Source: Bryobacterales bacterium | Lineage (GTDB): Bacteria; Acidobacteriota; Terriglobia; Bryobacterales; Bryobacteraceae | Direction: 5' to 3' | Assembly: GCA_003164035.1 (NCBI GenBank) | Contig: PLRS01000065.1 | Coordinates: forward strand, 8,076 to 72,075 | Length of the DNA: 64,000 bases | Part shown: piece after piece, positions 1 through 64,000 of the stretch | Layout of the letters: each line of letters opens with the position of its first letter | Position numbering within the stretch: the first letter of the stretch is position 1 | The notes under the pieces: generated by a model | The model's input: only the letters and a program-made list of their open reading frames with translations | What the model was told of the DNA's origin: nothing | Databases searched by the model: none | Program-made: the position numbers and the translations under genes

Positions 1-137
1 CTGGAGGGCGGCCTGGCGCTGCTGCCGCAGGTCGTCGAGCATCTTCTTATTCTTCTCGACGCGGCGCTGGATGCGTTGCCCTCGGCGAGCCAGACGCGGG
101 CCTGGGCCAGGGCGACGTCAACCTGGGAGGAACTCAT
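1..137 (-). CDS. N-terminus of unknown coiled-coil-like protein, partial, apparent frameshift
   Basis: A minus-strand reading frame starts at ATG 137 and leaves the window at base 1. The first 20 or so residues (MSSSQVDVALAQARVWLAEG) look protein-like. In the same frame the text then turns into arginine/serine-rich nonsense, while the shifted frame gives a plausible helix (RIQRRVEKNKKMLDDLRQQR). One extra G in the three-G run at plus-strand 79-81 joins the two perfectly. This is therefore either a sequencing indel or a real frameshift. I do not recognise the family. The gene is divergent from the aminotransferase at 208. Confidence 0.5.
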   Translation of the reverse strand, partial: MSSSQVDVALAQARVWLAEGNASSAASRRIRRCSTTCGSSARPPS

Positions 138-207
138 TGAAATGGAGGGGCTTCGGGGGCTGGTATTTTCGCAGGACCGAAGCTCGCCTCCGCGTTATCC
201 TGGATAG

Positions 208-1449
208 ATGGAAACTGAAGTCCCCGTCTCAGAGGCCCTGGTAGACACCGCTCCCCAGGTGAGCCCCGCTCAATCCGTCATGGATTTGGAGCGCGCCCAC
301 CTCCTCCAGAATTATTCCCGCTATCCGCTCGTCCTGGCGCGCGGAAAGGGGTGCTGGGTGTACGATCTGGAGGGGCGCCGTTACCTCGATCTGATTACCG
401 GCATCGGCGTCAACGCCCTCGGCCACGCCCATCCCCGCATCGTCAAGGTCATCCGCCAACAGGCCGGGTTGATGGTGCATAGCTCGAACCTCTACTATCA
501 CCGTTATCAAGGCGAACTGGCCAAACGCCTCACCGCCATGAGCGGTCTGGACCGCGCCTTCTTCTGCAACAGCGGCACCGAGGCCGTCGAAGGCGCGCTC
601 AAAATGGTTCACTCCCACGGCCGCACCCTCGAGCCGGAAAAATACGAGATCGTTTCGCTCGACAACAGCTTTCACGGGCGCTCGATGGGCGCCCTTTCGG
701 TCACCGGACAGCCCAAGTACCGCGCCGATTTCGAGCCCCTCATTCCGGGCGTGAAATTCGTTCCGCCCAACGACGTGGCGGCGCTCGAAGCGGCCTTCAG
801 TCCCCGCACCGCCGGCATGATTCTGGAGATGATCCAGGGCGAGGGCGGCATCTATCCGTTGACTCCCGAGTTCGCCGCCAAAGCGCGCGAGCTGGCCGAC
901 CGCTACAACGCCCTGCTGGTGGCCGATGAAACCCAATGCGGCGTCGGCCGTCCCGGCGTCTACTTCGCCTATCAGCTCTCCCAGCCGGTGATCATGCCGG
1001 ACGTCGTGGTCGCGGCCAAACCCGTGGCCTGCGGCTTGCCGCTCGGTTTCATTCTGGCCAATGAAAAAGCCGCCGCCGCCATCCGCCCCGGCATGCACGG
1101 CACCACCTTCGGCGGCGGTCCGCTCGCCTGCCGCGTGGGCCTGGAATTCATCGACGTTCTCGACGAGCTGATGCCCTCCATCCGCCGCATGGGCACGTAC
1201 TTCCTCGACCGGCTCCAGCACCTCGCCTCCAAGCACGCAGTCATCAAGCAGGTTCGCGGCTTCGGCCTCATGCTCGGGGTAGAGCTGAACGTGCCCGGCA
1301 AGCAACTCGTGCTCGACGGCATCGGCCGCGGCCTCCTGTTCAATTGCACCCACGATAACGTCCTCCGCTTCCTGCCCCCCTATATCGTCACCGAAAAGGA
1401 AGTGGACCGCGCCATCGGCATTCTCGATCGCCTGATCGCGAAAGCGTAG
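208..1449 (+). CDS. argD: Acetylornithine aminotransferase-like class III PLP aminotransferase
   Basis: This 413-residue protein has the layout of class III (fold type I) PLP-dependent aminotransferases and is closest by eye to ArgD/succinylornithine transaminases. An N-terminal segment ending in GITGIGVNALGHAHP-type text (about residues 70-80) is followed by the CNSGTEAVE cofactor-phosphate motif (about 118). The active-site region is VVVAAKPVACGLPLG (about 265-280), with K in AAKP as the presumed Schiff-base lysine, and then GTTFGGGPLACR. ArgD would convert N-acetylornithine and 2-oxoglutarate in arginine synthesis. No other arg gene is nearby, so a different omega-amino acid substrate such as ornithine, putrescine or 4-aminobutyrate is possible. 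The start at ATG 208 leaves a slightly long, poorly conserved N-terminus. Confidence 0.8.
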   Translation: METEVPVSEALVDTAPQVSPAQSVMDLERAHLLQNYSRYPLVLARGKGCWVYDLEGRRYLDLITGIGVNALGHAHPRIVKVIRQQAGLMVHSSNLYYHRYQGELAKRLTAMSGLDRAFFCNSGTEAVEGALKMVHSHGRTLEPEKYEIVSLDNSFHGRSMGALSVTGQPKYRADFEPLIPGVKFVPPNDVAALEAAFSPRTAGMILEMIQGEGGIYPLTPEFAAKARELADRYNALLVADETQCGVGRPGVYFAYQLSQPVIMPDVVVAAKPVACGLPLGFILANEKAAAAIRPGMHGTTFGGGPLACRVGLEFIDVLDELMPSIRRMGTYFLDRLQHLASKHAVIKQVRGFGLMLGVELNVPGKQLVLDGIGRGLLFNCTHDNVLRFLPPYIVTEKEVDRAIGILDRLIAKA

Positions 1450-1487
1450 TTGTGGAGATTGCTCCGGCAACCGGCGGGCGAGAGTCT

Positions 1488-1520
1488 AACCGAGCCGCGA
1501 CCGTGAGGGAGCGGTTGCCG
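1488..1520 (+). repeat. REP element, forward copy flanking the tyrosine transposase
   Basis: An imperfect palindrome of about 33 bp begins AACCGAGCCGCGACC and ends GGGAGCGGTTGCC. Its core recurs in the window at 2043, 4831, 4885, 19561, 54677 and 54734, and in decayed form at 50943-51016. The outer arms AACCG/CGGTT pair, then a two-base mismatch and a short inner stem follow, which is the bulged stem typical of REPs. It lies 13 bp upstream of the transposase start and is inverted relative to the copy just downstream of that gene. Confidence 0.75.
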
Positions 1521-1533
1521 ACCCGAGGCGTGC

Positions 1534-2028
1534 ATGAGGTACCTCATTACCTTCGCCTGCTACGGCTGTCATCTTCACGGAGATGAATCGGGATCGGTCG
1601 ACCGGCGCCATAATCTGGTTGGGAGCCGTCCGGTGGAGGCCCATCCTAGCCGCGCCGCCGGCGAGCGCCAGCGCATGGCCCAGGCTCCGTACCAGCTTGA
1701 TCGCGACGAGCAGTCGATAACTCTGGAAGCGATTCGGGAGGTGAGCGCTCACCGGGGATGGCACCTGTTGGCCGTGCACGTGCGGACCAGCCACGTGCAC
1801 ACAGTAGTGGAAGCCGACGTTCGACCGGAGAAGGTCTTAAACGACTTTAAGGCATACGCCAGCCGGGCGCTTAATCGTCTGGGACGCGACGCACCGGACC
1901 GGCGGCGCTGGGCGCGCCACGGCAGCACGCGATGGCTGCGAAAGGACGACGACGTGCGGCACGCAGTAAAATATGTCGTTGAGGAGCAGGGCGAGCGTTT
2001 GGCCCTGTTTGTCTCGGCGGATCTGTAG
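1534..2028 (+). CDS. REP-associated tyrosine transposase (RAYT, Y1 HUH family)
   Basis: The protein is 164 residues, a normal length for single-domain Y1 transposases of the IS200/RAYT type. It starts MRYLITFACYGCHLHG. The metal-binding HUH motif is SHVHTVV (about residues 86-92), and the presumed catalytic tyrosine lies in HAVKYVVEEQGE (about 147). These enzymes nick single-stranded DNA at hairpin ends through a 5'-phosphotyrosine link. RAYTs are typically single-copy genes flanked by inverted REPs that they are thought to mobilise. That is what is seen here, with REP copies ending 13 bp before the start codon and beginning 14 bp after the stop codon in opposite orientation. I therefore infer that this gene is linked to the REP family dispersed over the window. 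Confidence 0.85.
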   Translation: MRYLITFACYGCHLHGDESGSVDRRHNLVGSRPVEAHPSRAAGERQRMAQAPYQLDRDEQSITLEAIREVSAHRGWHLLAVHVRTSHVHTVVEADVRPEKVLNDFKAYASRALNRLGRDAPDRRRWARHGSTRWLRKDDDVRHAVKYVVEEQGERLALFVSADL

Positions 2029-2042
2029 GAAGGGGCGCCAGA

Positions 2043-2070
2043 CACCGCTCCCTCACGGTCGCGGCTCGGA
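2043..2070 (-). repeat. REP element, inverted copy downstream of the tyrosine transposase
   Basis: CACCGCTCCCTCACGGTCGC followed by GGCTCGGA is the reverse complement of the copy at 1488-1520, including the less common central sequence CCGTGAGGG shared only by these two copies. The matching central bases suggest that the two flanks belong to one transposase-REP unit. Confidence 0.75.
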
Positions 2071-2193
2071 AAACGCGCTGACGAGGACTGGTGGATGTAT
2101 ACTGTCAGCTACCAGGACGCCAAAACGGAAGACCTGGATTGCCGCCGAGGGCCTTCATGAGTGGAGGTCTTGCGGCGGGGACGGAGCTAAGAC

Positions 2194-2805
2194 ATGACAG
2201 AAGATACCAAGCCCTGCCCGGTCTGCGGAGAGACCATCAAGGCGGTAGCGCTCAAGTGCCGTTTCTGTAATACGAACCTGTCGGAATTTGCCGCAGCGAA
2301 GGAGCACGAAACCGAAAAAGACCTGTTTTCCGGCCACCCGGCTGTGATCTACAGCGTCGGCCAGCTTGTGCCTTTCCTGGTGGCGACCGTCGCGGCTGTT
2401 GGAGTCATCGCAGTCGGCGCTAACCGTCCGGATGTCGGAATCGACTTCTGGTATGTGCTCCTTGGCTTCGTGGTCGTGTGCGGCGTCATCTGCCTGTGGT
2501 TCTACGTGAAGAGCCGGAAAACGCACTTTGAAGTCACTACGCAGCGCATCAAGCTGGAACGCGGCCTACTCTCGAAGGTTCAAGAAAGCCTTGAGCTGTT
2601 TCGCATCGACCACTTCGAGCTGCGCAAGCCGCTGGGGATGCGTCTATTGGGCCAGGCATATCTCCACATCTTCACGTCCGACGCAGAGATCGAAAGGTTT
2701 GGCGTATATGGCGTTCCCAATCTGGAATCGATGGCGGACGAACTGCGAAGTTGCCAGCTTCGCGAGCGCACTCGGCGCGGTCTGACGACCTTCGTAAAAG
2801 CGTAG
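2194..2805 (+). CDS. Zinc-ribbon membrane protein with bacterial PH (YdbS/bPH2-like) domain
   Basis: The 203-residue protein begins with a four-cysteine zinc ribbon (CPVCGETIKAVALKCRFC, about residues 8-25). Two hydrophobic segments follow (about 48-68 and 88-112), then a cytoplasmic beta-rich segment starting KTHFEVTTQRIKLERGLLSK, characteristic of bPH2/YdbS domains. The FRIDHFELRKPLGMRLLGQA stretch fits the conserved second half of that domain (I-x-x-I/F...G-x-G type). The function of these domains is poorly known and is usually described as membrane-linked regulatory or scaffold. The zinc ribbon on the same chain is common in soil bacteria. The gene stands alone, and the next gene begins 50 bp after its stop. 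The start ATG 2194 places the ribbon at the N-terminus as expected. Confidence 0.75.
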   Translation: MTEDTKPCPVCGETIKAVALKCRFCNTNLSEFAAAKEHETEKDLFSGHPAVIYSVGQLVPFLVATVAAVGVIAVGANRPDVGIDFWYVLLGFVVVCGVICLWFYVKSRKTHFEVTTQRIKLERGLLSKVQESLELFRIDHFELRKPLGMRLLGQAYLHIFTSDAEIERFGVYGVPNLESMADELRSCQLRERTRRGLTTFVKA

Positions 2806-2855
2806 ATTCCGCTTCGACCAGGTCCATAGCCGCGCCGTGCGCCACAATAGAGCAT

Positions 2856-4136
2856 ATGGTGCTGTCCGCTCTCGTGGTGGCTCTATTCGCGACGCCCCTG
2901 CCGGTTTCCTATTCGCACGACGTCGCCCCTATCCTCGATCGCCACTGCGCCCCCTGTCACCGCCCCGGCGGTGTCGCGCCCTTCAGTCTGTTCACCTACT
3001 CCGACGCCGCCAAACGCGCCGGCCTGATCGCCACCGTTACCCGCTCCCGCTACATGCCGCCCTGGCTGCCCACCGAGCCGCGCTTCGCCCACGAGCGTAA
3101 ATTGACCGACGCGGAAATCGCCCTGCTGGCGCGTTGGGCCGCTACCGGCGCCCCTCCCGGCAATCCCGCCGAGACGCCGCCCGTTCCCACTTTCGCCGAA
3201 GGCTGGCAGTTGGGAAAGCCAGATCTCGAAGTTGAAATGTCCAACACCTTCGATGTACCCGCCGATGGCCCCGACCTCTACCAGTGCTTCGCCATGCCGG
3301 TCGCCGAATCCGCCTCCCATTACGTGCGCGCGCTCGACATTCGCCCCGGCAATCCCCTGGTCGTTCATCACGCCATTCTCTTCCAGGACACCACCGGCAC
3401 GGCGCGCGCCCGCGACACGGGATCGGGTTACCCCTGTTTCGGCACGCCGGGCTTCTTGCCCGCCCGCGGCATGGGCGGCTGGACCCCCGGTTCGCTCCCC
3501 TTCCAAACCCCCGAAGGCATGCCCGAAACCCTCTACGCGCACGCCGCCCTGGTGCTCCAGGTCCACTACCACCCCGTCGGTAAGCCCGCCTCCGACCGCA
3601 CCCGCGTGGCGCTCTATTTCACGGACCAGAAGCCCACCCGCACCGGCTACGATATTCCGCTCGGCTCCAGCCGCATCGATATCCCCGCCGGCGATCGCGC
3701 CTACAAAGTCGCCGATTCCTTCGTCATCCCGGTCGATGTCGATGTGATCGCGGTCAATCCCCACGCTCACTATGTCTGCAGGGACATGCTGGGGTACGCC
3801 CTGCTCCCCGATGGCACCCGCCGCACCCTCATCCATATTCCGAATTGGGATTTCAACTGGCAGCAGCAGTATGTCTACTCCAAGCCGCTGCGCCTGCCCG
3901 CCGATACCCGCGTGGTGATGGAATACACCTACGATAATTCCGCCGCCAATCCGCGCAATCCCAACCACCCGCCGCGGCGCGTGTTCTACGGCCCGTCGTC
4001 CACCGACGAAATGGCCGGTCTGCACATCGCCGTCGCGCCCGCCGACGCCGCCGATGGCGAAGAGCTCGGCCTGGCTCTCTGGGGAAAACTGGTCCGCGCC
4101 ACCGGCGGAGGCGGGCTCAGCCGCGGGCGCCGCTAG
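2856..4136 (+). CDS. Secreted copper monooxygenase (PHM)-like protein with c-type haem motif
   Basis: I place the start at ATG 2856 (MVLSALVVALFATPLP, a signal-peptide-like start). A start at 2751 would overlap the previous gene and add an arginine-rich shadow. The mature 426-residue chain opens with a single CxxCH haem motif (DRHCAPCHRPGG, about residues 28-39). A beta-rich region then carries paired histidines in the positions of copper type II, ascorbate-dependent monooxygenases: VVHHAILFQ, LQVHYHP and NPHAHYVCRDM. Proteins joining a cytochrome-like N-terminus to this fold occur in Acidobacteria with unknown substrate. The active form would be periplasmic. No partner gene is evident. Confidence 0.7.
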   Translation: MVLSALVVALFATPLPVSYSHDVAPILDRHCAPCHRPGGVAPFSLFTYSDAAKRAGLIATVTRSRYMPPWLPTEPRFAHERKLTDAEIALLARWAATGAPPGNPAETPPVPTFAEGWQLGKPDLEVEMSNTFDVPADGPDLYQCFAMPVAESASHYVRALDIRPGNPLVVHHAILFQDTTGTARARDTGSGYPCFGTPGFLPARGMGGWTPGSLPFQTPEGMPETLYAHAALVLQVHYHPVGKPASDRTRVALYFTDQKPTRTGYDIPLGSSRIDIPAGDRAYKVADSFVIPVDVDVIAVNPHAHYVCRDMLGYALLPDGTRRTLIHIPNWDFNWQQQYVYSKPLRLPADTRVVMEYTYDNSAANPRNPNHPPRRVFYGPSSTDEMAGLHIAVAPADAADGEELGLALWGKLVRATGGGGLSRGRR

Positions 4137-4149
4137 CGACGGTTTTGCC

Positions 4150-4186
4150 GTGGAGCAGACCATCGTTTTCTGTGGTCTGCCCTGCA
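4150..4186. repeat. MITE-like half element (GCAGACCA/TGGTCTGC hairpin), copy A
   Basis: GTGGAGCAGACCATCGTTTT is followed by a second arm, so that GCAGACCA and TGGTCTGC form an 8-bp stem. It is one arm of the inverted pairs seen at 29548-29640 and 41501-41587, and a second single arm lies at 26467-26500. It begins 13 bp after the stop codon of the preceding gene, so it may act in transcript ends there. Confidence 0.65.
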
Positions 4187-4276
4187 CTCGGCCGCTTCCG
4201 CGCGGTGCGGGCGCATTGGCCTGCAGCCGATCGTTCTCTCAAGTGAGAGTCCGCGCAGGTGATGGTTGGTGCCGCG

Positions 4277-4774
4277 CTACTGGTAGTGAATCACGATCTT
4301 GACCGCGCCCGTCGGCCGGCCCCGATAGATCCGCTTGCCGGCTTTGGTGACCACAATGCTGCTGATCGTCTTGGTGGCATCGGCATGCTCCAGATGGTTT
4401 TCGTCGGCTCCCGGCCGGAAGGAGGTGAAATCGGTGCTGACGCTGAGCCCCTTGCCATTGGTTCCGGTGCCGACACTGAGGCTCGTGCTCCCGTACTTCA
4501 CCGTCACCTGGCAGCGCTGGCCGCCGATGTCGAACGTCTGCGTGTTCGTCCCCACGGTGAGCTCAATCTTCGGCACCGAACGGTCGCCCTGCGGATGGCT
4601 CTTGGTGTTGCCTTGCGTCTTGAACTGGGACCACGCCACGGCCGACTCGAGATGCAACGAGCCGTTGCTGATGGTGATCGGCGAGTCGCCCTGCGCCTGC
4701 ACCGTGACAACCACGCCGCCCAGAAGACTCAATCCGACGAGCGCGGCGAGGGTGGCGATTCTACTTTTCTTCAT
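4277..4774 (-). CDS. Secreted protein of unknown function
   Basis: The start at ATG 4774 (MKKSRIATLAALVGLSLLGG) gives a clean signal peptide ending near VQAQG and a 165-residue protein. Reading further upstream would run through the REP pair at 4831-4917 and is not credible. The mature chain is beta-rich and polar, with KSHPQGDRSVPKIELTVGTN and several G/S/T-rich strands, and ends GRPTGAVKIVIHYQ. The closing stretch is basic. I do not recognise a family. The gene lies alone between a convergent gene and the kinase, and is separated from the kinase by the REP pair. Confidence 0.6.
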   Translation of the reverse strand: MKKSRIATLAALVGLSLLGGVVVTVQAQGDSPITISNGSLHLESAVAWSQFKTQGNTKSHPQGDRSVPKIELTVGTNTQTFDIGGQRCQVTVKYGSTSLSVGTGTNGKGLSVSTDFTSFRPGADENHLEHADATKTISSIVVTKAGKRIYRGRPTGAVKIVIHYQ

Positions 4775-4830
4775 GACAGTTTCGATAACCTTTCCGAAAC
4801 ACTCGCTTTCGTATTCACAGTTGCCCCTCC

Positions 4831-4917
4831 GGCAACCACTCCCTCGCGGTCGCGGCTCGGTTGCCGACCGCGTGTCCGAGCCTGTTACCGAGCCGCGACC
4901 GAGAGGGAGCGGTTGCA
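4831..4917. repeat. Inverted pair of REPs (BIME-like)
   Basis: Two REP copies face each other. The first is at 4831-4865 (GGCAACCACTCCCTCGCGGT...) and the second at 4885-4917 (...GAGAGGGAGCGGTTGCA). They are separated by 19 bp that resemble the spacer of the pair at 54677-54766 (shared CCGCGTGT). The pair could form one long cruciform or two small hairpins. It lies between the kinase stop codon and the start of the secreted protein at 4774, both on the minus strand. Confidence 0.75.
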
Positions 4918-4957
4918 CGCGAATACGCTACCGAACTTCCGAAACAATGCACCAAGC

Positions 4958-7921
4958 CTACTGCGCTCCCAGCCCGGCCAGTTGATGCCTGGCGAATTCC
5001 ACATCCGGGCGGGTCAAATAGGTCCGAAAGTCTTCAGCGTCCCACTTTTGCGCCAGACCCGCAAGCAGATTGTTCGCCTTTTCCGCGAAATCGCGCGCTT
5101 GGTTTTTGCGGCCGGTCCCCACCGCCGCCCGCGCCGCCAACCACCAACAGCGCCATTCCATCTCCGTGTTTCCCGCGCCGGCCGCCCACTCCGCAGCCGA
5201 TTTTGCATTCTCCAGTGCGCGCGCCCATTCTCCCGCCGCCAGTGCCGCCTCGCCTTGCACCAGCTCGATTTCCGCAACCCGCCGCGGATTTCCGGCTCGA
5301 TCCGCCAGTTGGCGCGCCAATTCGGCGACGCGAACCGCTTCCGCGGGATTGCCCAATCCGGCCTCGGCTGCCGCCAGGATTCCGTTCCATTCGGCCCGCG
5401 CGCCATCGCTGCCCAAGCCCGCGGAAAGCACGCGCCGCGCCGCGTCCCGGGCTTTCGCGAATTCCCTCAGGCTCAAAGCCATCTTCGCCTGCAGCCGGGT
5501 GATCAGGGCATCGACGGTTTTGGAACGGTTGCCGCCCACCCGATCGAGCAAAGGCTGAATTTCCTGGTACCGTCCGACCCGCCACAGCACGTCGGCGCAA
5601 TTCACCAACCCCACCTGCAGATACAGGGTCACGCCCGATTGTGCCGCCTCCAGCTCGGCGCGGTAGCTCGCCAACGCCTGGCTCCACAGTCCCTGCTCCA
5701 GCCGCACGTTGCCCATCCCTTCCTGGGAAAGCGCCATCTGCGCCTGGTTTCCCTGCCGGCCGGCAAGCTCCAGTTGCTTTTTCAAAGATGCCAGTGCGCT
5801 CGCGTAATCCCCCTTTTCCCGTTCGATGCGCGACACCAGCGTCAGCCCCACCATGGTCTCCCTCTGGTAGCCTCGCTGTTGGTACCACTGCAACGCCTGG
5901 CTCACGTCGGCCAGCCCGCGGTCCAACTCGCCCTGCTGCGTCTCCAGGCTCCCGAGCGAAAACAAAGCCCGGAATTCGCTCCGCTCGGAGCCGTAGTGCC
6001 GCGCCAGCTCTAACGCCTGCTGGAAATACGGCCGCGCCCCGGGCGCTTCGCCTTTGCTCAAGAATGCGTTGCCTAGATCGATCAGCCCGCGCGTGGTCAG
6101 ATTCTCAATCCCGTTGGCGCGGGCCAGCTCGATCGCCCTGGACGCATCGGCTTGCGCTTCCGCCGAATTGCTGGCGTTGGTTTCGAGCCAGCTCAATTCC
6201 ATCAGCACCAGGATTTGTTGCGGCGCGCTCTCGGCCGTTTTCGCCAACTCCAACGCTTTTTCCAGCAGCACCCGAGCCTGCACAAGCTGCCCCAGCTTGT
6301 TGGCCGCCACGCCGCGCTGGTACTGCACTTCCGCAATGCCCTCCTGATTGGACGTGGTGCGGTAAATCGCCTCGGCTTTGTCGAATGCCGGATTGGCATG
6401 CGCCGGATCCAGCTTGCGCGACCCGTATTGAGCCCCCAGGTGCAGCCACGCCGCCGGCTGTTGCGGATCGAGCCGGATGGCTTGCTGGTAGCAGCGCAAC
6501 GCGTCCTCCGGCTGCTGGGCGCGCTCGTACGCCCGCCCCAGGTCCACCAGGGCGTCGGCTTTGGCCGCGCTCGGAGTCCGCTCCACCATGTCGCGGTACA
6601 GGTTCACCGCGTCGCCGTATCTGCCCGCCAGCGTCAGCCCGATCGCGTCGCGCACATCGCGGTCGGCCCGCGTCAGCCGCGTGGTCCGCTCCGGTGTACC
6701 CGCCTTGGCGAACTCTTCGCCGGCCGTGCGTGCATCCTCCAACTCCAGCGCCGCCTCGGCCAGGTGTACGTGCGCCATGCCAAGCATCGGATCCAGGCGC
6801 GCCGCCTCCGCCAGTTCCTTGCTGGCCTTGAAATAAGTGCCGTCGCGCAGGGAGTTCAGCCCGTCCTGGTAGAAACGGTCGGCTTCCGGCTGAGGCTGAT
6901 AGGTCCGGCCGGCAACCAACCACCAGCCGGCGATGCCCGCCATCAAGACCATCGCTGCGGCCACAATCGGCCGCGCCCGCCGCCCGATCGCGCTCCGAAG
7001 CCGGCGCGCCGCCGCCACGGCTTGAGTCGGAGCCGCCGGCAGCGCCACCGTCGCATCCGCCTCCCGCCCTCGCAGGGTCTCGGCGATGGCCCGCAAATCC
7101 GCCAACATTTCTTCCGCCGTCTGGTAGCGATCGGCCTGGCTCTTGGCCAGCGCTTTCAGTACCACCCGATTGATTTCCGGCGTCACCCGCGGGTTGAGTT
7201 CCGATGGCGCCGGCGGCTCCACGTGCAGCACCGCCGCCAGAATCTCCACGCTGCTGTGCCCGGTGAACGCTTTTCTTCCCCCCAGGCACTCGTACAGCAC
7301 CGCGCCCAGCGCGAACAGATCGCTCGCCGGGCCCAGCGGCTCCCCGCGCAATTGTTCCGGCGACATGTAGGCCGGCGTTCCCATCACCACCCCAACCCGG
7401 CTTTGAGAAAGCGTCTCGGCCCGCTCCTCCCCCTCCGGCCCCGCCGGTTGAAACGCATACGCCTTGGCGAGGCCGAAATCCAGAACCTTCACTTCGCCGC
7501 GCGCCCCCAGCAGAATATTGGAGGGCTTGATGTCGCGGTGTATGATCCCGTGCCGGTGCGCCTCCGCCAGCGCGCCCGCTACCGCCATGGCGATCTCCAC
7601 CGCCCGCGCCGGCTCCATCGGTCCGCGCTCCAGCGCGCGCCGCAGCTCTTCCCCCTCCACCAGTTCCATCACCAGGAAGGGACTGCCGTCCTCGCTCTCG
7701 CCATAATCGTAAATCGCCGCGATGTGCGGGTGGTTCAATGTGGAAGCCGCCCGCGCCTCCCGCAGAAAACGCTCCCGATACTGTTCCTCGTCGTGGGCGC
7801 CGGGGAATTTCACCGCCACCCGCCGCGCCAGGTGCGTGTCCTCCGCCAGGTACACCACTCCCATGCCGCCCTGCCCCAGAGCGTCCAGGATTCGATAATG
7901 AGACACGGTCTTCCCGGTCAT
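4958..7921 (-). CDS. Membrane Ser/Thr protein kinase with C-terminal TPR array
   Basis: The first 280 residues or so form a complete PknB-type kinase: glycine loop LGQGGMGVVYLAED (about 15-28), VAVK lysine (about 38), catalytic loop HRDIKPSN (about 124), DFGLA (about 146), and GTPAYMSPEQLRG in the activation segment. A single membrane span (PIVAAAMVLMAGIAGWWLV, about 320-340) separates it from a 620-residue external region of tetratricopeptide repeats (for example ALVDLGRAYERAQQPEDALR). This receptor-like layout is common in Acidobacteria. The external TPRs presumably bind a peptide or protein, and the target pathway is unknown. I prefer ATG 7921 (MTGKTVSHYRIL); GTG 7933 is an alternative. 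No cognate phosphatase is in the window. Confidence 0.85.
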   Translation of the reverse strand: MTGKTVSHYRILDALGQGGMGVVYLAEDTHLARRVAVKFPGAHDEEQYRERFLREARAASTLNHPHIAAIYDYGESEDGSPFLVMELVEGEELRRALERGPMEPARAVEIAMAVAGALAEAHRHGIIHRDIKPSNILLGARGEVKVLDFGLAKAYAFQPAGPEGEERAETLSQSRVGVVMGTPAYMSPEQLRGEPLGPASDLFALGAVLYECLGGRKAFTGHSSVEILAAVLHVEPPAPSELNPRVTPEINRVVLKALAKSQADRYQTAEEMLADLRAIAETLRGREADATVALPAAPTQAVAAARRLRSAIGRRARPIVAAAMVLMAGIAGWWLVAGRTYQPQPEADRFYQDGLNSLRDGTYFKASKELAEAARLDPMLGMAHVHLAEAALELEDARTAGEEFAKAGTPERTTRLTRADRDVRDAIGLTLAGRYGDAVNLYRDMVERTPSAAKADALVDLGRAYERAQQPEDALRCYQQAIRLDPQQPAAWLHLGAQYGSRKLDPAHANPAFDKAEAIYRTTSNQEGIAEVQYQRGVAANKLGQLVQARVLLEKALELAKTAESAPQQILVLMELSWLETNASNSAEAQADASRAIELARANGIENLTTRGLIDLGNAFLSKGEAPGARPYFQQALELARHYGSERSEFRALFSLGSLETQQGELDRGLADVSQALQWYQQRGYQRETMVGLTLVSRIEREKGDYASALASLKKQLELAGRQGNQAQMALSQEGMGNVRLEQGLWSQALASYRAELEAAQSGVTLYLQVGLVNCADVLWRVGRYQEIQPLLDRVGGNRSKTVDALITRLQAKMALSLREFAKARDAARRVLSAGLGSDGARAEWNGILAAAEAGLGNPAEAVRVAELARQLADRAGNPRRVAEIELVQGEAALAAGEWARALENAKSAAEWAAGAGNTEMEWRCWWLAARAAVGTGRKNQARDFAEKANNLLAGLAQKWDAEDFRTYLTRPDVEFARHQLAGLGAQ

Positions 7922-8021
7922 GCGCCCGCGCACAGATGCCAGAATTGCTTCAGGTACTCCATGTTATCCCGAATCCCGGAATTTCCAACTTCCGGCCGTG
8001 CCACATAGTAAACTGCGTGCT

Positions 8022-8957
8022 ATGCGAAGACTCATCATTGCTACCCTCGTCGTTGGCGCGTTGGCGGCCTGCGCCTTTTCCCAGCCGAAAGGCAGCCCGT
8101 TCGCGGGACGTTGGGATTTCAATCTCACCCAGGACGGCACTAACCGCGCGGCGTGGCTCGGCATTACCGATAAGGCCGGCGCGCTGGACGTTTGGTATCA
8201 GCCCACCGGCGGCAACGTGTTCGAGTTAAAAGATGTCAAAGTCGAAAGCTCCAAGCTGGTGCTGGCAATTTCCGCCGCCAACCCGGCCCGCAACCGCCCC
8301 GCCGTCACCTGGGAACTCCAGGCCTCCGGCAATCAGTTGCACGGCACCGAGATCGCCGGCGCCCGTTCCACCCCGATCACTGGCGTCCGCGCCCCCGAAC
8401 TGAAACGCGCCGCCCCCAAGAGTTGGACCGCTCCCGAGCCCCTGTTCAACGGCAAGAACCTGGATGGATGGGCGCCCATCGGCAGCGCCGCCAGCCACTG
8501 GACCGTCCAGGACGGCCTCCTCGTCAATCAGGAGCACGGCGCCAACCTCAAAACCAGCCGCAGGTTCGAAGACTTCAAGGCCCATTTTGAAGTCAACTGC
8601 CCGGATGGCGGCAACAGCGGCTTCTATCTGCGCGGCCGCTACGAAGTCCAGATCGAATACGAACCCCTCACCTCCAACCCGCCCGAGCGCCGCATCGGCT
8701 CCATCTATGGCCGCCTCACTCCCAAGGAAAGGCCGCGCACTCCCGGCGCCTGGGAAACCTTCGACGTCACCCTGGTGGGCCGCACCGTCACCATCGTCCG
8801 TAACGGCGTCACCACCATCGACCACCAGGAGATCGAAGGCATCACCGGCGGCGCTCTCGACGCCGATGAAGCCGAGCCCGGTCCCTTCTACCTCCAGGGC
8901 GATCACACCGGCGGCCTCAAGTTCCGCAACATCACCGTTTCAGTCCCGAAAAACTGA
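8022..8957 (+). CDS. Secreted DUF1080 (3-keto-disaccharide hydrolase-like) protein
   Basis: Start ATG 8022 gives a signal peptide (MRRLIIATLVVGALAACAFS) and a 311-residue protein. The C-terminal half is a concanavalin-like DUF1080 domain, recognised by LFNGKNLDGWAPIG (about 140-153), WTVQDGLLVNQ, NSGFYLRGRYEVQIEY (about 205) and a closing PGPFYLQGDHTGGLKFRNI. DUF1080 proteins act on, or bind, modified sugars and are abundant in Acidobacteria and Planctomycetes. The first 110 residues form a separate beta-rich region (FAGRWDFNLTQDG) that resembles lipocalin-like accessory modules. It is divergent from the kinase gene, with about 100 bp of shared promoter space. Confidence 0.75.
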   Translation: MRRLIIATLVVGALAACAFSQPKGSPFAGRWDFNLTQDGTNRAAWLGITDKAGALDVWYQPTGGNVFELKDVKVESSKLVLAISAANPARNRPAVTWELQASGNQLHGTEIAGARSTPITGVRAPELKRAAPKSWTAPEPLFNGKNLDGWAPIGSAASHWTVQDGLLVNQEHGANLKTSRRFEDFKAHFEVNCPDGGNSGFYLRGRYEVQIEYEPLTSNPPERRIGSIYGRLTPKERPRTPGAWETFDVTLVGRTVTIVRNGVTTIDHQEIEGITGGALDADEAEPGPFYLQGDHTGGLKFRNITVSVPKN

Positions 8958-9109
8958 TCCGCGTTGAAAGTGACCGTCGGGGTAAAAAGCACAAGCCGAC
9001 CGGTGGGTGCATCAAATTGCCGAAGACCCGCGGGCCGGCAAAGTGCAAGACGTGATTGCATTCCCCGGCAGTGGGAACGGCCCCCGCCCCCCTGCTAAAC
9101 TGAAGATCG

Positions 9110-9583
9110 GTGTCCCGGTTTTATTCCCGCGCCGAACTGATCGCCGAGCGCCGGCTCTGGAAGCGGCAAGGAAAGCTCGTCGTTCTCACCAACGGCTGCT
9201 ACGACCTGTTGCACCCCGGTCATATCCGGCTGCTCGAACAGGCCCGGTCCCTGGGCGACGTGCTCGTACTGGCTCTGAACTCGGATGCCGGCGTTCATCG
9301 CCTCAAAGGCCCTGCCCGTCCCATCACCGCCGAGCCGGACCGCGTGGCCATCGCTCTTGGCTTGGCCGCGGTGGATGCCGTGACCATGTTCGACGAAGAC
9401 ACTCCACGCCAACTGATCGCCGCCGTGCTCCCCGACGTCCTCGTTAAAGGCGCCGATTGGAACCATTTCGTGGCCGGACGCGAGGAAGTGGAAGCGGCTG
9501 GCGGCAAGGTTGCGCTCGTTCCCCTCGAGCCGGGTCACTCCACTACCAATATCCTCGACTCCATTCTCAGGTTTTCCTCTTGA
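9110..9583 (+). CDS. rfaE2: D-glycero-beta-D-manno-heptose 1-phosphate adenylyltransferase
   Basis: This 157-residue nucleotidyltransferase matches the C-terminal half of HldE/RfaE as a stand-alone protein. It has the sequence VVLTNGCYDLLHPGHIRLLE with the HxGH signature (about residues 31-38), NSDAGVHRLKGPARPI, and KGADW followed by the GHSTTNIL end segment. It transfers AMP to heptose 1-phosphate in ADP-heptose synthesis for lipopolysaccharide. The start is GTG 9110. Its stop overlaps the probable TTG start of mfd by four bases (TTGA). The kinase half (RfaE1) is not in the window. Confidence 0.85.
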   Translation: MSRFYSRAELIAERRLWKRQGKLVVLTNGCYDLLHPGHIRLLEQARSLGDVLVLALNSDAGVHRLKGPARPITAEPDRVAIALGLAAVDAVTMFDEDTPRQLIAAVLPDVLVKGADWNHFVAGREEVEAAGGKVALVPLEPGHSTTNILDSILRFSS

Positions 9584-12500
9584 TCCATCCGGCCGTTCGC
9601 GATCTCTTCCTGGAGTTGGGCCGCCACCCCGGTTTTGCCGAAGCCACGCACCGGTTGACTGCCGGCCAATCCGCCGGGCTTTCCGGCCTCACCACCACCG
9701 CCAAGGCGGCTTACATCGTGTTGCTCTGGCAATCCACCCAGCGTCCCCTGCTCGTCGTGGTCGATGGCAACAAAGAGGCCGAAACCCTTTCCGAAGCGGT
9801 CCAGACTTTCTATCACCTGTTGGCTGCCGGCGACCGCTCCGGTCCGCAATTGCTGCCTGCCCTCGACGTCCTCCCTTTGCAGAACCTGTCGCCTCACGCC
9901 GAGCTGTCTGAGCAGCGCGCGGTCGGCCTCTGGCGCCTGGCAACCCAGCGCGTCCCGATTACCATCCTCCCCCTGGCTTCCGCCCTCCTCCGTATCGAAA
10001 CCGCCGACTATTATCGCCAACTCGCTCTCAAGCTCCGCGTTGGCGAGGAAGTGCCCCTCGACGATCTGGTCGCCCACCTCGAAAGCATCGGCTACCAACG
10101 CCGCGAGCCCGTCGAGATGGTGGGCGAATATTCCGTCCGCGGCGGCATCCTCGACGTTTTCTCTCCCGAAGCCGCCAAGCCCGTCCGTATCGACCTGTTC
10201 GGAGATCAGGTCGAGTCCATTCGCCGTTTTGAAGTGGAATCGCAGCGCTCTGTCTTGAATCTCGAGGAGTGCTTCCTGCTGCCTCTCACCGAGTTTCAAA
10301 AGTCCAATTCTATACTTGTCGAACTTGGCCAACGCATGCGCGAAGCCGACCTGCCCGGCCGGGACCTGCCCCCGCTGGGCGAAGCTTTCCCAGGCTGGGA
10401 ACTCCTCACCGGCATGGTTCGCGAACGCAAGACCTCGGTCTTTGCCCTCACCCTTCATCCCTTGCTGATTTGGGATGAGCCCGACCAGGTTCGCGGAGCT
10501 GCGCAACGTCTTTGGACCCGCCTGGAACAGACCCCTACCTCCACCATTTACGACCCGGATCGTATTTTCCTCCGTTGGGAGGAACTGCAGGCTCAGGTTT
10601 CCACCCTGCCTCAGTTCTCCCTCCAACAACTTGATCTTGAAGGCGATAGCCTGCATCTACCCACCCGGCCCTCCATGTCGTTCCACGGCAACATGCAAAT
10701 CGCCATCGCCGAAACCCGCACCCTGGTCGATGCCGGCAACCGCGTGGCCCTATTTGCAAGTTCTACAGGAGAAGTGGAGCGCCTCGCCGATATCCTCAAC
10801 GAGTACGGCATCGCCTACCAGCTTGGTTTGGAGCAATTCGAATCCACCCCCGCCTATCTGGCCGAACGCGCCTATATGGCGGGGTCAGTCGCTAATATTT
10901 ACCTGGTGAAAGGCCAGCTCCGCCGGGGCACCGCATTTCCTGATTCAAAACTTGTAGTATTTGGATCCGAAGACCTTTTCGAGACCCCCGAGTTGATCTC
11001 CCGCGGCCCCGCTTCGAAGTCCACCCTCGCCACCTTCTCGGCTGACCTGATCGATCTCAAATCCGGCGACTACGTAGTCCACGCCGAGCACGGTGTCGCC
11101 CAGTACCTCGGTCTGCGCGAGATTTCGCAGGGCGAAGCCAAGGGCGACTACATGCTGCTCGAGTATGCCGGCGGCGCCAAGCTCTATGTCCCCCTTACGC
11201 GCATGGACTTGGTGCAGCGCTTCCGTGGCGCTGGTGAGGCCAAGCCAGCACTGGACCGCATGGGCGGCGCTACCTGGACCCGCACCAAGACTCGCATCAA
11301 GGCCAAGATGCGGGACATGGCCGACGAGCTCCTCAAGCTCTACGCCTCCCGCCGGTTGGCCGAAGGTTTCCAGTTCTCAATGGACAGCAACTGGCAGCGC
11401 GAGTTCGAAGACGCCTTCGAGTTCTCGCCCACCACCGACCAGGTCACCGCCATCCGTGAAATCAAGCGCGACATGGAGAGCCCTCATCCCATGGACCGGC
11501 TGCTGTGTGGCGACGTCGGCTTCGGCAAAACCGAAGTCGTGATGCGGGCTGCCTTCAAGGCGCTCGGCGATGGCCGCCAGGTCGCCATCCTAGCACCAAC
11601 TACAGTATTAGTATTTCAACACTTCGAGACCTTCAAACGGCGCTTCCAGCCATTTCCGGTGCGGATTGAGATGTTCAGCCGTTTCCGTAGCCCGAAAGAA
11701 CTGAAGACCGCTTTGGAAGGCTTGGCGGAAGGCCAGGTCGATATCGCCGTGGGCACTCATCGTCTGTTCTCGAAAGATGTTCAGTTTAAGGATCTTGGCC
11801 TAGTAATCGTAGACGAGGAGCAGCGCTTTGGAGTCAAGCACAAGGAGCGTCTCAAGCAGCTCAAAAAGGCCGTTGACGTTATCACCATGAGCGCCACCCC
11901 GATTCCCCGCACACTACATATGTCGCTTTTGGGGCTCCGGGACATGTCCGTGATCGAAACCCCGCCCAAGGACAGGCTCTCGATCAACACCATCGTGGCC
12001 GCATTTAAGCCGGAACTGATTCGCTCCGCCATCGAGCTCGAACTGGGCCGTGGCGGCCAGGTGTACTTCCTGCACAATCGCGTGGATTCGATCTGGGCGC
12101 GTGCCGCCTCCATCCAGGAATTGGTGCCAAACGCCCGGATCGGTGTCGGCCACGGCCAGATGGGCGAATCCGAACTGGAGAAAACCATGCTTCAGTTCAT
12201 GCGTCACGAGTTCGATATCCTGGTATGTACTACTATTATAGAAAACGGCTTGGACATTCCCCTTGCCAACACCATGATTGTGGAAAACGCCGAGAAGTAC
12301 GGTCTAAGCGAGCTCTACCAGTTGCGTGGCCGGGTGGGCCGGTCGAACCGGCGAGCCTACGCTTACCTGCTGGTACCGGTGGATACGGAACTCACCGAAA
12401 TTGCCCGTAAGCGGCTGGCGGCGCTGAAGGAATTCAGCGACCTGGGCGCCGGTTTCAAGATTGCCGCGCTAGACCTGGAATTGCGCGGCGCCGGCAACTT

Positions 12501-13077
12501 GCTGGGCGGCGAGCAGCACGGCCACATCAATTCCGTGGGCTTCGACACGTACGTCCGTCTGCTGGATGAAACCGTGCGCGAGCTGAAGGGTGAGGAAGTC
12601 GCGCCTGAAGTCCATTCCAGCATCAACCTTGCCCTGGAAATTCGCATTCCGCCCGACTATATCGCCGACGAAAATCAACGTCTGCGCGCCTACCGGCAGA
12701 TCGCCAACGCCGCCGACGCCGCCGCCCGCGACCGTGCCGAAAAGGAACTGGAGGATCGTTACGGCACAGTCCCCGAGGCTGTCCGCAACCTTTTGCTCTA
12801 TTCGGCGCTCAAAACCACCGCCGAGCAAGTCGGTATCGAAGCCGTCGATCGTCGCCATAACCTGCTCAGTATCAAGTTCCACAGGGAAACTCGCGTGGAT
12901 CCGGCGCGGTTGATGCAGATGGTGAGTAAAACGCGTGGTGCGCAGTTCAGTCCGGCAGGCGTCTTGCTGCTACCCCTGGAGGGATGTAGCGGCGCAGCCG
13001 ATATCTTGCGCTTTCTGGCCGGCCGCCTGGACCTGTTGAAACCGGCCAACGCCAATCCCCCAGTGCTGGTAAAATGA
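9580..13077 (+). CDS. mfd: Transcription-repair coupling factor Mfd
   Basis: A 1165-residue Mfd of usual length couples stalled RNA polymerase to nucleotide excision repair. The N-terminal UvrB-like region (about 1-330) is followed by the polymerase-interaction domain starting SGDYVVHAEHGVAQYLG (about 494). The RecG-like translocase has Walker A GDVGFGKTE (about 644), DEEQRFG box II (about 744) and the helicase end ENGLDIPLANT / YQLRGRVGRS. The C-terminal TRCF domain follows. I infer TTG 9580 as the start: it begins right where homology starts (LIHPAVRDLF) and overlaps the preceding stop. The open frame upstream to 9457 is a shadow of rfaE2. Confidence 0.95.
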   Translation: MIHPAVRDLFLELGRHPGFAEATHRLTAGQSAGLSGLTTTAKAAYIVLLWQSTQRPLLVVVDGNKEAETLSEAVQTFYHLLAAGDRSGPQLLPALDVLPLQNLSPHAELSEQRAVGLWRLATQRVPITILPLASALLRIETADYYRQLALKLRVGEEVPLDDLVAHLESIGYQRREPVEMVGEYSVRGGILDVFSPEAAKPVRIDLFGDQVESIRRFEVESQRSVLNLEECFLLPLTEFQKSNSILVELGQRMREADLPGRDLPPLGEAFPGWELLTGMVRERKTSVFALTLHPLLIWDEPDQVRGAAQRLWTRLEQTPTSTIYDPDRIFLRWEELQAQVSTLPQFSLQQLDLEGDSLHLPTRPSMSFHGNMQIAIAETRTLVDAGNRVALFASSTGEVERLADILNEYGIAYQLGLEQFESTPAYLAERAYMAGSVANIYLVKGQLRRGTAFPDSKLVVFGSEDLFETPELISRGPASKSTLATFSADLIDLKSGDYVVHAEHGVAQYLGLREISQGEAKGDYMLLEYAGGAKLYVPLTRMDLVQRFRGAGEAKPALDRMGGATWTRTKTRIKAKMRDMADELLKLYASRRLAEGFQFSMDSNWQREFEDAFEFSPTTDQVTAIREIKRDMESPHPMDRLLCGDVGFGKTEVVMRAAFKALGDGRQVAILAPTTVLVFQHFETFKRRFQPFPVRIEMFSRFRSPKELKTALEGLAEGQVDIAVGTHRLFSKDVQFKDLGLVIVDEEQRFGVKHKERLKQLKKAVDVITMSATPIPRTLHMSLLGLRDMSVIETPPKDRLSINTIVAAFKPELIRSAIELELGRGGQVYFLHNRVDSIWARAASIQELVPNARIGVGHGQMGESELEKTMLQFMRHEFDILVCTTIIENGLDIPLANTMIVENAEKYGLSELYQLRGRVGRSNRRAYAYLLVPVDTELTEIARKRLAALKEFSDLGAGFKIAALDLELRGAGNLLGGEQHGHINSVGFDTYVRLLDETVRELKGEEVAPEVHSSINLALEIRIPPDYIADENQRLRAYRQIANAADAAARDRAEKELEDRYGTVPEAVRNLLLYSALKTTAEQVGIEAVDRRHNLLSIKFHRETRVDPARLMQMVSKTRGAQFSPAGVLLLPLEGCSGAADILRFLAGRLDLLKPANANPPVLVK

Positions 13078-13087
13078 GGAGTCAGTT

Positions 13088-14326
13088 ATGATTTGCCGTT
13101 ATGTAGTACTCACCGCGTTTGCTCTTCGTCTGGCGCCCGCCGCGGATGTTCGCGTGGTGGAGGAAATCGCCGCCAAAGTCAATGGCGAAATCGTCACCAG
13201 GGGCGAAATCACCGAACAGCGGCGCCTCGTCGAAACCTACTTCCGCCAGGAACAGCACCTGAGCGGCACTCAATTGCAGGCGGCCATAGACGAGCAGACC
13301 AAAGATATTCTGCGCGAGAAGATCGATCAGATCCTGCTGGTGCAAAAGGCCAAGGAACTGGACTTGAACGTCGACAGCGAAGTGACGCGGCGCCTGCTCG
13401 AATTGCAGGTCCTCAGCAAAGTCGCCGACGCCGAAAAGTTCCACGACTACATCCGCGAACAGACCGGCATGCCGTTCGAGGAATACAAGCAGAAGATGAC
13501 CAATGAGTTCCTGGTACACCGCGTGGTGGGCCAGGAAATCGGCATGCACGTCACCATCCCGGAAGCCGACTTGCGCAAATACTACGAGGAGCACAAATCC
13601 GAGTACGTCCGCAAGGAACAGATCTATTTGAGCCAGATTCTGATCTCCACCGAGGGCAAGACTCCCGAACAGATCGCGACGGCCGAAAAGAAAGCCAAGG
13701 AGTTGGTGGGGCGCGCCCGCAAAGGCGAAAAGTTCACCGAGCTGGTGCAGGCCAATTCCGACGATCAGGAAACCGCCCGCAACGGCGGCCAACTCCCTCC
13801 TTACAGCCGAGGCATGATGGCCAAGGATATCGAGGACGTGGTGTTCAAGGAGAAAAAAGGCTACGTCACCGATGCCTTTCGGCGCCCTCAGGGGTTCGTC
13901 ATTTTGAAAGTCGACGAGCGCTACGAAGCCGGCCAGGCAACCTTCGACGAAGTGAAGGAAGCCATCCAGGACAAAATATCCGAGCCGCAGATCGCCGCCC
14001 GCATGCGGCCCTATCTCACCAAGCTTCGCCAGGCGTCTTTTCTCGAAGTCAAAGACGGCTACATCGATTCCGGGGCCGCTCCGGGCCAGGATACCCGCTG
14101 GCATGAAATTGCTCAGCTCAAGCCGCAAACTACTACCAAGGAAGAAGTGGCGGCGCAGCACAAGAAGCGCAAACACCTGTTGTTCATTCCCATCCCCGGC
14201 ACCGTCGACACCAATGCCAAGCGGCCCGACGTCGATACCTCGCAACTGGGAGACCGGAAGGACCAGCCGCAGTCCGATGCGTCGTCCCCGGCGCCCGCGC
14301 CGGCCGCCACGCCCATCAAGCAATGA
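13088..14326 (+). CDS. SurA/PpiC-like periplasmic peptidyl-prolyl isomerase
   Basis: This 412-residue exported chaperone starts with a short signal peptide (MICRYVVLTAFALRLAPAA). An N-terminal SurA-like helical domain contains VNGEIVTRGEITEQ (about 31) and REKIDQILLVQKAKEL (about 78). A parvulin rotamase domain (about 178-285) is marked by QIYLSQILIST, SDDQETARNGGQLPP and the RRPQGFVILKVDE end strand. It would help fold outer-membrane proteins. The last 60 residues are low-complexity, rich in K, P, A and D. The gene starts 10 bp after mfd and its stop overlaps the next start by four bases (ATGA), so mfd, this gene and the HD nuclease are probably co-transcribed. Confidence 0.8.
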   Translation: MICRYVVLTAFALRLAPAADVRVVEEIAAKVNGEIVTRGEITEQRRLVETYFRQEQHLSGTQLQAAIDEQTKDILREKIDQILLVQKAKELDLNVDSEVTRRLLELQVLSKVADAEKFHDYIREQTGMPFEEYKQKMTNEFLVHRVVGQEIGMHVTIPEADLRKYYEEHKSEYVRKEQIYLSQILISTEGKTPEQIATAEKKAKELVGRARKGEKFTELVQANSDDQETARNGGQLPPYSRGMMAKDIEDVVFKEKKGYVTDAFRRPQGFVILKVDERYEAGQATFDEVKEAIQDKISEPQIAARMRPYLTKLRQASFLEVKDGYIDSGAAPGQDTRWHEIAQLKPQTTTKEEVAAQHKKRKHLLFIPIPGTVDTNAKRPDVDTSQLGDRKDQPQSDASSPAPAPAATPIKQ

Positions 14327-15423
14327 AATCCCCCTATGTAAACGAGTTGGAACCCAACAAGGTAGTCACCGCTAATTTTCTGGTGCATTCCAAAGAGGTC
14401 CGCACCAAGCGAACCGGCGAAATCTATCTCTCTCTGCTTCTGGCGGACCGCACTGGCGAGCTCGACGCCAAGATGTGGGATAACGTCGCCGAAGTGGTCG
14501 ACGCCTTCGATCGCGACGACTTCGTCAAGGTCAAGGGACTCATCCAGATTTTTCACAACCGCCCGCAGTTGACCGTGCACAAGATGCGCCGCATGGACGA
14601 CAGCGAAGTCGACTACAGCGATTATTTCCCTTCCTCCCGGCGCGATTCCGAGGAAATGTGGGCCGAATTGCGCGCCCGCGTGGCGGCCCTCGCCAATCCC
14701 CACCTGAAAGCGCTGCTCGACGCCCTGCTGGACGACCCGGATATCGCCCAGCGCTATCGCCGCGCCCCGGCCGCCAAGCAAATCCATCACGCCTTCCTGG
14801 GAGGGCTCCTGGAACACGTGCTCTCGCTTTGCGCCCTGGCTTCCCTCGTCGCGCCCCACTATCCCGTGATCGACGGCGATCTTTTGCTTGCCGGCGTGGT
14901 GCTGCACGATATCGGCAAAATTTACGAGCTCAACTACGAACGCGGGTTCTCTTATTCCACCGAAGGGCAATTGATCGGGCACATCCAGATTGCCCTGCGC
15001 ATGGTAGCCGACAAATTGCGCGGCCTGCCCGATTTTCCGCCCCAGCTTCGCTCCCTGGTGGAACACATGATTCTGAGCCACCACGGCCGCCTCGAGTTCG
15101 GTTCCCCCAAGCTGCCCATGTTCCCCGAAGCCCTGCTGCTGCATTACCTCGACGACATGGACTCGAAAATGGAATCGATGCGGGCGCTGATCGAGAACGA
15201 CCGCCAGGTAGACGGCTGCTTCACGGCCTACAACGGCGCCCTGGAGCGGCCGGTATTGAAAATGGACCGCTACCTGCTTGCCCAGCCGGCAGGCGCCCCC
15301 GTTCCGGTGCCGCCACCCGCCGCCAACCCAGCTCCCGCGGCGCGTCCTGCCCCGACAGATTCTCCCTTCGGCAGCAAACTGTTCGCGGCCCTGCAGCCGG
15401 CTCTGCCGCTGGAGGAAAAGTAA
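14323..15423 (+). CDS. YhaM-like OB-fold/HD-domain 3'-5' exoribonuclease
   Basis: The order of domains matches YhaM. An N-terminal OB fold (about residues 12-90; TGEIYLSLLLADRTGELDAK, then KVKGLIQIFHNRPQLTV) is followed by an HD phosphohydrolase domain (about 140-290). Metal ligands are visible in LEHVLSL, VVLHDIGKIYEL, GHIQIALRM and HMILSHHG. The family degrades RNA and DNA from the 3' end. The final 50 residues are proline/alanine-rich and ends LFAALQPALPLEEK. The start ATG overlaps the previous stop, and the stop TAA overlaps the next ATG (TAATG). Confidence 0.8.
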   Translation: MKSPYVNELEPNKVVTANFLVHSKEVRTKRTGEIYLSLLLADRTGELDAKMWDNVAEVVDAFDRDDFVKVKGLIQIFHNRPQLTVHKMRRMDDSEVDYSDYFPSSRRDSEEMWAELRARVAALANPHLKALLDALLDDPDIAQRYRRAPAAKQIHHAFLGGLLEHVLSLCALASLVAPHYPVIDGDLLLAGVVLHDIGKIYELNYERGFSYSTEGQLIGHIQIALRMVADKLRGLPDFPPQLRSLVEHMILSHHGRLEFGSPKLPMFPEALLLHYLDDMDSKMESMRALIENDRQVDGCFTAYNGALERPVLKMDRYLLAQPAGAPVPVPPPAANPAPAARPAPTDSPFGSKLFAALQPALPLEEK

Positions 15424-15815
15424 TGCCGAGAACCGCTCGCGACGTTCCCCCGCCGCTCGAATTGATGTGCCTGAACGCGCTCTGGTCCGCCGGCGAAGGC
15501 TCGGTGAAAGACGTTCGCGCCGTGGTGGCGGCTACCCGCCCGCTTGCCTACACGACCATCATGACCGTGCTCGAAAGGCTGGTGCGCAAAGGCAAACTAT
15601 CGCGCCGCAAGTCCGGACGCGCCTTCCTGTACGCCCCGCAAGCATCCCGTGACGCCACCCGGCGCGCCGCCGTCCGGGAGCTGGTGGACGGCTTCTTCGA
15701 CGGATCCGAAGACGAGCTGCGGCATTTCCTGAGCGAGGCCCAGCCCGGCGATGTACCTGCTGCCGCTCCGCCCCGTATGGAGATTTCGTCCGGTATCGAC
15801 ACGACGCTGCTCTAA
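15423..15815 (+). CDS. BlaI/MecI/CopY-family transcriptional repressor
   Basis: The 130-residue protein has the compact winged-helix arrangement of BlaI-type repressors. ELMCLNALWSAGEGSVKDVR forms the first helices and LAYTTIMTVLERLVRKGKL is the recognition helix region (about 40-60). A basic wing SRRKSGRAFLYAP is followed by a helical dimerisation tail (REL-VDGFFDGSEDELRHFL). Such repressors are usually inactivated by proteolysis by a neighbouring BlaR1-type membrane peptidase, but none is encoded next to it. It overlaps the preceding nuclease gene by one base and may be read as the last gene of that operon. The closing 20 residues are not conserved-looking. Confidence 0.8.
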   Translation: MPRTARDVPPPLELMCLNALWSAGEGSVKDVRAVVAATRPLAYTTIMTVLERLVRKGKLSRRKSGRAFLYAPQASRDATRRAAVRELVDGFFDGSEDELRHFLSEAQPGDVPAAAPPRMEISSGIDTTLL

Positions 15816-15822
15816 GACAAAC

Positions 15823-15909
15823 GTGAACCCGGATTCTCCCAAGCACGCCAAGAAGGAATTGAAAACCGGCACCGTTGCGGGAATCAAAAAGCGGCTCGGT
15901 CTGAAGTGA
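15823..15909 (+). pseudogene. C-terminal remnant of a HicA-type mRNA interferase
   Basis: A 28-codon open stretch (NPDSPKHAKKELKTGTVAGI followed by KKRLGLK) resembles the closing segment of HicA toxins, where a KELKTGTLRSILKQAGL-like end is standard. The first half of the toxin, including the G-S-H catalytic histidine region, is absent; BlaI coding sequence stands immediately upstream. It directly precedes a HicB-like gene, the normal toxin-antitoxin order. I infer a deletion that removed the toxin's N-terminus. The resemblance is from memory of the family and is moderate. Confidence 0.4.
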
Positions 15910-15917
15910 GGCGGTCT

Positions 15918-16372
15918 GTGGAATACCCGGCTAGATTCGTTAGGGACAAGGCATCGGGCGCTTCGTGGTCACCTTTCCGGACGTTCCGGAGGCGATCACC
16001 GAGGGCGAAACCCTCAGCGAGGCGATGGCGATGGCACAGGAGGCCCTGGAACTCGCGCTGACGTTTTACGTCGAGGCCTCACGGGACTTTCCGAAACCCG
16101 GAGCTTTGAAAAAAGGAATGCGGCTCGTGCCCGTTCCGGCGCTGAGCGAGGCGAAGTTCATGCTCTACGAGGCCTTGCGCTCGGCGGGCATCAGGAAAGT
16201 CGAGTTGGCGCGGAGGCTCCGATGCTCGCCGAGCCAGATTGACCGGCTGCTCGACGTCAACCATAAATCGAAGTTGGATCGTTTGCAGGCGGCGTTTGCC
16301 GTCCTCGGCAAGCGATTGTCCGTTCAGGTACACGACCAGGCCGCGCGATCGGTCCACTCGGCATACCGGTGA
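15918..16372 (+). pseudogene. hicB: HicB-like antitoxin with N-terminal frameshift
   Basis: From GTG 15918 the frame reads VEYPARFVRDKASG, the usual HicB N-terminal strand. It must then shift to continue as GRFVVTFPDVPEAITEGETL, the hallmark of the HicB RNase-H-like fold. Adding one G to the GGG at 15956-15958 restores a single 151-residue frame. The uninterrupted part, with a possible GTG start at 15965, runs 135 residues and ends with a helix-turn-helix (VELARRLRCSPSQIDRLLD, about 80-98). HicB neutralises HicA and represses its own operon. Here the partner is truncated, so the locus is probably decaying, unless the indel is a sequencing error. Confidence 0.65.
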
Positions 16373-16417
16373 CTCCGCTCGCTCGCCTCGGCTCGACTGT
16401 GTGAGAATTGCGGTCGA

Positions 16418-18586
16418 ATGCTCGAGCTCATTCCCATTCTTTTTGGTGGCGCGTTCACCGTCGCTTCAGCTTATGCATGGGGAGCTTTGGCTTTGCGCCG
16501 GCTTTCCTTACCCTGGGAGATCACCCTGGCGGTGGGCGCCGCCATCGAAAGTCTGCTGGTGTTTGTCACGTTGGCTTGCGGCGCCGGCGGTTGGCCCGTG
16601 TATCTAGGTTTGGGTGCCGCGCCGCTGGTGGCGCTGGCTTGTACGGGGCGATTCCACGCTTTCTCCCCGCGTAGCGCCGGCTGGCGTTCGCTTTTGCCCG
16701 CCCTGCCTTTTCTCGCCTACGCGGCCTGGTATCTGGTCAACGCGCTCGCGCCGGAAACCTGGCCCGACGGCTTCACTTATCATCTCGGTCTTCCCGCCGG
16801 CTACGTCCGCCTCGGAGCCTTTCCCGACCGCATCACCTTCTTCGATCTGGTGCCGCAGGGTATGGAAATGCTCTTCACCGTGGCGTTTGCTTTTGGACGC
16901 CACTCGGCCGCCAAGCTGGTGGAGTTCGCTCTATTTGCCGCCACGCCGCCGCTGATCCTCCGTATCGCCTCGCGATTGGGATTGAGCCGCGCCGGCGCGC
17001 TACTCGCCGCGGGAGCCTATTTTTTCGCACCCGTGGCCGGGCTCACCGGATCGTCGTCCTACAACGACGCCGCGCTGGTTTTCTTCGCGCTGGCGTCGTT
17101 TTGGCTTCTCCTCGAATGGCGGGAGAGGGCGCCCGCCGGAGCCGCGTACCTATTCGTCGCGGGCCTGACCTCCGGCTTCTGCTACGCGGTCAAGATGCCG
17201 GGCGCGGTCGCCGTGTTGGGCGCGGGCCTGTTCGTCGTCGCCCACCGGCGCTGGCGCGCCCTCGTGCCGCTGGCCGCCGGAGCCGCGCTTGCCATTGCGC
17301 CGTGGATGGGGCGCGCCGCCATCGTCACCGGCAATCCTCTGGCCCCGCTCGGCAACCGCCTCTTTCCCAATCCGTTCTTTCACATCGCCATCGAAAGGGA
17401 TCTGGCTTCGCATCTGGCCTCCCTGGGCGCGGTGAAATGGTGGGGCGTGCCCTGGGAACTGGCTTTCGGCGACCGCCTGGTGGGCACGTTCGGACCGCTG
17501 CTGTTTCTGCTGCCGCTGGCCTTGTTCGCATGGCGCACTCGCGCCGGCCGGCTGTGCCTGGCGGCGGCCCTGCTGCTGGCGACGCCCTGGTTGAGCAACA
17601 AAGGCGCCCGCTTCCTGATGCCGGCGGTGGCCTTCGCGTGGCTGGCTCTGGGCCTGGCGCTGCCGCGCCGCGCCGCCTGGGCCGCGTTCTGGCTTCAGGC
17701 CGTACTCTGCTGGCCGCAAGTGCTCGACGCGCTGCAGCCGCCCTGGACGTTTCGCCTGCACGAGTTTCCCCTGCGCGCGGCACTGCGCCTCGAGCCCGAG
17801 ACCCACTATCTGGAGGCCCACACCACCGAGTACGCCGCCGCGCGCATGATCGAATCCCATACCCTTCCCGGCGCGCGCATTTTCTCTTTCGACCAGGTGG
17901 CCGCCGCTTACCTGGACCGCGACGTGCGCATTTCGTGGCAATCGGCCGACTGCGACCGCTTTGCCGACATGTTCTACCTGGTCACCCACGCGGCCACCGA
18001 TTATTTCTATAACTGGCGCTTCGAGTTCGCGCCCCAATCCCTTCGGGCCGTCCAGTTTCGGATTCCCTCCCGTTACCCCAACGAATGGGACGCCGATGAA
18101 GTCCAGTTCGATTCGGCCGGCGAGCAACTCGACCCCAGCCCCGCCTGGACCCTCCGCGCCAAGCCCAACGTATGGGAAGCGCCGCTGGCCTTCGACGGGT
18201 TGACACTCACCCGGTATCGCACCTGGGAGCCGGTCCGCCGCGGCATGTTCCTGGAAGTGGATTTTGACCGTCCGCGCACTATCGACGCCGCCGTGGTTCT
18301 GTCCCATGCCCCGGCGATTGGCGTGTCGCTCGACTGCTGGGTCCAGGGCCTGGACTTTCATTGGAGCAAAATCACCACACCCGGCGTCACCACCCGGCGC
18401 CGGCCGGAAGACTGGCGGTTCGCCCTGGCCCGCTTGCTAAAACGCGCCGGCTATCGCTACGTGCTGGCCCCGGTGGACGACTCCGGCAACGGCCCTACGG
18501 GCCAGGCGATGCTGTCGCACCCGCTGGAATGGAACATGACCGTCATAGCCCGCTCCGGCAACGAAGTGCTGTTCCGTGTGCGGTGA
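16418..18586 (+). CDS. Multi-spanning GT-C-like membrane protein
   Basis: The 722-residue protein has about 12 hydrophobic segments over the first 430 residues and a soluble C-terminal domain of about 270 residues. A large first loop contains PDGFTYHLGLPAGYVRLGAF (about 112-131), reminiscent of the acidic-x-x-x-YH motif in the first external loop of ArnT/PMT-like glycosyltransferases that use lipid-linked sugars. I infer a glycosyltransferase of fold GT-C, but the family cannot be fixed by eye. The protein ends GNEVLFRVR. A degenerate copy of this C-terminal segment is present at 23566-23661. Start ATG 16418 begins directly with the first membrane span. Confidence 0.65.
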   Translation: MLELIPILFGGAFTVASAYAWGALALRRLSLPWEITLAVGAAIESLLVFVTLACGAGGWPVYLGLGAAPLVALACTGRFHAFSPRSAGWRSLLPALPFLAYAAWYLVNALAPETWPDGFTYHLGLPAGYVRLGAFPDRITFFDLVPQGMEMLFTVAFAFGRHSAAKLVEFALFAATPPLILRIASRLGLSRAGALLAAGAYFFAPVAGLTGSSSYNDAALVFFALASFWLLLEWRERAPAGAAYLFVAGLTSGFCYAVKMPGAVAVLGAGLFVVAHRRWRALVPLAAGAALAIAPWMGRAAIVTGNPLAPLGNRLFPNPFFHIAIERDLASHLASLGAVKWWGVPWELAFGDRLVGTFGPLLFLLPLALFAWRTRAGRLCLAAALLLATPWLSNKGARFLMPAVAFAWLALGLALPRRAAWAAFWLQAVLCWPQVLDALQPPWTFRLHEFPLRAALRLEPETHYLEAHTTEYAAARMIESHTLPGARIFSFDQVAAAYLDRDVRISWQSADCDRFADMFYLVTHAATDYFYNWRFEFAPQSLRAVQFRIPSRYPNEWDADEVQFDSAGEQLDPSPAWTLRAKPNVWEAPLAFDGLTLTRYRTWEPVRRGMFLEVDFDRPRTIDAAVVLSHAPAIGVSLDCWVQGLDFHWSKITTPGVTTRRRPEDWRFALARLLKRAGYRYVLAPVDDSGNGPTGQAMLSHPLEWNMTVIARSGNEVLFRVR

Positions 18587-18708
18587 AGAAGCTGTCAGTA
18601 TTCAGCTTTCGGCTTGGAAGCGGCGACACGCGGCGGGCTGGAAGTTTGAGATTGATTCTGGTTGTGGCTGGTTTCGTCTATATTTGGCTTGCGTTTGGCT
18701 GACGGCGG

Positions 18709-19512
18709 TCAGCCTGCGGCTTTCGGCTGCGGCGTTTTGGGGCTGGAATCGGGTTCGTGGAAATTTGCTACTGGGGATATAACGGGTTTGGTTTCAGCGC
18801 GTTGGCGATGATTGTTGGGTTCGTCGGTGGGACGTTTGAGCGGGAATTGGACCGGATTCAGGTCGTGGGGGGCTTGGAGGGGATCGGGATGGGCGGGTGC
18901 CTGCTGGCAGACCGATTGGAGAGTGGCCAACTGGTCGCGCATGGCCATGAGCTGCCTCAGGTCTTCGACGGCGCGGCGATAGCGGCGTTCGGCCTGGGCC
19001 TGGCGGCGGAGGAAGACCTTAAAGGTGCCGGATTTCTCGGTGATGCGACGGAAACCTTCGGCGAGGCCATAGTTGCGGTTCTGGGAGCGGGTGATGTCGA
19101 CGGTTTCGATGGCGGTGAAGGTGCCGGTGGCGGCGATCATGTCGGGTTCCAGGGTGAAGAGAGGCTTGTCGTTTCGGCGGCTGGAGGCTTCGTTGAGAGA
19201 GAGGGTGAAGAGGCCGGACTCCAGGCGCGAGGCGCGGTGCATGGACTGCTGGGCGATGGACTCGATAGCGAACATCTCCTGGCTGTTGACGGGTTGGTAG
19301 GTGGCGACGAGATCGGCCTTGAACTTGTCGATTTCGGCGGGGTCTTCGGGCCGGATGACGGCGAAGTGACTGCCGGCGAATCCGTGGTGGATGGAGTTCG
19401 CGGCGGAACGGGCCTTTCCCTCGGGAGTTTTGGGCCCGGCGCCTTTTTGCGCGTTGGCGCGATTGGCCGCGAGGCGCGCTTGGGAAAGCGGCTGTTTCGG
19501 TCTGGCAGACAC
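18709..19512 (-). CDS. Conserved hypothetical protein of the ANRxNAQxxxGPKTxEGKAR type
   Basis: The 267-residue protein opens with LSQARLAANRANAQKGAGPK followed by TPEGKARSAANSIHHG, a basic signature seen at the N-terminus of a widespread hypothetical family in Acidobacteria, often present in many copies per genome. The middle is helical and charged (IDKFKADLVATYQPVNSQEM; ESIAQQSMHRASRLESG), and a later coiled segment is RRQAQAERRYRRAVEDLRQL. The last 70 residues are low-complexity, rich in P, N and H. No function is known to me. It begins the accessory island and faces the GT-C-like gene convergently. Confidence 0.6.
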   Translation of the reverse strand: MSARPKQPLSQARLAANRANAQKGAGPKTPEGKARSAANSIHHGFAGSHFAVIRPEDPAEIDKFKADLVATYQPVNSQEMFAIESIAQQSMHRASRLESGLFTLSLNEASSRRNDKPLFTLEPDMIAATGTFTAIETVDITRSQNRNYGLAEGFRRITEKSGTFKVFLRRQAQAERRYRRAVEDLRQLMAMRDQLATLQSVCQQAPAHPDPLQAPHDLNPVQFPLKRPTDEPNNHRQRAETKPVISPVANFHEPDSSPKTPQPKAAG

Positions 19513-20011
19513 GGTTAAGAATTCCTCCGATTTTTCCGGCGGGAAATGGCATCCCGCGTGGGCAACCGTTCCTTACAGTCGCGGCTCGGTTGCGGATGCT
19601 GAAAATGGAATGGCCGCGGATAACACCGATGAACACGGATAAGAACAAACTGGTCTCGATCCGTGCTTATCCGGGTTTGTCGACGGCCGATCTCTTCGGC
19701 TGAACCGCAGCCTACTTGAGGAGTAGCACGGGGAGGGGTTGGGAGCTGGCTTTGCTGGAATCAGAAGTGGATTTGGAATGAGCGGCATAGGAAATTTTGA
19801 GGTCCTGCGAATGCCTCACTGCAGTCGGGTTCCCACCCGCTCCTGCAAATGGATGTCTGGTCCCGCTGGCTCCGCGCAGACCACGTTGACCCAACTCGTA
19901 ACGGGTCGCAAACGACAAATCGTGGCGCTACTCGTCAGGCCCAAACCAGCGCTTCGGAAAACTCACCCGTCTAGTGCAGGGAGAAGTGTTTCTTTCCTTG
20001 ACAAGACCTCA
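19513..20011. other. Intergenic region with a REP copy and a CACCGATGAACACGG repeat
   Basis: No convincing gene is visible in these 500 bp. Apart from the REP at 19561-19592, the stretch around 19610-19645 contains GGATAACACCGATGAACACG, which resembles the inverted CACCGAT/ATCGGTG repeats at 59818-59853 and 34006-34043. GC falls noticeably from about 19690 onward, marking the entry into the accessory island. Confidence 0.5.
19561..19592 (-). repeat. Solitary REP copy
   Basis: GGCAACCGTTCCTTACAGTC followed by GCGGCTCGGTTGC is a diverged REP. The outer arms GCAACCG/CGGTTGC are intact, while the centre has drifted from the CTCCCTCGCGGTC consensus. It sits about 50 bp upstream of the hypothetical protein gene at 19512, reading away from it. 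Confidence 0.65.
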
Positions 20012-20668
20012 TCATGGATATCCCTCGGGAATCGACCTTGGTTGCTGTACAATCGTCCCCGGCAGACGGTCAGCCAGGCGTCCCCTCCTCCATCTGTAGT
20101 CAGGCCCATCACGAAAGATGTAAAACCAAACCGGCTCGGTAAGTACCCGCCCACGTGAACCCCTGAGAGCGAACACAATATTTGCCTCCCGAAACCCATC
20201 GGTCAGAAATTCTGTGCAGTCATACGTTGTGGAGGTGAATGTTCCCGGAAGCAGAACTGGCGGGCCGACGGCGTCCGTTATGTTAAAGCTCCGGTTGGCT
20301 GTTTGCGGTTGATCAAAGAATGTGACGACCATCTGGTCGATGAAGAAGATGGTGCTTCCTAGGTTGTAGCACCTGAACACGACCTCCGGGGCATTATCTC
20401 GTTGAGCAAGCTCTACCGCTAACTTCGGCTTTGCATCTTCTTCCCTGAGCCTGTCCTCTCGCTCCCACCGAGACTGCTGCTCTTTGGCTCTTGAGGCATC
20501 CTCTCGTTCCCATCGCTCTTTTTGTTCTTTACCTTTAGCGCGGCTATCGAGGTACAAGACGACGGTTGCCAAGAAGAGCAGGAAGGTTACTAACACCAAC
20601 CCCCAGGTGGCAAGGGTAAGAAACTTCTCGTTCGTGAGCCAACCCGGAAGCGCGAGGGACAAAGGCAT
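20012..20668 (-). CDS. Membrane-anchored hypothetical protein with charged coiled coil
   Basis: From ATG 20668 (MPLSLALPGWLTNEKF) the protein is 218 residues; a TTG two codons earlier is an alternative. One membrane span lies at about residues 17-42 (LATWGLVLVTFLLFLATVVL). A highly charged coiled segment with an internal near-repeat follows (KEQKERWERED and KEQQSRWERED, about 48-80). The rest is a beta-rich domain of about 130 residues. I do not recognise it. It follows the small gene at 20690-20875 by 21 bp, so the two probably share a transcript. Base composition is lower in GC than the core genes on either side. Confidence 0.6.
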   Translation of the reverse strand: MPLSLALPGWLTNEKFLTLATWGLVLVTFLLFLATVVLYLDSRAKGKEQKERWEREDASRAKEQQSRWEREDRLREEDAKPKLAVELAQRDNAPEVVFRCYNLGSTIFFIDQMVVTFFDQPQTANRSFNITDAVGPPVLLPGTFTSTTYDCTEFLTDGFREANIVFALRGSRGRVLTEPVWFYIFRDGPDYRWRRGRLADRLPGTIVQQPRSIPEGYP

Positions 20669-20689
20669 GGTCAAGTTTAGAGCGGGAAT

Positions 20690-20875
20690 TTAACCGCCGT
20701 ACCTGACCCTCTGTGTAAACAAGAGCGGCCACTCCTTGGTGAGCAGAATTTCCGCTTCCTCTTGTGTAATGGCGTCGGCGTGTCGATGTTCGACTGTAAC
20801 GACAATTCGGTAATCATCTGAATTGTGCTCAATTCTCGCCACGTTTTTTTCGATCTGCATAGTTTTGCCGAACAC
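20690..20875 (-). CDS. Small hypothetical protein
   Basis: A 61-residue reading frame starts at GTG 20875, with a purine-rich ribosome site (GAGGGGAAAG) about nine bases upstream. The product is MFGKTMQIEKNVARIEHNSD and then a hydrophilic alpha/beta-looking tail (YRIVVTVEHRHADAITQEEA). It has no membrane segment or recognised motif. The good ribosome site and its close spacing to the membrane protein downstream make it a credible gene, perhaps a partner of that protein. Confidence 0.5.
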   Translation of the reverse strand: MFGKTMQIEKNVARIEHNSDDYRIVVTVEHRHADAITQEEAEILLTKEWPLLFTQRVRYGG

Positions 20876-20985
20876 GGTTCTTTCCCCTCAAACAAGGCCT
20901 AGCTAGCACATTTTCGTATTTTCATCGCCTACGCGGGAGCGTCCTTCGGACGTTGCCGGTAAAATCTTCAAACATGATTCAGAGG

Positions 20986-21786
20986 CTATTCCTCGCCGCC
21001 CCAAATCTCGCGGAAGTGCTTGCGGCTCATTCTCTCAATCCGGCCATTCCTGTATACCTTGGCGGGCCACTTGACCTCATCCAAGGAAGCAATCGGCAAC
21101 GCAATACACCGGCACTCCTCCGCTTCTCCGGCATGATACTTGCCTGGCGGGGCTTCGCCCGTCAATTCTTCCGGAGAAGGGGGATCATTCCAGTTGACCA
21201 AGACCTGATCCATCTTCTGATGCGAGGGACGCACACGTGAGTCCGCGGATGTCGCCCATTGATACCACTCGATCCCGATCTCCTCCGCGCGGGCACGCTC
21301 AAAAGCAGTATTCGCCATCCCCTCTGCGGTCCGCACTACGCGCTCCACTCCCTTTCGGTCCTGATGGGGAAACCTGCCGAGAATACTGGTAGCAATGCTT
21401 TCAGGCCGCCGACCCTTAAGGCTTTCGGACTGGATGTAATTCAACAGCCGGGGAGACAAATTCGACGTGATAGCGGTCCGCGTGCAACTCTCCAGAAAGT
21501 ACTTCCTTGCGGCTTTTCCAGTCGGTCCCGCATACTCTTTCTTGATTTCCTTATACATGAGCTGGCCGGAACCAAACCGGACGGCAGGTTGCCTCCAGTG
21601 GTTCGTTCGTTTCGCCGTTCCTGCGGTGCCCGGTCGCATCTTCGTCAGAAGCCGAACGAATGCAGAACAAGTTTGCCCCGCTGCCCTGATGATGGCCACT
21701 AATAGCGCGAGGAACAGCCTTACTGCGTGCCCAGCTAGCTCAATGCATATAGTGACCGGGTCTTGTTTTCGCCGTCTTCTCGCCAT
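20986..21786 (-). CDS. MuF/SPP1-gp7-type phage head domain protein with N-terminal membrane segment
   Basis: The C-terminal third (about residues 165-245) has the signature of phage Mu gpF/SPP1 gp7 head-morphogenesis domains: EWYQWATSADSRVRPSHQKM, a DPPSPEELTGEAPPGKYH stretch, then EECRCIALPI. In phages this domain sits next to the portal protein gene. Here the 266-residue protein instead starts with a basic tip and a hydrophobic stretch (VRLFLALLVAIIRAAGQTCS, about 22-42), and no portal, terminase or capsid gene is near. The middle is helical and basic. I infer a stray or domesticated phage module, possibly membrane-bound. No toxin domain is attached, unlike MuF polymorphic toxins. Confidence 0.7.
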   Translation of the reverse strand: MARRRRKQDPVTICIELAGHAVRLFLALLVAIIRAAGQTCSAFVRLLTKMRPGTAGTAKRTNHWRQPAVRFGSGQLMYKEIKKEYAGPTGKAARKYFLESCTRTAITSNLSPRLLNYIQSESLKGRRPESIATSILGRFPHQDRKGVERVVRTAEGMANTAFERARAEEIGIEWYQWATSADSRVRPSHQKMDQVLVNWNDPPSPEELTGEAPPGKYHAGEAEECRCIALPIASLDEVKWPAKVYRNGRIERMSRKHFREIWGGEE

Positions 21787-21954
21787 GGCCCTACTTGTGC
21801 ACCGGCACTTCCAGGCCCCGGTGCGTTTCCGTCACGCCAGATGGAAGGGCGTGCGGAAATTATACAGCGCGCCCCGAAGTCTGGCGCCATGCAGCCGCCG
21901 GTACGGGGCGGCCGGGCAAAGGCTGCGACAGGCCAGCCCAGAGGCCGACTGTCT

Positions 21955-22377
21955 CTAGGGTTCAATGTTCGTCACCTGTAGCAGCAGAGCCGTGCGGTGA
22001 TGGGCTGAAAATGCGTGAAACAAACTTCCAGTGACCGTCACGGGCTTGCCCAATAGCGAGCGGTACGTCTGGTACGTGTCCCCGTCCAACATAAGCTGCA
22101 TCTTGCTGACGTTGTTCTCGGCGGGCTCATATTGGGAGCCATCGGGATCGGGCTGCGCGGCCAAAGTGCAGATCGGACCCTCTAAATTCAGAATCCAGTA
22201 GGTTTCGGCAGCGTCACCGTTTTCTACACTCTGGTAATTGGGCGGACCGGGAAAAGTTTGGGCTTCTATCGTTCCTCTAAGTTTCACGTCGGGAGAATCA
22301 TACGCGAAGCGCCGCGCAAAAGGAAAGGAGGGGCCCGGGCAGGGCTCTGCGTTAGGTTGTGAAGGCGGAGCTGCCAC
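21955..22377 (-). CDS. DUF4431-like protein
   Basis: The last 115 residues carry the DUF4431 pattern: VKLRGTIEAQTFPGPPNY, TYWILNLEGPICTL, QLMLDGDTYQTYRSLLGKPV and TVTGSLFHAFSAHHRTALLL. This small beta domain is found in secreted or stress-linked bacterial proteins of unknown role. The open frame extends to ATG 22500, but that would overlap the end of the DUF2939 gene by 149 bp with low-complexity S/T/P-rich text. I therefore favour a start near GTG 22377 (VAAPPSQPNAEP), which overlaps the upstream gene by 26 bp. Without a clear signal peptide its location is uncertain. Confidence 0.55.
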   Translation of the reverse strand: MAAPPSQPNAEPCPGPSFPFARRFAYDSPDVKLRGTIEAQTFPGPPNYQSVENGDAAETYWILNLEGPICTLAAQPDPDGSQYEPAENNVSKMQLMLDGDTYQTYRSLLGKPVTVTGSLFHAFSAHHRTALLLQVTNIEP

Positions 22378-23203
22378 ACCTGATGGCGTCTCGGAGCCGT
22401 GTGCATTCGTTGCGCTTGAGACCGTGAAATCTACCGACGAGCTTCCAGGCCACCCAGTTGTCGCGCCTAAGTGTGAACTGGACCATCGGGATGTCTTCAC
22501 TTCCGGTCGATACCTTTATCACGAAAGCGCTGAAGGCCGTGTATTCGGTGGAGTAGCTTGCGGATGCCATCGCGTCCAATTGTTTATCGTTTTGAGGTCC
22601 CGTGATCGCCTTACCCTTGCCCAAGGCGGCAGTCGTCGCCACATCGCTACCGGAGAGCCACGCGTTAAGGTTCTTCGGGGTCACCAGATTGTCGATTAAA
22701 GGGTCTATCATGGCATTGGCTAAGCTGGTGAAGATTGCGGCTCCGAGTGGGCCGTATTCATCGCCCTGTTTGGCGTCCTTGCGAGCCGCCGCTGCAATTA
22801 GAGGCTTCACACTTTCCTTGAGGCTGCTCCGCACGGACTGAAAATCTATCAGCTCGGCCAAGTGGCCACCATCTCGCGCGAGAAGGTACTTTCTGAAATC
22901 GCGAATGAAGAGATACGGGGAGAAATAGAGATACAGACAAAAGCCAACCAAGGCTATGGGCAAATAGCCTTTTAGGTTTAGTCGGCTCCGCCCGACATCG
23001 GCCCATGAATCGCGCCGCGACACGGGGGTTCCTGTTTCCGCGGGTTTTACAGAACTTGGGATTGCCTCCGGGGCGCAGGGAATAATCCCAGCCTTGACCG
23101 GGGCATCATCCTGCGTTGGTCTCGTAGGGGCGGGGGTTCCGCACCATGTGCAGAAAGCGCTGTCAATCCGCTTCCCGCAGTTTGGACAGTACATCATCTG
23201 CAT
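22352..23203 (-). CDS. Zinc-ribbon membrane protein with DUF2939-like domain
   Basis: Start ATG 23203 gives MQMMYCPNCGKRIDSAFCTWCG, a four-cysteine zinc ribbon, then a proline-rich linker and one membrane span (GYLPIALVGFCLYLYFSPYL, about residues 72-92). The outer domain begins RDFRKYLLARDGGHLAELID and FQSVRSSLKESVKPLIAAAA, which matches DUF2939. The total is 283 residues. Proteins of this build are common but uncharacterised. It overlaps the DUF4431-like gene that follows, so the two are likely expressed together. Earlier in-frame starts (to 23380) would add arginine-rich shadow sequence and are rejected. Confidence 0.65.
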   Translation of the reverse strand: MQMMYCPNCGKRIDSAFCTWCGTPAPTRPTQDDAPVKAGIIPCAPEAIPSSVKPAETGTPVSRRDSWADVGRSRLNLKGYLPIALVGFCLYLYFSPYLFIRDFRKYLLARDGGHLAELIDFQSVRSSLKESVKPLIAAAARKDAKQGDEYGPLGAAIFTSLANAMIDPLIDNLVTPKNLNAWLSGSDVATTAALGKGKAITGPQNDKQLDAMASASYSTEYTAFSAFVIKVSTGSEDIPMVQFTLRRDNWVAWKLVGRFHGLKRNECTRLRDAIRCGSSAFTT

Positions 23204-23428
23204 AGCTACAGCTCGAATCAGGGGAACAAGGTCCCGCGTAGAATTATCGCGCCTGAGCCGCCGCATTGCAAACCAACGGCGGGTGGGGAAGGGGCGAGGT
23301 AGCGGCCCGTGGGGCCGTCGCCGGGATGGGCAGATCCATTCCGGCTCCTGCGAAACATCCCTGTTGATCCCGTGCTCCACCGCGGGGCCAGTCGGATTTC
23401 AAGATCAGACAGTGAGAATCCGAGGTGA

Positions 23429-23554
23429 AGTCTCAGTCGCTCGCTGGACGCCTGCCGCGAGCGTCTCAAAGGGCTCACGGTCCGCACGTGGAATCCGCAG
23501 GATGCCTGGAAAGACGTCACGCTGCCACCCATCGCATCGAACGGGGGCAAATAG
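23429..23554 (+). pseudogene. Gene fragment, unknown origin
   Basis: An open stretch without any start codon encodes LSRSLDACRERLKGLTVRTW and then NPQDAWKDVTLPP...GGK and stops at 23554. The amphipathic, W/D/P-rich text reads like real protein, unlike the other frames. It is followed directly by the remnant at 23566. I do not recognise the source protein. Confidence 0.35.
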
Positions 23555-23565
23555 GGTTGGCGTTG

Positions 23566-23661
23566 GGGCCTACCGGCCAGGCGATCCTGTCCCGCCCACT
23601 GGAGTGGGACATGGCCGTGGAAGACCAATACCGGGACGAAGTGCTGTTTCGTGTACGGTGA
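23566..23661 (+). pseudogene. Remnant of a paralogue of the GT-C-like protein C-terminus
   Basis: The last 31 codons before TGA 23661 read GPTGQAILSRPLEWDMAVED and end EVLFRVR. Aligned by eye with the C-terminus of the protein at 16418-18586 (GPTGQAMLSHPLEWNMTVIA ... EVLFRVR), 21 of 31 residues are identical, and both end at the same residue. Nothing upstream in this frame matches the rest of that protein. It is therefore a surviving tail of a second copy, on the same strand about 5 kb away. Confidence 0.65.
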
Positions 23662-23787
23662 GGGAGGTCGGCGGTCAGCTTTCAGGACCTTCATGCGCCT
23701 GCGGCACTCTGCACGGGCGGGCGAATCGCCTGCCCCACGGAGCAGCGGAGCCGCAACCAATACGCAGGATTTTCAGGTGGAGCGCAG

Positions 23788-23832
23788 GCGTCGAGATGAG
23801 TCTCGACGCGGCACGCAAGGGTGCGTGCGCCA
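23788..23832. repeat. Double-hairpin palindromic repeat (GCGTCGAGA family), copy 1
   Basis: Two adjacent perfect stems are present: GCGTCGAGA-TGAG-TCTCGACGC (9-bp stem), then GCACGCA-AGGG-TGCGTGC (7-bp stem). The same two stems in the same order recur at 49836-49882, and inverted at 49645-49691, with different loop sequences. It lies in the gap between gene debris and the ADOP permease stop codon, so it may also serve as a transcript end. Confidence 0.75.
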
Positions 23833-23919
23833 CGAAAATTCGTCGCGGCGGCGAAGGAGTCTGAAGCAAGCGGCGACCGGCCCCGGACGAGTGTAGCAGG
23901 AGGCTATCCGCTGACAGCT

Positions 23920-26349
23920 TCACTCGTACCGCAGCGCCACGATCGGGTCGATGCGCATGGCCCGCTGGGCGGGAACGTAAACGGCGAGGGCGGTGGCGGC
24001 GGCGAGCGCCAGCGTGATTCCGGCAAACGTCACCGGATCGGTGGCGCTGACACCGTAGACCAGCGACGCCATCAGCCGGGCGAACCCGAACGCGATGGGT
24101 AGCCCAACGGCCAAACCGATCGCGGCCGTCAGCATGCCGCGCCGGAATACCATCAGGAGCACGTTTGGCCGTGCCGCGCCCAGAGCCAGGCGGATGCCGA
24201 TTTCGTGCGTCTGCTCGGAGACCACGTAGGCCATGACGCCATACACACCAATGGCCGAAAGCACCAGCGCGATCGCTCCGAAGACGCCCATCAGCACGGC
24301 CATATAGTTCAGCCCGATGGCGCTGTTGTGGATCGATTTCTCCATCGTTTGCATCTCGGTGATGGGTTGCTCCGGATCGACCGACCGGATGGCGGCAGTG
24401 ACCGCTGGCGCCACGCGCAACGGATCGCCCAGGGTACGAACGCCAAGATCCATCCATCCCGCCGGCGCCTGCAAGAAGGGCAGGTAAATCGCGGGGCGCG
24501 GCTGGCGGTCGTACGGATTGTGCATCAGGTCGCCCACCACTCCCACAATCGTCACCCATGGGTTTTTCGAATCGGGCGCGCCGATTTTGATGTGCTGGCC
24601 GATGGGCGACTGGTTCGGCCACCAACGGCGCGCCATGCGCTCGCTGATGGCGGCCACGGGCGGGGCTTCGGGGCCGTCGCCACGGTTGAGGAAGCGGCCT
24701 GCGCGCAAGGGGACGCGCAGCGTTTCGAAGAAATTCGCACTGACCACCTGGTACATGCCATGGGGCGGGTCGCCCGGCTCGATGGCCCGGCCTTCTATGG
24801 TAAAGTCGCGGCCGGTGTTGTGTTGGCTATACGGCATGGCAGTGGCCGCCGCGGCGGAGCGAACTTCCGGGATCGCCGCAATCCGCCCCAACACGTCGCG
24901 GTAGAACGCCGCCTTCTGTTGCGGCTGCTCGTATTTGTTGTCGGTGAGCGCCAGCCGGAGCGTGAGCAGGGTACCCGGATCGAGTTCGGCGCCGCGTTGC
25001 TGCAGCGTCTGGAAGCCGCGCACCATCAGGCCGGCGCCCACCAGCAGCACCACGGCGAGCGCGATTTCGGCGGAAACCAGAACGTTGCGCAGCGTGTGGC
25101 GCCCGCGGCCGGCCGAAGATCCGCGGCCGCCCTCCTTCAGGGAATCGGTCAGGTTGGGCCGCGAACATTGCCATGCCGGCGCCAGCCCCGCCAGCACCCC
25201 GCTCATCACCACCGCCAGCAGGGTGAAGCCCAGCGTCCGGGTATCCATGGCGATGTCCTTCCAACCCAGGATGTAGCGTTCAATCTCCGTCGGCATCCCG
25301 GCTTTGATGGCGCTCATGCCCCACCTGGCGAAGCCGAGGCCGAGCGCCCCGCCGCAAATCGAGAGCAGCACGCTTTCGGTGATGAGCTGCACCACCACGC
25401 GCGACCGGTTGGCGCCGAGCGCGGTACGCAGGGCGATCTCGCGCAACCGCCCGGTGGCGCGCGCGAATTGCAGGTTGGCGACGTTGACGCAGGCGATCAG
25501 CAGCACGAACAGGACCGAGCCCAGCAGCAACGCCAGGTAGTTGCTGGTTTCGCGATCCACCAGGAATTTCCGCCCGGGCCACACCATGAAGCGGCGGTTC
25601 TTGTTAGTATCCGGATAGGCCGCCGCCAGGCGCGCGGCGGTGCTGTCCACCTGGGCCTGGGCTTGCGGAACTCCGCTCGGCGGTTTCAGGCGCGCTACCG
25701 AAACCATAGAGTTGAGCCGGCGCGTGGTGCGCTGTTCCGGAGTAAGCGCCAGGGGCGTCCAAATCTCGGTAGCCTGCGGAAAATCGAAGCTGGAGGGCAT
25801 GACCCCGGTCACTACAAATGTCCGATCGTCCAGCCGTACGGATTTTCCCACGATGGCCGGATCGGCTCCGAAGCAGCGCTTCCAGAGCGCGTCGCTGAGG
25901 ATTAGCTCGCCATCGCGCCCCGGCTGGTCCTCCCCTGGCCGAAAGCCGCGTCCAAGAGCGGGCTCGACGCCGACCACCTCAAAGAAATTGGCGGTCACCA
26001 GCGCTTGTTCGACCCGCAGCGGCTGGTTCCCCGCGCCCACGATATTCGCCAGCCCGTATTCCCAGCCGCCGAACTGCCGGAAGGCCGTGTTGTCGCGCTG
26101 AATGTCGGCCGCATCCGCCGGCGAGATGTCGTTCCAATACTCGGGATTGCCGGGATCGGCCCCCACCACCATGGCCAAGCTATCCAGGTCCGGCAGCGGA
26201 ATCGGCTTCCAAAGCAAGCTGTCGCACACGCTGAAAACCGCCGTGGTGGCGCCGATGCCAAGCGCCAGCGTCAGCACCCCGGTCGCAAAGAACGCGGGCG
26301 AGCCGCGGAGCATCCGCGCCCCATATCGAACGTCGTGCCATAGGTGCAT
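23920..26349 (-). CDS. Acidobacterial-type MacB-like ABC transporter permease (ADOP)
   Basis: The 809-residue protein starts MHLWHDVRYGARMLRGSPAF and contains two tandem MacB/FtsX units. Each has a membrane span, a periplasmic MacB-PCD core and, after the first core, a three-span FtsX block (NVANLQFARATGRLREIALR, ALGANRSRVVVQLITESVLL). The second FtsX block is near the C-terminus (VMAYVVSEQTHEIGIRLALG, followed by VYVPAQRAMRIDPIVALRYE). This duplicated single-chain layout is the acidobacterial duplicated orphan permease type. No ABC ATPase gene accompanies it, as is typical. Export of peptides or mechanical signalling has been proposed for MacB relatives; the substrate here is unknown. Confidence 0.85.
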   Translation of the reverse strand: MHLWHDVRYGARMLRGSPAFFATGVLTLALGIGATTAVFSVCDSLLWKPIPLPDLDSLAMVVGADPGNPEYWNDISPADAADIQRDNTAFRQFGGWEYGLANIVGAGNQPLRVEQALVTANFFEVVGVEPALGRGFRPGEDQPGRDGELILSDALWKRCFGADPAIVGKSVRLDDRTFVVTGVMPSSFDFPQATEIWTPLALTPEQRTTRRLNSMVSVARLKPPSGVPQAQAQVDSTAARLAAAYPDTNKNRRFMVWPGRKFLVDRETSNYLALLLGSVLFVLLIACVNVANLQFARATGRLREIALRTALGANRSRVVVQLITESVLLSICGGALGLGFARWGMSAIKAGMPTEIERYILGWKDIAMDTRTLGFTLLAVVMSGVLAGLAPAWQCSRPNLTDSLKEGGRGSSAGRGRHTLRNVLVSAEIALAVVLLVGAGLMVRGFQTLQQRGAELDPGTLLTLRLALTDNKYEQPQQKAAFYRDVLGRIAAIPEVRSAAAATAMPYSQHNTGRDFTIEGRAIEPGDPPHGMYQVVSANFFETLRVPLRAGRFLNRGDGPEAPPVAAISERMARRWWPNQSPIGQHIKIGAPDSKNPWVTIVGVVGDLMHNPYDRQPRPAIYLPFLQAPAGWMDLGVRTLGDPLRVAPAVTAAIRSVDPEQPITEMQTMEKSIHNSAIGLNYMAVLMGVFGAIALVLSAIGVYGVMAYVVSEQTHEIGIRLALGAARPNVLLMVFRRGMLTAAIGLAVGLPIAFGFARLMASLVYGVSATDPVTFAGITLALAAATALAVYVPAQRAMRIDPIVALRYE

Positions 26350-26466
26350 CCCGAACCCTCCGATAAGAGCTAGTACGACGGGAACGGGACCGGAGTTCGC
26401 ACGATTTTCGGGCGGGTGTGAGTATTACAGCCGGTCGACTTTGTTATGTCCCAAGACGATTCCGCC

Positions 26467-26500
26467 GTGGAGCAGACCATCGTTTTTTGCGGTCTGCCTG
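26467..26500. repeat. MITE-like half element, copy B
   Basis: GTGGAGCAGACCATCGTTTT with the closing arm GGTCTGCC forms the same short hairpin as copy A at 4150-4186, with which it shares its first 20 bases. It lies in the 203-bp gap between the divergent ADOP permease and scpA, about 50 bp before the scpA start, so it falls inside or next to the scpA promoter region. Confidence 0.65.
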
Positions 26501-26552
26501 GGCCTCCCGTCGGATGCATTTTTCGGGTTCCGGCGTGCTATCGTGAAAGCTA

Positions 26553-27344
26553 GTGTCCTCGCCGTTAGACATCCACCTGGAAAAATATGATGGGCCCCTC
26601 GACCTGCTGCTGGACCTGATTCGCAAGCAGCAGATCGATATCAAGGACATTCCCATCGCCAACATCACCGCCCAATATCTGGAGTACCTGGACCGGGCGC
26701 GCGAGATGGACATCGACCTGGGCTCGGAATTCGTCTACATGGCGGCCACGCTGATCCACATCAAGTCCAAAATGCTGCTGCCGCGGGATCCGGCGTTGGG
26801 AAAAGAAGAGGATGCGGAGGAGGATCCGCGCCAGGAACTGGTGGAGCGGCTGCTGGAGCACGAGCGTTTCAAGAACGCCGCCGAGATGCTGCAGCAGAAG
26901 CGGCTGATCGAAGAAAACGTGTGGTCCAATCCGCAGATGAAACAGTTTGTCGCCGAGGACGAAGATCCCGGCCTGGCGGTGACGCTGTTCGAGCTGGTGA
27001 AGGCTTTCGGCGAGGTGCTGGAACGCAGGACAAAAGGCCGCCCGACGTACGATGTGGAAGCGACCGAGGTAACCGTGGCCGACATGGTGCGCTACCTCGG
27101 CAACGAATTCCAGCGGGCGGGCGAAGGAAAGCCGGTATTTATTCTGCGCGTCTTCGAGCGCCAGCCCAGCCGGCGGGCCATGATCGCGCTGTTTCTGGCC
27201 GTGTTGGAACTGATCAAGATGCGCGCGGTGGTGGTGACGCAGAAGGACCTGTTCGGCGAAATCGCGCTCGAACGGAACGTCCATTTCGATCGGGTGATGG
27301 CCGCGGACGAGCCCATGGCGGCCATCGAAAAAGACTATATCTAA
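26553..27344 (+). CDS. scpA: Segregation and condensation protein A
   Basis: The 263-residue kleisin starts at GTG 26553 with LDIHLEKYDGPLDLLLDLIR, the conserved N-terminal helix of ScpA that binds the Smc neck. IANITAQYLEYLDRAREMDI and LGSEFVYMAATLIHIKSKML follow. The C-terminal winged helix that binds the Smc head is in AMIALFLAVLELIKMRAVVV. ScpA with ScpB and Smc forms bacterial condensin for chromosome organisation. ScpB begins six bases after this stop. Smc is not in the window. The centre (about 85-100) is acidic and variable, as usual. Confidence 0.93.
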   Translation: MSSPLDIHLEKYDGPLDLLLDLIRKQQIDIKDIPIANITAQYLEYLDRAREMDIDLGSEFVYMAATLIHIKSKMLLPRDPALGKEEDAEEDPRQELVERLLEHERFKNAAEMLQQKRLIEENVWSNPQMKQFVAEDEDPGLAVTLFELVKAFGEVLERRTKGRPTYDVEATEVTVADMVRYLGNEFQRAGEGKPVFILRVFERQPSRRAMIALFLAVLELIKMRAVVVTQKDLFGEIALERNVHFDRVMAADEPMAAIEKDYI

Positions 27345-27350
27345 ATCGCG

Positions 27351-28192
<842 letters not shown>

Positions 28193-28193
<1 letters not shown>

Positions 28194-28957
28194 TGCCCGA
28201 AGAGAGACTGCAGAAAATCCTCTCGCAGGCCGGCGTAGCTTCCCGCCGGCACGCCGAGGACATGATTCGCGAAGGCCGCGTAGCGGTCAATGGCGCGGTG
28301 GTCACGGAACTGGGCAGCAAGGCGGACCTGGAGCGCGACCATATCCGTGTCGACGGCAAGCTGATTCGTCCGCCCAAGCGGCTGGTCTACCTGGCTCTCC
28401 ACAAGCCCAACAACACCGTCACCACGGCCAGTGACCCGCAGGGGCGGGTGACAGTAATGGACCTGCTTCACGGCGTGAAAGAGCGCGTCTACCCGGTGGG
28501 GCGGCTGGACTATCACAGCGAGGGTCTGTTGCTGCTCACCAACGACGGCGAACTGGCCAACGGCATCATGTCGGCCGTTTCGCACCTGCCCAAGACCTAC
28601 CTGGTGAAAATCAAAGGGACGCTCACCTCCGACGAGGAAGAGCGCTTTCGCCGCGGGGTTCCGCTCTCCGGCCAGCGCACGCAGCCGGCCGGATTGAAGC
28701 TGCTGCGGGCGGCCGAAAATCCCTGGTACGAAGTGCGCCTGTACGAGGGCCGCAATCATCAAATTCGCCTGATGTTCAAACATTTCGGCCACCTGGTGGA
28801 AAAGCTCAAGCGGGTGAGGATCGGGCCCATCGAGCTGGGTGCGCTGAAACCGGGCGAGTTCCGCCACCTGGACGCGGAGGAAGTGCAGAAGCTCGAGCGC
28901 GCGCTGGCGGCGAAAAAAGCCCCGGCGAAGCAGGCCCCGGCCAAGGAAGCCAAATGA
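28193..28957 (+). CDS. rluB: RluB/RsuA-family pseudouridine synthase
   Basis: The 254-residue enzyme has an N-terminal S4 RNA-binding domain (RLQKILSQAGVASRRHAEDM, about residues 5-60). The catalytic domain has the family signature VGRLDYHSEGLLLLTNDGEL (about 102-121), with D in GRLD as the catalytic aspartate, and LYEGRNHQIRLMFKHFGHLV near the end. Members modify a uridine in 23S rRNA (RluB) or 16S rRNA (RsuA). The common scpA-scpB-rluB gene order supports the RluB assignment. The C-terminus is an alanine/lysine-rich tail. Its stop overlaps the following start by four bases. Confidence 0.88.
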
Positions 28958-29352
28958 GCGGCGTCGCGGAGCGTCTGCGCGGGGCCAAAACCATCGCCGT
29001 AGTCGGTCTCTCGGGCCGCCGCTTTCGCCCCAGCCACGGCGTGGCGGAGTATTTGCAGCGCGCCGGCTACCGGGTGATTCCGGTGAATCCGCACGAAACC
29101 GAAGTGCTGGGCGAAGAAGCCTACCCCGACCTGGCATCGGTTCCGCTGCCGGTGGATATCGTCGATATCTTCCGGCGCTCGGAGCACGTGCCGGAAATCG
29201 TGGAGGAGGCCATCCGAATCGGCGCCAAAATGGTGTGGATGCAGGAGGGCGTGATTCACGAAGACGCGGCGCAGGCCGCCCTGGCAGCCGGTCTGGAAGT
29301 GGTGATGGACCGCTGCATTCTGAAAGAGCATCGAAGGCTGGCGCGGGGCTGA
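28954..29352 (+). CDS. CoA-binding (YccU-like) protein
   Basis: The 132-residue Rossmann-type protein matches the CoA_binding family in full. It has KTIAVVGLSGRRFRPSHGVA with the G-x-S loop (about residues 10-25), YRVIPVNPHETEVLGEEAYP, then PVDIVDIFRRSEHVPEIVEE and IGAKMVWMQEGVIHEDAAQA. It closes with VVMDRCILKEHRRL. Members bind CoA or acyl-CoA; the physiological role is unclear. It overlaps rluB by four bases (ATGA), completing a four-gene unit with scpA and scpB. A 448-bp gap with a MITE-like element follows. Confidence 0.85.
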   Translation: MSGVAERLRGAKTIAVVGLSGRRFRPSHGVAEYLQRAGYRVIPVNPHETEVLGEEAYPDLASVPLPVDIVDIFRRSEHVPEIVEEAIRIGAKMVWMQEGVIHEDAAQAALAAGLEVVMDRCILKEHRRLARG

Positions 29353-29547
29353 CCGGCAACTGTGGCCTGCGTGCCCGAGGGAACGGCTCGAATCGCCCCG
29401 CCCGGCTACGCGGTCGACCTCGGCGCCTGGACAGGAGGTGCTCGACGACCGCGAGTCCAGGCTCCGAACTCCTGAAGTCGCCCCGGCGGTTTTCCGGTAC
29501 TGAGGAAAATAGGTTGACCCAACTGACGGGGACCGGCGCAGGGAGCC

Positions 29548-29640
29548 AGGTGGGACAGACGATCGTTTTTTGTCGTCTGTCAGGCGCGGGCGGCGTGTCG
29601 AGGCCTGACAGACGACGAAAAACGATCGTCTGTCCCACCT
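29548..29640. mobile_element. MITE-like inverted repeat element, copy C (complete)
   Basis: A 93-bp element begins AGGTGGGACAGACGATCG and ends in its inverse. The two 38-bp arms are identical in reverse complement except for one base (T/C in the poly-T stretch), with a 17-bp centre. Each arm is itself a small hairpin (ACAGACGA/TCGTCTGT). Relative to copies A, B and D the arm carries GACGATCG in place of GACCATCG in both halves, so the two arms have stayed matched while diverging from the others. No coding capacity and no clear target duplication are seen. Confidence 0.8.
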
Positions 29641-29659
29641 CTGGGTCGCCGAAACTGGC

Positions 29660-29800
29660 TCAACTCAAATTCCACGGCTTCAGGAGCCTCGGAGACTCCG
29701 CCTGTTCGACCAGGCGACCGAACGTCACCGCCGGCGCCAGGCGGGAGATAAGGCACAGCAGCCACGCGATCGGGGCTGGACGAGGGAGGATCTCTACGGC
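29660..29800 (+). pseudogene. Antitoxin C-terminus-like fragment before the PIN remnant
   Basis: In the frame of the PIN remnant, and directly upstream of it, the DNA reads RLRLFDQATERHRRRQAGDK and then AQQPRDRGWTREDLYG. The ending RGWTREELYD is typical of antitoxins encoded just before PIN toxins. There is no intact start, and the fragment runs into the PIN frame without a stop. I infer a decayed antitoxin gene; its left boundary is uncertain. Confidence 0.4.
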
Positions 29801-29994
29801 GTGGCCGCACTAGTTGATACGAATGTTCTCGTCTATCGGTTTGACGGCCGCTTCCCGGACAAGCGGAGGATCGCAGCCGGGATCCTCAGGCGGGGAATCC
29901 TCGAAGATTCGGTGATTCGGTGCGGGCGCCGCATCAGGCTATTGTGGAATTTGTTGCGGTCGCGACGCGTCCGGTGCGAAGCGAAGCGCGCCTA
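29801..29994 (+). pseudogene. PIN-domain toxin, frameshifted by an 8-bp tandem duplication and truncated
   Basis: The frame from GTG 29801 starts like a PIN RNase (MAALVDTNVLVYRFDGRFPD), with D6 as first metal ligand. After ILEDSV the frame is lost. The next frame continues RAPHQAIVEFVAVATRP, which contains the expected PIN helix with E. The break coincides with a perfect tandem copy of ATTCGGTG (29907-29914 and 29915-29922). Removing one copy joins the two halves as ILEDSVRAPHQAIVEF. Beyond about residue 65 the domain is missing. VapC-like toxins cleave tRNA or rRNA; this one should be inactive. Confidence 0.7.
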
Positions 29995-30317
29995 GCCCCG
30001 CGGCGTGGCAAAGTATGGGTTGGCGTTTCGTCCAAGTGGTTTCGCGGAACCAGAAAGTTCAGGAGCATGTGGCCGAAAAGATCTCCCAGCTTTTGCGACA
30101 GAGTTTTGCAACAGCACCGAAGGCCGCACCACGGCTGTGGCGATCTCTTTTGAGCGTTCCATTTTGCAAGTCCTATATGGCAATGGACTGAAATAGCCGT
30201 GTAGGACGCCCAGCGAGAACAGGCGGAAAAGCCCGCGGAAAAAGCAGTGCCGCCGCCATCCACGGCAACTAAGCCCAAGGTCGTTGCGAAGCCGCCACTA
30301 CCCCCCAGGTAAAAAAT
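29995..30317. other. Eroded region with short open stretches
   Basis: No intact gene is visible here. A 58-codon frame at 30015-30191 encodes VSRNQKVQEHVAEKISQLLR. Further on, a frame ending at 30310 is rich in P, A and K (QAEKPAEKAVPPPSTATKPK). The two could be pieces of one helical protein with a proline/alanine tail, but this is a weak inference. The stretch sits between the broken PIN gene and the intact higA-like gene. Confidence 0.35.
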
Positions 30318-30644
30318 CTATGGGTGAATTTCGGCAGGCCAGTGAAAGCGTCGGACGCGGATTTCTTTCTCGCGGCTGCGCGTCCTCGCAATCTCGAAAG
30401 CCGATTGCATCCGCATGAGCGTGTCCATCTTCACGCCGAAAGCCTTCTCTATGCGTAGCGCCATATCGCCGGAAAGGCCGGCCTTGGCGTTCAGCAGACT
30501 GGATAGGGCAGGGCGGGACACCTGAAGCGCCTTCGCCGCGTCCGTAACGGACAGGCCCGCGGGTTCAATGATCTCCGTGCGGATAAAATCGCCGGGGTGC
30601 GGCGGGTTCTTCAAGCCCTTGTGTACGAAGCTGCTAATTTTCAT
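30318..30644 (-). CDS. higA: HigA-family antitoxin (XRE regulator), orphan
   Basis: The 108-residue protein matches HigA/VapI antitoxins. It has the family opening HPGDFIRTEIIEPAGLSVTD and the helix-turn-helix AAKALQVSRPALSSLLNAKA (about residues 36-55), then GLSGDMALRIEKAFGVKMDT and LMRMQSAFEIARTR. It would bind its own promoter and neutralise a HigB mRNA interferase encoded just upstream. The 215 bp upstream on this strand contain no HigB-like sequence in any frame, so it is an orphan. A near-consensus promoter lies so close to the start codon that its transcript should begin at or within a base or two of the ATG. Confidence 0.85.
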   Translation of the reverse strand: MKISSFVHKGLKNPPHPGDFIRTEIIEPAGLSVTDAAKALQVSRPALSSLLNAKAGLSGDMALRIEKAFGVKMDTLMRMQSAFEIARTRSREKEIRVRRFHWPAEIHP

Positions 30645-30650
30645 CGGCAG

Positions 30651-30679
30651 ACTGTAGCCTATAGCTTAACACTAGTCAA
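30651..30679 (-). promoter_or_regulatory. Sigma-70-type promoter of the higA-like gene
   Basis: On the minus strand TTGACT (30679-30674) and TACAGT (30656-30651) are separated by exactly 17 bp. The start codon A at 30644 is seven bases past the -10 box, which predicts a leaderless message. The spacer contains AAGCTATAGGC, possibly part of an operator for the antitoxin itself. Confidence 0.6.
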
Positions 30680-30859
30680 TGGGAAAATGTGCCGATGTGC
30701 AGAACTTACCCTTTGTGCAACGTCCGCTTCGACCACATTGACGGAAACGCGCTACGGGAGAAGCGCGAGCCGCGGAGACGATCCGGAGAAGAAAAGCCGA
30801 GAAGAATCTCGGCTCAGCAGGCTCGACAGCCAGCGCCACGACACATAATAGCTGCTCAT

Positions 30860-32086
30860 TCAGCGAATGCTGTGGTCGCTTGTGACTCCGTGGGTTTCGG
30901 CGGGTGAATCGGTGCGGAAATAGGACCAGGGGCCCGGAATCCAGGGGTAGCGTTCGACCACGGATTCGTCGACGTTCACGCCCAGGCCGGCCAGGCGCGG
31001 CACGACGAGATGGCCGGCGTCGAGTTGGAGCGGTTCGCTGAGGATTTCGGCAGCCAGCGGAAAAGGATACATGCCGGCGCGGCCGGGACTGGAATAGCAG
31101 GGATACTCCAGCCACTCCACCACGGTTTCGGGCCAGCATATGCCCAGATGCGCGGCGGCAACAACCTCCAGCGCCGTGCCCCAGCTATGAAAGGCGAAGC
31201 GCAGGTTCTGGTTCGAGATTTGGGCCAACAGGCGGCGTCCCAGGCTGTAGCCGCCCTGGCAGCAGACGTCCATCTGAACGTAATCGACGGCGCCGGAGAG
31301 GATCAGGTCGAGGAAGCCGGCTTCACTGGGCTCGTGCTCGCCGGACGCGAGCGGCAGAATCTCCTTATCGCGGAACGCCAGGTAGGCGGCATGGTCGTCG
31401 GGCGGCAGCGGTTCTTCCAGCCAGGCGACGTCGCAGGCGGCCATCTGGCGGGCCAGCGACTCGATCGATTCCAGGCTATAGCTGCGGTCGCCCATGCGCC
31501 ACCAGGTGTGGGCGTCCACCATCAACTCGAAGTCCGGCCCGACCGCGCCACGCGTCTGCCGCACGGCTTCCAGATCCTCTTCGGGCCCGGAGCCGAGGCG
31601 CATTTTGTAGGCGCGAAACCCGAGCTTTTCCACCGCCGCAGCCTCGGCCGCGTAGGCCTCGGGCGGCATGTACATGCCGGCGCTGCCGTAGAGACGGATG
31701 CGGTCGCGGACGCGCCCGCCGATCAACTCCGAAACCGGCGCGCCCAACGCTTTGCCGACCAAATCGTAAAGCGCGATCTCGACCGCGCCGTAAAGCTTGG
31801 CCAGCCCGGGGTTCTGTCCCGGCCCATCGAGAAAAAGTACCCGCAATGCGTCGGGATCGGCCAGGACCTTTCCCTGAAGAAAGGGAGCGATGACCTCGTC
31901 GATGGCGCCGGCCGCGGCCTCGCTGGCCAGGCTCGGACCGTATCCCACCAGTCCGTTGTCCGATTCCACGCGGATGAACATGGCATCGCGCTTCAGAATG
32001 GTTCTCTCGCCGCCCCAAAAAGGCAAACGGATTGGCTGGGGAAACGGATATGAAAGAAGGAAGGCGCGAACGCCGGCAATTCTCAT
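30860..32086 (-). CDS. Mandelate racemase/muconate-lactonizing (enolase superfamily) enzyme
   Basis: The 408-residue protein has the N-terminal capping domain (RVESDNGLVGYGPSLASEAA) and the barrel with the expected catalytic positions. They are a lysine-containing strand (FRAYKMRLGSG, about 155-165), metal ligands D in LMVDAHTWW (about 193), E in WLEEPLPPDD (about 224) and E in LASGEHEPSE (about 249), and the general-acid/base histidine in FAFHSWGTALE (about 299). Such enzymes abstract an alpha proton from sugar acids or related carboxylates. K-x-R instead of K-x-K in the barrel is seen in several acid-sugar dehydratase groups. The exact substrate cannot be read from sequence. It is divergent from the DUF4440-like gene. 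Confidence 0.85.
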   Translation of the reverse strand: MRIAGVRAFLLSYPFPQPIRLPFWGGERTILKRDAMFIRVESDNGLVGYGPSLASEAAAGAIDEVIAPFLQGKVLADPDALRVLFLDGPGQNPGLAKLYGAVEIALYDLVGKALGAPVSELIGGRVRDRIRLYGSAGMYMPPEAYAAEAAAVEKLGFRAYKMRLGSGPEEDLEAVRQTRGAVGPDFELMVDAHTWWRMGDRSYSLESIESLARQMAACDVAWLEEPLPPDDHAAYLAFRDKEILPLASGEHEPSEAGFLDLILSGAVDYVQMDVCCQGGYSLGRRLLAQISNQNLRFAFHSWGTALEVVAAAHLGICWPETVVEWLEYPCYSSPGRAGMYPFPLAAEILSEPLQLDAGHLVVPRLAGLGVNVDESVVERYPWIPGPWSYFRTDSPAETHGVTSDHSIR

Positions 32087-32125
32087 AGGACGGAGATTAG
32101 GTTAACATGGCGGGCAGGAACAGGA

Positions 32126-32647
32126 ATGCACGCCACGCGAATCGCCGCCGCCATTTTGATATCGCTCCCTTTGCTAGCCGCCGGTCCAAGCGACCGCAAA
32201 CGGATCGAGGCGGTGTACCGCCAATACGCAATCGACTTCGAGATGAAGGACTTTCAGGCGCTCGAGAGTTTATTGGCGCCCGGCTACACCAGCGTCGTCG
32301 ATGGCCGGAGCGCGGGTCACGACGAGGCGGTGTCGGCAGCCAGGGCGCAGTCGAAAAAGGCGGGTTCGCCGGTGCGGTGCCGCTTCAAGATCGGGCGGGT
32401 CGCGATAGACGGCTCGGGCGCCTCGGTCCAGGTTACCGAAGCCGCGCGCTATATTCTGAGGGCTCCGGACAAGAGCCTGCACCGGTTCCGCTATGTGCGC
32501 GAGCGGCAGGACCACCTGGTGTTGGCCGAGGGTAAGTGGCGGATCGATGCCAGCCGCCGCTGGGTGGAAAAGGCGAGTTACTGGCTCGATAGCAAGCCGG
32601 CCGGAGCCGATAGAGTGCGCAAGGTTCTGGGGCCGGACGCGTTGTAG
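32126..32647 (+). CDS. Exported DUF4440/SnoaL-like (NTF2 fold) protein
   Basis: The 173-residue protein opens with a signal peptide (MHATRIAAAILISLPLLAAG), followed by an NTF2-like cone fold typical of DUF4440: IEAVYRQYAIDFEMKDFQAL, then LLAPGYTSVVDGRSAGHDEA, and VQVTEAARYILRAPDKSLHR. The strand GKWRIDASRRWVEKASYWLD closes the fold. Members are very common exported proteins of unknown role in Acidobacteria. Only 39 bp separate its start from the divergent enolase-superfamily gene, so the two share a promoter region. Confidence 0.7.
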   Translation: MHATRIAAAILISLPLLAAGPSDRKRIEAVYRQYAIDFEMKDFQALESLLAPGYTSVVDGRSAGHDEAVSAARAQSKKAGSPVRCRFKIGRVAIDGSGASVQVTEAARYILRAPDKSLHRFRYVRERQDHLVLAEGKWRIDASRRWVEKASYWLDSKPAGADRVRKVLGPDAL

Positions 32648-32666
32648 GGGCCCCGATGCGCCGGCG

Positions 32667-33104
32667 CTATCCCCGAACCACCGTGATGCGCGCGAATCCT
32701 TCCTCCGCGGTGGGAGGCGACAGGCGCGCCGACATACGCATCAGCACATCGTCCGGCACTACCCGCCGCCGGCGCCGGTTGCGCGCGCGGCATACTTCGA
32801 ATGGCACGTCGAAGAACACCGCCTCGGCCGTGCATCCTCGCTTGCGCGCTATCTCCAGATAGGGCCGGCGCTCGCGCACCGTCAGGTTAGTGGCGTCGAT
32901 ATAGGTGACCGGACGGCCGATTGCCAGGCGCTGCCGCAACAGATACCGCAGCGTCTGGAACACACGCCCCTGCGCACTCTGATCGGTTTCGTCGTCCGCC
33001 AACCAAAGGCGAATCTTGTCGCTCGCAAGACCGGTGGCGCCCAGCTTCTCGAGATAAGTCGACTTACCCGAGCCGGGCAATCCGACCAGTACGACAATGC
33101 GCAT
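32667..33104 (-). CDS. P-loop kinase-like ATP-binding protein (AAA_33 type)
   Basis: From ATG 33104 the 145-residue protein starts MRIVVLVGLPGSGKSTYLEK, with Walker A GLPGSGKS at residues 8-15. It continues SDKIRLWLADDETDQSAQGR and IDATNLTVRERRPYLEIARK, the second acidic motif seen in polynucleotide-kinase and zeta-like P-loop enzymes. FFDVPFEVCRARNRRR gives the arginine-rich lid. It could phosphorylate a nucleic acid 5' end, a small alcohol or a protein. The frame extends upstream to 33188 but without homology. Its partner is unknown, and the following small gene is on the same strand 32 bp upstream. Confidence 0.7.
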   Translation of the reverse strand: MRIVVLVGLPGSGKSTYLEKLGATGLASDKIRLWLADDETDQSAQGRVFQTLRYLLRQRLAIGRPVTYIDATNLTVRERRPYLEIARKRGCTAEAVFFDVPFEVCRARNRRRRRVVPDDVLMRMSARLSPPTAEEGFARITVVRG

Positions 33105-33136
33105 CGGCTGGTCCACTGGTCCGCACCGCCGTTCCG

Positions 33137-33412
33137 CTACTTTTCTTCCGGCTTGGCTTGCGCTTTGCGCCTGCGATGCTCGGCCCAACGTTTTTTCTGC
33201 GCCAATGCAATACGCCGGCGCGCCGCCACGCTGAGAACGCGTTTCGGAGCCACCGCCGGTCTCTCTCCCGCTACCGATGGCGCCGCCGCTTTGCCTTTGA
33301 GCTGAGCCTGGATCTCGCGAATCTTCTCGTCTATCTTCTCCCGCTCGTGCTGATAACCGACCAGAGCCATTTGCAACGTGGCTATATCATAGGTAGCCTT
33401 CAAACCCGCCAT
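33137..33412 (-). CDS. Small basic protein with C-terminal RRRIAxAQKKRWAxxR motif
   Basis: Start ATG 33412 (MAGLKATYDIATLQMALVGY) has a ribosome site GGGGGAGAG just upstream and gives 91 residues. An N-terminal helix predicted to be coiled (EREKIDEKIREIQAQLKGKA) is followed by a proline/alanine linker and a strongly basic tail VLSVAARRRIALAQKKRWAE. That tail motif is shared by many small acidobacterial and proteobacterial proteins and suggests nucleic-acid binding, but no function is established. An in-frame start at 33463 lacks a ribosome site. It is divergent from dtd across a 90-bp gap containing a perfect palindrome. Confidence 0.6.
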   Translation of the reverse strand: MAGLKATYDIATLQMALVGYQHEREKIDEKIREIQAQLKGKAAAPSVAGERPAVAPKRVLSVAARRRIALAQKKRWAEHRRRKAQAKPEEK

Positions 33413-33469
33413 TGGAACTCTCCCCCGGACACTATAACATGGAGTGGCGGAGGATGTTACCACATAAGA

Positions 33470-33483
33470 GGTAGGTACCTACC
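33470..33483. promoter_or_regulatory. Perfect 14-bp palindrome between divergent genes
   Basis: GGTAGGTACCTACC is a perfect palindrome, with a partial repeat of its half site (TTGGTAGAGG) just after it. It lies between the small basic protein gene (start 33412, minus) and dtd (start 33503, plus), 20 bp before dtd. Its position suggests an operator for a dimeric repressor, though no regulator gene is adjacent. Confidence 0.4.
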
Positions 33484-33502
33484 GTTGGTAGAGGTTCTTA
33501 AC

Positions 33503-33982
33503 ATGAGATTGCTGATTCAGCGGGTAAGCGAAGCGAGCGTATCGATCGGAAATGACACGGTAGCCCGCATACGTACGGGATTACTAGTATTGATCGGAAT
33601 CAAGAAGGACGACGGCCGCGCCGAAGCGGATTTCCTTCTGGAAAAAGCCACGCAGCTCCGCATTTTCCCGGATGAGAACGGCAAAATGAATCGCAACGTG
33701 ATGGAGGCCGGCGGAGCGATGTTGATCGTGTCGCAGTTTACTTTGTATGGCAACTGCCGCAAGGGACGCCGGCCCAGCTTCGACCTGGCCGCACCTCCCG
33801 AACAAGCTCGCGACCTCTATGATTACTTTATCGCCGCCGCCCGCCGCGGTCCGGCACCTGTCGAGTGCGGTGTATTCCAGGCCTCCATGCAGGTGCGATC
33901 GGTCAACGACGGTCCGGTGACTTTGTGGCTGGATTCCGACGAGCTTCAGAAGCCCCAACGCCAAGTGACTCATGGAGCTTGA
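33503..33982 (+). CDS. dtd: D-aminoacyl-tRNA deacylase
   Basis: The 159-residue protein matches DTD along its length. It has MRLLIQRVSEASVSIGNDTV at the start, KATQLRIFPDENGKMNRNVM, the active-site motif SQFTLYGNCRKGRRPSFDLA (about residues 78-97), and the C-terminal NDGPVTLWLDSDE carrying the Gly-cis-Pro-type VT end motif. The enzyme hydrolyses D-amino acids, and glycine on tRNA-Ala, from mischarged tRNAs. The start ATG 33503 matches the family N-terminus exactly. The long upstream frame overlapping the P-loop gene is a shadow. Confidence 0.93.
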   Translation: MRLLIQRVSEASVSIGNDTVARIRTGLLVLIGIKKDDGRAEADFLLEKATQLRIFPDENGKMNRNVMEAGGAMLIVSQFTLYGNCRKGRRPSFDLAAPPEQARDLYDYFIAAARRGPAPVECGVFQASMQVRSVNDGPVTLWLDSDELQKPQRQVTHGA

Positions 33983-34005
33983 TTCAAGCGCCGATGAAGG
34001 CGGAT

Positions 34006-34043
34006 AAACGCCGATAACTTCGTTGATTTCGTTATCGGCGTTT
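34006..34043. terminator. Convergent hairpin between dtd and the amidohydrolase operon
   Basis: AAACGCCGATAAC and GTTATCGGCGTTT form a perfect 13-bp stem around a 12-base loop. It lies in the 108-bp gap where dtd (plus) and the first amidohydrolase (minus) converge. A bidirectional terminator is the simplest reading, though only three T residues end each arm. The same CGATAA-rich sequence type recurs at 19610 and 59818, so it may be a repeat that was put to use. Confidence 0.5.
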
Positions 34044-34090
34044 ACGCGCGGCCTGGTTCCTTCGTAAGAAACTCCCGGTAGTCTGATGAG

Positions 34091-35437
34091 TTATGGACGT
34101 GCCAGGTACTTTTCGTACAGACGGGTCTGCTTGTTGGTCAAATCCACGTCCTGGCCCTTGATGAATACGTGTTTCACCTGAGTTTGAATCTCCAGGATGT
34201 CGCCGGTGGTCACCACCAGATCGGCGAGTTTGCCTTTCTCGATGGAACCTGCCTGGTCGCTAACGCCCCAAATCTCGGCGGGATTGATGGTAATCGCTTT
34301 CAGTGCCTCTTCCCGCGGAAGTCCAAAAGCGACCGCCGTGGCCGCCTGGTACGGAAGATCGCGCACAAACTCGTTCTCAAAGGTACCAAAGGCGAATTTC
34401 ACTCCGGCCTTGTAGCATTCGAGCGGGAGGGTAAACGCCTGATCGTAGGGGTCGTCTTCGCCGTGCGGCAGAGCCAGTACTTTACCCAGAATCACGGGGA
34501 TATTCTTAGCCTTCAACTCCGCGGCGGCGCTGCCTATCTCGCGCGGCTGTAACAGAACCACCTTGACGTTCTGCTTATCGGCGAAGGCGATGGCGTCGTG
34601 AATCGTCTTCGGTGTCGATACCGAAATCGCCAATGGAGTCTTGCCTTCGAACACCGGGATCAAGGCTTCATACTTCAAGTCGCGCACTAATCCGGGCGCG
34701 CTGGCCGCCTTGGCTTTCTGGTAGCGGCGCGCCTGATCGAAAAAGTCGGTCAGCTTAGCCAAGTCCTCCTGGTAAGTACGCAGGGTTTGGGCATAGGTAC
34801 CCGCGGCGCCCGCCTCGCCCAGGAGTTCCGCGAAATCGGGGTTGCCGCCGCGTCCGCCACGGCCGCCCAAGCTGGGAAATTGCACCGCGACCGCAGCCGA
34901 CGGCAGTACCGCCATCTGTTCCCAGGTCCAGCCGTCGGTATGGATCAACGCCGCCTGCCCGGAGATTACCTGGCGCGCCGCCGCGCCCCGCCCGCCTCCT
35001 CCGCCGCCGGCCGGAAACGTCATCGCGGTGGTGACGCCGTTCACGCGCACCACCGGAAAGTGCTCGCTGCCGGGGTTGACGGCAGCCAGCGCGCGCAGTT
35101 GCGGCATGAACTCGCCCAACTCCCCCGTATCCACGCTCTCGCGAATCGCCTCTATCTCGGAAAGGCCTAACTGGGTAGCGGAATCGATCAAGCCGGGATA
35201 GACGCACAGTCCTTTGCCGTCGACGATTCGCGCGCCCTTGGGCGCCGCAACCTTGGCGCCGATGTCGGCGATCTTGCCGTTTTCGAGCAGCACGGAAACG
35301 CCTTTGATCGCCGGCCCGGTGACAGGGTATACATCCACGCCGCGGATCAAGACCGGCGCGTCGGCTGCCGCCCACGCCACCATGCCGCCCAGCCATAGCC
35401 CCGCCGCCAGGCTAAAAAGCAATCCGATCTTCTTCAT
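34091..35437 (-). CDS. Amidohydrolase-like secreted protein lacking metal ligands (third of three)
   Basis: The 448-residue protein starts with a signal peptide (MKKIGLLFSLAAGLWLGGMV) and carries the two ends of the imidazolonepropionase-like amidohydrolase fold. The N-terminal sandwich is VYPVTGPAIKGVSVLLENGK and the C-terminal is LKAITINPAEIWGVSDQAGS, KGKLADLVVTTGDI. The HxH motif expected after GLID is absent (PGLIDSATQLGLSE), and the usual middle-barrel histidines are also missing (LLQPREIGSA). It should therefore not hydrolyse by the classic mechanism. The start ATG overlaps the stop of the middle gene by four bases. It probably serves as a structural or binding partner. Confidence 0.75.
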   Translation of the reverse strand: MKKIGLLFSLAAGLWLGGMVAWAAADAPVLIRGVDVYPVTGPAIKGVSVLLENGKIADIGAKVAAPKGARIVDGKGLCVYPGLIDSATQLGLSEIEAIRESVDTGELGEFMPQLRALAAVNPGSEHFPVVRVNGVTTAMTFPAGGGGGGRGAAARQVISGQAALIHTDGWTWEQMAVLPSAAVAVQFPSLGGRGGRGGNPDFAELLGEAGAAGTYAQTLRTYQEDLAKLTDFFDQARRYQKAKAASAPGLVRDLKYEALIPVFEGKTPLAISVSTPKTIHDAIAFADKQNVKVVLLQPREIGSAAAELKAKNIPVILGKVLALPHGEDDPYDQAFTLPLECYKAGVKFAFGTFENEFVRDLPYQAATAVAFGLPREEALKAITINPAEIWGVSDQAGSIEKGKLADLVVTTGDILEIQTQVKHVFIKGQDVDLTNKQTRLYEKYLARP

Positions 35438-36780
35438 CCGTTGGGTCTCCTCGCCGGCTGTTGCCGCGGCTGGCTCTGCTTGATCTTATCCAGCAATTTC
35501 TGCTTCTCGGCCGCCGCCGCCTTGGCGGCGCTCACTGCCTTATCGCGGTCGAAATAAACCGTTCCATCGATCAACACCTTCTGCACTTTGGCGTAATCCG
35601 AGAGCGGGTGCTTATCGTAGATCACCAGGTCGGCGTCTTTGCCTACCTCGATCGATCCCACCCGCTGGTCGATGCCCAATTGCTTGGCCGGATTGATGGT
35701 GACCATCGCCAGGGCGTCGTTCTCGCTCACGCCGCCGTACTTCATGGCTTTGGCGGCTTCGGTGTTGAGGTGGCGCATCAGTTCGGCGTCGTCGCTGTTG
35801 AGACTGACCACGATCCCCTTCTTCTGCATCAACGCCGCATTGTACGGAATCGCGTCGATAGCCTCGATCTTATAGGCCCACCAATCGGAGAACGTGCTGG
35901 CGCCGGCCCCGTGAGCCAGAATCTCCGGCGCCACCTTGTATCCCTCGAGCACGTGTTGCAGCGTGCGGATCTTGAAACCGTAATCGTCGGCCACGCGCAG
36001 CAGCATCAGAATCTCGTCGGAGCGGTAACAGTGGGCATGCACATAGCGCTTGCCTTCGAGGACTTCCTTCAGGGCCTCCAGCTTCAGGTCCTTGCGCGGC
36101 GGAATGGCGTGCTCACCGCGGGCCGCGCTGGCGTCGTAAGCGTCCCATTCGGCCTTGTATGCCTTGGCCTGATTGAAAGCTTCGCGAATGACATCTTCCA
36201 CGCCCATGCGAGTGGCCGGATAGCGCGCGAACACGGGCGTTGCGTTAGCCCCGCGTCCGCCTGGCGGGTTGCCGGCGCGTTTCGGATTCTCTCCCAGCGC
36301 GAACTTGATTCCCGGCAGTGCGCCCTCGAAAATCATGCCCTGCGCGTCCTTGCCCCAGCGCATTTTCAGCACGACGGTTTTTCCGCCGATGGCGTTGGCC
36401 GAGCCGTGCAGGATGTTGGCTGTAGTGACGCCGCCGGCCAGCGCGCGGTAGATGGAGACATCTTCGGGGTCGATGACATCCTTGATATCGACCATGGAGG
36501 AAACCGATACGCTGCCCTCGTTCACGCCGCCATCCACGGCAATGTGCGAGTGGCAATCGATAATGCCCGGGATCAGGTATTGGCCGCCGGCATCGATAAT
36601 CGTCGCGCCCTGCGGCACCATCACCTTCTCGCCCACTTCGGCGATCTTACCGTCCCTGATGACCACCGAGCCCTTGAGCGTGCCCTTGGTCACGGTCATG
36701 ATGGTGGCGTTCTCGATCACAATGGTTTCCGCGGCCACGGGCGCCAGTGCGGCCAGCGCAATGAAGAGGAGCTTTCTCAT
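35434..36780 (-). CDS. Secreted metal-dependent amidohydrolase (middle, active-type member)
   Basis: The 448-residue protein has a signal peptide (MRKLLFIALAALAPVAAETI). It keeps the catalytic set of imidazolonepropionase/prolidase-like amidohydrolases: HxH in GIIDCHSHIAVDGG (about residues 75-82), YVHAHCYRSDEIL (about 242), IRTLQHVLEGYK (about 267) and the aspartate in VSLNSDDAELMRHLNTEAAK (about 337). It then has MVTINPAKQLGIDQRVGSIE and KDADLVIYDKHPL at the end. It likely cleaves a small amide or peptide in the periplasm; such enzymes are often X-Pro dipeptidase-like. It overlaps both neighbours by four bases, so the three genes form one operon. Confidence 0.85.
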   Translation of the reverse strand: MRKLLFIALAALAPVAAETIVIENATIMTVTKGTLKGSVVIRDGKIAEVGEKVMVPQGATIIDAGGQYLIPGIIDCHSHIAVDGGVNEGSVSVSSMVDIKDVIDPEDVSIYRALAGGVTTANILHGSANAIGGKTVVLKMRWGKDAQGMIFEGALPGIKFALGENPKRAGNPPGGRGANATPVFARYPATRMGVEDVIREAFNQAKAYKAEWDAYDASAARGEHAIPPRKDLKLEALKEVLEGKRYVHAHCYRSDEILMLLRVADDYGFKIRTLQHVLEGYKVAPEILAHGAGASTFSDWWAYKIEAIDAIPYNAALMQKKGIVVSLNSDDAELMRHLNTEAAKAMKYGGVSENDALAMVTINPAKQLGIDQRVGSIEVGKDADLVIYDKHPLSDYAKVQKVLIDGTVYFDRDKAVSAAKAAAAEKQKLLDKIKQSQPRQQPARRPNG

Positions 36781-38165
36781 CGGATTTCCCCCGGTTCCTC
36801 GGTGGTCTGGCCGCGGCCGCCCGGCGGAGCTTCCGCCACGGGCTTATACGGCTTGCCATCCACAAACACTGTCTCGATGTGAGTATTGCTGTCGAAAATG
36901 TCTCCCTTAGTCAGCACCAGGTTGGCGATCTTGCCTTTCTCGATGCTGCCCAGGCGGTCGGCCACGCCGTAGATTTCGGCCGGCGACAAGGTAAACGCGC
37001 GCAACGCGTCTTCCCGCGCGAGCCCCGCGTCGATGGCTTTCTTCACCGCGCGCACCAGGTCGCGCGGCGCGTCGATGCCGTCGGTGTAGAAGGCGAACGG
37101 TACGCCGGCTTTCTGGAGTGCCGCCGGAGCGGCCGGCCCCTGGTCGATGTTGCTCAGCGAGCGCAGCGTCTGGTCGGCTTCCGGATCGGGATCGCGCGGC
37201 GCTTCGGCCCATTTCAGGCTGACCAGCACCGGCCTGGCGAACTTCTTCAGGAGAGGCGCAGCCTCGGGACGGTAGGCTTCCCGCATTCCATAAAGGATTA
37301 CCGGCTGCTTCAAGTCTGCCGCCAGGCGCAGCATGCGATCCATCTCGATCACGCGGTTGGCAGGCAACAGAATGCGTTTCGATTCGAGCACGCCCTCCAG
37401 CGCACGGTCATATTGCGGGCGCTCCAAGCCGCGCGGATCCTTGGCGTAGGCGTCTTTCACCAGCTTGTAATGATCGGCGTCGAGATAGATCTGGCGGATA
37501 TAGGCGATGTAACCCATCAGCGCGCCGGGAAATCCCGAGCCGAATCCGCCGAAGCCCGCCGCGCGAGTCACCGAGATGTATTGGCCGAGCGAAGGAACCA
37601 CCACCATTTCACCGGCCTTCTCCGCCGTAATCAGATCGAGGAGCGAACCCTGACCGGCGAAAATGCCGCGCGTCGGATAAGTTGCTGTCGTGGTGATGCC
37701 GCCGGAGCGAACGGTTTCAATGCGGTGATCGGAGGGAGAAATCTCGTCCGCCGCCAGCAACCAACTGGTAGTCTGCGGCCGGTCTTCCGGACCCATGGCG
37801 CGCGGCGCCGCGGGCTGCGTAGCGGCGGCCGTGGTGGTGGTGGCAGGAGTAGCGGTCTGCCCGCGCCCACCCCCGCGGCCGGCGGTTGCCGCCGGAGCCG
37901 CGCCCGGAATACCCACCGTGCTCAAGGCGTCGATCAGGCCGGGATACACCGTCATGCCTTCGCCATCGATCACCCAGGCACCGGCCGGAATAGCCACGTT
38001 TTCACCCACCGCCTCGATCAGGCCGCTGTGGATTACCACCGTACCCTTGGCAATCACCGGACCGCCGACGGTGACAATTCTGGCGTTGCGGATTGCAGTC
38101 ACCGGCGGGCTTTCCGCCAAAGCAAGTCCGCACACCGATAGAAATGCCGCTAGGAATTTAGACAT
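36777..38165 (-). CDS. Amidohydrolase-like secreted protein lacking metal ligands (first of three)
   Basis: The first gene of the operon encodes 462 residues with a signal peptide (MSKFLAAFLSVCGLALAESP). The amidohydrolase ends are preserved (VIHSGLIEAVGENVAIPAGA; FTLSPAEIYGVADRLGSIEK, ANLVLTKGDIFDSNTHIETV). The metal-binding HxH is replaced (PGLIDALSTVGIPGA), as are the barrel histidines. A low-complexity insert rich in G, R, A and T follows the lost motif (about 95-125). Being co-encoded with an active-type homologue, it may form a hetero-oligomer with it. Start ATG 38165 is the only reasonable one; upstream lies a 342-bp gap. Confidence 0.75.
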   Translation of the reverse strand: MSKFLAAFLSVCGLALAESPPVTAIRNARIVTVGGPVIAKGTVVIHSGLIEAVGENVAIPAGAWVIDGEGMTVYPGLIDALSTVGIPGAAPAATAGRGGGRGQTATPATTTTAAATQPAAPRAMGPEDRPQTTSWLLAADEISPSDHRIETVRSGGITTTATYPTRGIFAGQGSLLDLITAEKAGEMVVVPSLGQYISVTRAAGFGGFGSGFPGALMGYIAYIRQIYLDADHYKLVKDAYAKDPRGLERPQYDRALEGVLESKRILLPANRVIEMDRMLRLAADLKQPVILYGMREAYRPEAAPLLKKFARPVLVSLKWAEAPRDPDPEADQTLRSLSNIDQGPAAPAALQKAGVPFAFYTDGIDAPRDLVRAVKKAIDAGLAREDALRAFTLSPAEIYGVADRLGSIEKGKIANLVLTKGDIFDSNTHIETVFVDGKPYKPVAEAPPGGRGQTTEEPGEIR

Positions 38166-38507
38166 AGTTGTGATGTTAATCGAACTAGGGCGCTCGATCT
38201 GCCGATTTGGTTACAGGCCGAAGCGCTACCGGCCAATCTGGCTGGCGGCTGTCCCCGATCTGGTTTGGTTGTAGCCTCTCTATTTTCAATTTGTTGCGGG
38301 CAGATTGGGTTCGTTTGGCGCGTTTTGGGTGCGCTTGTTTTGCCACGCGGCGGGCGCAAGCGGGTGTCGGCGCGGGTTGTCGGGGTATCACGAGCCCGGT
38401 CTCACGGAGGTCAGGATTTCCCCACGCATGCGGCTTATGCCCGACAAGTGGGCTTATCGGAAACCGGTCACATGTATTGCGCCGGCTCGCGGAACTCTGC
38501 GGCTCAC
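38166..38507. other. Intergenic region, no gene seen
   Basis: This gap separates the amidohydrolase operon from the antitoxin gene. Open frames on both strands have shadow-like composition (arginine- or cysteine-rich, no motifs), with a region of AGATTGGGTTCGTTTGG-type text that does not read as protein in any frame. The amidohydrolase promoter must lie in its left part, but I cannot point to convincing boxes. Confidence 0.4.
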
Positions 38508-38777
38508 TCACGGCGCCCTTTTGGCCTGCGCCGGCATTTCGTCGCCTTTGCGGGGCGACTTTCCGCCCTTCCGCCTCATGATCTTGTCGAAAGCATTGAA
38601 ATCCGCTCGCGCCTTCCGGTCCGAGAAGTATTTCGCCGTCTGCAGAGCCGACACCTTCTCGGCCACCGCCGTGGCCACGAACTGGTTGATACTCGTCCCG
38701 TCTTCCCGGCTTAACCGCTCCACCGTCTCTTTGAGCGAACGCGGCAGCCGTAGGGGATAGGTTCGGGTCTCTTTCAT
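38508..38777 (-). CDS. Antitoxin of a PIN toxin-antitoxin pair (ribbon-helix-helix type)
   Basis: The 89-residue protein begins TYPLRLPRSLKETVERLSRE and DGTSINQFVATAVAEKVSAL, which is the strand-helix-helix of Arc/MetJ-type DNA-binding antitoxins. The tail AKYFSDRKARADFNAFDKIM is of the kind found in antitoxins paired with PIN-family toxins of the PIN_3 group. Such proteins repress their operon and block the RNase. It starts at ATG 38777, overlapping the stop of the PIN fragment upstream by four bases. The toxin-first order agrees with that group. Confidence 0.7.
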   Translation of the reverse strand: MKETRTYPLRLPRSLKETVERLSREDGTSINQFVATAVAEKVSALQTAKYFSDRKARADFNAFDKIMRRKGGKSPRKGDEMPAQAKRAP

Positions 38778-38983
38778 CGATCGATCCTCGCTATTGCCTC
38801 TCGCGGGAGCAGGACTTCCACCCCAAATTGGGACGCGGCAGTTCCATAGTTCCGCACGTTGAACGTCACGACGGCATCAGCCCCGCCGTTGACGGCCGCC
38901 TCCAAAACCATCTCGTCGTTCGGATCGCGCAACTGAGGCCGCCACAGAAAATGTGCTGGTACGGGTTCCCCCATGGCGCTCAT
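38774..38983 (-). pseudogene. PIN_3-family toxin, N-terminal truncation
   Basis: The 69 codons from ATG 38983 match only the C-terminal end of toxins of the putative PIN_3 family: HFLWRPQLRDPNDEMVLEAA, the D-x-x-D/E and D metal ligands, then ADAVVTFNVRNYGTAASQFG and EVLLPREAI. The first 70 or so residues, including the first catalytic Asp, are missing. Upstream sequence in all frames is arginine-rich and includes a small palindrome AGGCG-GAAG-CGCCT (about 39005-39018). The antitoxin gene that follows is intact, so it remains without an active partner. Confidence 0.65.
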
Positions 38984-39117
38984 CGGTCCAGCTGACCGGG
39001 CGCCAGGCGGAAGCGCCTGCCACAGCGCGGTCCGCTAATGCCTGCCGAAACGCCGGCCGCCGGATGGCACATGGAACGATGGCGATCGCCGGGCGCCCGC
39101 CGGGCGAATCCGGCTGC

Positions 39118-39474
39118 CTACTGTTCTTCCTCGGCTTCACGGAGTCGGTCGAGCGCCCGTTGCGAGGCGGTCTTCAGCGGACCCAAATCGTCCTCGATCA
39201 TCACCCATACTCGCCCCGGGTCGACTCTGTCGTATTCGTGTCGTAGGAAGTTCCCAATGGCACGCAGGCTGGGCCACGGAACATTGGGGCAAAGTTGCTC
39301 CGCCCCCAATTTCTTCGCCGCTTCACTGATCCGTTCCATGCACCGCTCGGTCGCATTGCGGGTCTTCGGATCCTCCTGGTAAGCGTCGAGGTCCATTCCC
39401 CTCGTGAACTCCTCGATGAGGATGATGTTTTCAAGGATATCCGCGAAGCGCTGGATGGGATCTTTAGAAGGCAC
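39118..39474 (-). CDS. hepT: HepT-like RNase toxin (DUF86)
   Basis: The 118-residue helical protein matches the HepT family: DPIQRFADILENIILIEEFT, a NATERCMERISEAAKKLGAE helix and the motif region LRAIGNFLRHEYDRV (about residues 71-85). HepT RNases use an R-x4-H-x-Y motif; here H and Y are present (RHEY), but the arginine position holds glycine (G-NFLR-HEY). That is either a subfamily variant or loss of activity. It overlaps the MntA-like gene by 11 bp. In this system MntA AMPylates the tyrosine of HepT to silence it. Confidence 0.8.
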   Translation of the reverse strand: MPSKDPIQRFADILENIILIEEFTRGMDLDAYQEDPKTRNATERCMERISEAAKKLGAEQLCPNVPWPSLRAIGNFLRHEYDRVDPGRVWVMIEDDLGPLKTASQRALDRLREAEEEQ

Positions 39475-39760
39475 GAACCGCCTCTGCCTCGACGTTCCTC
39501 CTCACCCGCGGTTTCAGCGTACCCTCCTCGACAAGTTCGACGGTGCGGCCCAGCATACGCGAGATCTGCTCCTCCATTCCCACAACGTCTAACAGGGAGA
39601 TACGGCGGGTATCGTCGAATACGGCCAACAAGTCGATATCGGAATCGGGACGGTTGTCTCCGCGCGCGGTCGAGCCGAACAGCGAGAGGCGACTTATACC
39701 CGCGGCCTTCAGCTCCGATTCGTGCCCGCGCAACGTCGCGATCACGCGCTCGCGATCCAT
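39464..39760 (-). CDS. mntA: MntA-type nucleotidyltransferase antitoxin
   Basis: The 98-residue minimal nucleotidyltransferase has the family motif LSLFGSTARGDNRPDSDIDL (GS-x10-DxD, about residues 27-46) and a third acidic region in RTVELVEEGTLKPRVRRNVE. I start it at ATG 39760 (MDRERVIATLRGHESELKAA); a start at 39781 adds seven unlikely residues. It transfers AMP to its HepT partner. It is first in the two-gene operon, ahead of HepT. The motif is complete, so the antitoxin should be active even if the toxin is not. Confidence 0.8.
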   Translation of the reverse strand: MDRERVIATLRGHESELKAAGISRLSLFGSTARGDNRPDSDIDLLAVFDDTRRISLLDVVGMEEQISRMLGRTVELVEEGTLKPRVRRNVEAEAVRAF

Positions 39761-39950
39761 ATCCCCATTGTCGCGGTACATTCGTTTGTGGTCAACCGGC
39801 CAAGCGCCTGGCTGCCCAAGTTGAACTCCGCCGAACTCCGCCGAACTCCGCTACGGCTTGCCGCCGACTTGGCCGCATCACCCGTTCCGCTGACGCGATC
39901 TTCGCGTTTAGTACCCGAGCAGCTAACGGGCTGCCATACAGGTAAGGCGT

Positions 39951-41489
39951 TCAGTGTCTTCCGAAACGCCGGCCGCCGGAGGGGGGACGGAACCTGGGCG
40001 TGGGGCGAGGCGCGGCATGAAATGCGTGCGGCGCTTCGGGCTCGGCGCCGGGTCTTCCGAAGCGTCTGGGGCTGTGATCGGCGTTGGGATCGCGGGCCCC
40101 CGGGGAAGCATAGGGCGAACTGCGGTAGTTGCCGCTCTTCGAGGCGTACTGGGAATCGCGAAAGCCTCCGGAATGGGCATAGCTGCTGCCCGAGTAACGG
40201 TCGCGAGTGGCGGCGCCCTGGCTGCCATAGACCGGCGTGCCTTGGGCGTTGCGGCCGTAGTAGCTGTGGCCGGCGTCGCGGGACCAGCGATAATCCTCCC
40301 AATCGCGGCGCTCCAGCGGGCGGTAATCGCGATTGAACAGCAGGTCGCGCAAGAGCGCATACTGGCCGTAGAACACCCAGAAATCGCGGCCGCCGCTATG
40401 ATCCCAATAGCCGTAGCGGTTGGAACCCACGTCGGGCGGCGCGACATAGGCGAACCCGGCGGGCTGGGCCACGCGCTCGGCTTCGGAATCGTACTTGCCG
40501 GCCGGTTTGTGCTCGATGGCCATGCCGAGATCGTTCTCGCCGGCGGCATAGGTCGCCTGCGAAACCTCGACCCACTTTTCGTCGCTCGAAACCACACCGG
40601 TTTTGTCGGCGGCATCGGCCACGCGGGTGCTCACGGTGCGAATCTGCTGGTCCCAGGAGCGGGCGCCTCCGATGCCGCGCGTTTCCATGTCGACCAGGAT
40701 CTTGTCCCAGGAAACGTAAAGCTGGGATCCGAGAGCCTGCAGGTCGGCGGACGTTTTGGGCAGATCGGCCGCGGCGGTCTTCAAGGAATCGGCGGCGGCG
40801 ACCAGGGAAGCGAACTGCAGGTGAGCCCAATCCTGAGCAGCCGCGGCGCGCCGGTCGGCGGCTTCCGATTGCCAGGTCCGCTCGGCGCCGGCGATGGTGT
40901 TGCGGAGGGTTTCAAGGCGCGTATCCAGGTCGGTCTTCTTGTCCAGCCAATCGGTTTCCGCCTTTTGGACGGTGCTGGCTGTCGAGGCCAGATCGAAGGC
41001 ATGGATGGCGGTGTAGTCCTGCTCCATGCGGCGCAGTTCGTCGGGCAACTGGCGCTTGAGCTCGACCCAGCGGGCGGCGTCGGTTTGGGTGGTTTGCGCT
41101 TCGGCCGCGGCGGAGGCTCGCAGCCCTTGCGCTTCGACGAGCAGCGATTCGGCGCGGTCGCGGTCCTGCCGCCGATCGGCCTTTTCCAGGCGCCCCAGCT
41201 CGGCCATCTTGCTCCGGGCATCGGAGAGCTTGCTTTCCGAATCGGCGAACTGCCCCGGCCACGCCGAGGCCGATGCGATGGTCTTGAACAGAGCCGGATC
41301 GGCCGCGAGATCCGCATTCACTTCGCTTTTGGCGGATTGCTCCTGGCGAAGCGAGGAACTGAGCGTGGCCCGCTCGGCGTCGATGCGCCGGCGCAGGTCT
41401 CGAGGCAAATTGTCGAGGCCGGCAAAGGGCAGCACCGCCATCGCCGTGACCAACAAGGACGCCAGAAATTTCAGACCGGAGCGGTTCAT
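39951..41489 (-). CDS. Secreted coiled-coil protein of the PspA gene cluster
   Basis: The 512-residue protein starts with a signal peptide or anchor (MNRSGLKFLASLLVTAMAVL). About 300 mainly helical residues follow (AELGRLEKADRRQDRDRAES; AAAEAQTTQTDAARWVELKR). A compact segment reads GYWDHSGGRDFWVFYGQYAL LRDLLF (split here for length, about 345-372). The rest is a low-complexity Y/G/S/R-rich tail ending RRFGRH. That segment resembles exported proteins co-encoded with PspA and DUF4178, though I cannot name the family. It is last in the cluster, separated from the DUF4178-like gene by a MITE-like element. It may work at the outer face of the inner membrane. Confidence 0.6.
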   Translation of the reverse strand: MNRSGLKFLASLLVTAMAVLPFAGLDNLPRDLRRRIDAERATLSSSLRQEQSAKSEVNADLAADPALFKTIASASAWPGQFADSESKLSDARSKMAELGRLEKADRRQDRDRAESLLVEAQGLRASAAAEAQTTQTDAARWVELKRQLPDELRRMEQDYTAIHAFDLASTASTVQKAETDWLDKKTDLDTRLETLRNTIAGAERTWQSEAADRRAAAAQDWAHLQFASLVAAADSLKTAAADLPKTSADLQALGSQLYVSWDKILVDMETRGIGGARSWDQQIRTVSTRVADAADKTGVVSSDEKWVEVSQATYAAGENDLGMAIEHKPAGKYDSEAERVAQPAGFAYVAPPDVGSNRYGYWDHSGGRDFWVFYGQYALLRDLLFNRDYRPLERRDWEDYRWSRDAGHSYYGRNAQGTPVYGSQGAATRDRYSGSSYAHSGGFRDSQYASKSGNYRSSPYASPGARDPNADHSPRRFGRPGAEPEAPHAFHAAPRPTPRFRPPSGGRRFGRH

Positions 41490-41500
41490 CTCAAATCCCC

Positions 41501-41587
41501 GTGGGGCAGACCATCGTTGTTAGTGGCCTGCCATGTATGCAACAAGGTCCTGGCTGGCAGACCACATAAAACGATGGTCTGCCCCAC
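41501..41587. mobile_element. MITE-like inverted repeat element, copy D (complete)
   Basis: The 87-bp element begins GTGGGGCAGACCATCGTT and ends AACGATGGTCTGCCCCAC, so the outer 18 bp match perfectly in reverse complement. The inner parts of the arms (TAGTGGCCTGCCA and TGGCAGACCACAT) match less well. It is the same family as the element at 29548-29640 and the half copies at 4150 and 26467. It is inserted between the DUF4178-like gene and the secreted coiled-coil gene of the PspA cluster, within their presumed transcript. Confidence 0.8.
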
Positions 41588-41622
41588 ACCAGACTTGGAA
41601 CGGAACGTTTCACGACTGCCTC

Positions 41623-42255
41623 CTACGTGCGGCCGCGGTAGACGGACACGTCGCCTAAAGGAACTCCGGTGTAGAGCGTAACCGCAAAGGGGTCGCCCTG
41701 GAGCTTGCGGACGGCGAGGCGGCCGGCACCGTCCTGCTGGCGAAATTCCCAATAGTAGAAGCCCACCGGCTGGGGCTGATCGCTGCGCGTCATCTGGGTT
41801 TCGCGGCTGAGCACGTACAGCCAGAGCTTGCCATCGAACTCGAACGAGTCGGCCGTGTTCTGGCGCTCGTCCATTTGGGCCAAGTCGTCTTCCGGCAGGC
41901 CCAGGTCTTCGATTGTCAGCTTGCGGGGGTCGATTTGAACGCTGGTTTCCAGGTCGTCGCCGAAATCGACGCGCAGCGCCACGCGGCGCGTCTTGTAGGG
42001 TCCGCTCAGCTCCAGCCAGCGCTTCGAGGCGGATTGAAACCAGGTGCTGCGCTCGACGATGAAGTCGAGATCGGTCATGTCGTCGCCGGCGCCAGAGACC
42101 GACAGCGCGTCTCCCACGCGGGCTTCCGACGGTTTCAGATTAGCCAGGTCTTCCACCGGCTGCGCGGTGGGAGCGGGCGCGTGCTTTTTGAACAGTTGCA
42201 TCAGAACCACCACCAGCAGAACGCCCAGCAGGGCTTCGATCGTATAGGTAATCAT
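41623..42255 (-). CDS. DUF4178-like membrane-anchored protein of the PspA cluster
   Basis: The 210-residue protein has an N-terminal membrane span (MITYTIEALLGVLLVVVLMQ) and one DUF4178-like beta domain. It contains RVGDALSVSGAGDDMTDLDF, IVERSTWFQSASKRWLELSG and RVALRVDFGDDLETSVQIDP, ending FYYWEFRQQDGAGRLAVRKL. DUF4178 proteins are frequent neighbours of PspA homologues. It starts 15 bp downstream of the PspA stop codon on the same strand. Its role is unknown, and membrane attachment near PspA is the plausible inference. The soluble part is presumably cytoplasmic or periplasmic depending on topology, which I cannot fix. Confidence 0.65.
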   Translation of the reverse strand: MITYTIEALLGVLLVVVLMQLFKKHAPAPTAQPVEDLANLKPSEARVGDALSVSGAGDDMTDLDFIVERSTWFQSASKRWLELSGPYKTRRVALRVDFGDDLETSVQIDPRKLTIEDLGLPEDDLAQMDERQNTADSFEFDGKLWLYVLSRETQMTRSDQPQPVGFYYWEFRQQDGAGRLAVRKLQGDPFAVTLYTGVPLGDVSVYRGRT

Positions 42256-42270
42256 CGAGCCTCCGCCGGC

Positions 42271-43059
42271 TCAGGCTTTGGTCTTTTCGCCCAGCTTCGG
42301 CGCGGTGGAAATCGAATTGCTCCCCGCCGGCAGCTCTTTGGGAATGTAAGGCGGCGGAACGGGGGCGGCCTTCAGTTGCCGTTCGCGTTTGAGCGCTTCC
42401 AGTTCGGCGTCCACGCTGTGCCCGCCGAGGGCAGCGAACTGCTTCTCCAGGTCGTCATCCTTACCGGAGGAAGCCAGCTCGTCGAAAGCCTTGGCGGTGG
42501 CTTCTTCCTTGGAGACGGTTTCCTCGAAGCGGTTGAGGGCGGCAAAGGCATTGTCGGCGTTGCCCACGCCGGCCATGGCTTCGGCCACTTTGCGCTGGGC
42601 GGCGGCGGCGTTCTTGCGCGCCACCAGGGTGGTAGCGGTGCGCTCGCCTTCCTCGATCTTGCGCTTCAGCTCGCCCACCTGGCTTTTCAGCTTTTCGCTG
42701 GTCTGCTGCGCCGCGGCAACCGACTGCTGCATGGAAGCGACCTGCTTATCGGAATCGGCCTTCCGGGCCAGCGCCGCTTTGGCCAGCTCTTCGTTGCCCG
42801 CGTCGAGGGCCAGTCCCGCGCGGTCCTTCCACTCCTGCGATTGCTTGACGTACTTCTGGTATTCGGCGTCCAGGCGGTTGTAGTTGCTCATGGCCACGGC
42901 GGAGGCGCGCACCACGTTATTGAGCTCGCCTTTCATGTCGGCGACGGTCTGGCGGACGGTGGCCTCGAAGGTGGCGTCCTCGATGGCGTCGACGCCCTGA
43001 TTGGCCTGGCCGCGCGCCACGCGCCCCAGGCGGGCAAAAACATCGGAAAGAAACGGCAT
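42271..43059 (-). CDS. pspA: PspA/IM30-family membrane stress protein
   Basis: The 262-residue protein is almost all coiled coil, as in PspA/Vipp1. MPFLSDVFARLGRVARGQAN forms the amphipathic start, ATFEATVRQTVADMKGELNN is the first long helix, and SDKQVASMQQSVAAAQQTSE and KSQVGELKRKIEEGERTATT form the hairpin. The C-terminal 30 residues are a proline-rich tail, which classic PspA lacks. PspA proteins polymerise on damaged membranes and preserve the proton gradient. It sits between a YjfI-like gene (13 bp upstream) and the DUF4178-like gene. The arrangement recalls the E. coli yjfI-yjfJ pair rather than the pspF-regulated operon. Confidence 0.88.
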   Translation of the reverse strand: MPFLSDVFARLGRVARGQANQGVDAIEDATFEATVRQTVADMKGELNNVVRASAVAMSNYNRLDAEYQKYVKQSQEWKDRAGLALDAGNEELAKAALARKADSDKQVASMQQSVAAAQQTSEKLKSQVGELKRKIEEGERTATTLVARKNAAAAQRKVAEAMAGVGNADNAFAALNRFEETVSKEEATAKAFDELASSGKDDDLEKQFAALGGHSVDAELEALKRERQLKAAPVPPPYIPKELPAGSNSISTAPKLGEKTKA

Positions 43060-43071
43060 GCTGATCCTCCT

Positions 43072-43491
43072 TTACCCTTTGAGTCCGCTCAATATGCGGC
43101 GGGCGGTCATCACATCCACCAACAGAAAATGCACGCAGGATTGAATATCGTCTTCATCGTCCGGCCCGAGATCCTGCAGTTTGCAAAAGTTGTTGAGGGT
43201 GATGGCGATTTTGCCGTCGCCGGCGGGGTAGAGCTGGAAATAGGAAGTGGAAATGCCGTTGTCGGACGCCAGCATGCGGCGCATGATATCGGGCGTGATG
43301 GCCGCTTCCGTGGCCACGGTGCAAACCAGGGAAAGATACAGGACGTCGCCCTGGAGCACCGCCTGCACGGTGACCCCGCTTTCGACTTCCCGTATACTCA
43401 GCGAATCGGCCGCCGGCTCGGATACCGCGTATCCTTTTTCCGCCAGCAGCACATGAATCCGGTCCAGTTCGGGGCTGCTTGTGAGTGTCAT
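43072..43491 (-). CDS. YjfI/DUF2170-like protein of the PspA cluster
   Basis: The 139-residue soluble protein, MTLTSSPELDRIHVLLAEKG at the start, has alternating strands and helices (VTVQAVLQGDVLYLSLVCTV; DGKIAITLNNFCKLQDLG). It ends DDIQSCVHFLLVDVMTARRI. Its size, the NNFCKLQDLGP segment and its position directly before a PspA gene fit the YjfI (DUF2170) group. No enzyme motif is visible. It is probably the first gene of the PspA module, starting 78 bp downstream of the small membrane protein gene at 43570-43839. Confidence 0.65.
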   Translation of the reverse strand: MTLTSSPELDRIHVLLAEKGYAVSEPAADSLSIREVESGVTVQAVLQGDVLYLSLVCTVATEAAITPDIMRRMLASDNGISTSYFQLYPAGDGKIAITLNNFCKLQDLGPDDEDDIQSCVHFLLVDVMTARRILSGLKG

Positions 43492-43569
43492 AGTCGTACC
43501 TTAGGATACGGTAGCAGGCAGCGGGGAGTTCCGCGATTCGGCGGGCGATAAGAACCAGTGACAGTCCGG

Positions 43570-43839
43570 TTACATATTGATGCGCTGCCGGGAAGTCATT
43601 TTCCAACAGGGCCGGTAGCCGAAGTGCGGAAACAGGGAGCGAATGCAGGTGTCGGTTTCCGGATCGAGCATGATGAACTGGGTTTTGCCGTCCTTCATGG
43701 GAACGGCATAATAGGGCTGCACCTGGACTTGCTTGAAGGCGCCGGCGCCGCGCGCCTTGGCAATGGCGCCATCCACCAGGTACGCTCCCACGACCGCCAG
43801 CACCAGGCCGCCCAACGCGCGAAAGATCAGTCTCCCCAC
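43570..43839 (-). CDS. Small single-span membrane protein, unknown
   Basis: From GTG 43839 the 89-residue protein starts GRLIFRALGGLVLAVVGAYL, a membrane span, followed by an alanine/glycine hinge and a soluble tail (QVQPYYAVPMKDGKTQFIML, ETDTCIRSLFPHFGYRPC). It contains two cysteines 14 residues apart that could pair in the periplasm. It is on the same strand as the PspA module and immediately upstream, so it may belong to it. No family is recognised. Confidence 0.5.
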   Translation of the reverse strand: MGRLIFRALGGLVLAVVGAYLVDGAIAKARGAGAFKQVQVQPYYAVPMKDGKTQFIMLDPETDTCIRSLFPHFGYRPCWKMTSRQRINM

Positions 43840-43895
43840 CCCACCAGCTTACCCTGTCGGGGCCGGGGAAACTCCGGGGCGGCTTTCGAGCCGGC

Positions 43896-44201
43896 TTACG
43901 TGAGAATTGGCGGGGCACCGGCAAGATCGACCGTGGCGCAGCAATCGTCTATGTTGGAGACCATTCCCACCACCCAATAGGGGAGCCGGGGGTCGGTGTC
44001 GCTGGAGATTTTGAACTCGCAGATCACCTGATCGCCGATCCCGAGCTGGGGTGGTTCGTCGAAGTGCAGCAGGACACCGCAACCGCTTACGCTCACCGAG
44101 GTAGCCAGGGAGGCACGGCCGTTCTTCTTCAGCGTAACTTTCGCTCCGGCTTCGATCGGGAGGCAAGCTGCGCCTGCTTTGTCTGCATCGTCGGGTTGCA
44201 T
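43896..44201 (-). CDS. PilZ-like domain protein
   Basis: The 101-residue protein has the beta-barrel pattern of PilZ domains: KVTLKKNGRASLATSVSVSG (strands with a D/N-x-S-x-x-G-type element SVSVSGCGVLL, about residues 33-44), then PQLGIGDQVICEFKISSD and YWVVGMVSNIDDCCATVDLA. The RxxxR motif that binds cyclic di-GMP is not evident at the N-terminus, so nucleotide binding is doubtful. It is a stand-alone domain, 56 bp upstream of the small membrane protein gene on the same strand. I consider a degenerate, structural PilZ most likely. Confidence 0.55.
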   Translation of the reverse strand: MQPDDADKAGAACLPIEAGAKVTLKKNGRASLATSVSVSGCGVLLHFDEPPQLGIGDQVICEFKISSDTDPRLPYWVVGMVSNIDDCCATVDLAGAPPILT

Positions 44202-44433
44202 TACTTCGTCGCTCCTATTCGAGGATTGTTATTTTCGGCCAAGCCTTTCGGTTCACGGCTGCTCCTTCACTTCTTATCGGCAGGGCGACCGCCAGACTTT
44301 AGTACCTGTCGGGGAATGACCATTCCGGTCGCGCCACGGTCGAACGCCCGCGCGCGGACGAAGCCGGGTACCATGAGGATTCCGGTGGGATCGAAGCGCG
44401 GCAGCGCGGAGGAAGATTCGGAGATAAACCGTG

Positions 44434-45855
44434 ATGAAATGCCGTCCGGCACGGAAGCTGTTTTCCCTTTCGGCCGGATTATTCGCCCTGGCGCTTGCCA
44501 GCCCGGCTCAGGACCCGGAACAGCAGCAGCCCTTACCCAAGATCACCGCCAATGTGAAAGAGGTGCTGGTGCCGGTGATCGTGACGGACGCCAAGGGGCA
44601 CCACGTCGGCGGCCTGAAGCGATCCGACTTTCAGGTGTCGGAGGATGGCGTGCCGCAACAGATCGTCTCCTTCCGCACCACGGTCGATGCCGCCGCGGAA
44701 GCAGTCCCGGAAACAGGGCAGGCGGCCGGTGCTCCCGCCGGAACTGCCGCCAAGCCGGCGCCACGCCCGGTTCCGGCGTCGAACCCCGTGCGGCGCACCT
44801 ATTTGATCTGCATCGATACGCTGCATTCGTCGTTTGCAAGCTTCGGCCGGGTGAAGGACGCGCTTTTGAAGAGCCTGCGGCAGGAGCAGGGCACGGACAC
44901 GCAATACGCCCTGATGGCGCTGGGGCGGGACCTGAAGGTGGTTATGGATTCCACCACCGATGCGGCCGCGGTCGCGGCGGCCATCGGCAGCAAGGATTTC
45001 GCGAAAACCATCCAGACCAGCGAGGCCGCCGGCACAGCCGCCGCGATCCAGCAATTCATGGTGTTGATGCGAAACTACTGCTCGGTTTGCGCGTGCGACA
45101 GCAATGGGGCCACCGGATACGGCGGCAGCGATGGGCCGGGCTGCGGAGATGTCAGATCCAGGGTGAAGTCGTTTATTTTCAGCTTTGAAGAGAGGACTTA
45201 TATCCTGAACCGTAACTTTCTGCTGCAGCTCAACGACCTGGTAAGAGCGACGGCGAGCATGCCGACCTCCCGGACCATCATCTTCATTTCTGACGGATTC
45301 AATCGCTTCCCCGGAGGCGAACTATACGGCATCGTTCGCGGCTTTGCCCCGCGCGATCGTAGCTTCCAGTTCCCGTCGCGAGACACCGAATCCGAGTTGC
45401 AGACCATCCTGAAAGCGGCCACCTGGTCCGACGTAAAGTTCTATACCCTGGACTCGCGCGGGGCCTATTCGTCGGCTTTCAGCGCCGGCGGCACCTTCGA
45501 TGCCAGCACGGCTTTCTCATCGACCCCGGCACAAATGGATGCCAGAAATGTGCCGACTGAAGCCACGGCGACCATGGACTCGGTGGACCGGCAAGGGGCT
45601 TCGGCGGCGCGCGAGAATGCCGATGCGATGGCCCAGCTTGCCCACGAAACCGGCGGTTTGTTTTTTCAAAATAGCAACGATTTGCCGAAGGGGATCACCA
45701 GGGCGCTGACGGACACGCGGGAATACTACGTGCTGGCTTACGTGCCGAAGAACGAAGCGCCGGACGGGAAATACCGAAAGATCAAGGTGGAAGTGAACGG
45801 CGGCGACAGGTTCCAGGTCAACGCGAAAGCGGGGTATTGGGCGCCGGAAAAGTGA
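44434..45855 (+). CDS. VWFA-related Acidobacterial domain protein, secreted
   Basis: The 473-residue protein (ATG 44434; GTG 44431 is a minor alternative) has a signal peptide (KLFSLSAGLFALALASPAQD). It then shows the pattern of the Acidobacteria-specific VWFA-related domain: NVKEVLVPVIVTDAKGHHVG GLKRSDFQVSEDGV (split here; about residues 35-68), the degenerate MIDAS strand TYLICIDTLHSSFASFGRVK (about 121), and TRAL-TDTREYYVLAYVP with YRKIKVEVN near the end. MIDAS D-x-S-x-S appears as DTLHSS, so metal binding is possible but altered. An insert with three close cysteines (CSVCACDSNG) follows. The role is unknown, with adhesion or protein binding inferred from the fold. Confidence 0.85.
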   Translation: MKCRPARKLFSLSAGLFALALASPAQDPEQQQPLPKITANVKEVLVPVIVTDAKGHHVGGLKRSDFQVSEDGVPQQIVSFRTTVDAAAEAVPETGQAAGAPAGTAAKPAPRPVPASNPVRRTYLICIDTLHSSFASFGRVKDALLKSLRQEQGTDTQYALMALGRDLKVVMDSTTDAAAVAAAIGSKDFAKTIQTSEAAGTAAAIQQFMVLMRNYCSVCACDSNGATGYGGSDGPGCGDVRSRVKSFIFSFEERTYILNRNFLLQLNDLVRATASMPTSRTIIFISDGFNRFPGGELYGIVRGFAPRDRSFQFPSRDTESELQTILKAATWSDVKFYTLDSRGAYSSAFSAGGTFDASTAFSSTPAQMDARNVPTEATATMDSVDRQGASAARENADAMAQLAHETGGLFFQNSNDLPKGITRALTDTREYYVLAYVPKNEAPDGKYRKIKVEVNGGDRFQVNAKAGYWAPEK

Positions 45856-45963
45856 CGTGGGGCGGCCGCTTTCTCCCCTTTTTCTTCCCGGAAAGGCGAG
45901 AATGGGGAACGTGCCGGAACGCTCCGCTGGGCGGCCGGGGCAATCGCGGAGTGGAACCTTCCC

Positions 45964-47304
45964 ATGGATTTCGAAACGGCAGTCTACAACAAAGTCACCG
46001 GGCGCCTGATTCCGTTTCTGTTCGCCTGCTACATTCTGGCGTATGTGGACCGCGTCAACATCGGATTCGCCAAACTGCAAATGCAGCGGGATTTGGGGAT
46101 GAGCGAGACGGTCTACGGGACCGGCGCGGGGATTTTCTTTATCGGCTATTTTCTGTTTGAAGTGCCGGCCAACATCGTGCTTCAGCGGCTGGGGGCGCGG
46201 CTGTGGCTGGGCGGGCTGATGGTGCTGTGGGGAGGGGTTTCCTGCTGCACCGTTCTGGCCCGGGGCGCGGCCAGCTTCTACGCCATCCGCATGCTGCTCG
46301 GCATCGTGGAATCGGGCTTCTTCCCCGGCGTGATTCTTTACCTGACGTTCTGGTACACGCGCACGCACCGCGGCAGAATCGTGGCCATGTTCATGGCCGC
46401 GACGCCGTTATCGGGGGTGATTGCCGGCCCTATCTCGGGGCGAATCATGGCGAAAATGTCGGGGATGGGCGGGCTGCGCGCATGGCAATGGCTGTTCCTG
46501 CTCGAAGGCATTCCTTCCGCCATCGCCGGGCTGGTCACCATGTTCTACCTGGTGGATGGGCCCGCCAAAGCCAAATGGCTGAGCCAAAAGGAACGGGACT
46601 ATCTGACACGGCGGCTGCACCAGGAGGAGGAAGTCAAGAAGAGCGAAGGCCCATCGCGCCACCGGATCGCGGACGCGTTCGGGAGCGGCAGGGTGTGGCT
46701 ATGTTGCGCCATCTACTTCGGATTCCAGATGGGCAACTACGGCCTGGCGTTCTGGCTGCCGCAGATTCTGAAGGACACCGTCAGCACCGATCCGTGGCGG
46801 ATCGGCCTGGTTTCTTCGATTCCGTGGGCGCTGGCGGCGACGGCCATGATCTTCTACGGGCACCATTCCGACAAGACCGGCGAGCGGCGGAAACACGTGG
46901 CGGTGGCGGCGGCGCTGGCCGGAGCGGCGTTTGCGGTGGGGGGAGTGGTGGGGCCTTCCGGAACGGTGGCAGTCGGGCTGGTGAGCTTGAGCGCCATCGG
47001 GATCATGTGCGGCCAGTCGGTATTCTGGTCGCTGCCCACGGCGGTTTTGTCGGGGGCCGGGGCGGCGGCGGGAATCGCCTGGATCAACTCGGTGGGGAAC
47101 CTGGGCGGCTATGTCAGTCCGTTTGTGATCGGCCGGATTCGCGACCGAACGGGAAGCACGGCACTAGCGCAACTGGTGCTGGCGGGATCCTGCCTGGCGG
47201 CTGCCGCGATCGCATGGGCGCTAAAATCCAACAAGGGGGCGGCTGGGCGCCCGACGGTTCTTATTTCAGACAGCTCCATGGCGGGTTCCGACGATGAACG
47301 ATAA
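45964..47304 (+). CDS. MFS transporter of the anion:cation symporter type (tetronate uptake)
   Basis: The 446-residue protein has 12 predicted spans and the typical opening of the ACS family: PFLFACYILAYVDRVNIGFA (about residues 19-38), a motif-A-like loop RLGARLWLGGLMVLWGG, and the YLTFWYTRTHRGRIVAMFMA stretch. ACS members carry sugar acids, tartrate, phthalate and similar anions. It overlaps the L-threonate dehydrogenase gene by 11 bp and is followed by otnK and otnC, so it probably imports L-threonate or a related four-carbon acid. The start ATG 45964 puts the first span at the usual distance. Confidence 0.85.
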   Translation: MDFETAVYNKVTGRLIPFLFACYILAYVDRVNIGFAKLQMQRDLGMSETVYGTGAGIFFIGYFLFEVPANIVLQRLGARLWLGGLMVLWGGVSCCTVLARGAASFYAIRMLLGIVESGFFPGVILYLTFWYTRTHRGRIVAMFMAATPLSGVIAGPISGRIMAKMSGMGGLRAWQWLFLLEGIPSAIAGLVTMFYLVDGPAKAKWLSQKERDYLTRRLHQEEEVKKSEGPSRHRIADAFGSGRVWLCCAIYFGFQMGNYGLAFWLPQILKDTVSTDPWRIGLVSSIPWALAATAMIFYGHHSDKTGERRKHVAVAAALAGAAFAVGGVVGPSGTVAVGLVSLSAIGIMCGQSVFWSLPTAVLSGAGAAAGIAWINSVGNLGGYVSPFVIGRIRDRTGSTALAQLVLAGSCLAAAAIAWALKSNKGAAGRPTVLISDSSMAGSDDER

Positions 47305-48235
47305 GACTCCAATGCGGCCCGAAGACGGCCGGACCGGGATGCCGGTAGCGGTAATCGGCCTCGGCTCGATGGGCATGGGCGTGGCCCGATCGCTGTTGCG
47401 CGCGGGACTTCCGGTGTCGGGCTACGACGTTCGCCCGGAAGCGTGCCGGCGGTTCGAAGATTTCGGCGGCGTTGCCGCCAGTTCCCCCGGTGAGGTGGGG
47501 CGCGGCTGCCGTGCCGTCGTCATTCTGGTCGTCAATGCGGAGCAGACCGAGGAGGCGATCTTCGGCGCCGGCGGCCTGGCGGAGAGCATGGAGCCGGGTT
47601 CGGTGATCGTCACCAGTGCCACCGTCCCGCCGGCATTCGCGGCCGGCCTTGGACAGCGCATCGAAAGCGCGGGCCTCTACAATATCGATGCGCCGGTTTC
47701 GGGCGGCGTCAAGAAAGCCGCCGAAGGCCAGCTTACGGTGATGGCATCCGGTCCCGCCGCGGCGTTTGAACGGTGCGCGCCTTTGTTCGAGGCGATTGCC
47801 GCGAAACTGTACCGCCTGGGCGAAAGGCCCGGCCAGGGCTCCACGGTCAAAATGATCAATCAATTGCTGGCCGGAGTCCACATCGCCGCGGCCGCCGAAG
47901 CCATGGCGCTCGGAATCAAGGCCGGCGCCGATCCCGCCACGCTGTACGAAGTGATTGGCAACAGCGCCGGCTCCTCCTGGATGTTCCAGAACCGGGTGCC
48001 GCACATATTGGCCGGGGATTATACGCCGCTTTCGGCGGTGAACATTTTCGTCAAGGACCTGGGCCTGGTGCTGGACTCCGCGCGCAAGCTGACGTTCCCG
48101 CTGCCGCTCACCGCCGCCGCGCACCAGATCTTTCTTGGCGCCGCCGCGGCCGGACACGGCGGCGAAGACGATTCGGCCGTCATCAAGATGTACCCCGGCA
48201 TAGAGTTGCCCAAGGATCGAAAGGACGAGCGCTGA
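47294..48235 (+). CDS. ltnD: L-threonate dehydrogenase-like 3-hydroxyacid dehydrogenase
   Basis: The 313-residue enzyme belongs to the beta-hydroxyacid dehydrogenase family. It has the NAD-binding GLGSMGMGVARSLLRAG (about residues 22-39), the substrate motif DAPVSGGVKKAAEGQLTVMA (about 132), the catalytic lysine region GSTVKMINQLLAGVHIAAAA (about 177) and the closing D-x-x-KD-L signature NIFVKDLGLVLDSARK. The neighbours otnK and otnC point to LtnD, which oxidises L-threonate at C2 to 2-oxo-tetronate. Its last base is shared with the otnK start (TGATG). In LtnD operons an isomerase (OtnI) is also expected, but it is not found here. Confidence 0.85.
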   Translation: MNDKTPMRPEDGRTGMPVAVIGLGSMGMGVARSLLRAGLPVSGYDVRPEACRRFEDFGGVAASSPGEVGRGCRAVVILVVNAEQTEEAIFGAGGLAESMEPGSVIVTSATVPPAFAAGLGQRIESAGLYNIDAPVSGGVKKAAEGQLTVMASGPAAAFERCAPLFEAIAAKLYRLGERPGQGSTVKMINQLLAGVHIAAAAEAMALGIKAGADPATLYEVIGNSAGSSWMFQNRVPHILAGDYTPLSAVNIFVKDLGLVLDSARKLTFPLPLTAAAHQIFLGAAAAGHGGEDDSAVIKMYPGIELPKDRKDER

Positions 48236-49500
48236 TGGCGGCGCTGCTGGGGGCGATCGCCGACGATTTTACCGGCGCCACCGACCTGGCCGGTATGCTG
48301 GTGAAGCACGGCATGCGCACGGTGCAGATGTTCGGCGTGCCGCGCACTCTGCCGCCGGCCTCGGTGGATGCCATCGTGGTGGCGCTAAAGACCCGCACGG
48401 CGCCTCCGGCGGATGCCGTGGAAGCGTCTCTGGAAGCGCTTCGATGGCTGCGCGACGCCGGCTGCCGTCAATTCCTTTTCAAGTATTGCTCCACCTTCGA
48501 TTCCAGCGACCGGGGCAACATCGGACCCGTCGCCGAGGCGCTGATGGACGCGGTGGGCGCTGATTTCACCATCGCCTGCCCGGCCTTTCCCGCCAACGGA
48601 CGCGCGGTTTTCCGCGGCTACCTGTTCGTGGGCGACGTGCTGCTCAGTGAGAGCGGCATGCGGCACCATCCGCTCACGCCCATGACGGATTCGAACCTGG
48701 TGCGCGTGCTGCAGCGCCAATCGAAGCGCCGCGTGGGTTTGGTCCCGTTCGAGAGCGTGCGCGGCGGGGAGGCGGAGATTCGGCGGGCCTTCGAGAGCGC
48801 ACGCGGCGCCGGCGCCGGAATTGCAATTGTCGATGCCGCCAGCGATGACGATCTGATGGCGATCGGCGCCGCCTGCCGCGACCTGCCGCTAGTGACCGGC
48901 GGATCGGGCATCGCTATGGGTCTTCCCGACAATTTCCGCTCCCAGGGCCTGCTGCCCGCGGATCAGCCAGCCGGCCGATTGCCGCGAATCGAGGGATTCG
49001 AAGCGGTGATCTCCGGCAGTTGCTCGCCCGCCACGCTGCGGCAGGCAGCGCGCATGCGGGAGGTGGCGCCGGCGTTTCAGATCGACCCGCTGCGCGTGGC
49101 CTCCGGCGCGGATGTAGTGGCGGAAGCCGCGGATTGGGCTTCGGGCCGGCTGGGCAGCGGCCCGGTGCTGGTTTACGCCACGGCCGAGCCGGCGGCGGTG
49201 AAGAGAGTGCAGGACGATTTGGGCGCCGAACGCGCCGGGGCAATGGTCGAACGCACGCTGGCCGCGATCGCCTGCCGGCTGGTGGATATGGGCGTGCGCC
49301 GGCTGATTGTGGCGGGCGGAGAAACGGCCGGCGCCGTGGCCGGCACGCTGCGTCTGGCGGGCTTGCGCATCGGCGATGAAATCGACCCTGGCGTCCCGTG
49401 GACCGTGAGCCTGGGCGAGAGGCCGCTGGCGCTGGCTCTGAAGAGTGGCAACTTCGGCACGGACGATTTCTTCCTCAAGGCGTGGAGCCGCCTGCCATGA
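48235..49500 (+). CDS. otnK: 3-oxo-tetronate kinase
   Basis: The 421-residue protein has both halves of the four-carbon acid sugar kinase (DUF1537) family. The N-terminal half contains LGAIADDFTGATDLAGMLVK (about residues 5-24), FLFKYCSTFDSSDRGNIGPV (about 81) and CPAFPANGRAVFRGYLFVGD. The C-terminal ATP-binding half has ISGSCSPATLRQAARM, IVAGGETAGAVAGTLRL and LKSGNFGTDDFFLKA. OtnK phosphorylates 3-oxo-tetronate at C4. Start ATG 48235 overlaps the ltnD stop. A 472-bp palindrome-rich gap separates it from otnC, which is unusual for this operon. Confidence 0.9.
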   Translation: MAALLGAIADDFTGATDLAGMLVKHGMRTVQMFGVPRTLPPASVDAIVVALKTRTAPPADAVEASLEALRWLRDAGCRQFLFKYCSTFDSSDRGNIGPVAEALMDAVGADFTIACPAFPANGRAVFRGYLFVGDVLLSESGMRHHPLTPMTDSNLVRVLQRQSKRRVGLVPFESVRGGEAEIRRAFESARGAGAGIAIVDAASDDDLMAIGAACRDLPLVTGGSGIAMGLPDNFRSQGLLPADQPAGRLPRIEGFEAVISGSCSPATLRQAARMREVAPAFQIDPLRVASGADVVAEAADWASGRLGSGPVLVYATAEPAAVKRVQDDLGAERAGAMVERTLAAIACRLVDMGVRRLIVAGGETAGAVAGTLRLAGLRIGDEIDPGVPWTVSLGERPLALALKSGNFGTDDFFLKAWSRLP

Positions 49501-49521
49501 CACTGCATCAGCGTACGCGGT

Positions 49522-49627
49522 GGGACGGACCCCCTGGTCCGTGGCCGGCCTGCCGGGAGTGGCAAGCGCTCAATTCTTCGGGAGAGCAGCGGGTCCCGGG
49601 GGACCCGCGCGGACCAGGGGGTCCGCC
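49522..49627. repeat. Inverted repeat with GGACCCCCTGGTCC arms
   Basis: GGGACGGACCCCCTGGTCCG (49522-49541) faces CGGACCAGGGGGTCCGCCC (49609-49627); the arms differ by one inserted base. Each arm is itself a hairpin (GGACC/GGTCC), and a third hairpin GGGTCCCGGGGGACCC (49591-49606) lies in between. The structure resembles a REP pair of a different sequence family from those related to the transposase. Confidence 0.65.
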
Positions 49628-49644
49628 CATATGTGCTAACTTAA

Positions 49645-49882
49645 CGTGGCGCACGCACTCCTGCGTGCCGCGTCGAGATTCTTCTCGACGCATGCGCCCG
49701 GACTGGGGCTGCCGCGCGGCGTGGGTGGGAAACAGCGGCGCGCCTGCCGGACAGATGTGTACCGTTCGACTGCGACGTGTGTTTGATGCTCAGAATCGCG
49801 CCACGAAAGGGAGTCTCCCAGTCGAACCGAAGCGGGCGTCGAGACGAGTCTCGACGCGGCACGCAAAAGTGCGTGCGCCACG
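49645..49882. repeat. Inverted pair of GCGTCGAGA double-hairpin repeats, copies 2 and 3
   Basis: Copy 2 (49645-49691, inverted) reads GCACGCA-CTCC-TGCGTGC then GCGTCGAGA-TTCT-TCTCGACGC. Copy 3 (49836-49882) reads GCGTCGAGA-CGAG-TCTCGACGC then GCACGCA-AAAG-TGCGTGC. Stems are identical between copies and with copy 1 at 23788, while loops differ. This indicates selection or gene conversion on the stem bases. The copies are flanked outside by GCTAACTT (49634-49641) and AAGTTAGC (49892-49899). Confidence 0.75.
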
Positions 49883-49972
49883 TTGGGGCCAAGTTAGCGC
49901 TTATGAGGGAGTCCGCCCCACCATTTATGCAGGATGCTGCCTTTTGCGAAAACTGAGCGGCATGGGGCTGCC

Positions 49973-50611
49973 ATGACGGAAAACCAAATGCGGGAGGAGA
50001 TGGCCGAACTCGGCCGCTCGATTTTCGATCGCGGTCTGACCGCCGGCTCCAGCGGCAATATCAGCGCCCGCCTGGAAGACGGTTGGCTGCTCACTCCCAC
50101 CAACGCCTGCCTGGGCAGGCTCGACCCGTCGCGGATTTCGAAGCTCGCCTGGGATGGGCACGTGGTTTCGGGCGACGCGCCATCGAAGGAGGCTCCACTT
50201 CACCTGGCCATGTACCAGGAGCGGGCCGTGGCGGGCGCGGTGGTTCATCTGCATTCCACTTATTCCGCAGCGGTATCCTGCCTGGCGAACCTGCCGGCCG
50301 AAAGCTGCCTGCCGCCGCTGACCGCGTATTTCGTGATGAGAATCGGGAAACTCCCGCTGGTCCCCTACCATCGCCCCGGCGACCCGCGCCTTGGCGACGC
50401 CATCCGCCTTCTGGCCGCGCGGCACGGCGCCGTGCTGCTGGCCAACCACGGCCCGGTGGTCTCGGCCGCATCGCTCGAAGCCGCCGTGTACGCCATTGAG
50501 GAACTGGAAGAGACCGCCAAACTGTTTTTACTGTTGCAAGGGCGGGAAGCGTGCCCGCTAAATGAGGAACAGATCCGAGAACTCGTCGAAGTGTTCCAGT
50601 TGGAGATTTGA
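49973..50611 (+). CDS. otnC: 3-oxo-tetronate 4-phosphate decarboxylase (class II aldolase family)
   Basis: From ATG 49973 (MTENQMREEMAELGRSIFDR) the 212-residue enzyme has the class II aldolase/adducin pattern. GLTAGSSGNISARLEDGWLL binds the phosphate (about residues 21-40), E-in-SKEAPLHLAMYQERAV is the general base (about 72), VVHLHSTYSAAVSCLA carries the two zinc histidines (about 93-95), and LLANHGPVVSAASLEAAVYA has the third. OtnC decarboxylates 3-oxo-tetronate 4-phosphate to dihydroxyacetone phosphate, completing the pathway with ltnD and otnK. It is probably under the same control as otnK, but the palindrome island lies between them. A short extension to 49934 is less likely. Confidence 0.85.
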   Translation: MTENQMREEMAELGRSIFDRGLTAGSSGNISARLEDGWLLTPTNACLGRLDPSRISKLAWDGHVVSGDAPSKEAPLHLAMYQERAVAGAVVHLHSTYSAAVSCLANLPAESCLPPLTAYFVMRIGKLPLVPYHRPGDPRLGDAIRLLAARHGAVLLANHGPVVSAASLEAAVYAIEELEETAKLFLLLQGREACPLNEEQIRELVEVFQLEI

Positions 50612-50619
50612 GTAGGAAG

Positions 50620-50878
50620 ATGGACTTGCGGACGCGCGGGCTGTCTTCCTCGGCCGGATCTCCCGCTGAGCGCCACCCGAAATCCCATTTACCGGCCGGA
50701 TCGAGTTGTTCCGTGATGAAGTCCCTGATGCGTCGGGTGGTCTGGGAAAGAGCCGTTGGACGAGCTGCCTCATCCGACAGGGTGATCCAGAAAAAAATCG
50801 CCGGGTCCCCGCTCCAGTCGTTCTCAACCGTGTAGCGCCAGACTTTTGACGGCGGTGCGCCCCACCAATCGGGTGCTT
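50620..50878 (-). pseudogene. Truncated gene fragment abutting a MITE-like element
   Basis: On the minus strand an open frame without start codon reads WRYTVENDWSGDPAIFFWIT, LSDEAARPTALSQTTRRIRD, FITEQLDPAGKWDFGWRSAG and DPAEEDSPRVRKSIF. The composition is clearly protein-like, unlike the other frames here, and recalls small proteins with a DWSG-PAIFF segment in toxin-antitoxin-like loci; I cannot name the family. At its 5' side the frame runs into the terminal repeat of the element at 50871-51049 and hits a TAA there. I infer that the insertion or an associated deletion removed the N-terminus. Confidence 0.5.
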
Positions 50879-51049
50879 AACCGATTTGGAGATTTCGCAG
50901 TTGAGGCCCGGCAAGTGCGATTTATGATTTTTTAACAGCTTCTTACGGTCGCGGCTCGGTTACGGGCGCCGCGTGTTTGCAGTCACTTACCGCAACCGTC
51001 AGGGAGCGGTTGCCGGAAACTAACGCCCCCAAAATCGGTTAAGCGCCCC
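50871..51049. mobile_element. REP-containing MITE-like element, copy 1
   Basis: The element starts GGGTGCTTAACCGATTT and ends AAAATCGGTTAAGCGCCC, giving inverted ends of about 14 bp. Inside it are two decayed REPs: TTACGGTCGCGGCTCGGTTA (50943-50962) and CCGTCAGGGAGCGGTTGCC (50996-51014). They are separated by GCCGCGTGTTT-type spacer, as in the element at 54638-54801. Both REPs have lost one half arm in a matching way. The element ends nine bases before the stop codon of the membrane protein gene at 51058. Confidence 0.75.
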
Positions 51050-51057
51050 CGCCAATC

Positions 51058-52665
51058 TCAAGGGCGAAGTTCCTGGCCGGTCCGGTACACGGCGAACCGC
51101 GCATTTTCGAAAACCGGCGGTTCGGGCAACCGGTCGGGTGAAGCCAGGACCACGTATTGAATCCCCAAGGCATCGCACTGGGCGAGATCGGCCGGCCGGC
51201 CCATGGTCTGCTGCCACCGAAGCCACCACCGGGCGGCGAAGTGGGGCAGGAAATTTACTTGGCCGCCGCCTTTCCAGTCGACGTAGACGGCGCGCAGGGC
51301 TTCGGCACGGAAGATGCCGGGATAGGGGACTCTCCCCGCGTCCGGAAATGCGAACACCGTATCGGGCGGCGTGGCGGACCGCGCCCAGGATGCCAATTGC
51401 TCCAGTTCGGGAGTGTGCAGGCGCGGGTAATTCACCACCTGTCCCCAGCCGGGAATCACGAAAAAACCCGCGCTTGCCGCAACGGCAGGCGCCCATCTCC
51501 AGGCGCGCCGCGCAGACAGCCGGAGCAGCCCCGCCGTAAGCCCCGCCAGCCCAGCCACAACCAATACATGCTGCCAGGGCCACGGCCGGGTGAGCACAGT
51601 CTGCGCCGGAAGCGCGAAAGCCGCGGCCAGCCAGGCGACCGATTCCAGCAGCGAACCGCGCAACGCCGCGCGGATGCCGGCAATCGCCGCGAAGAGTTGC
51701 GCCGCCAGAGCCGTCCACAACAAGTTGCGCATGGGTTGCAGCTCGGGGAAGAACGCCCAACCCGCCCGTTCCAGCAGCAGCCAGGAAACCGGCATGCTCA
51801 GAATTCCCACCGCGGCCAAAGTGACCAGCAGGCCGCCGGCCGAGCGGCGCGACTCGCGCGATAGCCGCAGCCAGGCACCGCCAGCAATTCCGAACAAGAG
51901 TAGCCAGTGCAGGATCAGGCTCGTGCCCCAGGTCGAAATCCAGTTGTAAGCGGCGCGCATGCGCAGTAACCGCTCGTCGGCGGGCGTCAACTTGCGGAAG
52001 AAGCCCGCGGCAGCGCCTTGCGATTGAAAACTGGCCGAAATGGCTACCAGCGCGACCCCGGCCAGCACCGGCAGACAACTGCGAAAATCGCGCCGCCGCC
52101 AGGCCAGCAACCCGAGCAGGGCGCAAAACGGCAAGGCCGAAGGGGGGTGGTAAATCAGGCCGATGGCGCCTGCGATGGCGGCGGCGCGCGGCCGTCCGGC
52201 AGCGGCCAGCCCGAGCCCGCACATGACCAAGGCACAGGCCAAGGCGCGCGGCGACGGCTCGTATTCGAAGGTCAGCACCTCCGGTCCGGTAACGGTGGCG
52301 CCGAGCGAGACGATGGCCGCCGCCAGCAGTGACAACCCCGCGTGCCCGTCGAGCAGGCTCAGGGCCAGCAGGTAAAGCCCCCAAATGCCCAGTGCCCGGG
52401 CCACAAGTTGCTGGCCGGCGAGCACTTCGTGGAAGCCCAGACCGGTGACCCTGCGGGCCGCCAGCGCGATTTCGTCGTACAGGGTGAAGGCCACGTGCGA
52501 TTCGGCCACCAGAATGTCGCCCGCCAGCACGCGTGGGTCGCGCTCGTGCTCCATGATGGCGACATAGATCTGGGTGTCCTGCTGCAGCCAGGTGTGGCCC
52601 GGAAACTGAAAGAAACTCAGCAACGAAAGCGCGCCGATGGCGGCGGCAATCCCGGCTCGCCTCAT
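51058..52665 (-). CDS. Multi-spanning membrane protein, unknown
   Basis: The 535-residue protein (ATG 52665, overlapping the stop of the TPR gene by four bases) has about ten hydrophobic segments, beginning MRRAGIAAAIGALSLLSFFQ. The first loop contains HTWLQQDTQIYVAIMEHERD (about residues 25-44), an acidic loop of the kind seen in GT-C-like or polysaccharide proteins. A soluble end (TPPDTVFAFPDAGRVPYPGI) follows the last span. Length and layout recall the putative GT-C protein at 16418. I do not recognise a family. Arrangement after a TPR protein suggests a shared operon. Confidence 0.55.
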   Translation of the reverse strand: MRRAGIAAAIGALSLLSFFQFPGHTWLQQDTQIYVAIMEHERDPRVLAGDILVAESHVAFTLYDEIALAARRVTGLGFHEVLAGQQLVARALGIWGLYLLALSLLDGHAGLSLLAAAIVSLGATVTGPEVLTFEYEPSPRALACALVMCGLGLAAAGRPRAAAIAGAIGLIYHPPSALPFCALLGLLAWRRRDFRSCLPVLAGVALVAISASFQSQGAAAGFFRKLTPADERLLRMRAAYNWISTWGTSLILHWLLLFGIAGGAWLRLSRESRRSAGGLLVTLAAVGILSMPVSWLLLERAGWAFFPELQPMRNLLWTALAAQLFAAIAGIRAALRGSLLESVAWLAAAFALPAQTVLTRPWPWQHVLVVAGLAGLTAGLLRLSARRAWRWAPAVAASAGFFVIPGWGQVVNYPRLHTPELEQLASWARSATPPDTVFAFPDAGRVPYPGIFRAEALRAVYVDWKGGGQVNFLPHFAARWWLRWQQTMGRPADLAQCDALGIQYVVLASPDRLPEPPVFENARFAVYRTGQELRP

Positions 52666-53333
52666 TTGGCCGGCGTCTTCGACAGTTGCTGTTTCACCCA
52701 AACGCTGTTGGGGTTGAGCGCCAGGGATTTTTCAAACGCCTGGCGGGCTTCGGCGTCCTTGTTTTCCTTGCGCAGGCTGAGGCCCAGCCACAAATAGGCC
52801 TCGGCGTTGCGGGAATCGAGATCGATGGCTTTGCGAAAATCCGCCACGGCCGATTCCAGCCCGCCGCCTAATTGGGGCGGCAGGTAGTAGTTGCCCACCC
52901 CCCGCGCCACGTACACCATGGAGGAGTTGGGCGCGCGCGCGACCGCCTTCGCAATCGCGTCCTTGGCGCGGGGGCCATAGGTCAGGCCGCTCATCAGGTC
53001 GGTGATGGCCTGCCCGCAGAGCGTGCCCAGCACACGGTAGTTTTCGGCGTCGTCGGGTTTCAGCTCCACGGCTCGTTCGGCGGCCTTGATCCCCACTTCG
53101 GCGGCCTGCCGGGCGGCCTTTTTGTCGCGCAACTCCTGATCCACTTCGGCAAGGTACGATGCGGCCAGGGCGCAGCGGTATTGAGCCGCGGCATCATTGG
53201 GGGCCTTGGCCGCGGACGCTTCGGTTTCGCGGACGGACCTTTCGAGGGCGGGCCGGTCCTGGCGGTCGCGAGCCGCTTCAAGCGGGGTTGCGGCCTGGAC
53301 GAAGAATCCGGCGATGACGAGTTCGAGCACCAT
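52662..53333 (-). CDS. Exported TPR protein
   Basis: The 223-residue protein begins with a short hydrophobic leader (MVLELVIAGFFVQAATPLEA) and holds about four TPR units. They are AAQYRCALAASYLAEVDQEL, GIKAAERAVELKPDDAENYR, KDAIAKAVARAPNSSMVYVA and SAVADFRKAIDLDSRNAEAY, then ARQAFEKSLALNPNSVWVKQ. TPRs bind partner proteins; the overlap with the membrane protein gene suggests that protein as partner. It starts 18 bp after the MFS gene's stop, so the three minus-strand genes may be co-transcribed. It has no enzymatic motif. Confidence 0.7.
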   Translation of the reverse strand: MVLELVIAGFFVQAATPLEAARDRQDRPALERSVRETEASAAKAPNDAAAQYRCALAASYLAEVDQELRDKKAARQAAEVGIKAAERAVELKPDDAENYRVLGTLCGQAITDLMSGLTYGPRAKDAIAKAVARAPNSSMVYVARGVGNYYLPPQLGGGLESAVADFRKAIDLDSRNAEAYLWLGLSLRKENKDAEARQAFEKSLALNPNSVWVKQQLSKTPAK

Positions 53334-53351
53334 GTTCCTAACTCTACCCGA

Positions 53352-54587
53352 TCAGAGGGCCGCCACTTTGCGCTGGGCCATCAGGAAATAGATGCCCAGC
53401 ACCACCAGCATCGCCCCATCCACGGCCAGCACTACCGGCGCCGTATATCTTGGGACGAGCACTCCGGTCACCAGGTTCCCCATCGGCATTCCGCCCCGAA
53501 AGGCGAAATTGTACGCGCTCACCACCCGTCCGCGCATTTCGTTGGTGGTGATTAACTGCACCAGCGAGGTCACCATGGTGAAAACCCCAACGGTGGAAGC
53601 CCCGCAAATGAACAGCACGATGAAGCTGAGCGGCAGCAGTTTCGACAGCGCAAAGCCCCCGATGGCCGCGCCCAGGATGACCAGCATAATCAAAGCGGCC
53701 CTGCCTTTCTGGCGAATCTGCCCCAGCCACGCCACCATCAGAGCCCCCGCCACCGAACCGACCCCCACCACCGACACAAAAGCGGTGAACGTTTCGGGCC
53801 CGCCGTGAAACACGTCCCTGGCGAAGACCGGCAGAAAGGTTCGCATCGGGACGGCCAGGAATGTCATGCAAAAAGCCAGCACCATGAGCGCCACCATCCC
53901 GTCCCGGTCGCGGATGAAGCGGAACCCTTGTTTCATGCTCGACAGGATCGATTCACCGGTCTTCTCGGGGAGAAATCGAACCGTCAAGATCGACAGCGAA
54001 ATAATCGGCGCGAAGAAAGACAGGCCGTTGAGGCCGAAGCACCAGGCGTCGCCCAGCTTGACCATGGCGAGGCCGCCCAAGGTGGGGCCAATGATGGTGG
54101 CGAGATTGAATTGGATGGAGTTGAGCGCGATGGCGTTGGGCATGTCCTCTTTGCGAACCAGGGTGGGAATCAGCGCCGAGTAGGCCGGCCCGCCAAATGC
54201 CTGGGCGAAACCCGAAACGAACGACAGCATCAGGATTTGCCAGACCTGGACCAGATGCAGCAGCACCAGTGCCGTCAGGATAAACGCGCTCGCCATCTGC
54301 ACCCACTGCGACGCCATCAGCATCTTGCGGCGCTCGAAGCGGTCCGCCAACACGCCCCCGAACAGCGAAAACAGGAAGATGGGGATGCCCCCCAGAAAGG
54401 TATCGAGGCCCAGCAGAAAGGCCGAATGGGAGAGTTCGTAGACCAGCCATGCCTGCGCCACGATCTGCATCCAGGTGCCGATTGTGGAAGTACACGCGCC
54501 GATCCACATCACCCGAAAATCGCGGTATTCAAAGGCCTTGAAGACGCGCCGAAACTGGGCGGTGGAGTTCTGTGGGGAGGCTGCCAA
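53352..54587 (-). CDS. MFS exporter (EntS-like family)
   Basis: The transporter has 12 spans with the EntS/MFS_3 look: FEYRDFRVMWIGACTSTIGT at the start, motif A-like FGGVLADRFERRKMLMASQW (about residues 63-82), and NAIALNSIQFNLATIIGPTL in the middle (about 140). Members export siderophores, macrolides or lipids. I suggest a TTG start at 54587 (LAASPQNSTAQFRRVFKAFE) because the only ATG (54665) lies in the MITE-like element at 54638. A TACAAT -10-like box at 54599-54594 points to a leaderless start at or near the TTG. With the ATG start the protein would be 437 residues. Confidence 0.75.
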   Translation of the reverse strand: MAASPQNSTAQFRRVFKAFEYRDFRVMWIGACTSTIGTWMQIVAQAWLVYELSHSAFLLGLDTFLGGIPIFLFSLFGGVLADRFERRKMLMASQWVQMASAFILTALVLLHLVQVWQILMLSFVSGFAQAFGGPAYSALIPTLVRKEDMPNAIALNSIQFNLATIIGPTLGGLAMVKLGDAWCFGLNGLSFFAPIISLSILTVRFLPEKTGESILSSMKQGFRFIRDRDGMVALMVLAFCMTFLAVPMRTFLPVFARDVFHGGPETFTAFVSVVGVGSVAGALMVAWLGQIRQKGRAALIMLVILGAAIGGFALSKLLPLSFIVLFICGASTVGVFTMVTSLVQLITTNEMRGRVVSAYNFAFRGGMPMGNLVTGVLVPRYTAPVVLAVDGAMLVVLGIYFLMAQRKVAAL

Positions 54588-54637
54588 ATTGGGATTGTAG
54601 CAGCCGGAGGGAGCCGGTGTAGCGTCCGGCTGGCCGG

Positions 54638-54801
54638 GGGTGCTTAACCGATTTACGGATTTCACGGTTTAGGCGCGGCAACCGCTCCCTTGCGGTCGCG
54701 GCTCGGTTACTAGTGCCGCGTGTTTTCGGTCACTTACCGAGCCGCGACCGCGAGGGAGCGGTTGCCGGAACGGATTTCCCCCCAGATCGGTTAAGTACCG
54801 C
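54638..54801. mobile_element. REP-containing MITE-like element, copy 2 (best preserved)
   Basis: It starts GGGTGCTTAACCGATTT and ends GATCGGTTAAGTACCGC. Between the ends are two complete REPs in inverted orientation (54677-54710 and 54734-54766), separated by TAGTGCCGCGTGTTTTCGGT-type spacer that matches copy 1. The order terminal repeat, REP, spacer, inverted REP, terminal repeat is the same in both copies. No gene is inside. It occupies the gap between the divergent MFS gene and the leader region at 54856. Confidence 0.8.
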
Positions 54802-54855
54802 TGGCCGGCAACTGACCGCTTCTTTACCTTTTAGCCGAATTATTTCATTCGAATC

Positions 54856-54884
54856 TTGACGAATCCACGGATTCACCATATAAT
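54856..54884 (+). promoter_or_regulatory. Near-consensus sigma-70-type promoter
   Basis: TTGACG (54856-54861) and a perfect TATAAT (54879-54884) are separated by 17 bp, the strongest promoter match noticed in the window. Transcription would begin near 54891 and run through the leader ORF at 54985 to the TonB-receptor fragment at 55288, leaving a leader of nearly 400 bases. Confidence 0.75.
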
Positions 54885-54984
54885 CCATGTACATAGTAGA
54901 CAAATCTCCGTGAGGCGCCGGTTGTTGGTTGTTTGCCCGGCGCGGCTCACCATTTTCGGTTGAGTAGAAGTTGGAGGATTGAGC

Positions 54985-55125
54985 GTGATTCGGAAGTTCG
55001 ATTCGTATTCCGATCCGGCGATGACATCGTCAGCATTTTTTTGCTCGTTGGCTGTCCGCCGGCTTCCCGCGCTTGAAGACGCGCGTAGTTTCGGATTGCC
55101 CCGCCGCTGTTGTTGTTGCCTCTAG
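54985..55125 (+). CDS. Leader ORF ending in four consecutive cysteine codons
   Basis: A GTG start at 54985 has an excellent ribosome site (GGAGG at 54973-54977, seven bases away) and gives 46 residues. It opens VIRKFDSYSDPAMTSSAFFC and ends FGLPRRCCCCL, the four Cys codons (TGT TGT TGT TGC) standing one codon before the stop. A hairpin follows 14 bases after the stop. This layout of strong promoter, short well-started ORF, run of one amino acid near the stop, and hairpin is that of a leader peptide whose translation speed controls downstream expression. Cysteine is the obvious signal. The downstream gene is truncated, so the present target may be lost. Confidence 0.6.
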   Translation: MIRKFDSYSDPAMTSSAFFCSLAVRRLPALEDARSFGLPRRCCCCL

Positions 55126-55139
55126 TGTCGTTTCTTAGG

Positions 55140-55165
55140 GCTAGGCACCCCCTAGCACTTTTCCA
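55140..55165 (+). promoter_or_regulatory. Hairpin after the poly-Cys leader ORF, possible attenuator
   Basis: GCTAGG (55140-55145) pairs with CCTAGC (55151-55156) around CACCC, followed by ACTTTTCC. With GG just before, the stem may extend by a base. It is short and its T run has only four T, so it would be a weak terminator. A pairing partner for the alternative, antiterminated state was not identified by eye. Confidence 0.4.
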
Positions 55166-55287
55166 CTAAGTGAATCGTGCAGTTAGCGGGTTCTCGATCA
55201 ACCGGTCGGGACGCGTGTCTGTGCTTTTCGAGTGAGCGAGTCATTGCTCTCGCGAGCCGGATTTGTGGTTACTGAAAGGAGACATAT

Positions 55288-55539
55288 ATGAGGTTATTTG
55301 TTTCAGCCCTTCTCGTTCTGGGTTTGGCATTGGCGCAATCTTTCCAAGGTTCCTTGCGCGGGCGAGTTCTGGATCCCAAAGGCGCTACGACGCCGGCGGC
55401 GACGATCACGTTAATTGACGAAGGTACAGCGGTCCGGCGGCGAACAATCACCAACGAGCAAGGCGAGTACACCTTCGCGGCACTGACGCCTTCCACTTAT
55501 GCCGTAACGGTCGAAGCGGCGGGATTCAGGCGGATCTAG
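55288..55539 (+). pseudogene. Truncated TonB-dependent receptor (carboxypeptidase-regulatory-like N-terminus)
   Basis: The 83 codons have a signal peptide (MRLFVSALLVLGLALAQSFQ) and the start of the carboxypeptidase-regulatory-like domain that opens acidobacterial OAR-type TonB receptors. It reads GSLRGRVLDPKGATTPAATI, VRRRTITNEQGEYTFAALTP and TYAVTVEAAGF. Intact members have about 1,000 residues; this stops at TAG 55539. The ribosome site AGGAG (six bases before ATG) is strong. Sequence after the stop does not continue the domain in any frame and instead shows the tail of another protein, so this is a deletion remnant. Confidence 0.75.
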
Positions 55540-55540
55540 A

Positions 55541-55681
55541 GGGCGCGGCATCGCGCAGAAGTTGTTTCCCGATCAGGAGACGTTCCGCAAAGAGGAGCAA
55601 CAACGTTGGCAACTGACCGCGGAGCACTGGGATCGTCCCCTAACTGAGTTGGATCCACACGGCGAGAAGGCGTCGAATTAA
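55541..55681 (+). pseudogene. C-terminal remnant of another protein fused after the receptor fragment
   Basis: In the next frame the text reads GRGIAQKLFPDQETFRKEEQ and QRWQLTAEHWDRPLTELDPH, GEKASN, and stops at TAA 55681. Its W/D/R-rich composition is that of a real protein end. There is no start codon. I do not recognise the parent protein. Adjacent position suggests one deletion joining an outer-membrane receptor's start to the end of a downstream gene. Confidence 0.45.
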
Positions 55682-55736
55682 CTGAATAGCCGTCAATAGC
55701 AGCAGACCTCAACACGAACAACCGAGGAGTAAACAT

Positions 55737-56954
55737 ATGAAGAAGACGTTATTACTTGCAACCGTTTTCGCGTTCGCGCCCGCGATTTGGGCTGAGTCCC
55801 TGGCGGGACTCTGGAACGCGACGATCACTGTCAGCGGAACTGAGATCCCTTTCAAGATTGAGTTTGCCGGCGATGGGTCCAACGTCAAAGGTTGGTTTTT
55901 CAATGGCGACGAGCATGAGAATTCAACCGGCGGCACGTTCGAAAACGGCTCGCTGGTGCTTCACTTCGACACCTACGCTTCGGTGCTGAAGGCGACGGTA
56001 AAGGACGGAGTCCTGGACGGCGAGTACAGCACGCGCGGCACGCCGATCCCCATCCATGCGGTTCGCGCCGTCCGGCAGCCCGTTTCCAATGGGAAGGCGC
56101 CCGACATCTCCGGCCTCTGGTACCTGGAGGGCGTCAAGAGTTCCAAGCACGACGAACAGGCATGGCGGTTCTTTGTGCGGCAGAAGGGGGCGGACGTTTC
56201 GGGTGCGATTCTTCGCGTGGATGGCGACACCGGAACGCTTACCGGCAGTTACAAGGACGGCAAGTTCGTGCTCAGCCATTTCTCCGGCGCGCGCGCCGCG
56301 CTGCTGGAAATCACGCCACAGAACGACGGCACGTTGACGATCCACCTGAGCGGCCAACACCATGAAGGGGCGATCACCGCCGTGCGGCCGGAGCAGGCGC
56401 GGGCCAAAAGTCTCCCCGAACCCGTCGACGCGGACCAGCACACGGGCGTGACGGACCCAACCAAGCCATTCGCTTTCAGTTTCAAGGATCTGAATGGCAA
56501 TCTGGTTTCCAATACCGACGAGCGCTTCCGAGGCAAGGTTGTGTTGGTCAATATCACGGGTAGCTGGTGCCCGAACTGCCATGACGAGGATGAGTTTCTC
56601 CCCGTGATTTATAACAAGTATCACGCAAGAGGGCTGGAAATCGTCGCTCTGAATTTCGAAGAGCCCGAACAGCTCGCCGACCCGGCAAGGCTGAAGACCC
56701 TGATCAAAGAATATGGGATCAGGTACCCGGTCTTGCTGGCTGGCGAAACACGCTCCGTCAAGGAGAAGCTGCCGCAGGCCAAGGATTGGGACTCATGGCC
56801 CACAACCTTCTTCGTGGGCCGCGACGGGCTGGTGAAGGCCGTACACGCCGGTTTCCCGAGCCCCGGCAGCGGCGATTTATACGCCAAAGCGAAGGCCGAG
56901 TTTATCGCGGAGGTGGAGCGGCTGCTCGCCGAGAACCAAACCTCGTCCCGATAG
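55737..56954 (+). CDS. Secreted TlpA-like thioredoxin-fold protein
   Basis: The 405-residue protein has a signal peptide (MKKTLLLATVFAFAPAIWAE), two beta-rich repeats (SLAGLWNATITVSGTEIPFK; ISGLWYLEGVKSSKHDEQAW; each ending in HAVR- and ITAVRP-like strands), and a C-terminal thioredoxin domain of the AhpC/TSA-TlpA type. That domain starts FRGKVVLVNITGSWCPNCHD, with the CxxC at about residues 279-282, and has LLAGETRSVKEKLPQA and WPTTFFVGRDGLVKAVHAGF. The CPNC site favours reduction of periplasmic disulfides. It lies downstream of the receptor remnant and could once have shared its leader-controlled transcript. Confidence 0.85.
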   Translation: MKKTLLLATVFAFAPAIWAESLAGLWNATITVSGTEIPFKIEFAGDGSNVKGWFFNGDEHENSTGGTFENGSLVLHFDTYASVLKATVKDGVLDGEYSTRGTPIPIHAVRAVRQPVSNGKAPDISGLWYLEGVKSSKHDEQAWRFFVRQKGADVSGAILRVDGDTGTLTGSYKDGKFVLSHFSGARAALLEITPQNDGTLTIHLSGQHHEGAITAVRPEQARAKSLPEPVDADQHTGVTDPTKPFAFSFKDLNGNLVSNTDERFRGKVVLVNITGSWCPNCHDEDEFLPVIYNKYHARGLEIVALNFEEPEQLADPARLKTLIKEYGIRYPVLLAGETRSVKEKLPQAKDWDSWPTTFFVGRDGLVKAVHAGFPSPGSGDLYAKAKAEFIAEVERLLAENQTSSR

Positions 56955-57222
56955 GGATTTCGAGCGGAACGACACGCCACGGGAGCGGCGGCTGAGGGCT
57001 GACGCCTGAAAACTCAGACCCGGATAGTTTACCTTCCTACGGATGCGGGTACTTAGTCCGCCGTCCGTACGGCTGGGACTGTCTTTGGGGACCGATTTCG
57101 GTCAAGATGGGATTTCGGTCAGCCGGATCCGGCGACGGTTCCGGCTCGCTCCAGACCCTGTCCAGGATGGAGAGCCGGCCGAAGTTGCGTCTGAGTTTGC
57201 GTCTAAGTCTCCTTTTTTTTGG
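56955..57222. other. Leader or trailer region without gene
   Basis: No credible gene is seen between the TlpA-like gene and the terminator. Reading frames are shadow-like. GTCCGCCGTCCGTACGGCTGGGAC (split: GTCCGCCGTCCG and TACGGCTGGGAC, 57056-57079) forms an imperfect hairpin, and GACCGATTTCGGTC (57090-57103) is a second small stem. The stretch could be a structured RNA, but I could not match it to a known riboswitch. Confidence 0.3.
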
Positions 57223-57255
57223 GCCGGGGTTCGCTCCCCCGGCTCAATTTTTTTT
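57223..57255 (+). terminator. Intrinsic terminator
   Basis: GCCGGGG (57223-57229) and CCCCGGC (57237-57243) form a 7-bp all-GC stem with a 7-base loop, followed after four bases by eight T residues (57248-57255). It is one of the clearest terminators in the window. It would end transcripts arriving from the TlpA-like gene, whose stop is 270 bp upstream, before the STAS gene. Confidence 0.8.
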
Positions 57256-57382
57256 GCCGATGCCCAAAAACCGCCTGCCACTATTTGGGCAAGTGCCTGT
57301 CCCGGACCTTCTCCGTCGCGCCAAACCACTGATTACAAAGCCGGTTCGGCTTGGCATCCTTCGTGCATCTTCAGGCTGTTGG

Positions 57383-57757
57383 ATGTTGAAGATCACGCTT
57401 CACGATTACCAGGCCAGCTTGCTCTTTGTCCTGGAAGGCAGGCTTTGCGGTCCCTGGGTGGGGGAACTGCGGCAATGCTGGCAAACGGCGGCTTCGACAC
57501 TACATTCCCGCACGGCAACCGTCGATCTGAAAGAAGTGGATTTCGTGGACGGCGAAGGTCAGGCCCTGCTGGCGGAAATGCAAAAGGCCGGAGTTCGCCT
57601 GCGGGCGGGCTCACCTCTCATACGAGCCCTGCTGCCCAGGGAGTGCGCCATACGGGGCGACCAGAGTGGTTGTGCTACGGTTGAAGAAAAGCCGGCGCGG
57701 CAACGACATGCTTGTCCCCACTCCGATGTCACCAAACCCAATTCAGGTTCGGTATGA
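57383..57757 (+). CDS. STAS-domain-like protein
   Basis: The 124-residue protein starts at ATG 57383: MLKITLHDYQASLLFVLEGR, then PWVGELRQCWQTAASTLHSR and TVDLKEVDFVDGEGQALLAE, MQKAGVRLRAGSPL. The order of strands and helices, and the D-F-V-D-G-x-G loop in the place of the anti-sigma antagonist D-S-S-G-x-x-L loop, fit a STAS fold. The phosphorylatable serine is replaced by glycine or aspartate, so classic kinase control is unlikely. It runs into the sigma-54 activator gene, overlapping it by about 50 bp, and may modulate it. Confidence 0.6.
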   Translation: MLKITLHDYQASLLFVLEGRLCGPWVGELRQCWQTAASTLHSRTATVDLKEVDFVDGEGQALLAEMQKAGVRLRAGSPLIRALLPRECAIRGDQSGCATVEEKPARQRHACPHSDVTKPNSGSV

Positions 57758-59798
57758 GACGCTGCTCGAAGTAGCGCAGAGCATCGTCGCGCACCGCCAG
57801 CTCTCGACCCTGTTTACCGACCTGAGCCGCTGCCTGAAGAGCCTGGTTACCTTCGATTTCATCGTGTTGACGCTGCTCGATCCGAAGAGCCAGACCGTGC
57901 GGCTGCATATTCTCGAAACCGACCGCGCGGTGGTGGGAGAGGCGCAACACGAAGTAGCCGGCGAGGAAACCCCCACCGCGCTTTCCCTGCGCGAGCGCCG
58001 GCCGTATTACGCTCCCGATGCCCAGGCGCTGGGCCGGTTTCCCCGCGTGCAACAGTTGATTCAGGCTAACGGCTGCGAATCTTTCTGTACCCTGCCTTTA
58101 TTCACGGCGCAGGGCGATTTGGGCGGGCTGACCTTCGGTTCCACCCAAAAGAACGCCTATTCGCCCGAAGATATCGAATTCATGGAGCACGTGGCGCGGC
58201 AGGTGGCTATCGCCGTGGAAAATGCCCTCAACGCCGAGGCCGCCAGAGCGTACGAAGGGCAACTGGCGCAGGAGCGCGACCGTCTGCGCGCGCTGCTGGA
58301 AGTGAACAACGCGGCGGTAAGCTGCCTGTCGATGAGGTCCCTGTTTCAGACCGTGGCTTCCGCCTTGCGGCGCATTTTCGGGTTGGATTTCGCCAGTATC
58401 ATGACCTACGACGGCGAAAAAGACGTCCTGCGGCTGAAAGTTCTGGATTTCCCGGATAGCCAGGGCGCCATGCAGGAAGACGCGGAGATCCCGGTGGCGA
58501 ATACGCTGGCGGGCATCATTTTCCGCGGCCGGGAAGGACGCGTGCTGGAAACCGAGGACATCCGCCGCATGTCGCCCGTCACCAACACGATTATGGAGCG
58601 GGAGGGACTCCGGTCGATCTGCGCCACTCCCATGATTTTCCTGGGCGAAACATTGGGAATGCTGAGCGTAGGCTCGCGACAGGCCGGCTTTTTCAATCCC
58701 GAAGACATCCCGTTCTACACCCAGGTGGCGGGGCAGATCGCGATCGCCCTGCAAAACGCCCTTTCCTTCAAGCGCATCGAAGAGCTGAATGCGCACCTGG
58801 CGGAAGAGAAAGTTTATCTCGAAGACGAGATCCGCACCGACAACCGCTTCGAGGATATTATCGGACAAAGCCGCGCTCTCAAAGCCATCCTCAAACAAGT
58901 CGAAACCGTCGCTCCCACCGATTCCACCGTGCTGATTTATGGCGAAACCGGTACGGGGAAGGAATTGCTGGCGCGAGCCATCCACGACCTCAGTGCGCGG
59001 CGCCAGGGCACGTTCGTCAAACTCAACTGCGCCGCTATTCCCACCGGCCTGCTCGAAAGCGAAATGTTCGGCCATGAGAAAGGCGCCTTCACCGGCGCCA
59101 TCGCCCAACGCCTGGGCCGTTTCGAGCTGGCGCACCGCGGCACCATCTTCATGGACGAAGTGGGCGAGATCCCGCTCGAGCTGCAGACCAAGCTGCTGCG
59201 CGTGCTGCAGGAGCGCGAATTCGAGCGTTTGGGCAGTTCGCGGACCATCCAAACCGACGCGCGGCTGGTGACGGCCACCAATCGCAACCTGGCGGAAATG
59301 GTGGAACAGCGCCAGTTCCGGGCCGATCTCTATTACCGCCTGAACGTTTTTCCCATCACCGCGCCGGCCCTCCGCGAACGGCGCGATGATATCCCTCTGC
59401 TGGTGCGCTATTTCGTCCAGCAGTTCGCCCGGCGGATGAACCGGCGCATCACCCACATTCCCGCCGAATCGATGCAGGCTCTAGAACGCTACGCCTGGCC
59501 GGGGAACATCCGCGAATTGCAGAATTTCATCGAGCGGGCCGTGATTTTGTCGCCGGGCCCCTCGCTCGAAGCGCCGGTCCGGGAACTCACGCGCGTGCCG
59601 GTGAGGCCAGCCGCACCGGCCGCTTCCACCGCCAGCGCGGTCACCCTGGCCGACGCCGAACGCGAAGCCATCGAGCGGGCCCTGGAAGAATCCGGCGGCA
59701 AGGTAGGGGGCGAAACCGGCGCCGCCGCACGGTTGGGCATGAAACGCACCACCCTCCAGGCCAAAATGCGCAAGCTCGGGCTGGACAAGAGCAAGTAA
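57708..59798 (+). CDS. Sigma-54-dependent activator with two GAF domains (FhlA/NtrC type)
   Basis: The regulator begins near ATG 57708 (MLVPTPMSPNPIQVRYETLL; GTG 57666 and ATG 57726 are alternatives). Two GAF domains occupy about residues 20-170 and 190-365 (LEVNNAAVSCLSMRSLFQTV is their junction). The AAA+ domain has Walker A GETGTGKE (about 408), the sigma-54 contact GAFTGA (about 463), Walker B FMDEVGEI (about 482) and the R-finger region FRADLYYRLNVFPI. The C-terminal Fis-type helix-turn-helix reads AAARLGMKRTTLQAKMRKLG. GAF domains sense small molecules. It lacks a receiver domain, so it is not a two-component output. Possible targets include the efflux operon downstream; this is inference only. 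Confidence 0.88.
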   Translation: MLVPTPMSPNPIQVRYETLLEVAQSIVAHRQLSTLFTDLSRCLKSLVTFDFIVLTLLDPKSQTVRLHILETDRAVVGEAQHEVAGEETPTALSLRERRPYYAPDAQALGRFPRVQQLIQANGCESFCTLPLFTAQGDLGGLTFGSTQKNAYSPEDIEFMEHVARQVAIAVENALNAEAARAYEGQLAQERDRLRALLEVNNAAVSCLSMRSLFQTVASALRRIFGLDFASIMTYDGEKDVLRLKVLDFPDSQGAMQEDAEIPVANTLAGIIFRGREGRVLETEDIRRMSPVTNTIMEREGLRSICATPMIFLGETLGMLSVGSRQAGFFNPEDIPFYTQVAGQIAIALQNALSFKRIEELNAHLAEEKVYLEDEIRTDNRFEDIIGQSRALKAILKQVETVAPTDSTVLIYGETGTGKELLARAIHDLSARRQGTFVKLNCAAIPTGLLESEMFGHEKGAFTGAIAQRLGRFELAHRGTIFMDEVGEIPLELQTKLLRVLQEREFERLGSSRTIQTDARLVTATNRNLAEMVEQRQFRADLYYRLNVFPITAPALRERRDDIPLLVRYFVQQFARRMNRRITHIPAESMQALERYAWPGNIRELQNFIERAVILSPGPSLEAPVRELTRVPVRPAAPAASTASAVTLADAEREAIERALEESGGKVGGETGAAARLGMKRTTLQAKMRKLGLDKSK

Positions 59799-59817
59799 AG
59801 AACCATAGCCGCCGATG

Positions 59818-59853
59818 AACACCGATGAAGGAACCAAAGGATTTATCGGTGTT
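59818..59853. repeat. Inverted repeat (AACACCGAT/ATCGGTGTT) after the sigma-54 activator
   Basis: AACACCGAT and ATCGGTGTT form a perfect 9-bp stem around 18 bases. A second CCGATGAA unit precedes it, and AATCTGTTTTTTC follows at about 59868. It lies 20 bp after the regulator's stop, so it may terminate its transcript. Related CACCGAT sequences occur at 19610-19645 and CGCCGATAAC at 34006. Confidence 0.45.
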
Positions 59854-60002
59854 TATCGGTAGCTATAATCTGTTTTTTCAAACTGCTCCCCTGCCGTCCC
59901 ACCAACTCGCACAATGAAGATGGCAAAGCGCCGTCAGAGTCGTTCAACTGACACATCTCCAAGCTTGAGATCTTCACGGCTCCCCGGACCGCCCGTGCCA
60001 TA

Positions 60003-60491
60003 ATGGCAGGCATGGCAAGCACTACTTCGGTGGCCATCGAGCAATACCTATCGACGGTGTACGAGCCGGAGATGGACTACGTGGATGGGGAACTGGAGGA
60101 CCGCAACGTGGGTGAAAAGGACCACAGCAAGCTGCAAGCGAAGCTGATTCGGCTGCTGCCCGCCACCCTGGCCGTCTTTCCGGAGGTTCGGATTCGAGTG
60201 TCCGCCAGCCGGTTTCGGGTCCCGGATGTCTGCGTTTACCTCCAGGAGCCGGACGAGCAGGTTTTCACATCGCCGCCCCTGGCCGTAGTGGAAATCCTGT
60301 CGCCGGAAGACCGGATGGTGAGAATGCAGCGTAAGTTGGAAGATTATTACGCCATGGGCTGCCGCAACGTGTGGATCCTGGACCCTCGCGGCAAGAAGGC
60401 GTACCATTACGACGGCAGCGCGGTGGTGGAAGTCCAAGGCAGTTTGAATGCCGGCGAAGTAACACTCCCGCTGGAAAAGCTATTCGAGTAG
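60003..60491 (+). CDS. Uma2-family (DUF820) putative endonuclease
   Basis: The 162-residue protein matches Uma2/DUF820. It contains EQYLSTVYEPEMDYVDGELE (with the E-x-x-D...D-G-E element, about residues 13-32) and GEKDHSKLQAKLIRLL. The PD-(D/E)xK-like core is SRFRVPDVCVYLQEPDEQVF (about 69) followed by PPLAVVEILSPEDRMVRMQR (about 90-109), where VEILS precedes the conserved K-x-x-D-Y-x-x-G-x-x-x-x-W pattern (KLEDYYAMGCRNVWILDP). These proteins are common in multicopy in Cyanobacteria and Acidobacteria, and the physiological substrate is unknown. The start may be ATG 60003 or ATG 60012. The gene stands alone. Confidence 0.8.
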   Translation: MAGMASTTSVAIEQYLSTVYEPEMDYVDGELEDRNVGEKDHSKLQAKLIRLLPATLAVFPEVRIRVSASRFRVPDVCVYLQEPDEQVFTSPPLAVVEILSPEDRMVRMQRKLEDYYAMGCRNVWILDPRGKKAYHYDGSAVVEVQGSLNAGEVTLPLEKLFE

Positions 60492-60595
60492 GCAGGCTTG
60501 GCCCTTTGGCACTGCCCATATTTTGGCACTCAGTAGCACCGCTTTCCAATTAAATCAACAAACTACACCGGCATTGGGATTGCAATATTCCAGGC

Positions 60596-61918
60596 GTGAC
60601 TAACAGATGGACGACGATTGCGGGGGGTCTTCTCTGGCTGCTGGCCGGCCGTGGTTGGGCCCAAGACGCGGCTCCGTTGCAGTTGAACCTCCACGACGCG
60701 GTGAATCTGGCGCTCAAGCAGAATCCGCGGGTCATACTGGCCAATCTGGAGGTGGCGCAGAGCGCCGAGGACGTGCGCGTGGCTCGCTCCGGGTTGCTGC
60801 CGCGCATCGACGGCACCGTCGCCGAGTCGGTGAACCGGGAAAACGTCCAGGCCCTGTTCGGAGGGCCGATCCCGGGTTTCCCCGGGCACATTGGGCCTTT
60901 TGAAGTATTCCAGATCGGGGCAGGCTTTCAGGCGCCGGTTTTCGATCTTACGCTGTGGCGGCGGTATCGCGCCTCCCAGGCCAGCGCCGGCTCCGCCCGG
61001 GCCGACGAAACCACGGTACGCGAAGAGAGCGTGCTGCTGGTGGTGTCGCAATACCTGGGCAGCCAGCGCGCGGCGGCGGACGTGGCAGCCGCCCAATCGC
61101 GGGTGAAATTGGCTCAGGCTCTTTACGATCAAGCCGCCGACCTGCAAAAGAACGGCGTCGGTACGGGCATCGATACCCTGCGCGCGAACGTCGAGCTGCA
61201 AAACGAAAAACAGCGGTTGATCGTGGCGCAAACCAGCCTCGAGACCTCCCTGTTCGCTCTGGCGCGGCTGCTGAGCATCGATCCTAAACGCAAGATCGAG
61301 CTGGCCGACCAGGGCAACTTCTTTCAAACGCCAGGGACCGATGCCGATCAGACCCTGGAACACGCCTACGCCTCCCGCCCTGAGCTGCAAAGGGTCGCCA
61401 GTGACCGGCGGCGGCTGGAGCTGAGCCGCCAGGCCGCCTCCGAAGAACGCCTGCCGAAGGTTTCGGCGAACGGTTCGTGGGCGCAACTGGGCCTCGAGCC
61501 CGACTCCGTCATTCCGCAGTACCAGTTTTTCTTCGCCCTGAATGTGCCGATTTTCACCGGCGGGCGGATTCAAGCCGAGCGTGCCAAGGCGGACCTGGCC
61601 CTGCGCCAGCTCTCCCAGCAGGAACAGGACCTGCGCAACCGCATCGCCCTCGAGGTGAAGACCGCCGTGGCACAGATGGCGGCGGCCCGCAACGAGGTCG
61701 ACGTGGCCAACCAGGGCATCGAGCTGGCGCGCCAGGAAGTGGACCAGGCGCGCGACCGTTTTCAGGCCGGCGTGGCCAACAACATCGAAGTGATCAGCGC
61801 CCAGGACGCCCTGGCCCGCGCCAACGATAACCAGATCGCGGCCCTCTACCGCTTCAACCAGGCCCGCGCCGACGTGGCCCACGCCGCCGGACAGATGGAG
61901 GCGCTCTACGCCAAGTAG
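60596..61918 (+). CDS. TolC-family outer-membrane efflux channel
   Basis: From GTG 60596 the 440-residue protein has a signal peptide (IAGGLLWLLAGRGWAQDAAP) and two OEP repeats of TolC type. The first includes LNLHDAVNLALKQNPRVILA (about residues 28-47) and AQSAEDVRVARSGLLPRIDG. The second contains QFFFALNVPIFTGGRIQAER (about 305) and ARQEVDQARDRFQAGVANNI EVISAQ (split; about 380). Trimeric channels of this type carry drugs from a tripartite pump through the outer membrane. The EmrB-like gene begins within 26 bp and the EmrA-like gene follows, so the three form one efflux operon. Confidence 0.88.
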   Translation: MTNRWTTIAGGLLWLLAGRGWAQDAAPLQLNLHDAVNLALKQNPRVILANLEVAQSAEDVRVARSGLLPRIDGTVAESVNRENVQALFGGPIPGFPGHIGPFEVFQIGAGFQAPVFDLTLWRRYRASQASAGSARADETTVREESVLLVVSQYLGSQRAAADVAAAQSRVKLAQALYDQAADLQKNGVGTGIDTLRANVELQNEKQRLIVAQTSLETSLFALARLLSIDPKRKIELADQGNFFQTPGTDADQTLEHAYASRPELQRVASDRRRLELSRQAASEERLPKVSANGSWAQLGLEPDSVIPQYQFFFALNVPIFTGGRIQAERAKADLALRQLSQQEQDLRNRIALEVKTAVAQMAAARNEVDVANQGIELARQEVDQARDRFQAGVANNIEVISAQDALARANDNQIAALYRFNQARADVAHAAGQMEALYAK

Positions 61919-61943
61919 GCAAATCAACCCGTGGGTCATCGCC

Positions 61944-63467
61944 ATGACGGTGATGCTGGCGACCTTCATGGAAGTGCTCGATACCAGCGTGGCCAACGTC
62001 GCCCTGCCGCACATCGCCGGCGATCTTTCCGCCGATATCGATCAATCCACATGGGTGTTGACCAGCTACCTGGTTTCGAACGCGATCATTCTTCCCATGG
62101 GCGGCTGGTTCGCCATGCTGATGGGCCGCAAGCGCTTCTACATGATCTGCGTGGCCTTGTTCACCGCCGCCTCGTTGCTGTGCGGGCTGGCGCCCACGAT
62201 CGGCCTGCTGATCTTCTTTCGCGTGCTCCAGGGCATTGGCGGCGGCGCCCTGCAGCCCATGTCGCAGGCGATCCTGGTGGAGACTTTCCCCCGCGAGAAG
62301 CACGGCATGGCTATGGCCGTGTACGGCCTGGGGGTGGTGGTGGCGCCGATCATCGGCCCCACGTTGGGCGGCTGGATCACCGACAACTCTACCTGGAGGT
62401 GGATCTTCCTCATCAATTTGCCGGTGGGCTTGCTGTCCTTGGTCCTGACAGGTCTGCTGGTTTTCGACCCCCCTTACCAGGTCCGGCGCTCGTTCGGCGA
62501 CGGTTTGAAAATCGACTACGCCGGTTTCGGTTTGCTGGCTCTCGGGCTTGGATCGCTCGAAGTGGTCCTCGACGAAGGGCAGAGAAACGACTGGTTCTCG
62601 TCGCAATTCATCGTGGCCTTCAGCGTCGTTACGGTTGTGTGCCTGGTGGCGGTAGTGTTCTGGGAGTTGCACCATGAGCATCCGATCATCGATTTCCACG
62701 TCTTGAAGGAGCGCAATTTCATGCTGGCGACGGTATCCATGCTGATCATGGGTTTCGTCCTCTACGGCAGCACCACGCTGATGCCGTTGTTCCTGCAGAC
62801 GTTGCTTGGCTATACCGCTATGCTCAGCGGATTGGTCCTGTCCCCCGGCGGTTTGGCCGTCTGCGTGTGCATGCCGGTGGTGGGCCTGTTGTTGAGAAAG
62901 TACGAGGCACGCTGGCTGGTGGTCTTCGGGGTCCTGGTTTCCGCCGCCGGGCTGCTCATGATGTCGCGATTCAACCTCGACGTGGACTACGGCACGGCGG
63001 TGCGGGCCCGCGTGGTACAGAGCTTCGGGCTGGGATTCCTGTTCGTGCCGATCAGCGCCGCCGCCTTTGCGCGGGTGCCCAAGGAACGGACCAATTACGC
63101 CACCGGGCTGTTCAACCTGGCCCGAAATATCGGCGGCAGTTCGGGCATCGCCGCCATTACCACGATGCTGGCCCGGCGCGCCCAGGTGCATCAGCAAACC
63201 CTGGTGGCGCATCTGACTCCCTATGATCCCTTCTACCGCGCTTCGCTGGCCAATACGGCCGCTATGGTCGCGACCCGCGGCCCGGGCCTGGCCGGCGCCG
63301 AGGCGCAGGCGCGGGGGCTGATTTACGGCGGCATGCTGCGGCAAGCCAATATGCTCTCGTTCGCGGACGCTTTTTTGGCGATGGCCGTGCTGTTTCTGGC
63401 CATCGTCCCCTTGATGTTCTTCATGAGAAAGGCCGGACCCGTCAAAGGGCCGGTTATGGTGGAATAG
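61944..63467 (+). CDS. EmrB/QacA-type (DHA2) drug:proton antiporter
   Basis: The 507-residue, 14-span transporter starts near the family opening LATFMEVLDTSVANVALPHI (motif D1, about residues 5-24). Motif A-like GWFAMLMGRKRFYMICV (about 54) and motif C-like YGLGVVVAPIIGPTLGGWIT (about 128) follow. The in-frame codons just before ATG 61944 (INPWVIA) also resemble the family, so the true start may be a few codons upstream within the TolC gene's end, but no good start codon is there. It would exchange lipophilic drugs for protons. The EmrA-like gene begins one base after its stop. Confidence 0.88.
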   Translation: MTVMLATFMEVLDTSVANVALPHIAGDLSADIDQSTWVLTSYLVSNAIILPMGGWFAMLMGRKRFYMICVALFTAASLLCGLAPTIGLLIFFRVLQGIGGGALQPMSQAILVETFPREKHGMAMAVYGLGVVVAPIIGPTLGGWITDNSTWRWIFLINLPVGLLSLVLTGLLVFDPPYQVRRSFGDGLKIDYAGFGLLALGLGSLEVVLDEGQRNDWFSSQFIVAFSVVTVVCLVAVVFWELHHEHPIIDFHVLKERNFMLATVSMLIMGFVLYGSTTLMPLFLQTLLGYTAMLSGLVLSPGGLAVCVCMPVVGLLLRKYEARWLVVFGVLVSAAGLLMMSRFNLDVDYGTAVRARVVQSFGLGFLFVPISAAAFARVPKERTNYATGLFNLARNIGGSSGIAAITTMLARRAQVHQQTLVAHLTPYDPFYRASLANTAAMVATRGPGLAGAEAQARGLIYGGMLRQANMLSFADAFLAMAVLFLAIVPLMFFMRKAGPVKGPVMVE

Positions 63468-64000
63468 ATGCGATCGTTGGAGGAACCCGTGGCAACCCTG
63501 CCAGCAACCGAAGCGCCGGCCGATCGGACGCCGGCCCGAAACAACCGCACTAAGTGGGTGCTGGCCATGGTGCTGCTCGTCGCCGTGGCAGTGGGCGTGG
63601 CGCTGTACCTGCACTACCAGGATCGGGTCTCGTCGGACGACGCCGAAGTGGACGGTCACATCACCGCTATTGCTCCCAAGATCGGCGGCAACGTGGTCGA
63701 GGTCGCGGTGCTCGATAACCAGCCGGTCAAAGAAGGCCAGGTGCTGGTGCGCATCGATCCGCGCGATTTCCAGGCGCGCGTCGACTTGGCCCAGGCAGCC
63801 CTCGAGCGCGCCGAAAGTCAATTGCGCTCCGCCCAGGTGGGCGTTCCGCTGACCAACCAGACCACCGAATCCACCACCGTCGCCTCTTCGGCCGGGGTGG
63901 GCGACGCGCAGGCGGAACTGGAACGCGCGCGCATCGGCGTGGAACAAGCCGCGGGCGCCGACCTGGCGGTTGCCGAAGCCAACGTGCGCACCCGCGAAGC
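63468..64000 (+). CDS. EmrA/HlyD-family membrane fusion protein, partial
   Basis: The gene begins at ATG 63468 directly after the EmrB-like stop and runs off the window after about 177 codons. A cytoplasmic tip (MRSLEEPVATLPATEAPADR) is followed by one membrane span (WVLAMVLLVAVAVGVALYLH, about residues 30-49). The biotinyl-lipoyl-like half motif DDAEVDGHITAIAPKIGGNV (about 55-74) and PVKEGQVLVRIDPRDFQARV precede the start of the coiled-coil hairpin (LAQAALERAESQLRSAQ; AELERARIGVEQAAGADLAV). It would bridge the inner-membrane pump and the TolC-like channel. Confidence 0.9.
   Translation, partial: MRSLEEPVATLPATEAPADRTPARNNRTKWVLAMVLLVAVAVGVALYLHYQDRVSSDDAEVDGHITAIAPKIGGNVVEVAVLDNQPVKEGQVLVRIDPRDFQARVDLAQAALERAESQLRSAQVGVPLTNQTTESTTVASSAGVGDAQAELERARIGVEQAAGADLAVAEANVRTRE

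Follow-up and report, generated by a model that had tools for sequence, protein, structure and literature searches.

In attenuators of the trp and his type, a run of control codons is followed by a terminator, with an alternative antiterminator pairing. Cysteine-specific attenuation is, to our knowledge, known from mycobacteria only, and the polycysteine-encoding leaderless short ORFs of these bacteria are said to be the subject of work by Canestrari et al. in Mol Microbiol in 2020. In the excerpted text of three papers, such ORFs lie just ahead of the genes that they control (PMC9031893, PMC13236596, PMC4633059), and the one from 2015 states there that, with its cysteine-rich uORFs, attenuation directed by cysteine would be described in bacteria for the first time (PMC4633059). 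In Bordetella, the CruR (DUF2946) uORF precedes bfrG, a gene for a TonB-dependent transporter, and, in the excerpted description, has 145 residues, a CXXC motif and a C-terminal RAPP motif (PMC9426467). For Acidobacteria, the excerpted part of a 2010 attenuation survey gives almost no predicted attenuators with an assigned function (PMC2965389). Our own literature search, which covered titles and abstracts and few subscription papers, gave, among the matches listed, no account of a cysteine leader at acidobacterial TonB loci.

The window analysed here is a stretch of 64,000 nucleotides from a Bryobacterales bacterium. An earlier note had described in it a poly-cysteine leader ORF with a near-consensus promoter, a GGAGG ahead of its start codon and a downstream hairpin with a short T run, all placed before a TonB-receptor start, and this observation is correct in all details (Table 1). 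The promoter hexamers, TTGACG (54856-54861) and TATAAT (54879-54884), are separated by 17 nt and agree with the consensus at 11 of 12 positions. The GGAGG, a Shine-Dalgarno sequence (SD), stands seven nt ahead of the GTG at 54985, the 46-codon ORF ends with RRCCCCL at the stop TAG (55123-55125), and the hairpin is made of GCTAGG (55140-55145) and CCTAGC (55151-55156), followed by AC and by TTTT (55159-55162). The receptor ATG is at 55288.

Table 1. Features of the leader locus in the window, and ANTAR genes next to related receptors (positions are those of the window unless a locus is named)
Feature	Position	Strand	Basis
Sigma-70-type promoter TTGACG-17-TATAAT	54856..54884	+	direct reading and promoter scan
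Imperfect dyad AATCCATGTACATAGTAGAC over the -10/start region, possible operator	54882..54901	.	alignment of five leader-bearing promoters
Shine-Dalgarno GGAGG of leader ORF	54973..54977	+	direct reading
Leader ORF, GTG start, 46 aa, VIRKFDSYSDPAMTSSAFFCSLAVRRLPALEDARSFGLPRRCCCCL	54985..55125	+	
Cysteine run TGT TGT TGT TGC	55108..55119	+	
Terminator-like hairpin GCTAGG-CACCC-CCTAGC, AC, TTTT, 14 nt past leader stop	55140..55162	+	
TonB-receptor gene cut short at TAG, keeping an N-terminal part with CarboxypepD_reg	55288..55539	+	
C-terminal tail of the small protein encoded downstream, in another frame than the stub	55541..55681	+	comparison with G213
405-aa redoxin / AhpC-TSA protein, possible surviving leader target	55737..56954	+	406-aa G213 counterpart, same order
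ANTAR gene	L127:723-1253	-	
ANTAR gene	L249:3839-4570	-	
ANTAR gene	L252:8898-9617	-	
ANTAR gene	L253:1115-2095		
ANTAR gene	L258:2056-2766		

The leader is real and recurrent and is most likely a cysteine-codon attenuator, one that seems to have decayed in this genome. The receptor of genome G034 was searched for across 257 genomes of the order and the upstream DNA was then read; the search scored the two best candidates per genome, and leader-bearing paralogues may have escaped. Short upstream ORFs ending in contiguous Cys codons occur in five genera, always upstream of related receptors: in the window and in G213, G034, G176 and G126. Their peptides have 22-46 residues, with CCC or CCCC at or close to the stop in the four non-window leaders (MSCEFHAGSGAAATSFAPVSVLAVRRSSAFASTRSSEFPACCCRL in G213, MWTVIDRLCSLPSPLSRRCCCC in G034, MSAAAQPEYGIRREAGSFASARCCCA in G176 and MSTDRRTDELVLPVRSSRGCCC in G126), and outside the Cys run those of the window and G213 alone are alike by eye. 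The closest locus to the window, G213:C44 (L257, minus strand), keeps leader, receptor, 162-aa small protein and 406-aa redoxin in the order of the window, and its receptor is itself apparently split by a frameshift. Its leader is the counterpart of that in the window, with an SD-like GGAG 8 nt ahead of the ATG; DNA identity between the two is 59% in the ORF, 50% in the preceding 5' UTR, 47% in the following spacer and 65% at the receptor start. This sole clear homologue keeps both the reading frame and the Cys run, the loss of either of which would, by the earlier note, have spoken against the idea. In G176, the leader start codon has no clear SD.

The acidobacterial setting proposed for the locus fits, named relatives of the G034 receptor bearing, among others, the names Bryobacterales, Acidobacteria and Candidatus Solibacter. 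A survey of named genomes examined 72 of 78 loci, some of them with less than 600 nt upstream (the other six, which begin at or close to the end of a contig, were left out), and gave two leader-bearing loci, apparently G034 and G176 themselves. As a DNA query, the window stretch gave elsewhere just short, weak matches (best E 0.007); the window leader ORF has zero Pfam matches, and six related loci gave no match to Rfam 15 at gathering score.

Like the mycobacterial polycysteine leaders, these are short upstream ORFs with consecutive Cys codons directly before genes, and two of the five, in G034 and G126, would begin very close to the predicted start of transcription. Unlike them, they belong to another phylum and have an outer-membrane TonB receptor as target, and in the window and G213 about 100 nt of 5' UTR, SD included, stand before them and a terminator-like hairpin after them; no sequence relation is claimed. 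The putative control-codon run, followed by a hairpin in three of the five loci, recalls the trp and his type, but the operon downstream is not biosynthetic and no antiterminator pairing was found. On balance we favour ribosome-mediated attenuation in response to the supply of cysteine, evolved for a TonB-dependent receptor operon. When Cys-tRNA is sufficient, the ribosome would complete the leader and the hairpin would end transcription, or, in a variant for G034, the stretch after the stop would pair with the receptor SD instead. In cysteine shortage, the ribosome would stall within the Cys run, expression of the receptor operon would follow and an organosulfur or thiol-linked substrate could be imported. 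If true, this second, phylogenetically distant case, on an uptake receptor, would make the solution look general and would offer a functional handle on acidobacterial TonB receptors.

TGT is used at 13 of 17 positions in the runs. In genes sampled from the five genomes, by comparison, TGT makes up 67 of 298 Cys codons (p = 3.5e-6), and elsewhere in the same leaders 31 of 81 NNT/NNC codons end in T (p = 0.004); these p-values overstate the difference, as the loci are related and the codons are not all independent. Because TGT, the rarer Cys codon, is favoured in the run, its preference points to a codon-level role. The attenuator-type reading given earlier stands in so far as the Cys run is kept while most of the peptide diverges, but the antiterminator that belongs to it was not found. 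Conservation at the codon level, proposed as a check, did not appear: mismatches between the window and G213 number 21, 16 and 19 at positions 1, 2 and 3, with no coding signature. Absence of coding constraint outside the run is expected if the control codons alone matter. It would also suit a chance ORF without function, since the codon-position changes show no purifying selection, and so would the destroyed receptor of this genome and the lack of a leader in most clade members. Against this stand the recurrence in five genera and the shuffle values, the string CCC-(0-2 codons)-stop arising in 0-0.25% of dinucleotide shuffles (five upstream stretches, 4000 each), and a chance ORF is therefore very unlikely.

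At the RNA level, perfect 6-bp stems begin 14, 16 and 14 nt past the stop in the window, G213 and G176, respectively. The stem is followed by TTTT in the window and G213, while the G176 hairpin is without a T run; in G034 and G126 there is no 6-bp hairpin near the leader stop. As to covariation of the hairpin, another of the checks proposed, GCTAGG/CCTAGC of the window and CCAGGC/GCCTGG of G213 share their position, differ at most pairs and both pair; the hairpin is absent from G034 and G126. Shuffles give a perfect 6-bp hairpin near the stop in 3-5% of cases, and the hairpin with TTTT in about 0.1% for the window and G213 (in the window test, 3000 spacer shuffles with a perfect 6-bp hairpin at most 25 nt from the stop, then TTTT). 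The general terminator scan places the window hairpin under its threshold and likewise does not list that of G213. From leader start to receptor start, the stability of the window RNA is not unusual (z = -1.04). No antiterminator is evident in the MFE folds, and by eye there are just complementarities of 4-5 nt; since no antiterminator was found, the direction of regulation is taken by analogy.

The predicted fold of G034 pairs the stretch directly past the stop with the receptor SD. When the RNA is blocked at the Cys codons or the stop, accessibility of the receptor SD is nearly unchanged in four of the five loci; in G034 it rises from 0.32 to about 0.5, yet the start codon becomes less open. 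SD occlusion as a general mechanism was set aside as weak, being confined to G034.

Where the mycobacterial leader precedes cysteine or sulfur genes, the loci here have a TauD-family dioxygenase in G034, a divergent Cys_Met_Meta_PP / cystathionine gamma-synthase-family gene with a redoxin nearby in G126, and a redoxin downstream in the window and G213. In G034 the order is receptor, small protein, TauD-family dioxygenase (PF02668) and MFS transporter. TauD-family enzymes are not all sulfonate enzymes, and the G034 score is far under the cut-off of the taurine dioxygenase equivalog (166 versus 313 bits); the Cys_Met_Meta_PP enzyme of G126 is also under its best equivalog cut-off (489 versus 513). 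The sulfur link suggested for the locus has neighbours on its side in two genomes, G034 and G126, but no cysteine or sulfur gene was recognised among the few neighbours scanned in G176. No sulfatase was found among the neighbourhood proteins scanned with Pfam. From these neighbours, a sulfur or thiol theme at the receptor loci is plausible. Several leaderless clade members have instead a redoxin-like protein, judged by sequence resemblance, and a 450-aa protein, which gave no Pfam match in the one case scanned.

Two other readings place the function in the peptide. If the Cys-rich peptide were a nascent sensor of copper or of the thiol state, with Rho or stalling controlling the TonB gene, CruR would be its model, being placed in the excerpted text at the head of an operon that includes a TonB-dependent transporter and relying there on a Cys motif (PMC9426467). 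The leaders here are likewise cysteine-bearing ORFs upstream of a TonB-dependent transporter gene, and a DoxX/HvfX-like gene (from a family of Cu-binding RiPP maturation, below cut-off) lies near the G126 locus. Unlike CruR, however, they are far shorter than 145 residues, and neither CXXC nor RAPP occurs in any of the five. Their cysteines come last in the peptide, hence would still be inside the ribosome at termination, and the TGT bias is unexpected for peptide-level sensing, so that such a sensor is improbable. The short peptide could also be the product itself, for example a metal-binding peptide or RiPP precursor that is exported and re-imported through the TonB receptor, a reading that draws on the grouping in G034 of a Cys-ending peptide with a TonB receptor, a dioxygenase and an MFS transporter. 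The likeness of the peptides outside the run, limited to the window and G213, the rare-codon bias in the run and the lack of a RiPP maturase recognised among the ORFs scanned all speak against it and make it most improbable.

In a tree of 32 receptors, 14 from the same family of bacteria form a clade (support 100/100) that holds all four non-window leaders. The Cys-run leader is thus present at 4 of 14 receptors inside the clade and at 0 of 18 outside it, two of the latter having just 50 and 247 nt upstream. The upstream check in relatives that the earlier note had proposed is accordingly divided: the Cys-run ORF is there in G213, G034, G176 and G126, but lacking at the other ten clade receptors, including that of G112, which is of the same genus as G176. 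Since the leader label needs four changes on the receptor tree, the leader is either old and often lost, or of several origins. G030, a clade member without a counted leader, has at the same place an ORF with a start codon that ends in VAPCCSL; this is perhaps a weakened form of the leader. A looser screen of the clade, requiring two Cys among the six C-terminal residues, yields in addition just G030 and an 8-residue frame in G116. The window's own genome gave 103 matches to CarboxypepD_reg, of which many lie in frames of receptor size; at the best-scoring 30 (one with just 152 nt upstream) no such leader stands, so that the idea of a general feature of TonB loci did not hold there.

The position of the promoter is conserved among the leader loci. 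TTGAC is found at -35 in four of the five, G034 being the exception, and promoter matches at the corresponding place are TTGACA-16-TATCTT in G213 and TTGACG-17-TATTGT in G126. The distance from the predicted -10 to the leader start is 9 nt in G126 and 12 nt in G034, and 100, 107 and 75 nt in the window, G213 and G176, the promoter scan picking slightly other -10 hexamers in G034 and G213 than those used for these distances. The leaders of G034 and G126 would begin near the inferred transcription start, as leaderless ORFs like those of mycobacteria do. In all five loci a dyad spanning about 19 bp covers the -10/start region; it is cleaner in G034 (GTCCATAGACAATGTGGAC), G213 (GTCCATCTATATAGTGGAC) and G126. 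It is a putative operator or repressor site, perhaps similar to those of the BlaI/MecI family. The dyad form GTCCAT-N-ATAGTGGAC at the transcription start is also partly visible in the leaderless members G116 and G112.

Genes for ANTAR-domain proteins, which are RNA-binding antiterminators, adjoin the receptor in five clade members, namely G034, where the gene is divergent, G111, G254, G106 and G149. Several leaderless 5' UTRs show, when read by eye, a pair of alternative hairpins that overlap, GAGnTTCC..GGAAGGCTC and AAGGCT..AGCCTT, and look as if the receptors might be controlled by ANTAR antitermination. These ANTAR genes and hairpins would accord with a leader that is a mere transcribed and translated spacer, with regulation by the operator-like dyad and by ANTAR-read hairpins and with an incidental Cys run. 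Such a role is unlikely, because five Cys runs stand at the same place, each with the low chance given above, and no ANTAR gene was recognised among the scanned ORFs around the window, G213, G176 and G126. For the attenuator, a wider history can be offered tentatively. Cysteine-codon attenuation may have arisen independently in Acidobacteriota, where it would gate a TonB receptor of the outer membrane and let Cys-tRNA charging switch the uptake of an organosulfur or thiol substrate, and the clade may mix Cys-leader and ANTAR-protein modes on one ancestral 5' UTR.

In the window, as the earlier note had recognised, the receptor is truncated and a thioredoxin-fold gene lies downstream. The ATG opens a stub of 83 aa with a CarboxypepD_reg domain, and the TAG that ends it is also found at G000:C48. 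The tail that follows corresponds to the last 46 residues of the small protein and shares 71% identity with the intact one of G213 (residues 114-162). Because G213 has the receptor and the 162-aa small protein in the same order, a deletion joining stub and tail seems to have taken the greater part of both. With the receptor reduced to a stub, the window leader is therefore probably either a relic or a regulator of the redoxin gene alone. A second decayed receptor related to the clade is present in the same genome (G000:C39:3826-5622, minus strand, L256); it matches residues 550-1149 of the G034 receptor at 70% identity and has an internal TAA.

Wider searches for Cys runs gave a number of candidates that were rejected. 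In the window's own genome and G126, the pattern TGT-TGY-TGY-(0-1 codon)-stop has 65 distinct true-stop sites, the known G126 leader left out, and three of them are free of an other-frame ORF of at least 130 aa: the window leader, L416 and L424. The latter two were rejected, being inside other reading frames, and with the window leader as the sole surviving site of this search a general Cys-run regulon was also rejected. Across the 257 genomes, R-CCCC-stop has 36 distinct true-stop sites besides the known G034 leader, and one of these is free of an other-frame ORF of at least 100 aa. This site (L490:1501-1552, in G001:C167), 33 nt ahead of a different TonB-type gene, was left uncounted as it has no in-frame ATG, GTG or TTG. 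Counts of the Cys patterns above the reversed-pattern control were not used, as most of the matches inspected fell in coding frames rich in CTG. In the survey of named genomes, three loci that came through a loose filter are not leader-like and were not counted, namely L265 (with CCC in a frame that stops 5 nt ahead of its match), L271 and L337; loose matches in the window's own genome at L053 (CCCR in a 4-residue frame far upstream) and L067 (CC-stop) were also left uncounted.

For positions 54600-55800 of the window, Rfam gives sub-threshold matches alone, all to an inverted repeat outside the leader. This long repeat, with arms AACCGCTCCCTYGCGGTCGCGGCTC, is located at 54676-54768 and occurs also at 1492-2067 and 4834-4914; the motif has six arms in the window and is present at two other loci of the same genome (L410 and L450). 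It is a REP-like or MITE-like element and the source of the sub-threshold miRNA and snaR matches.
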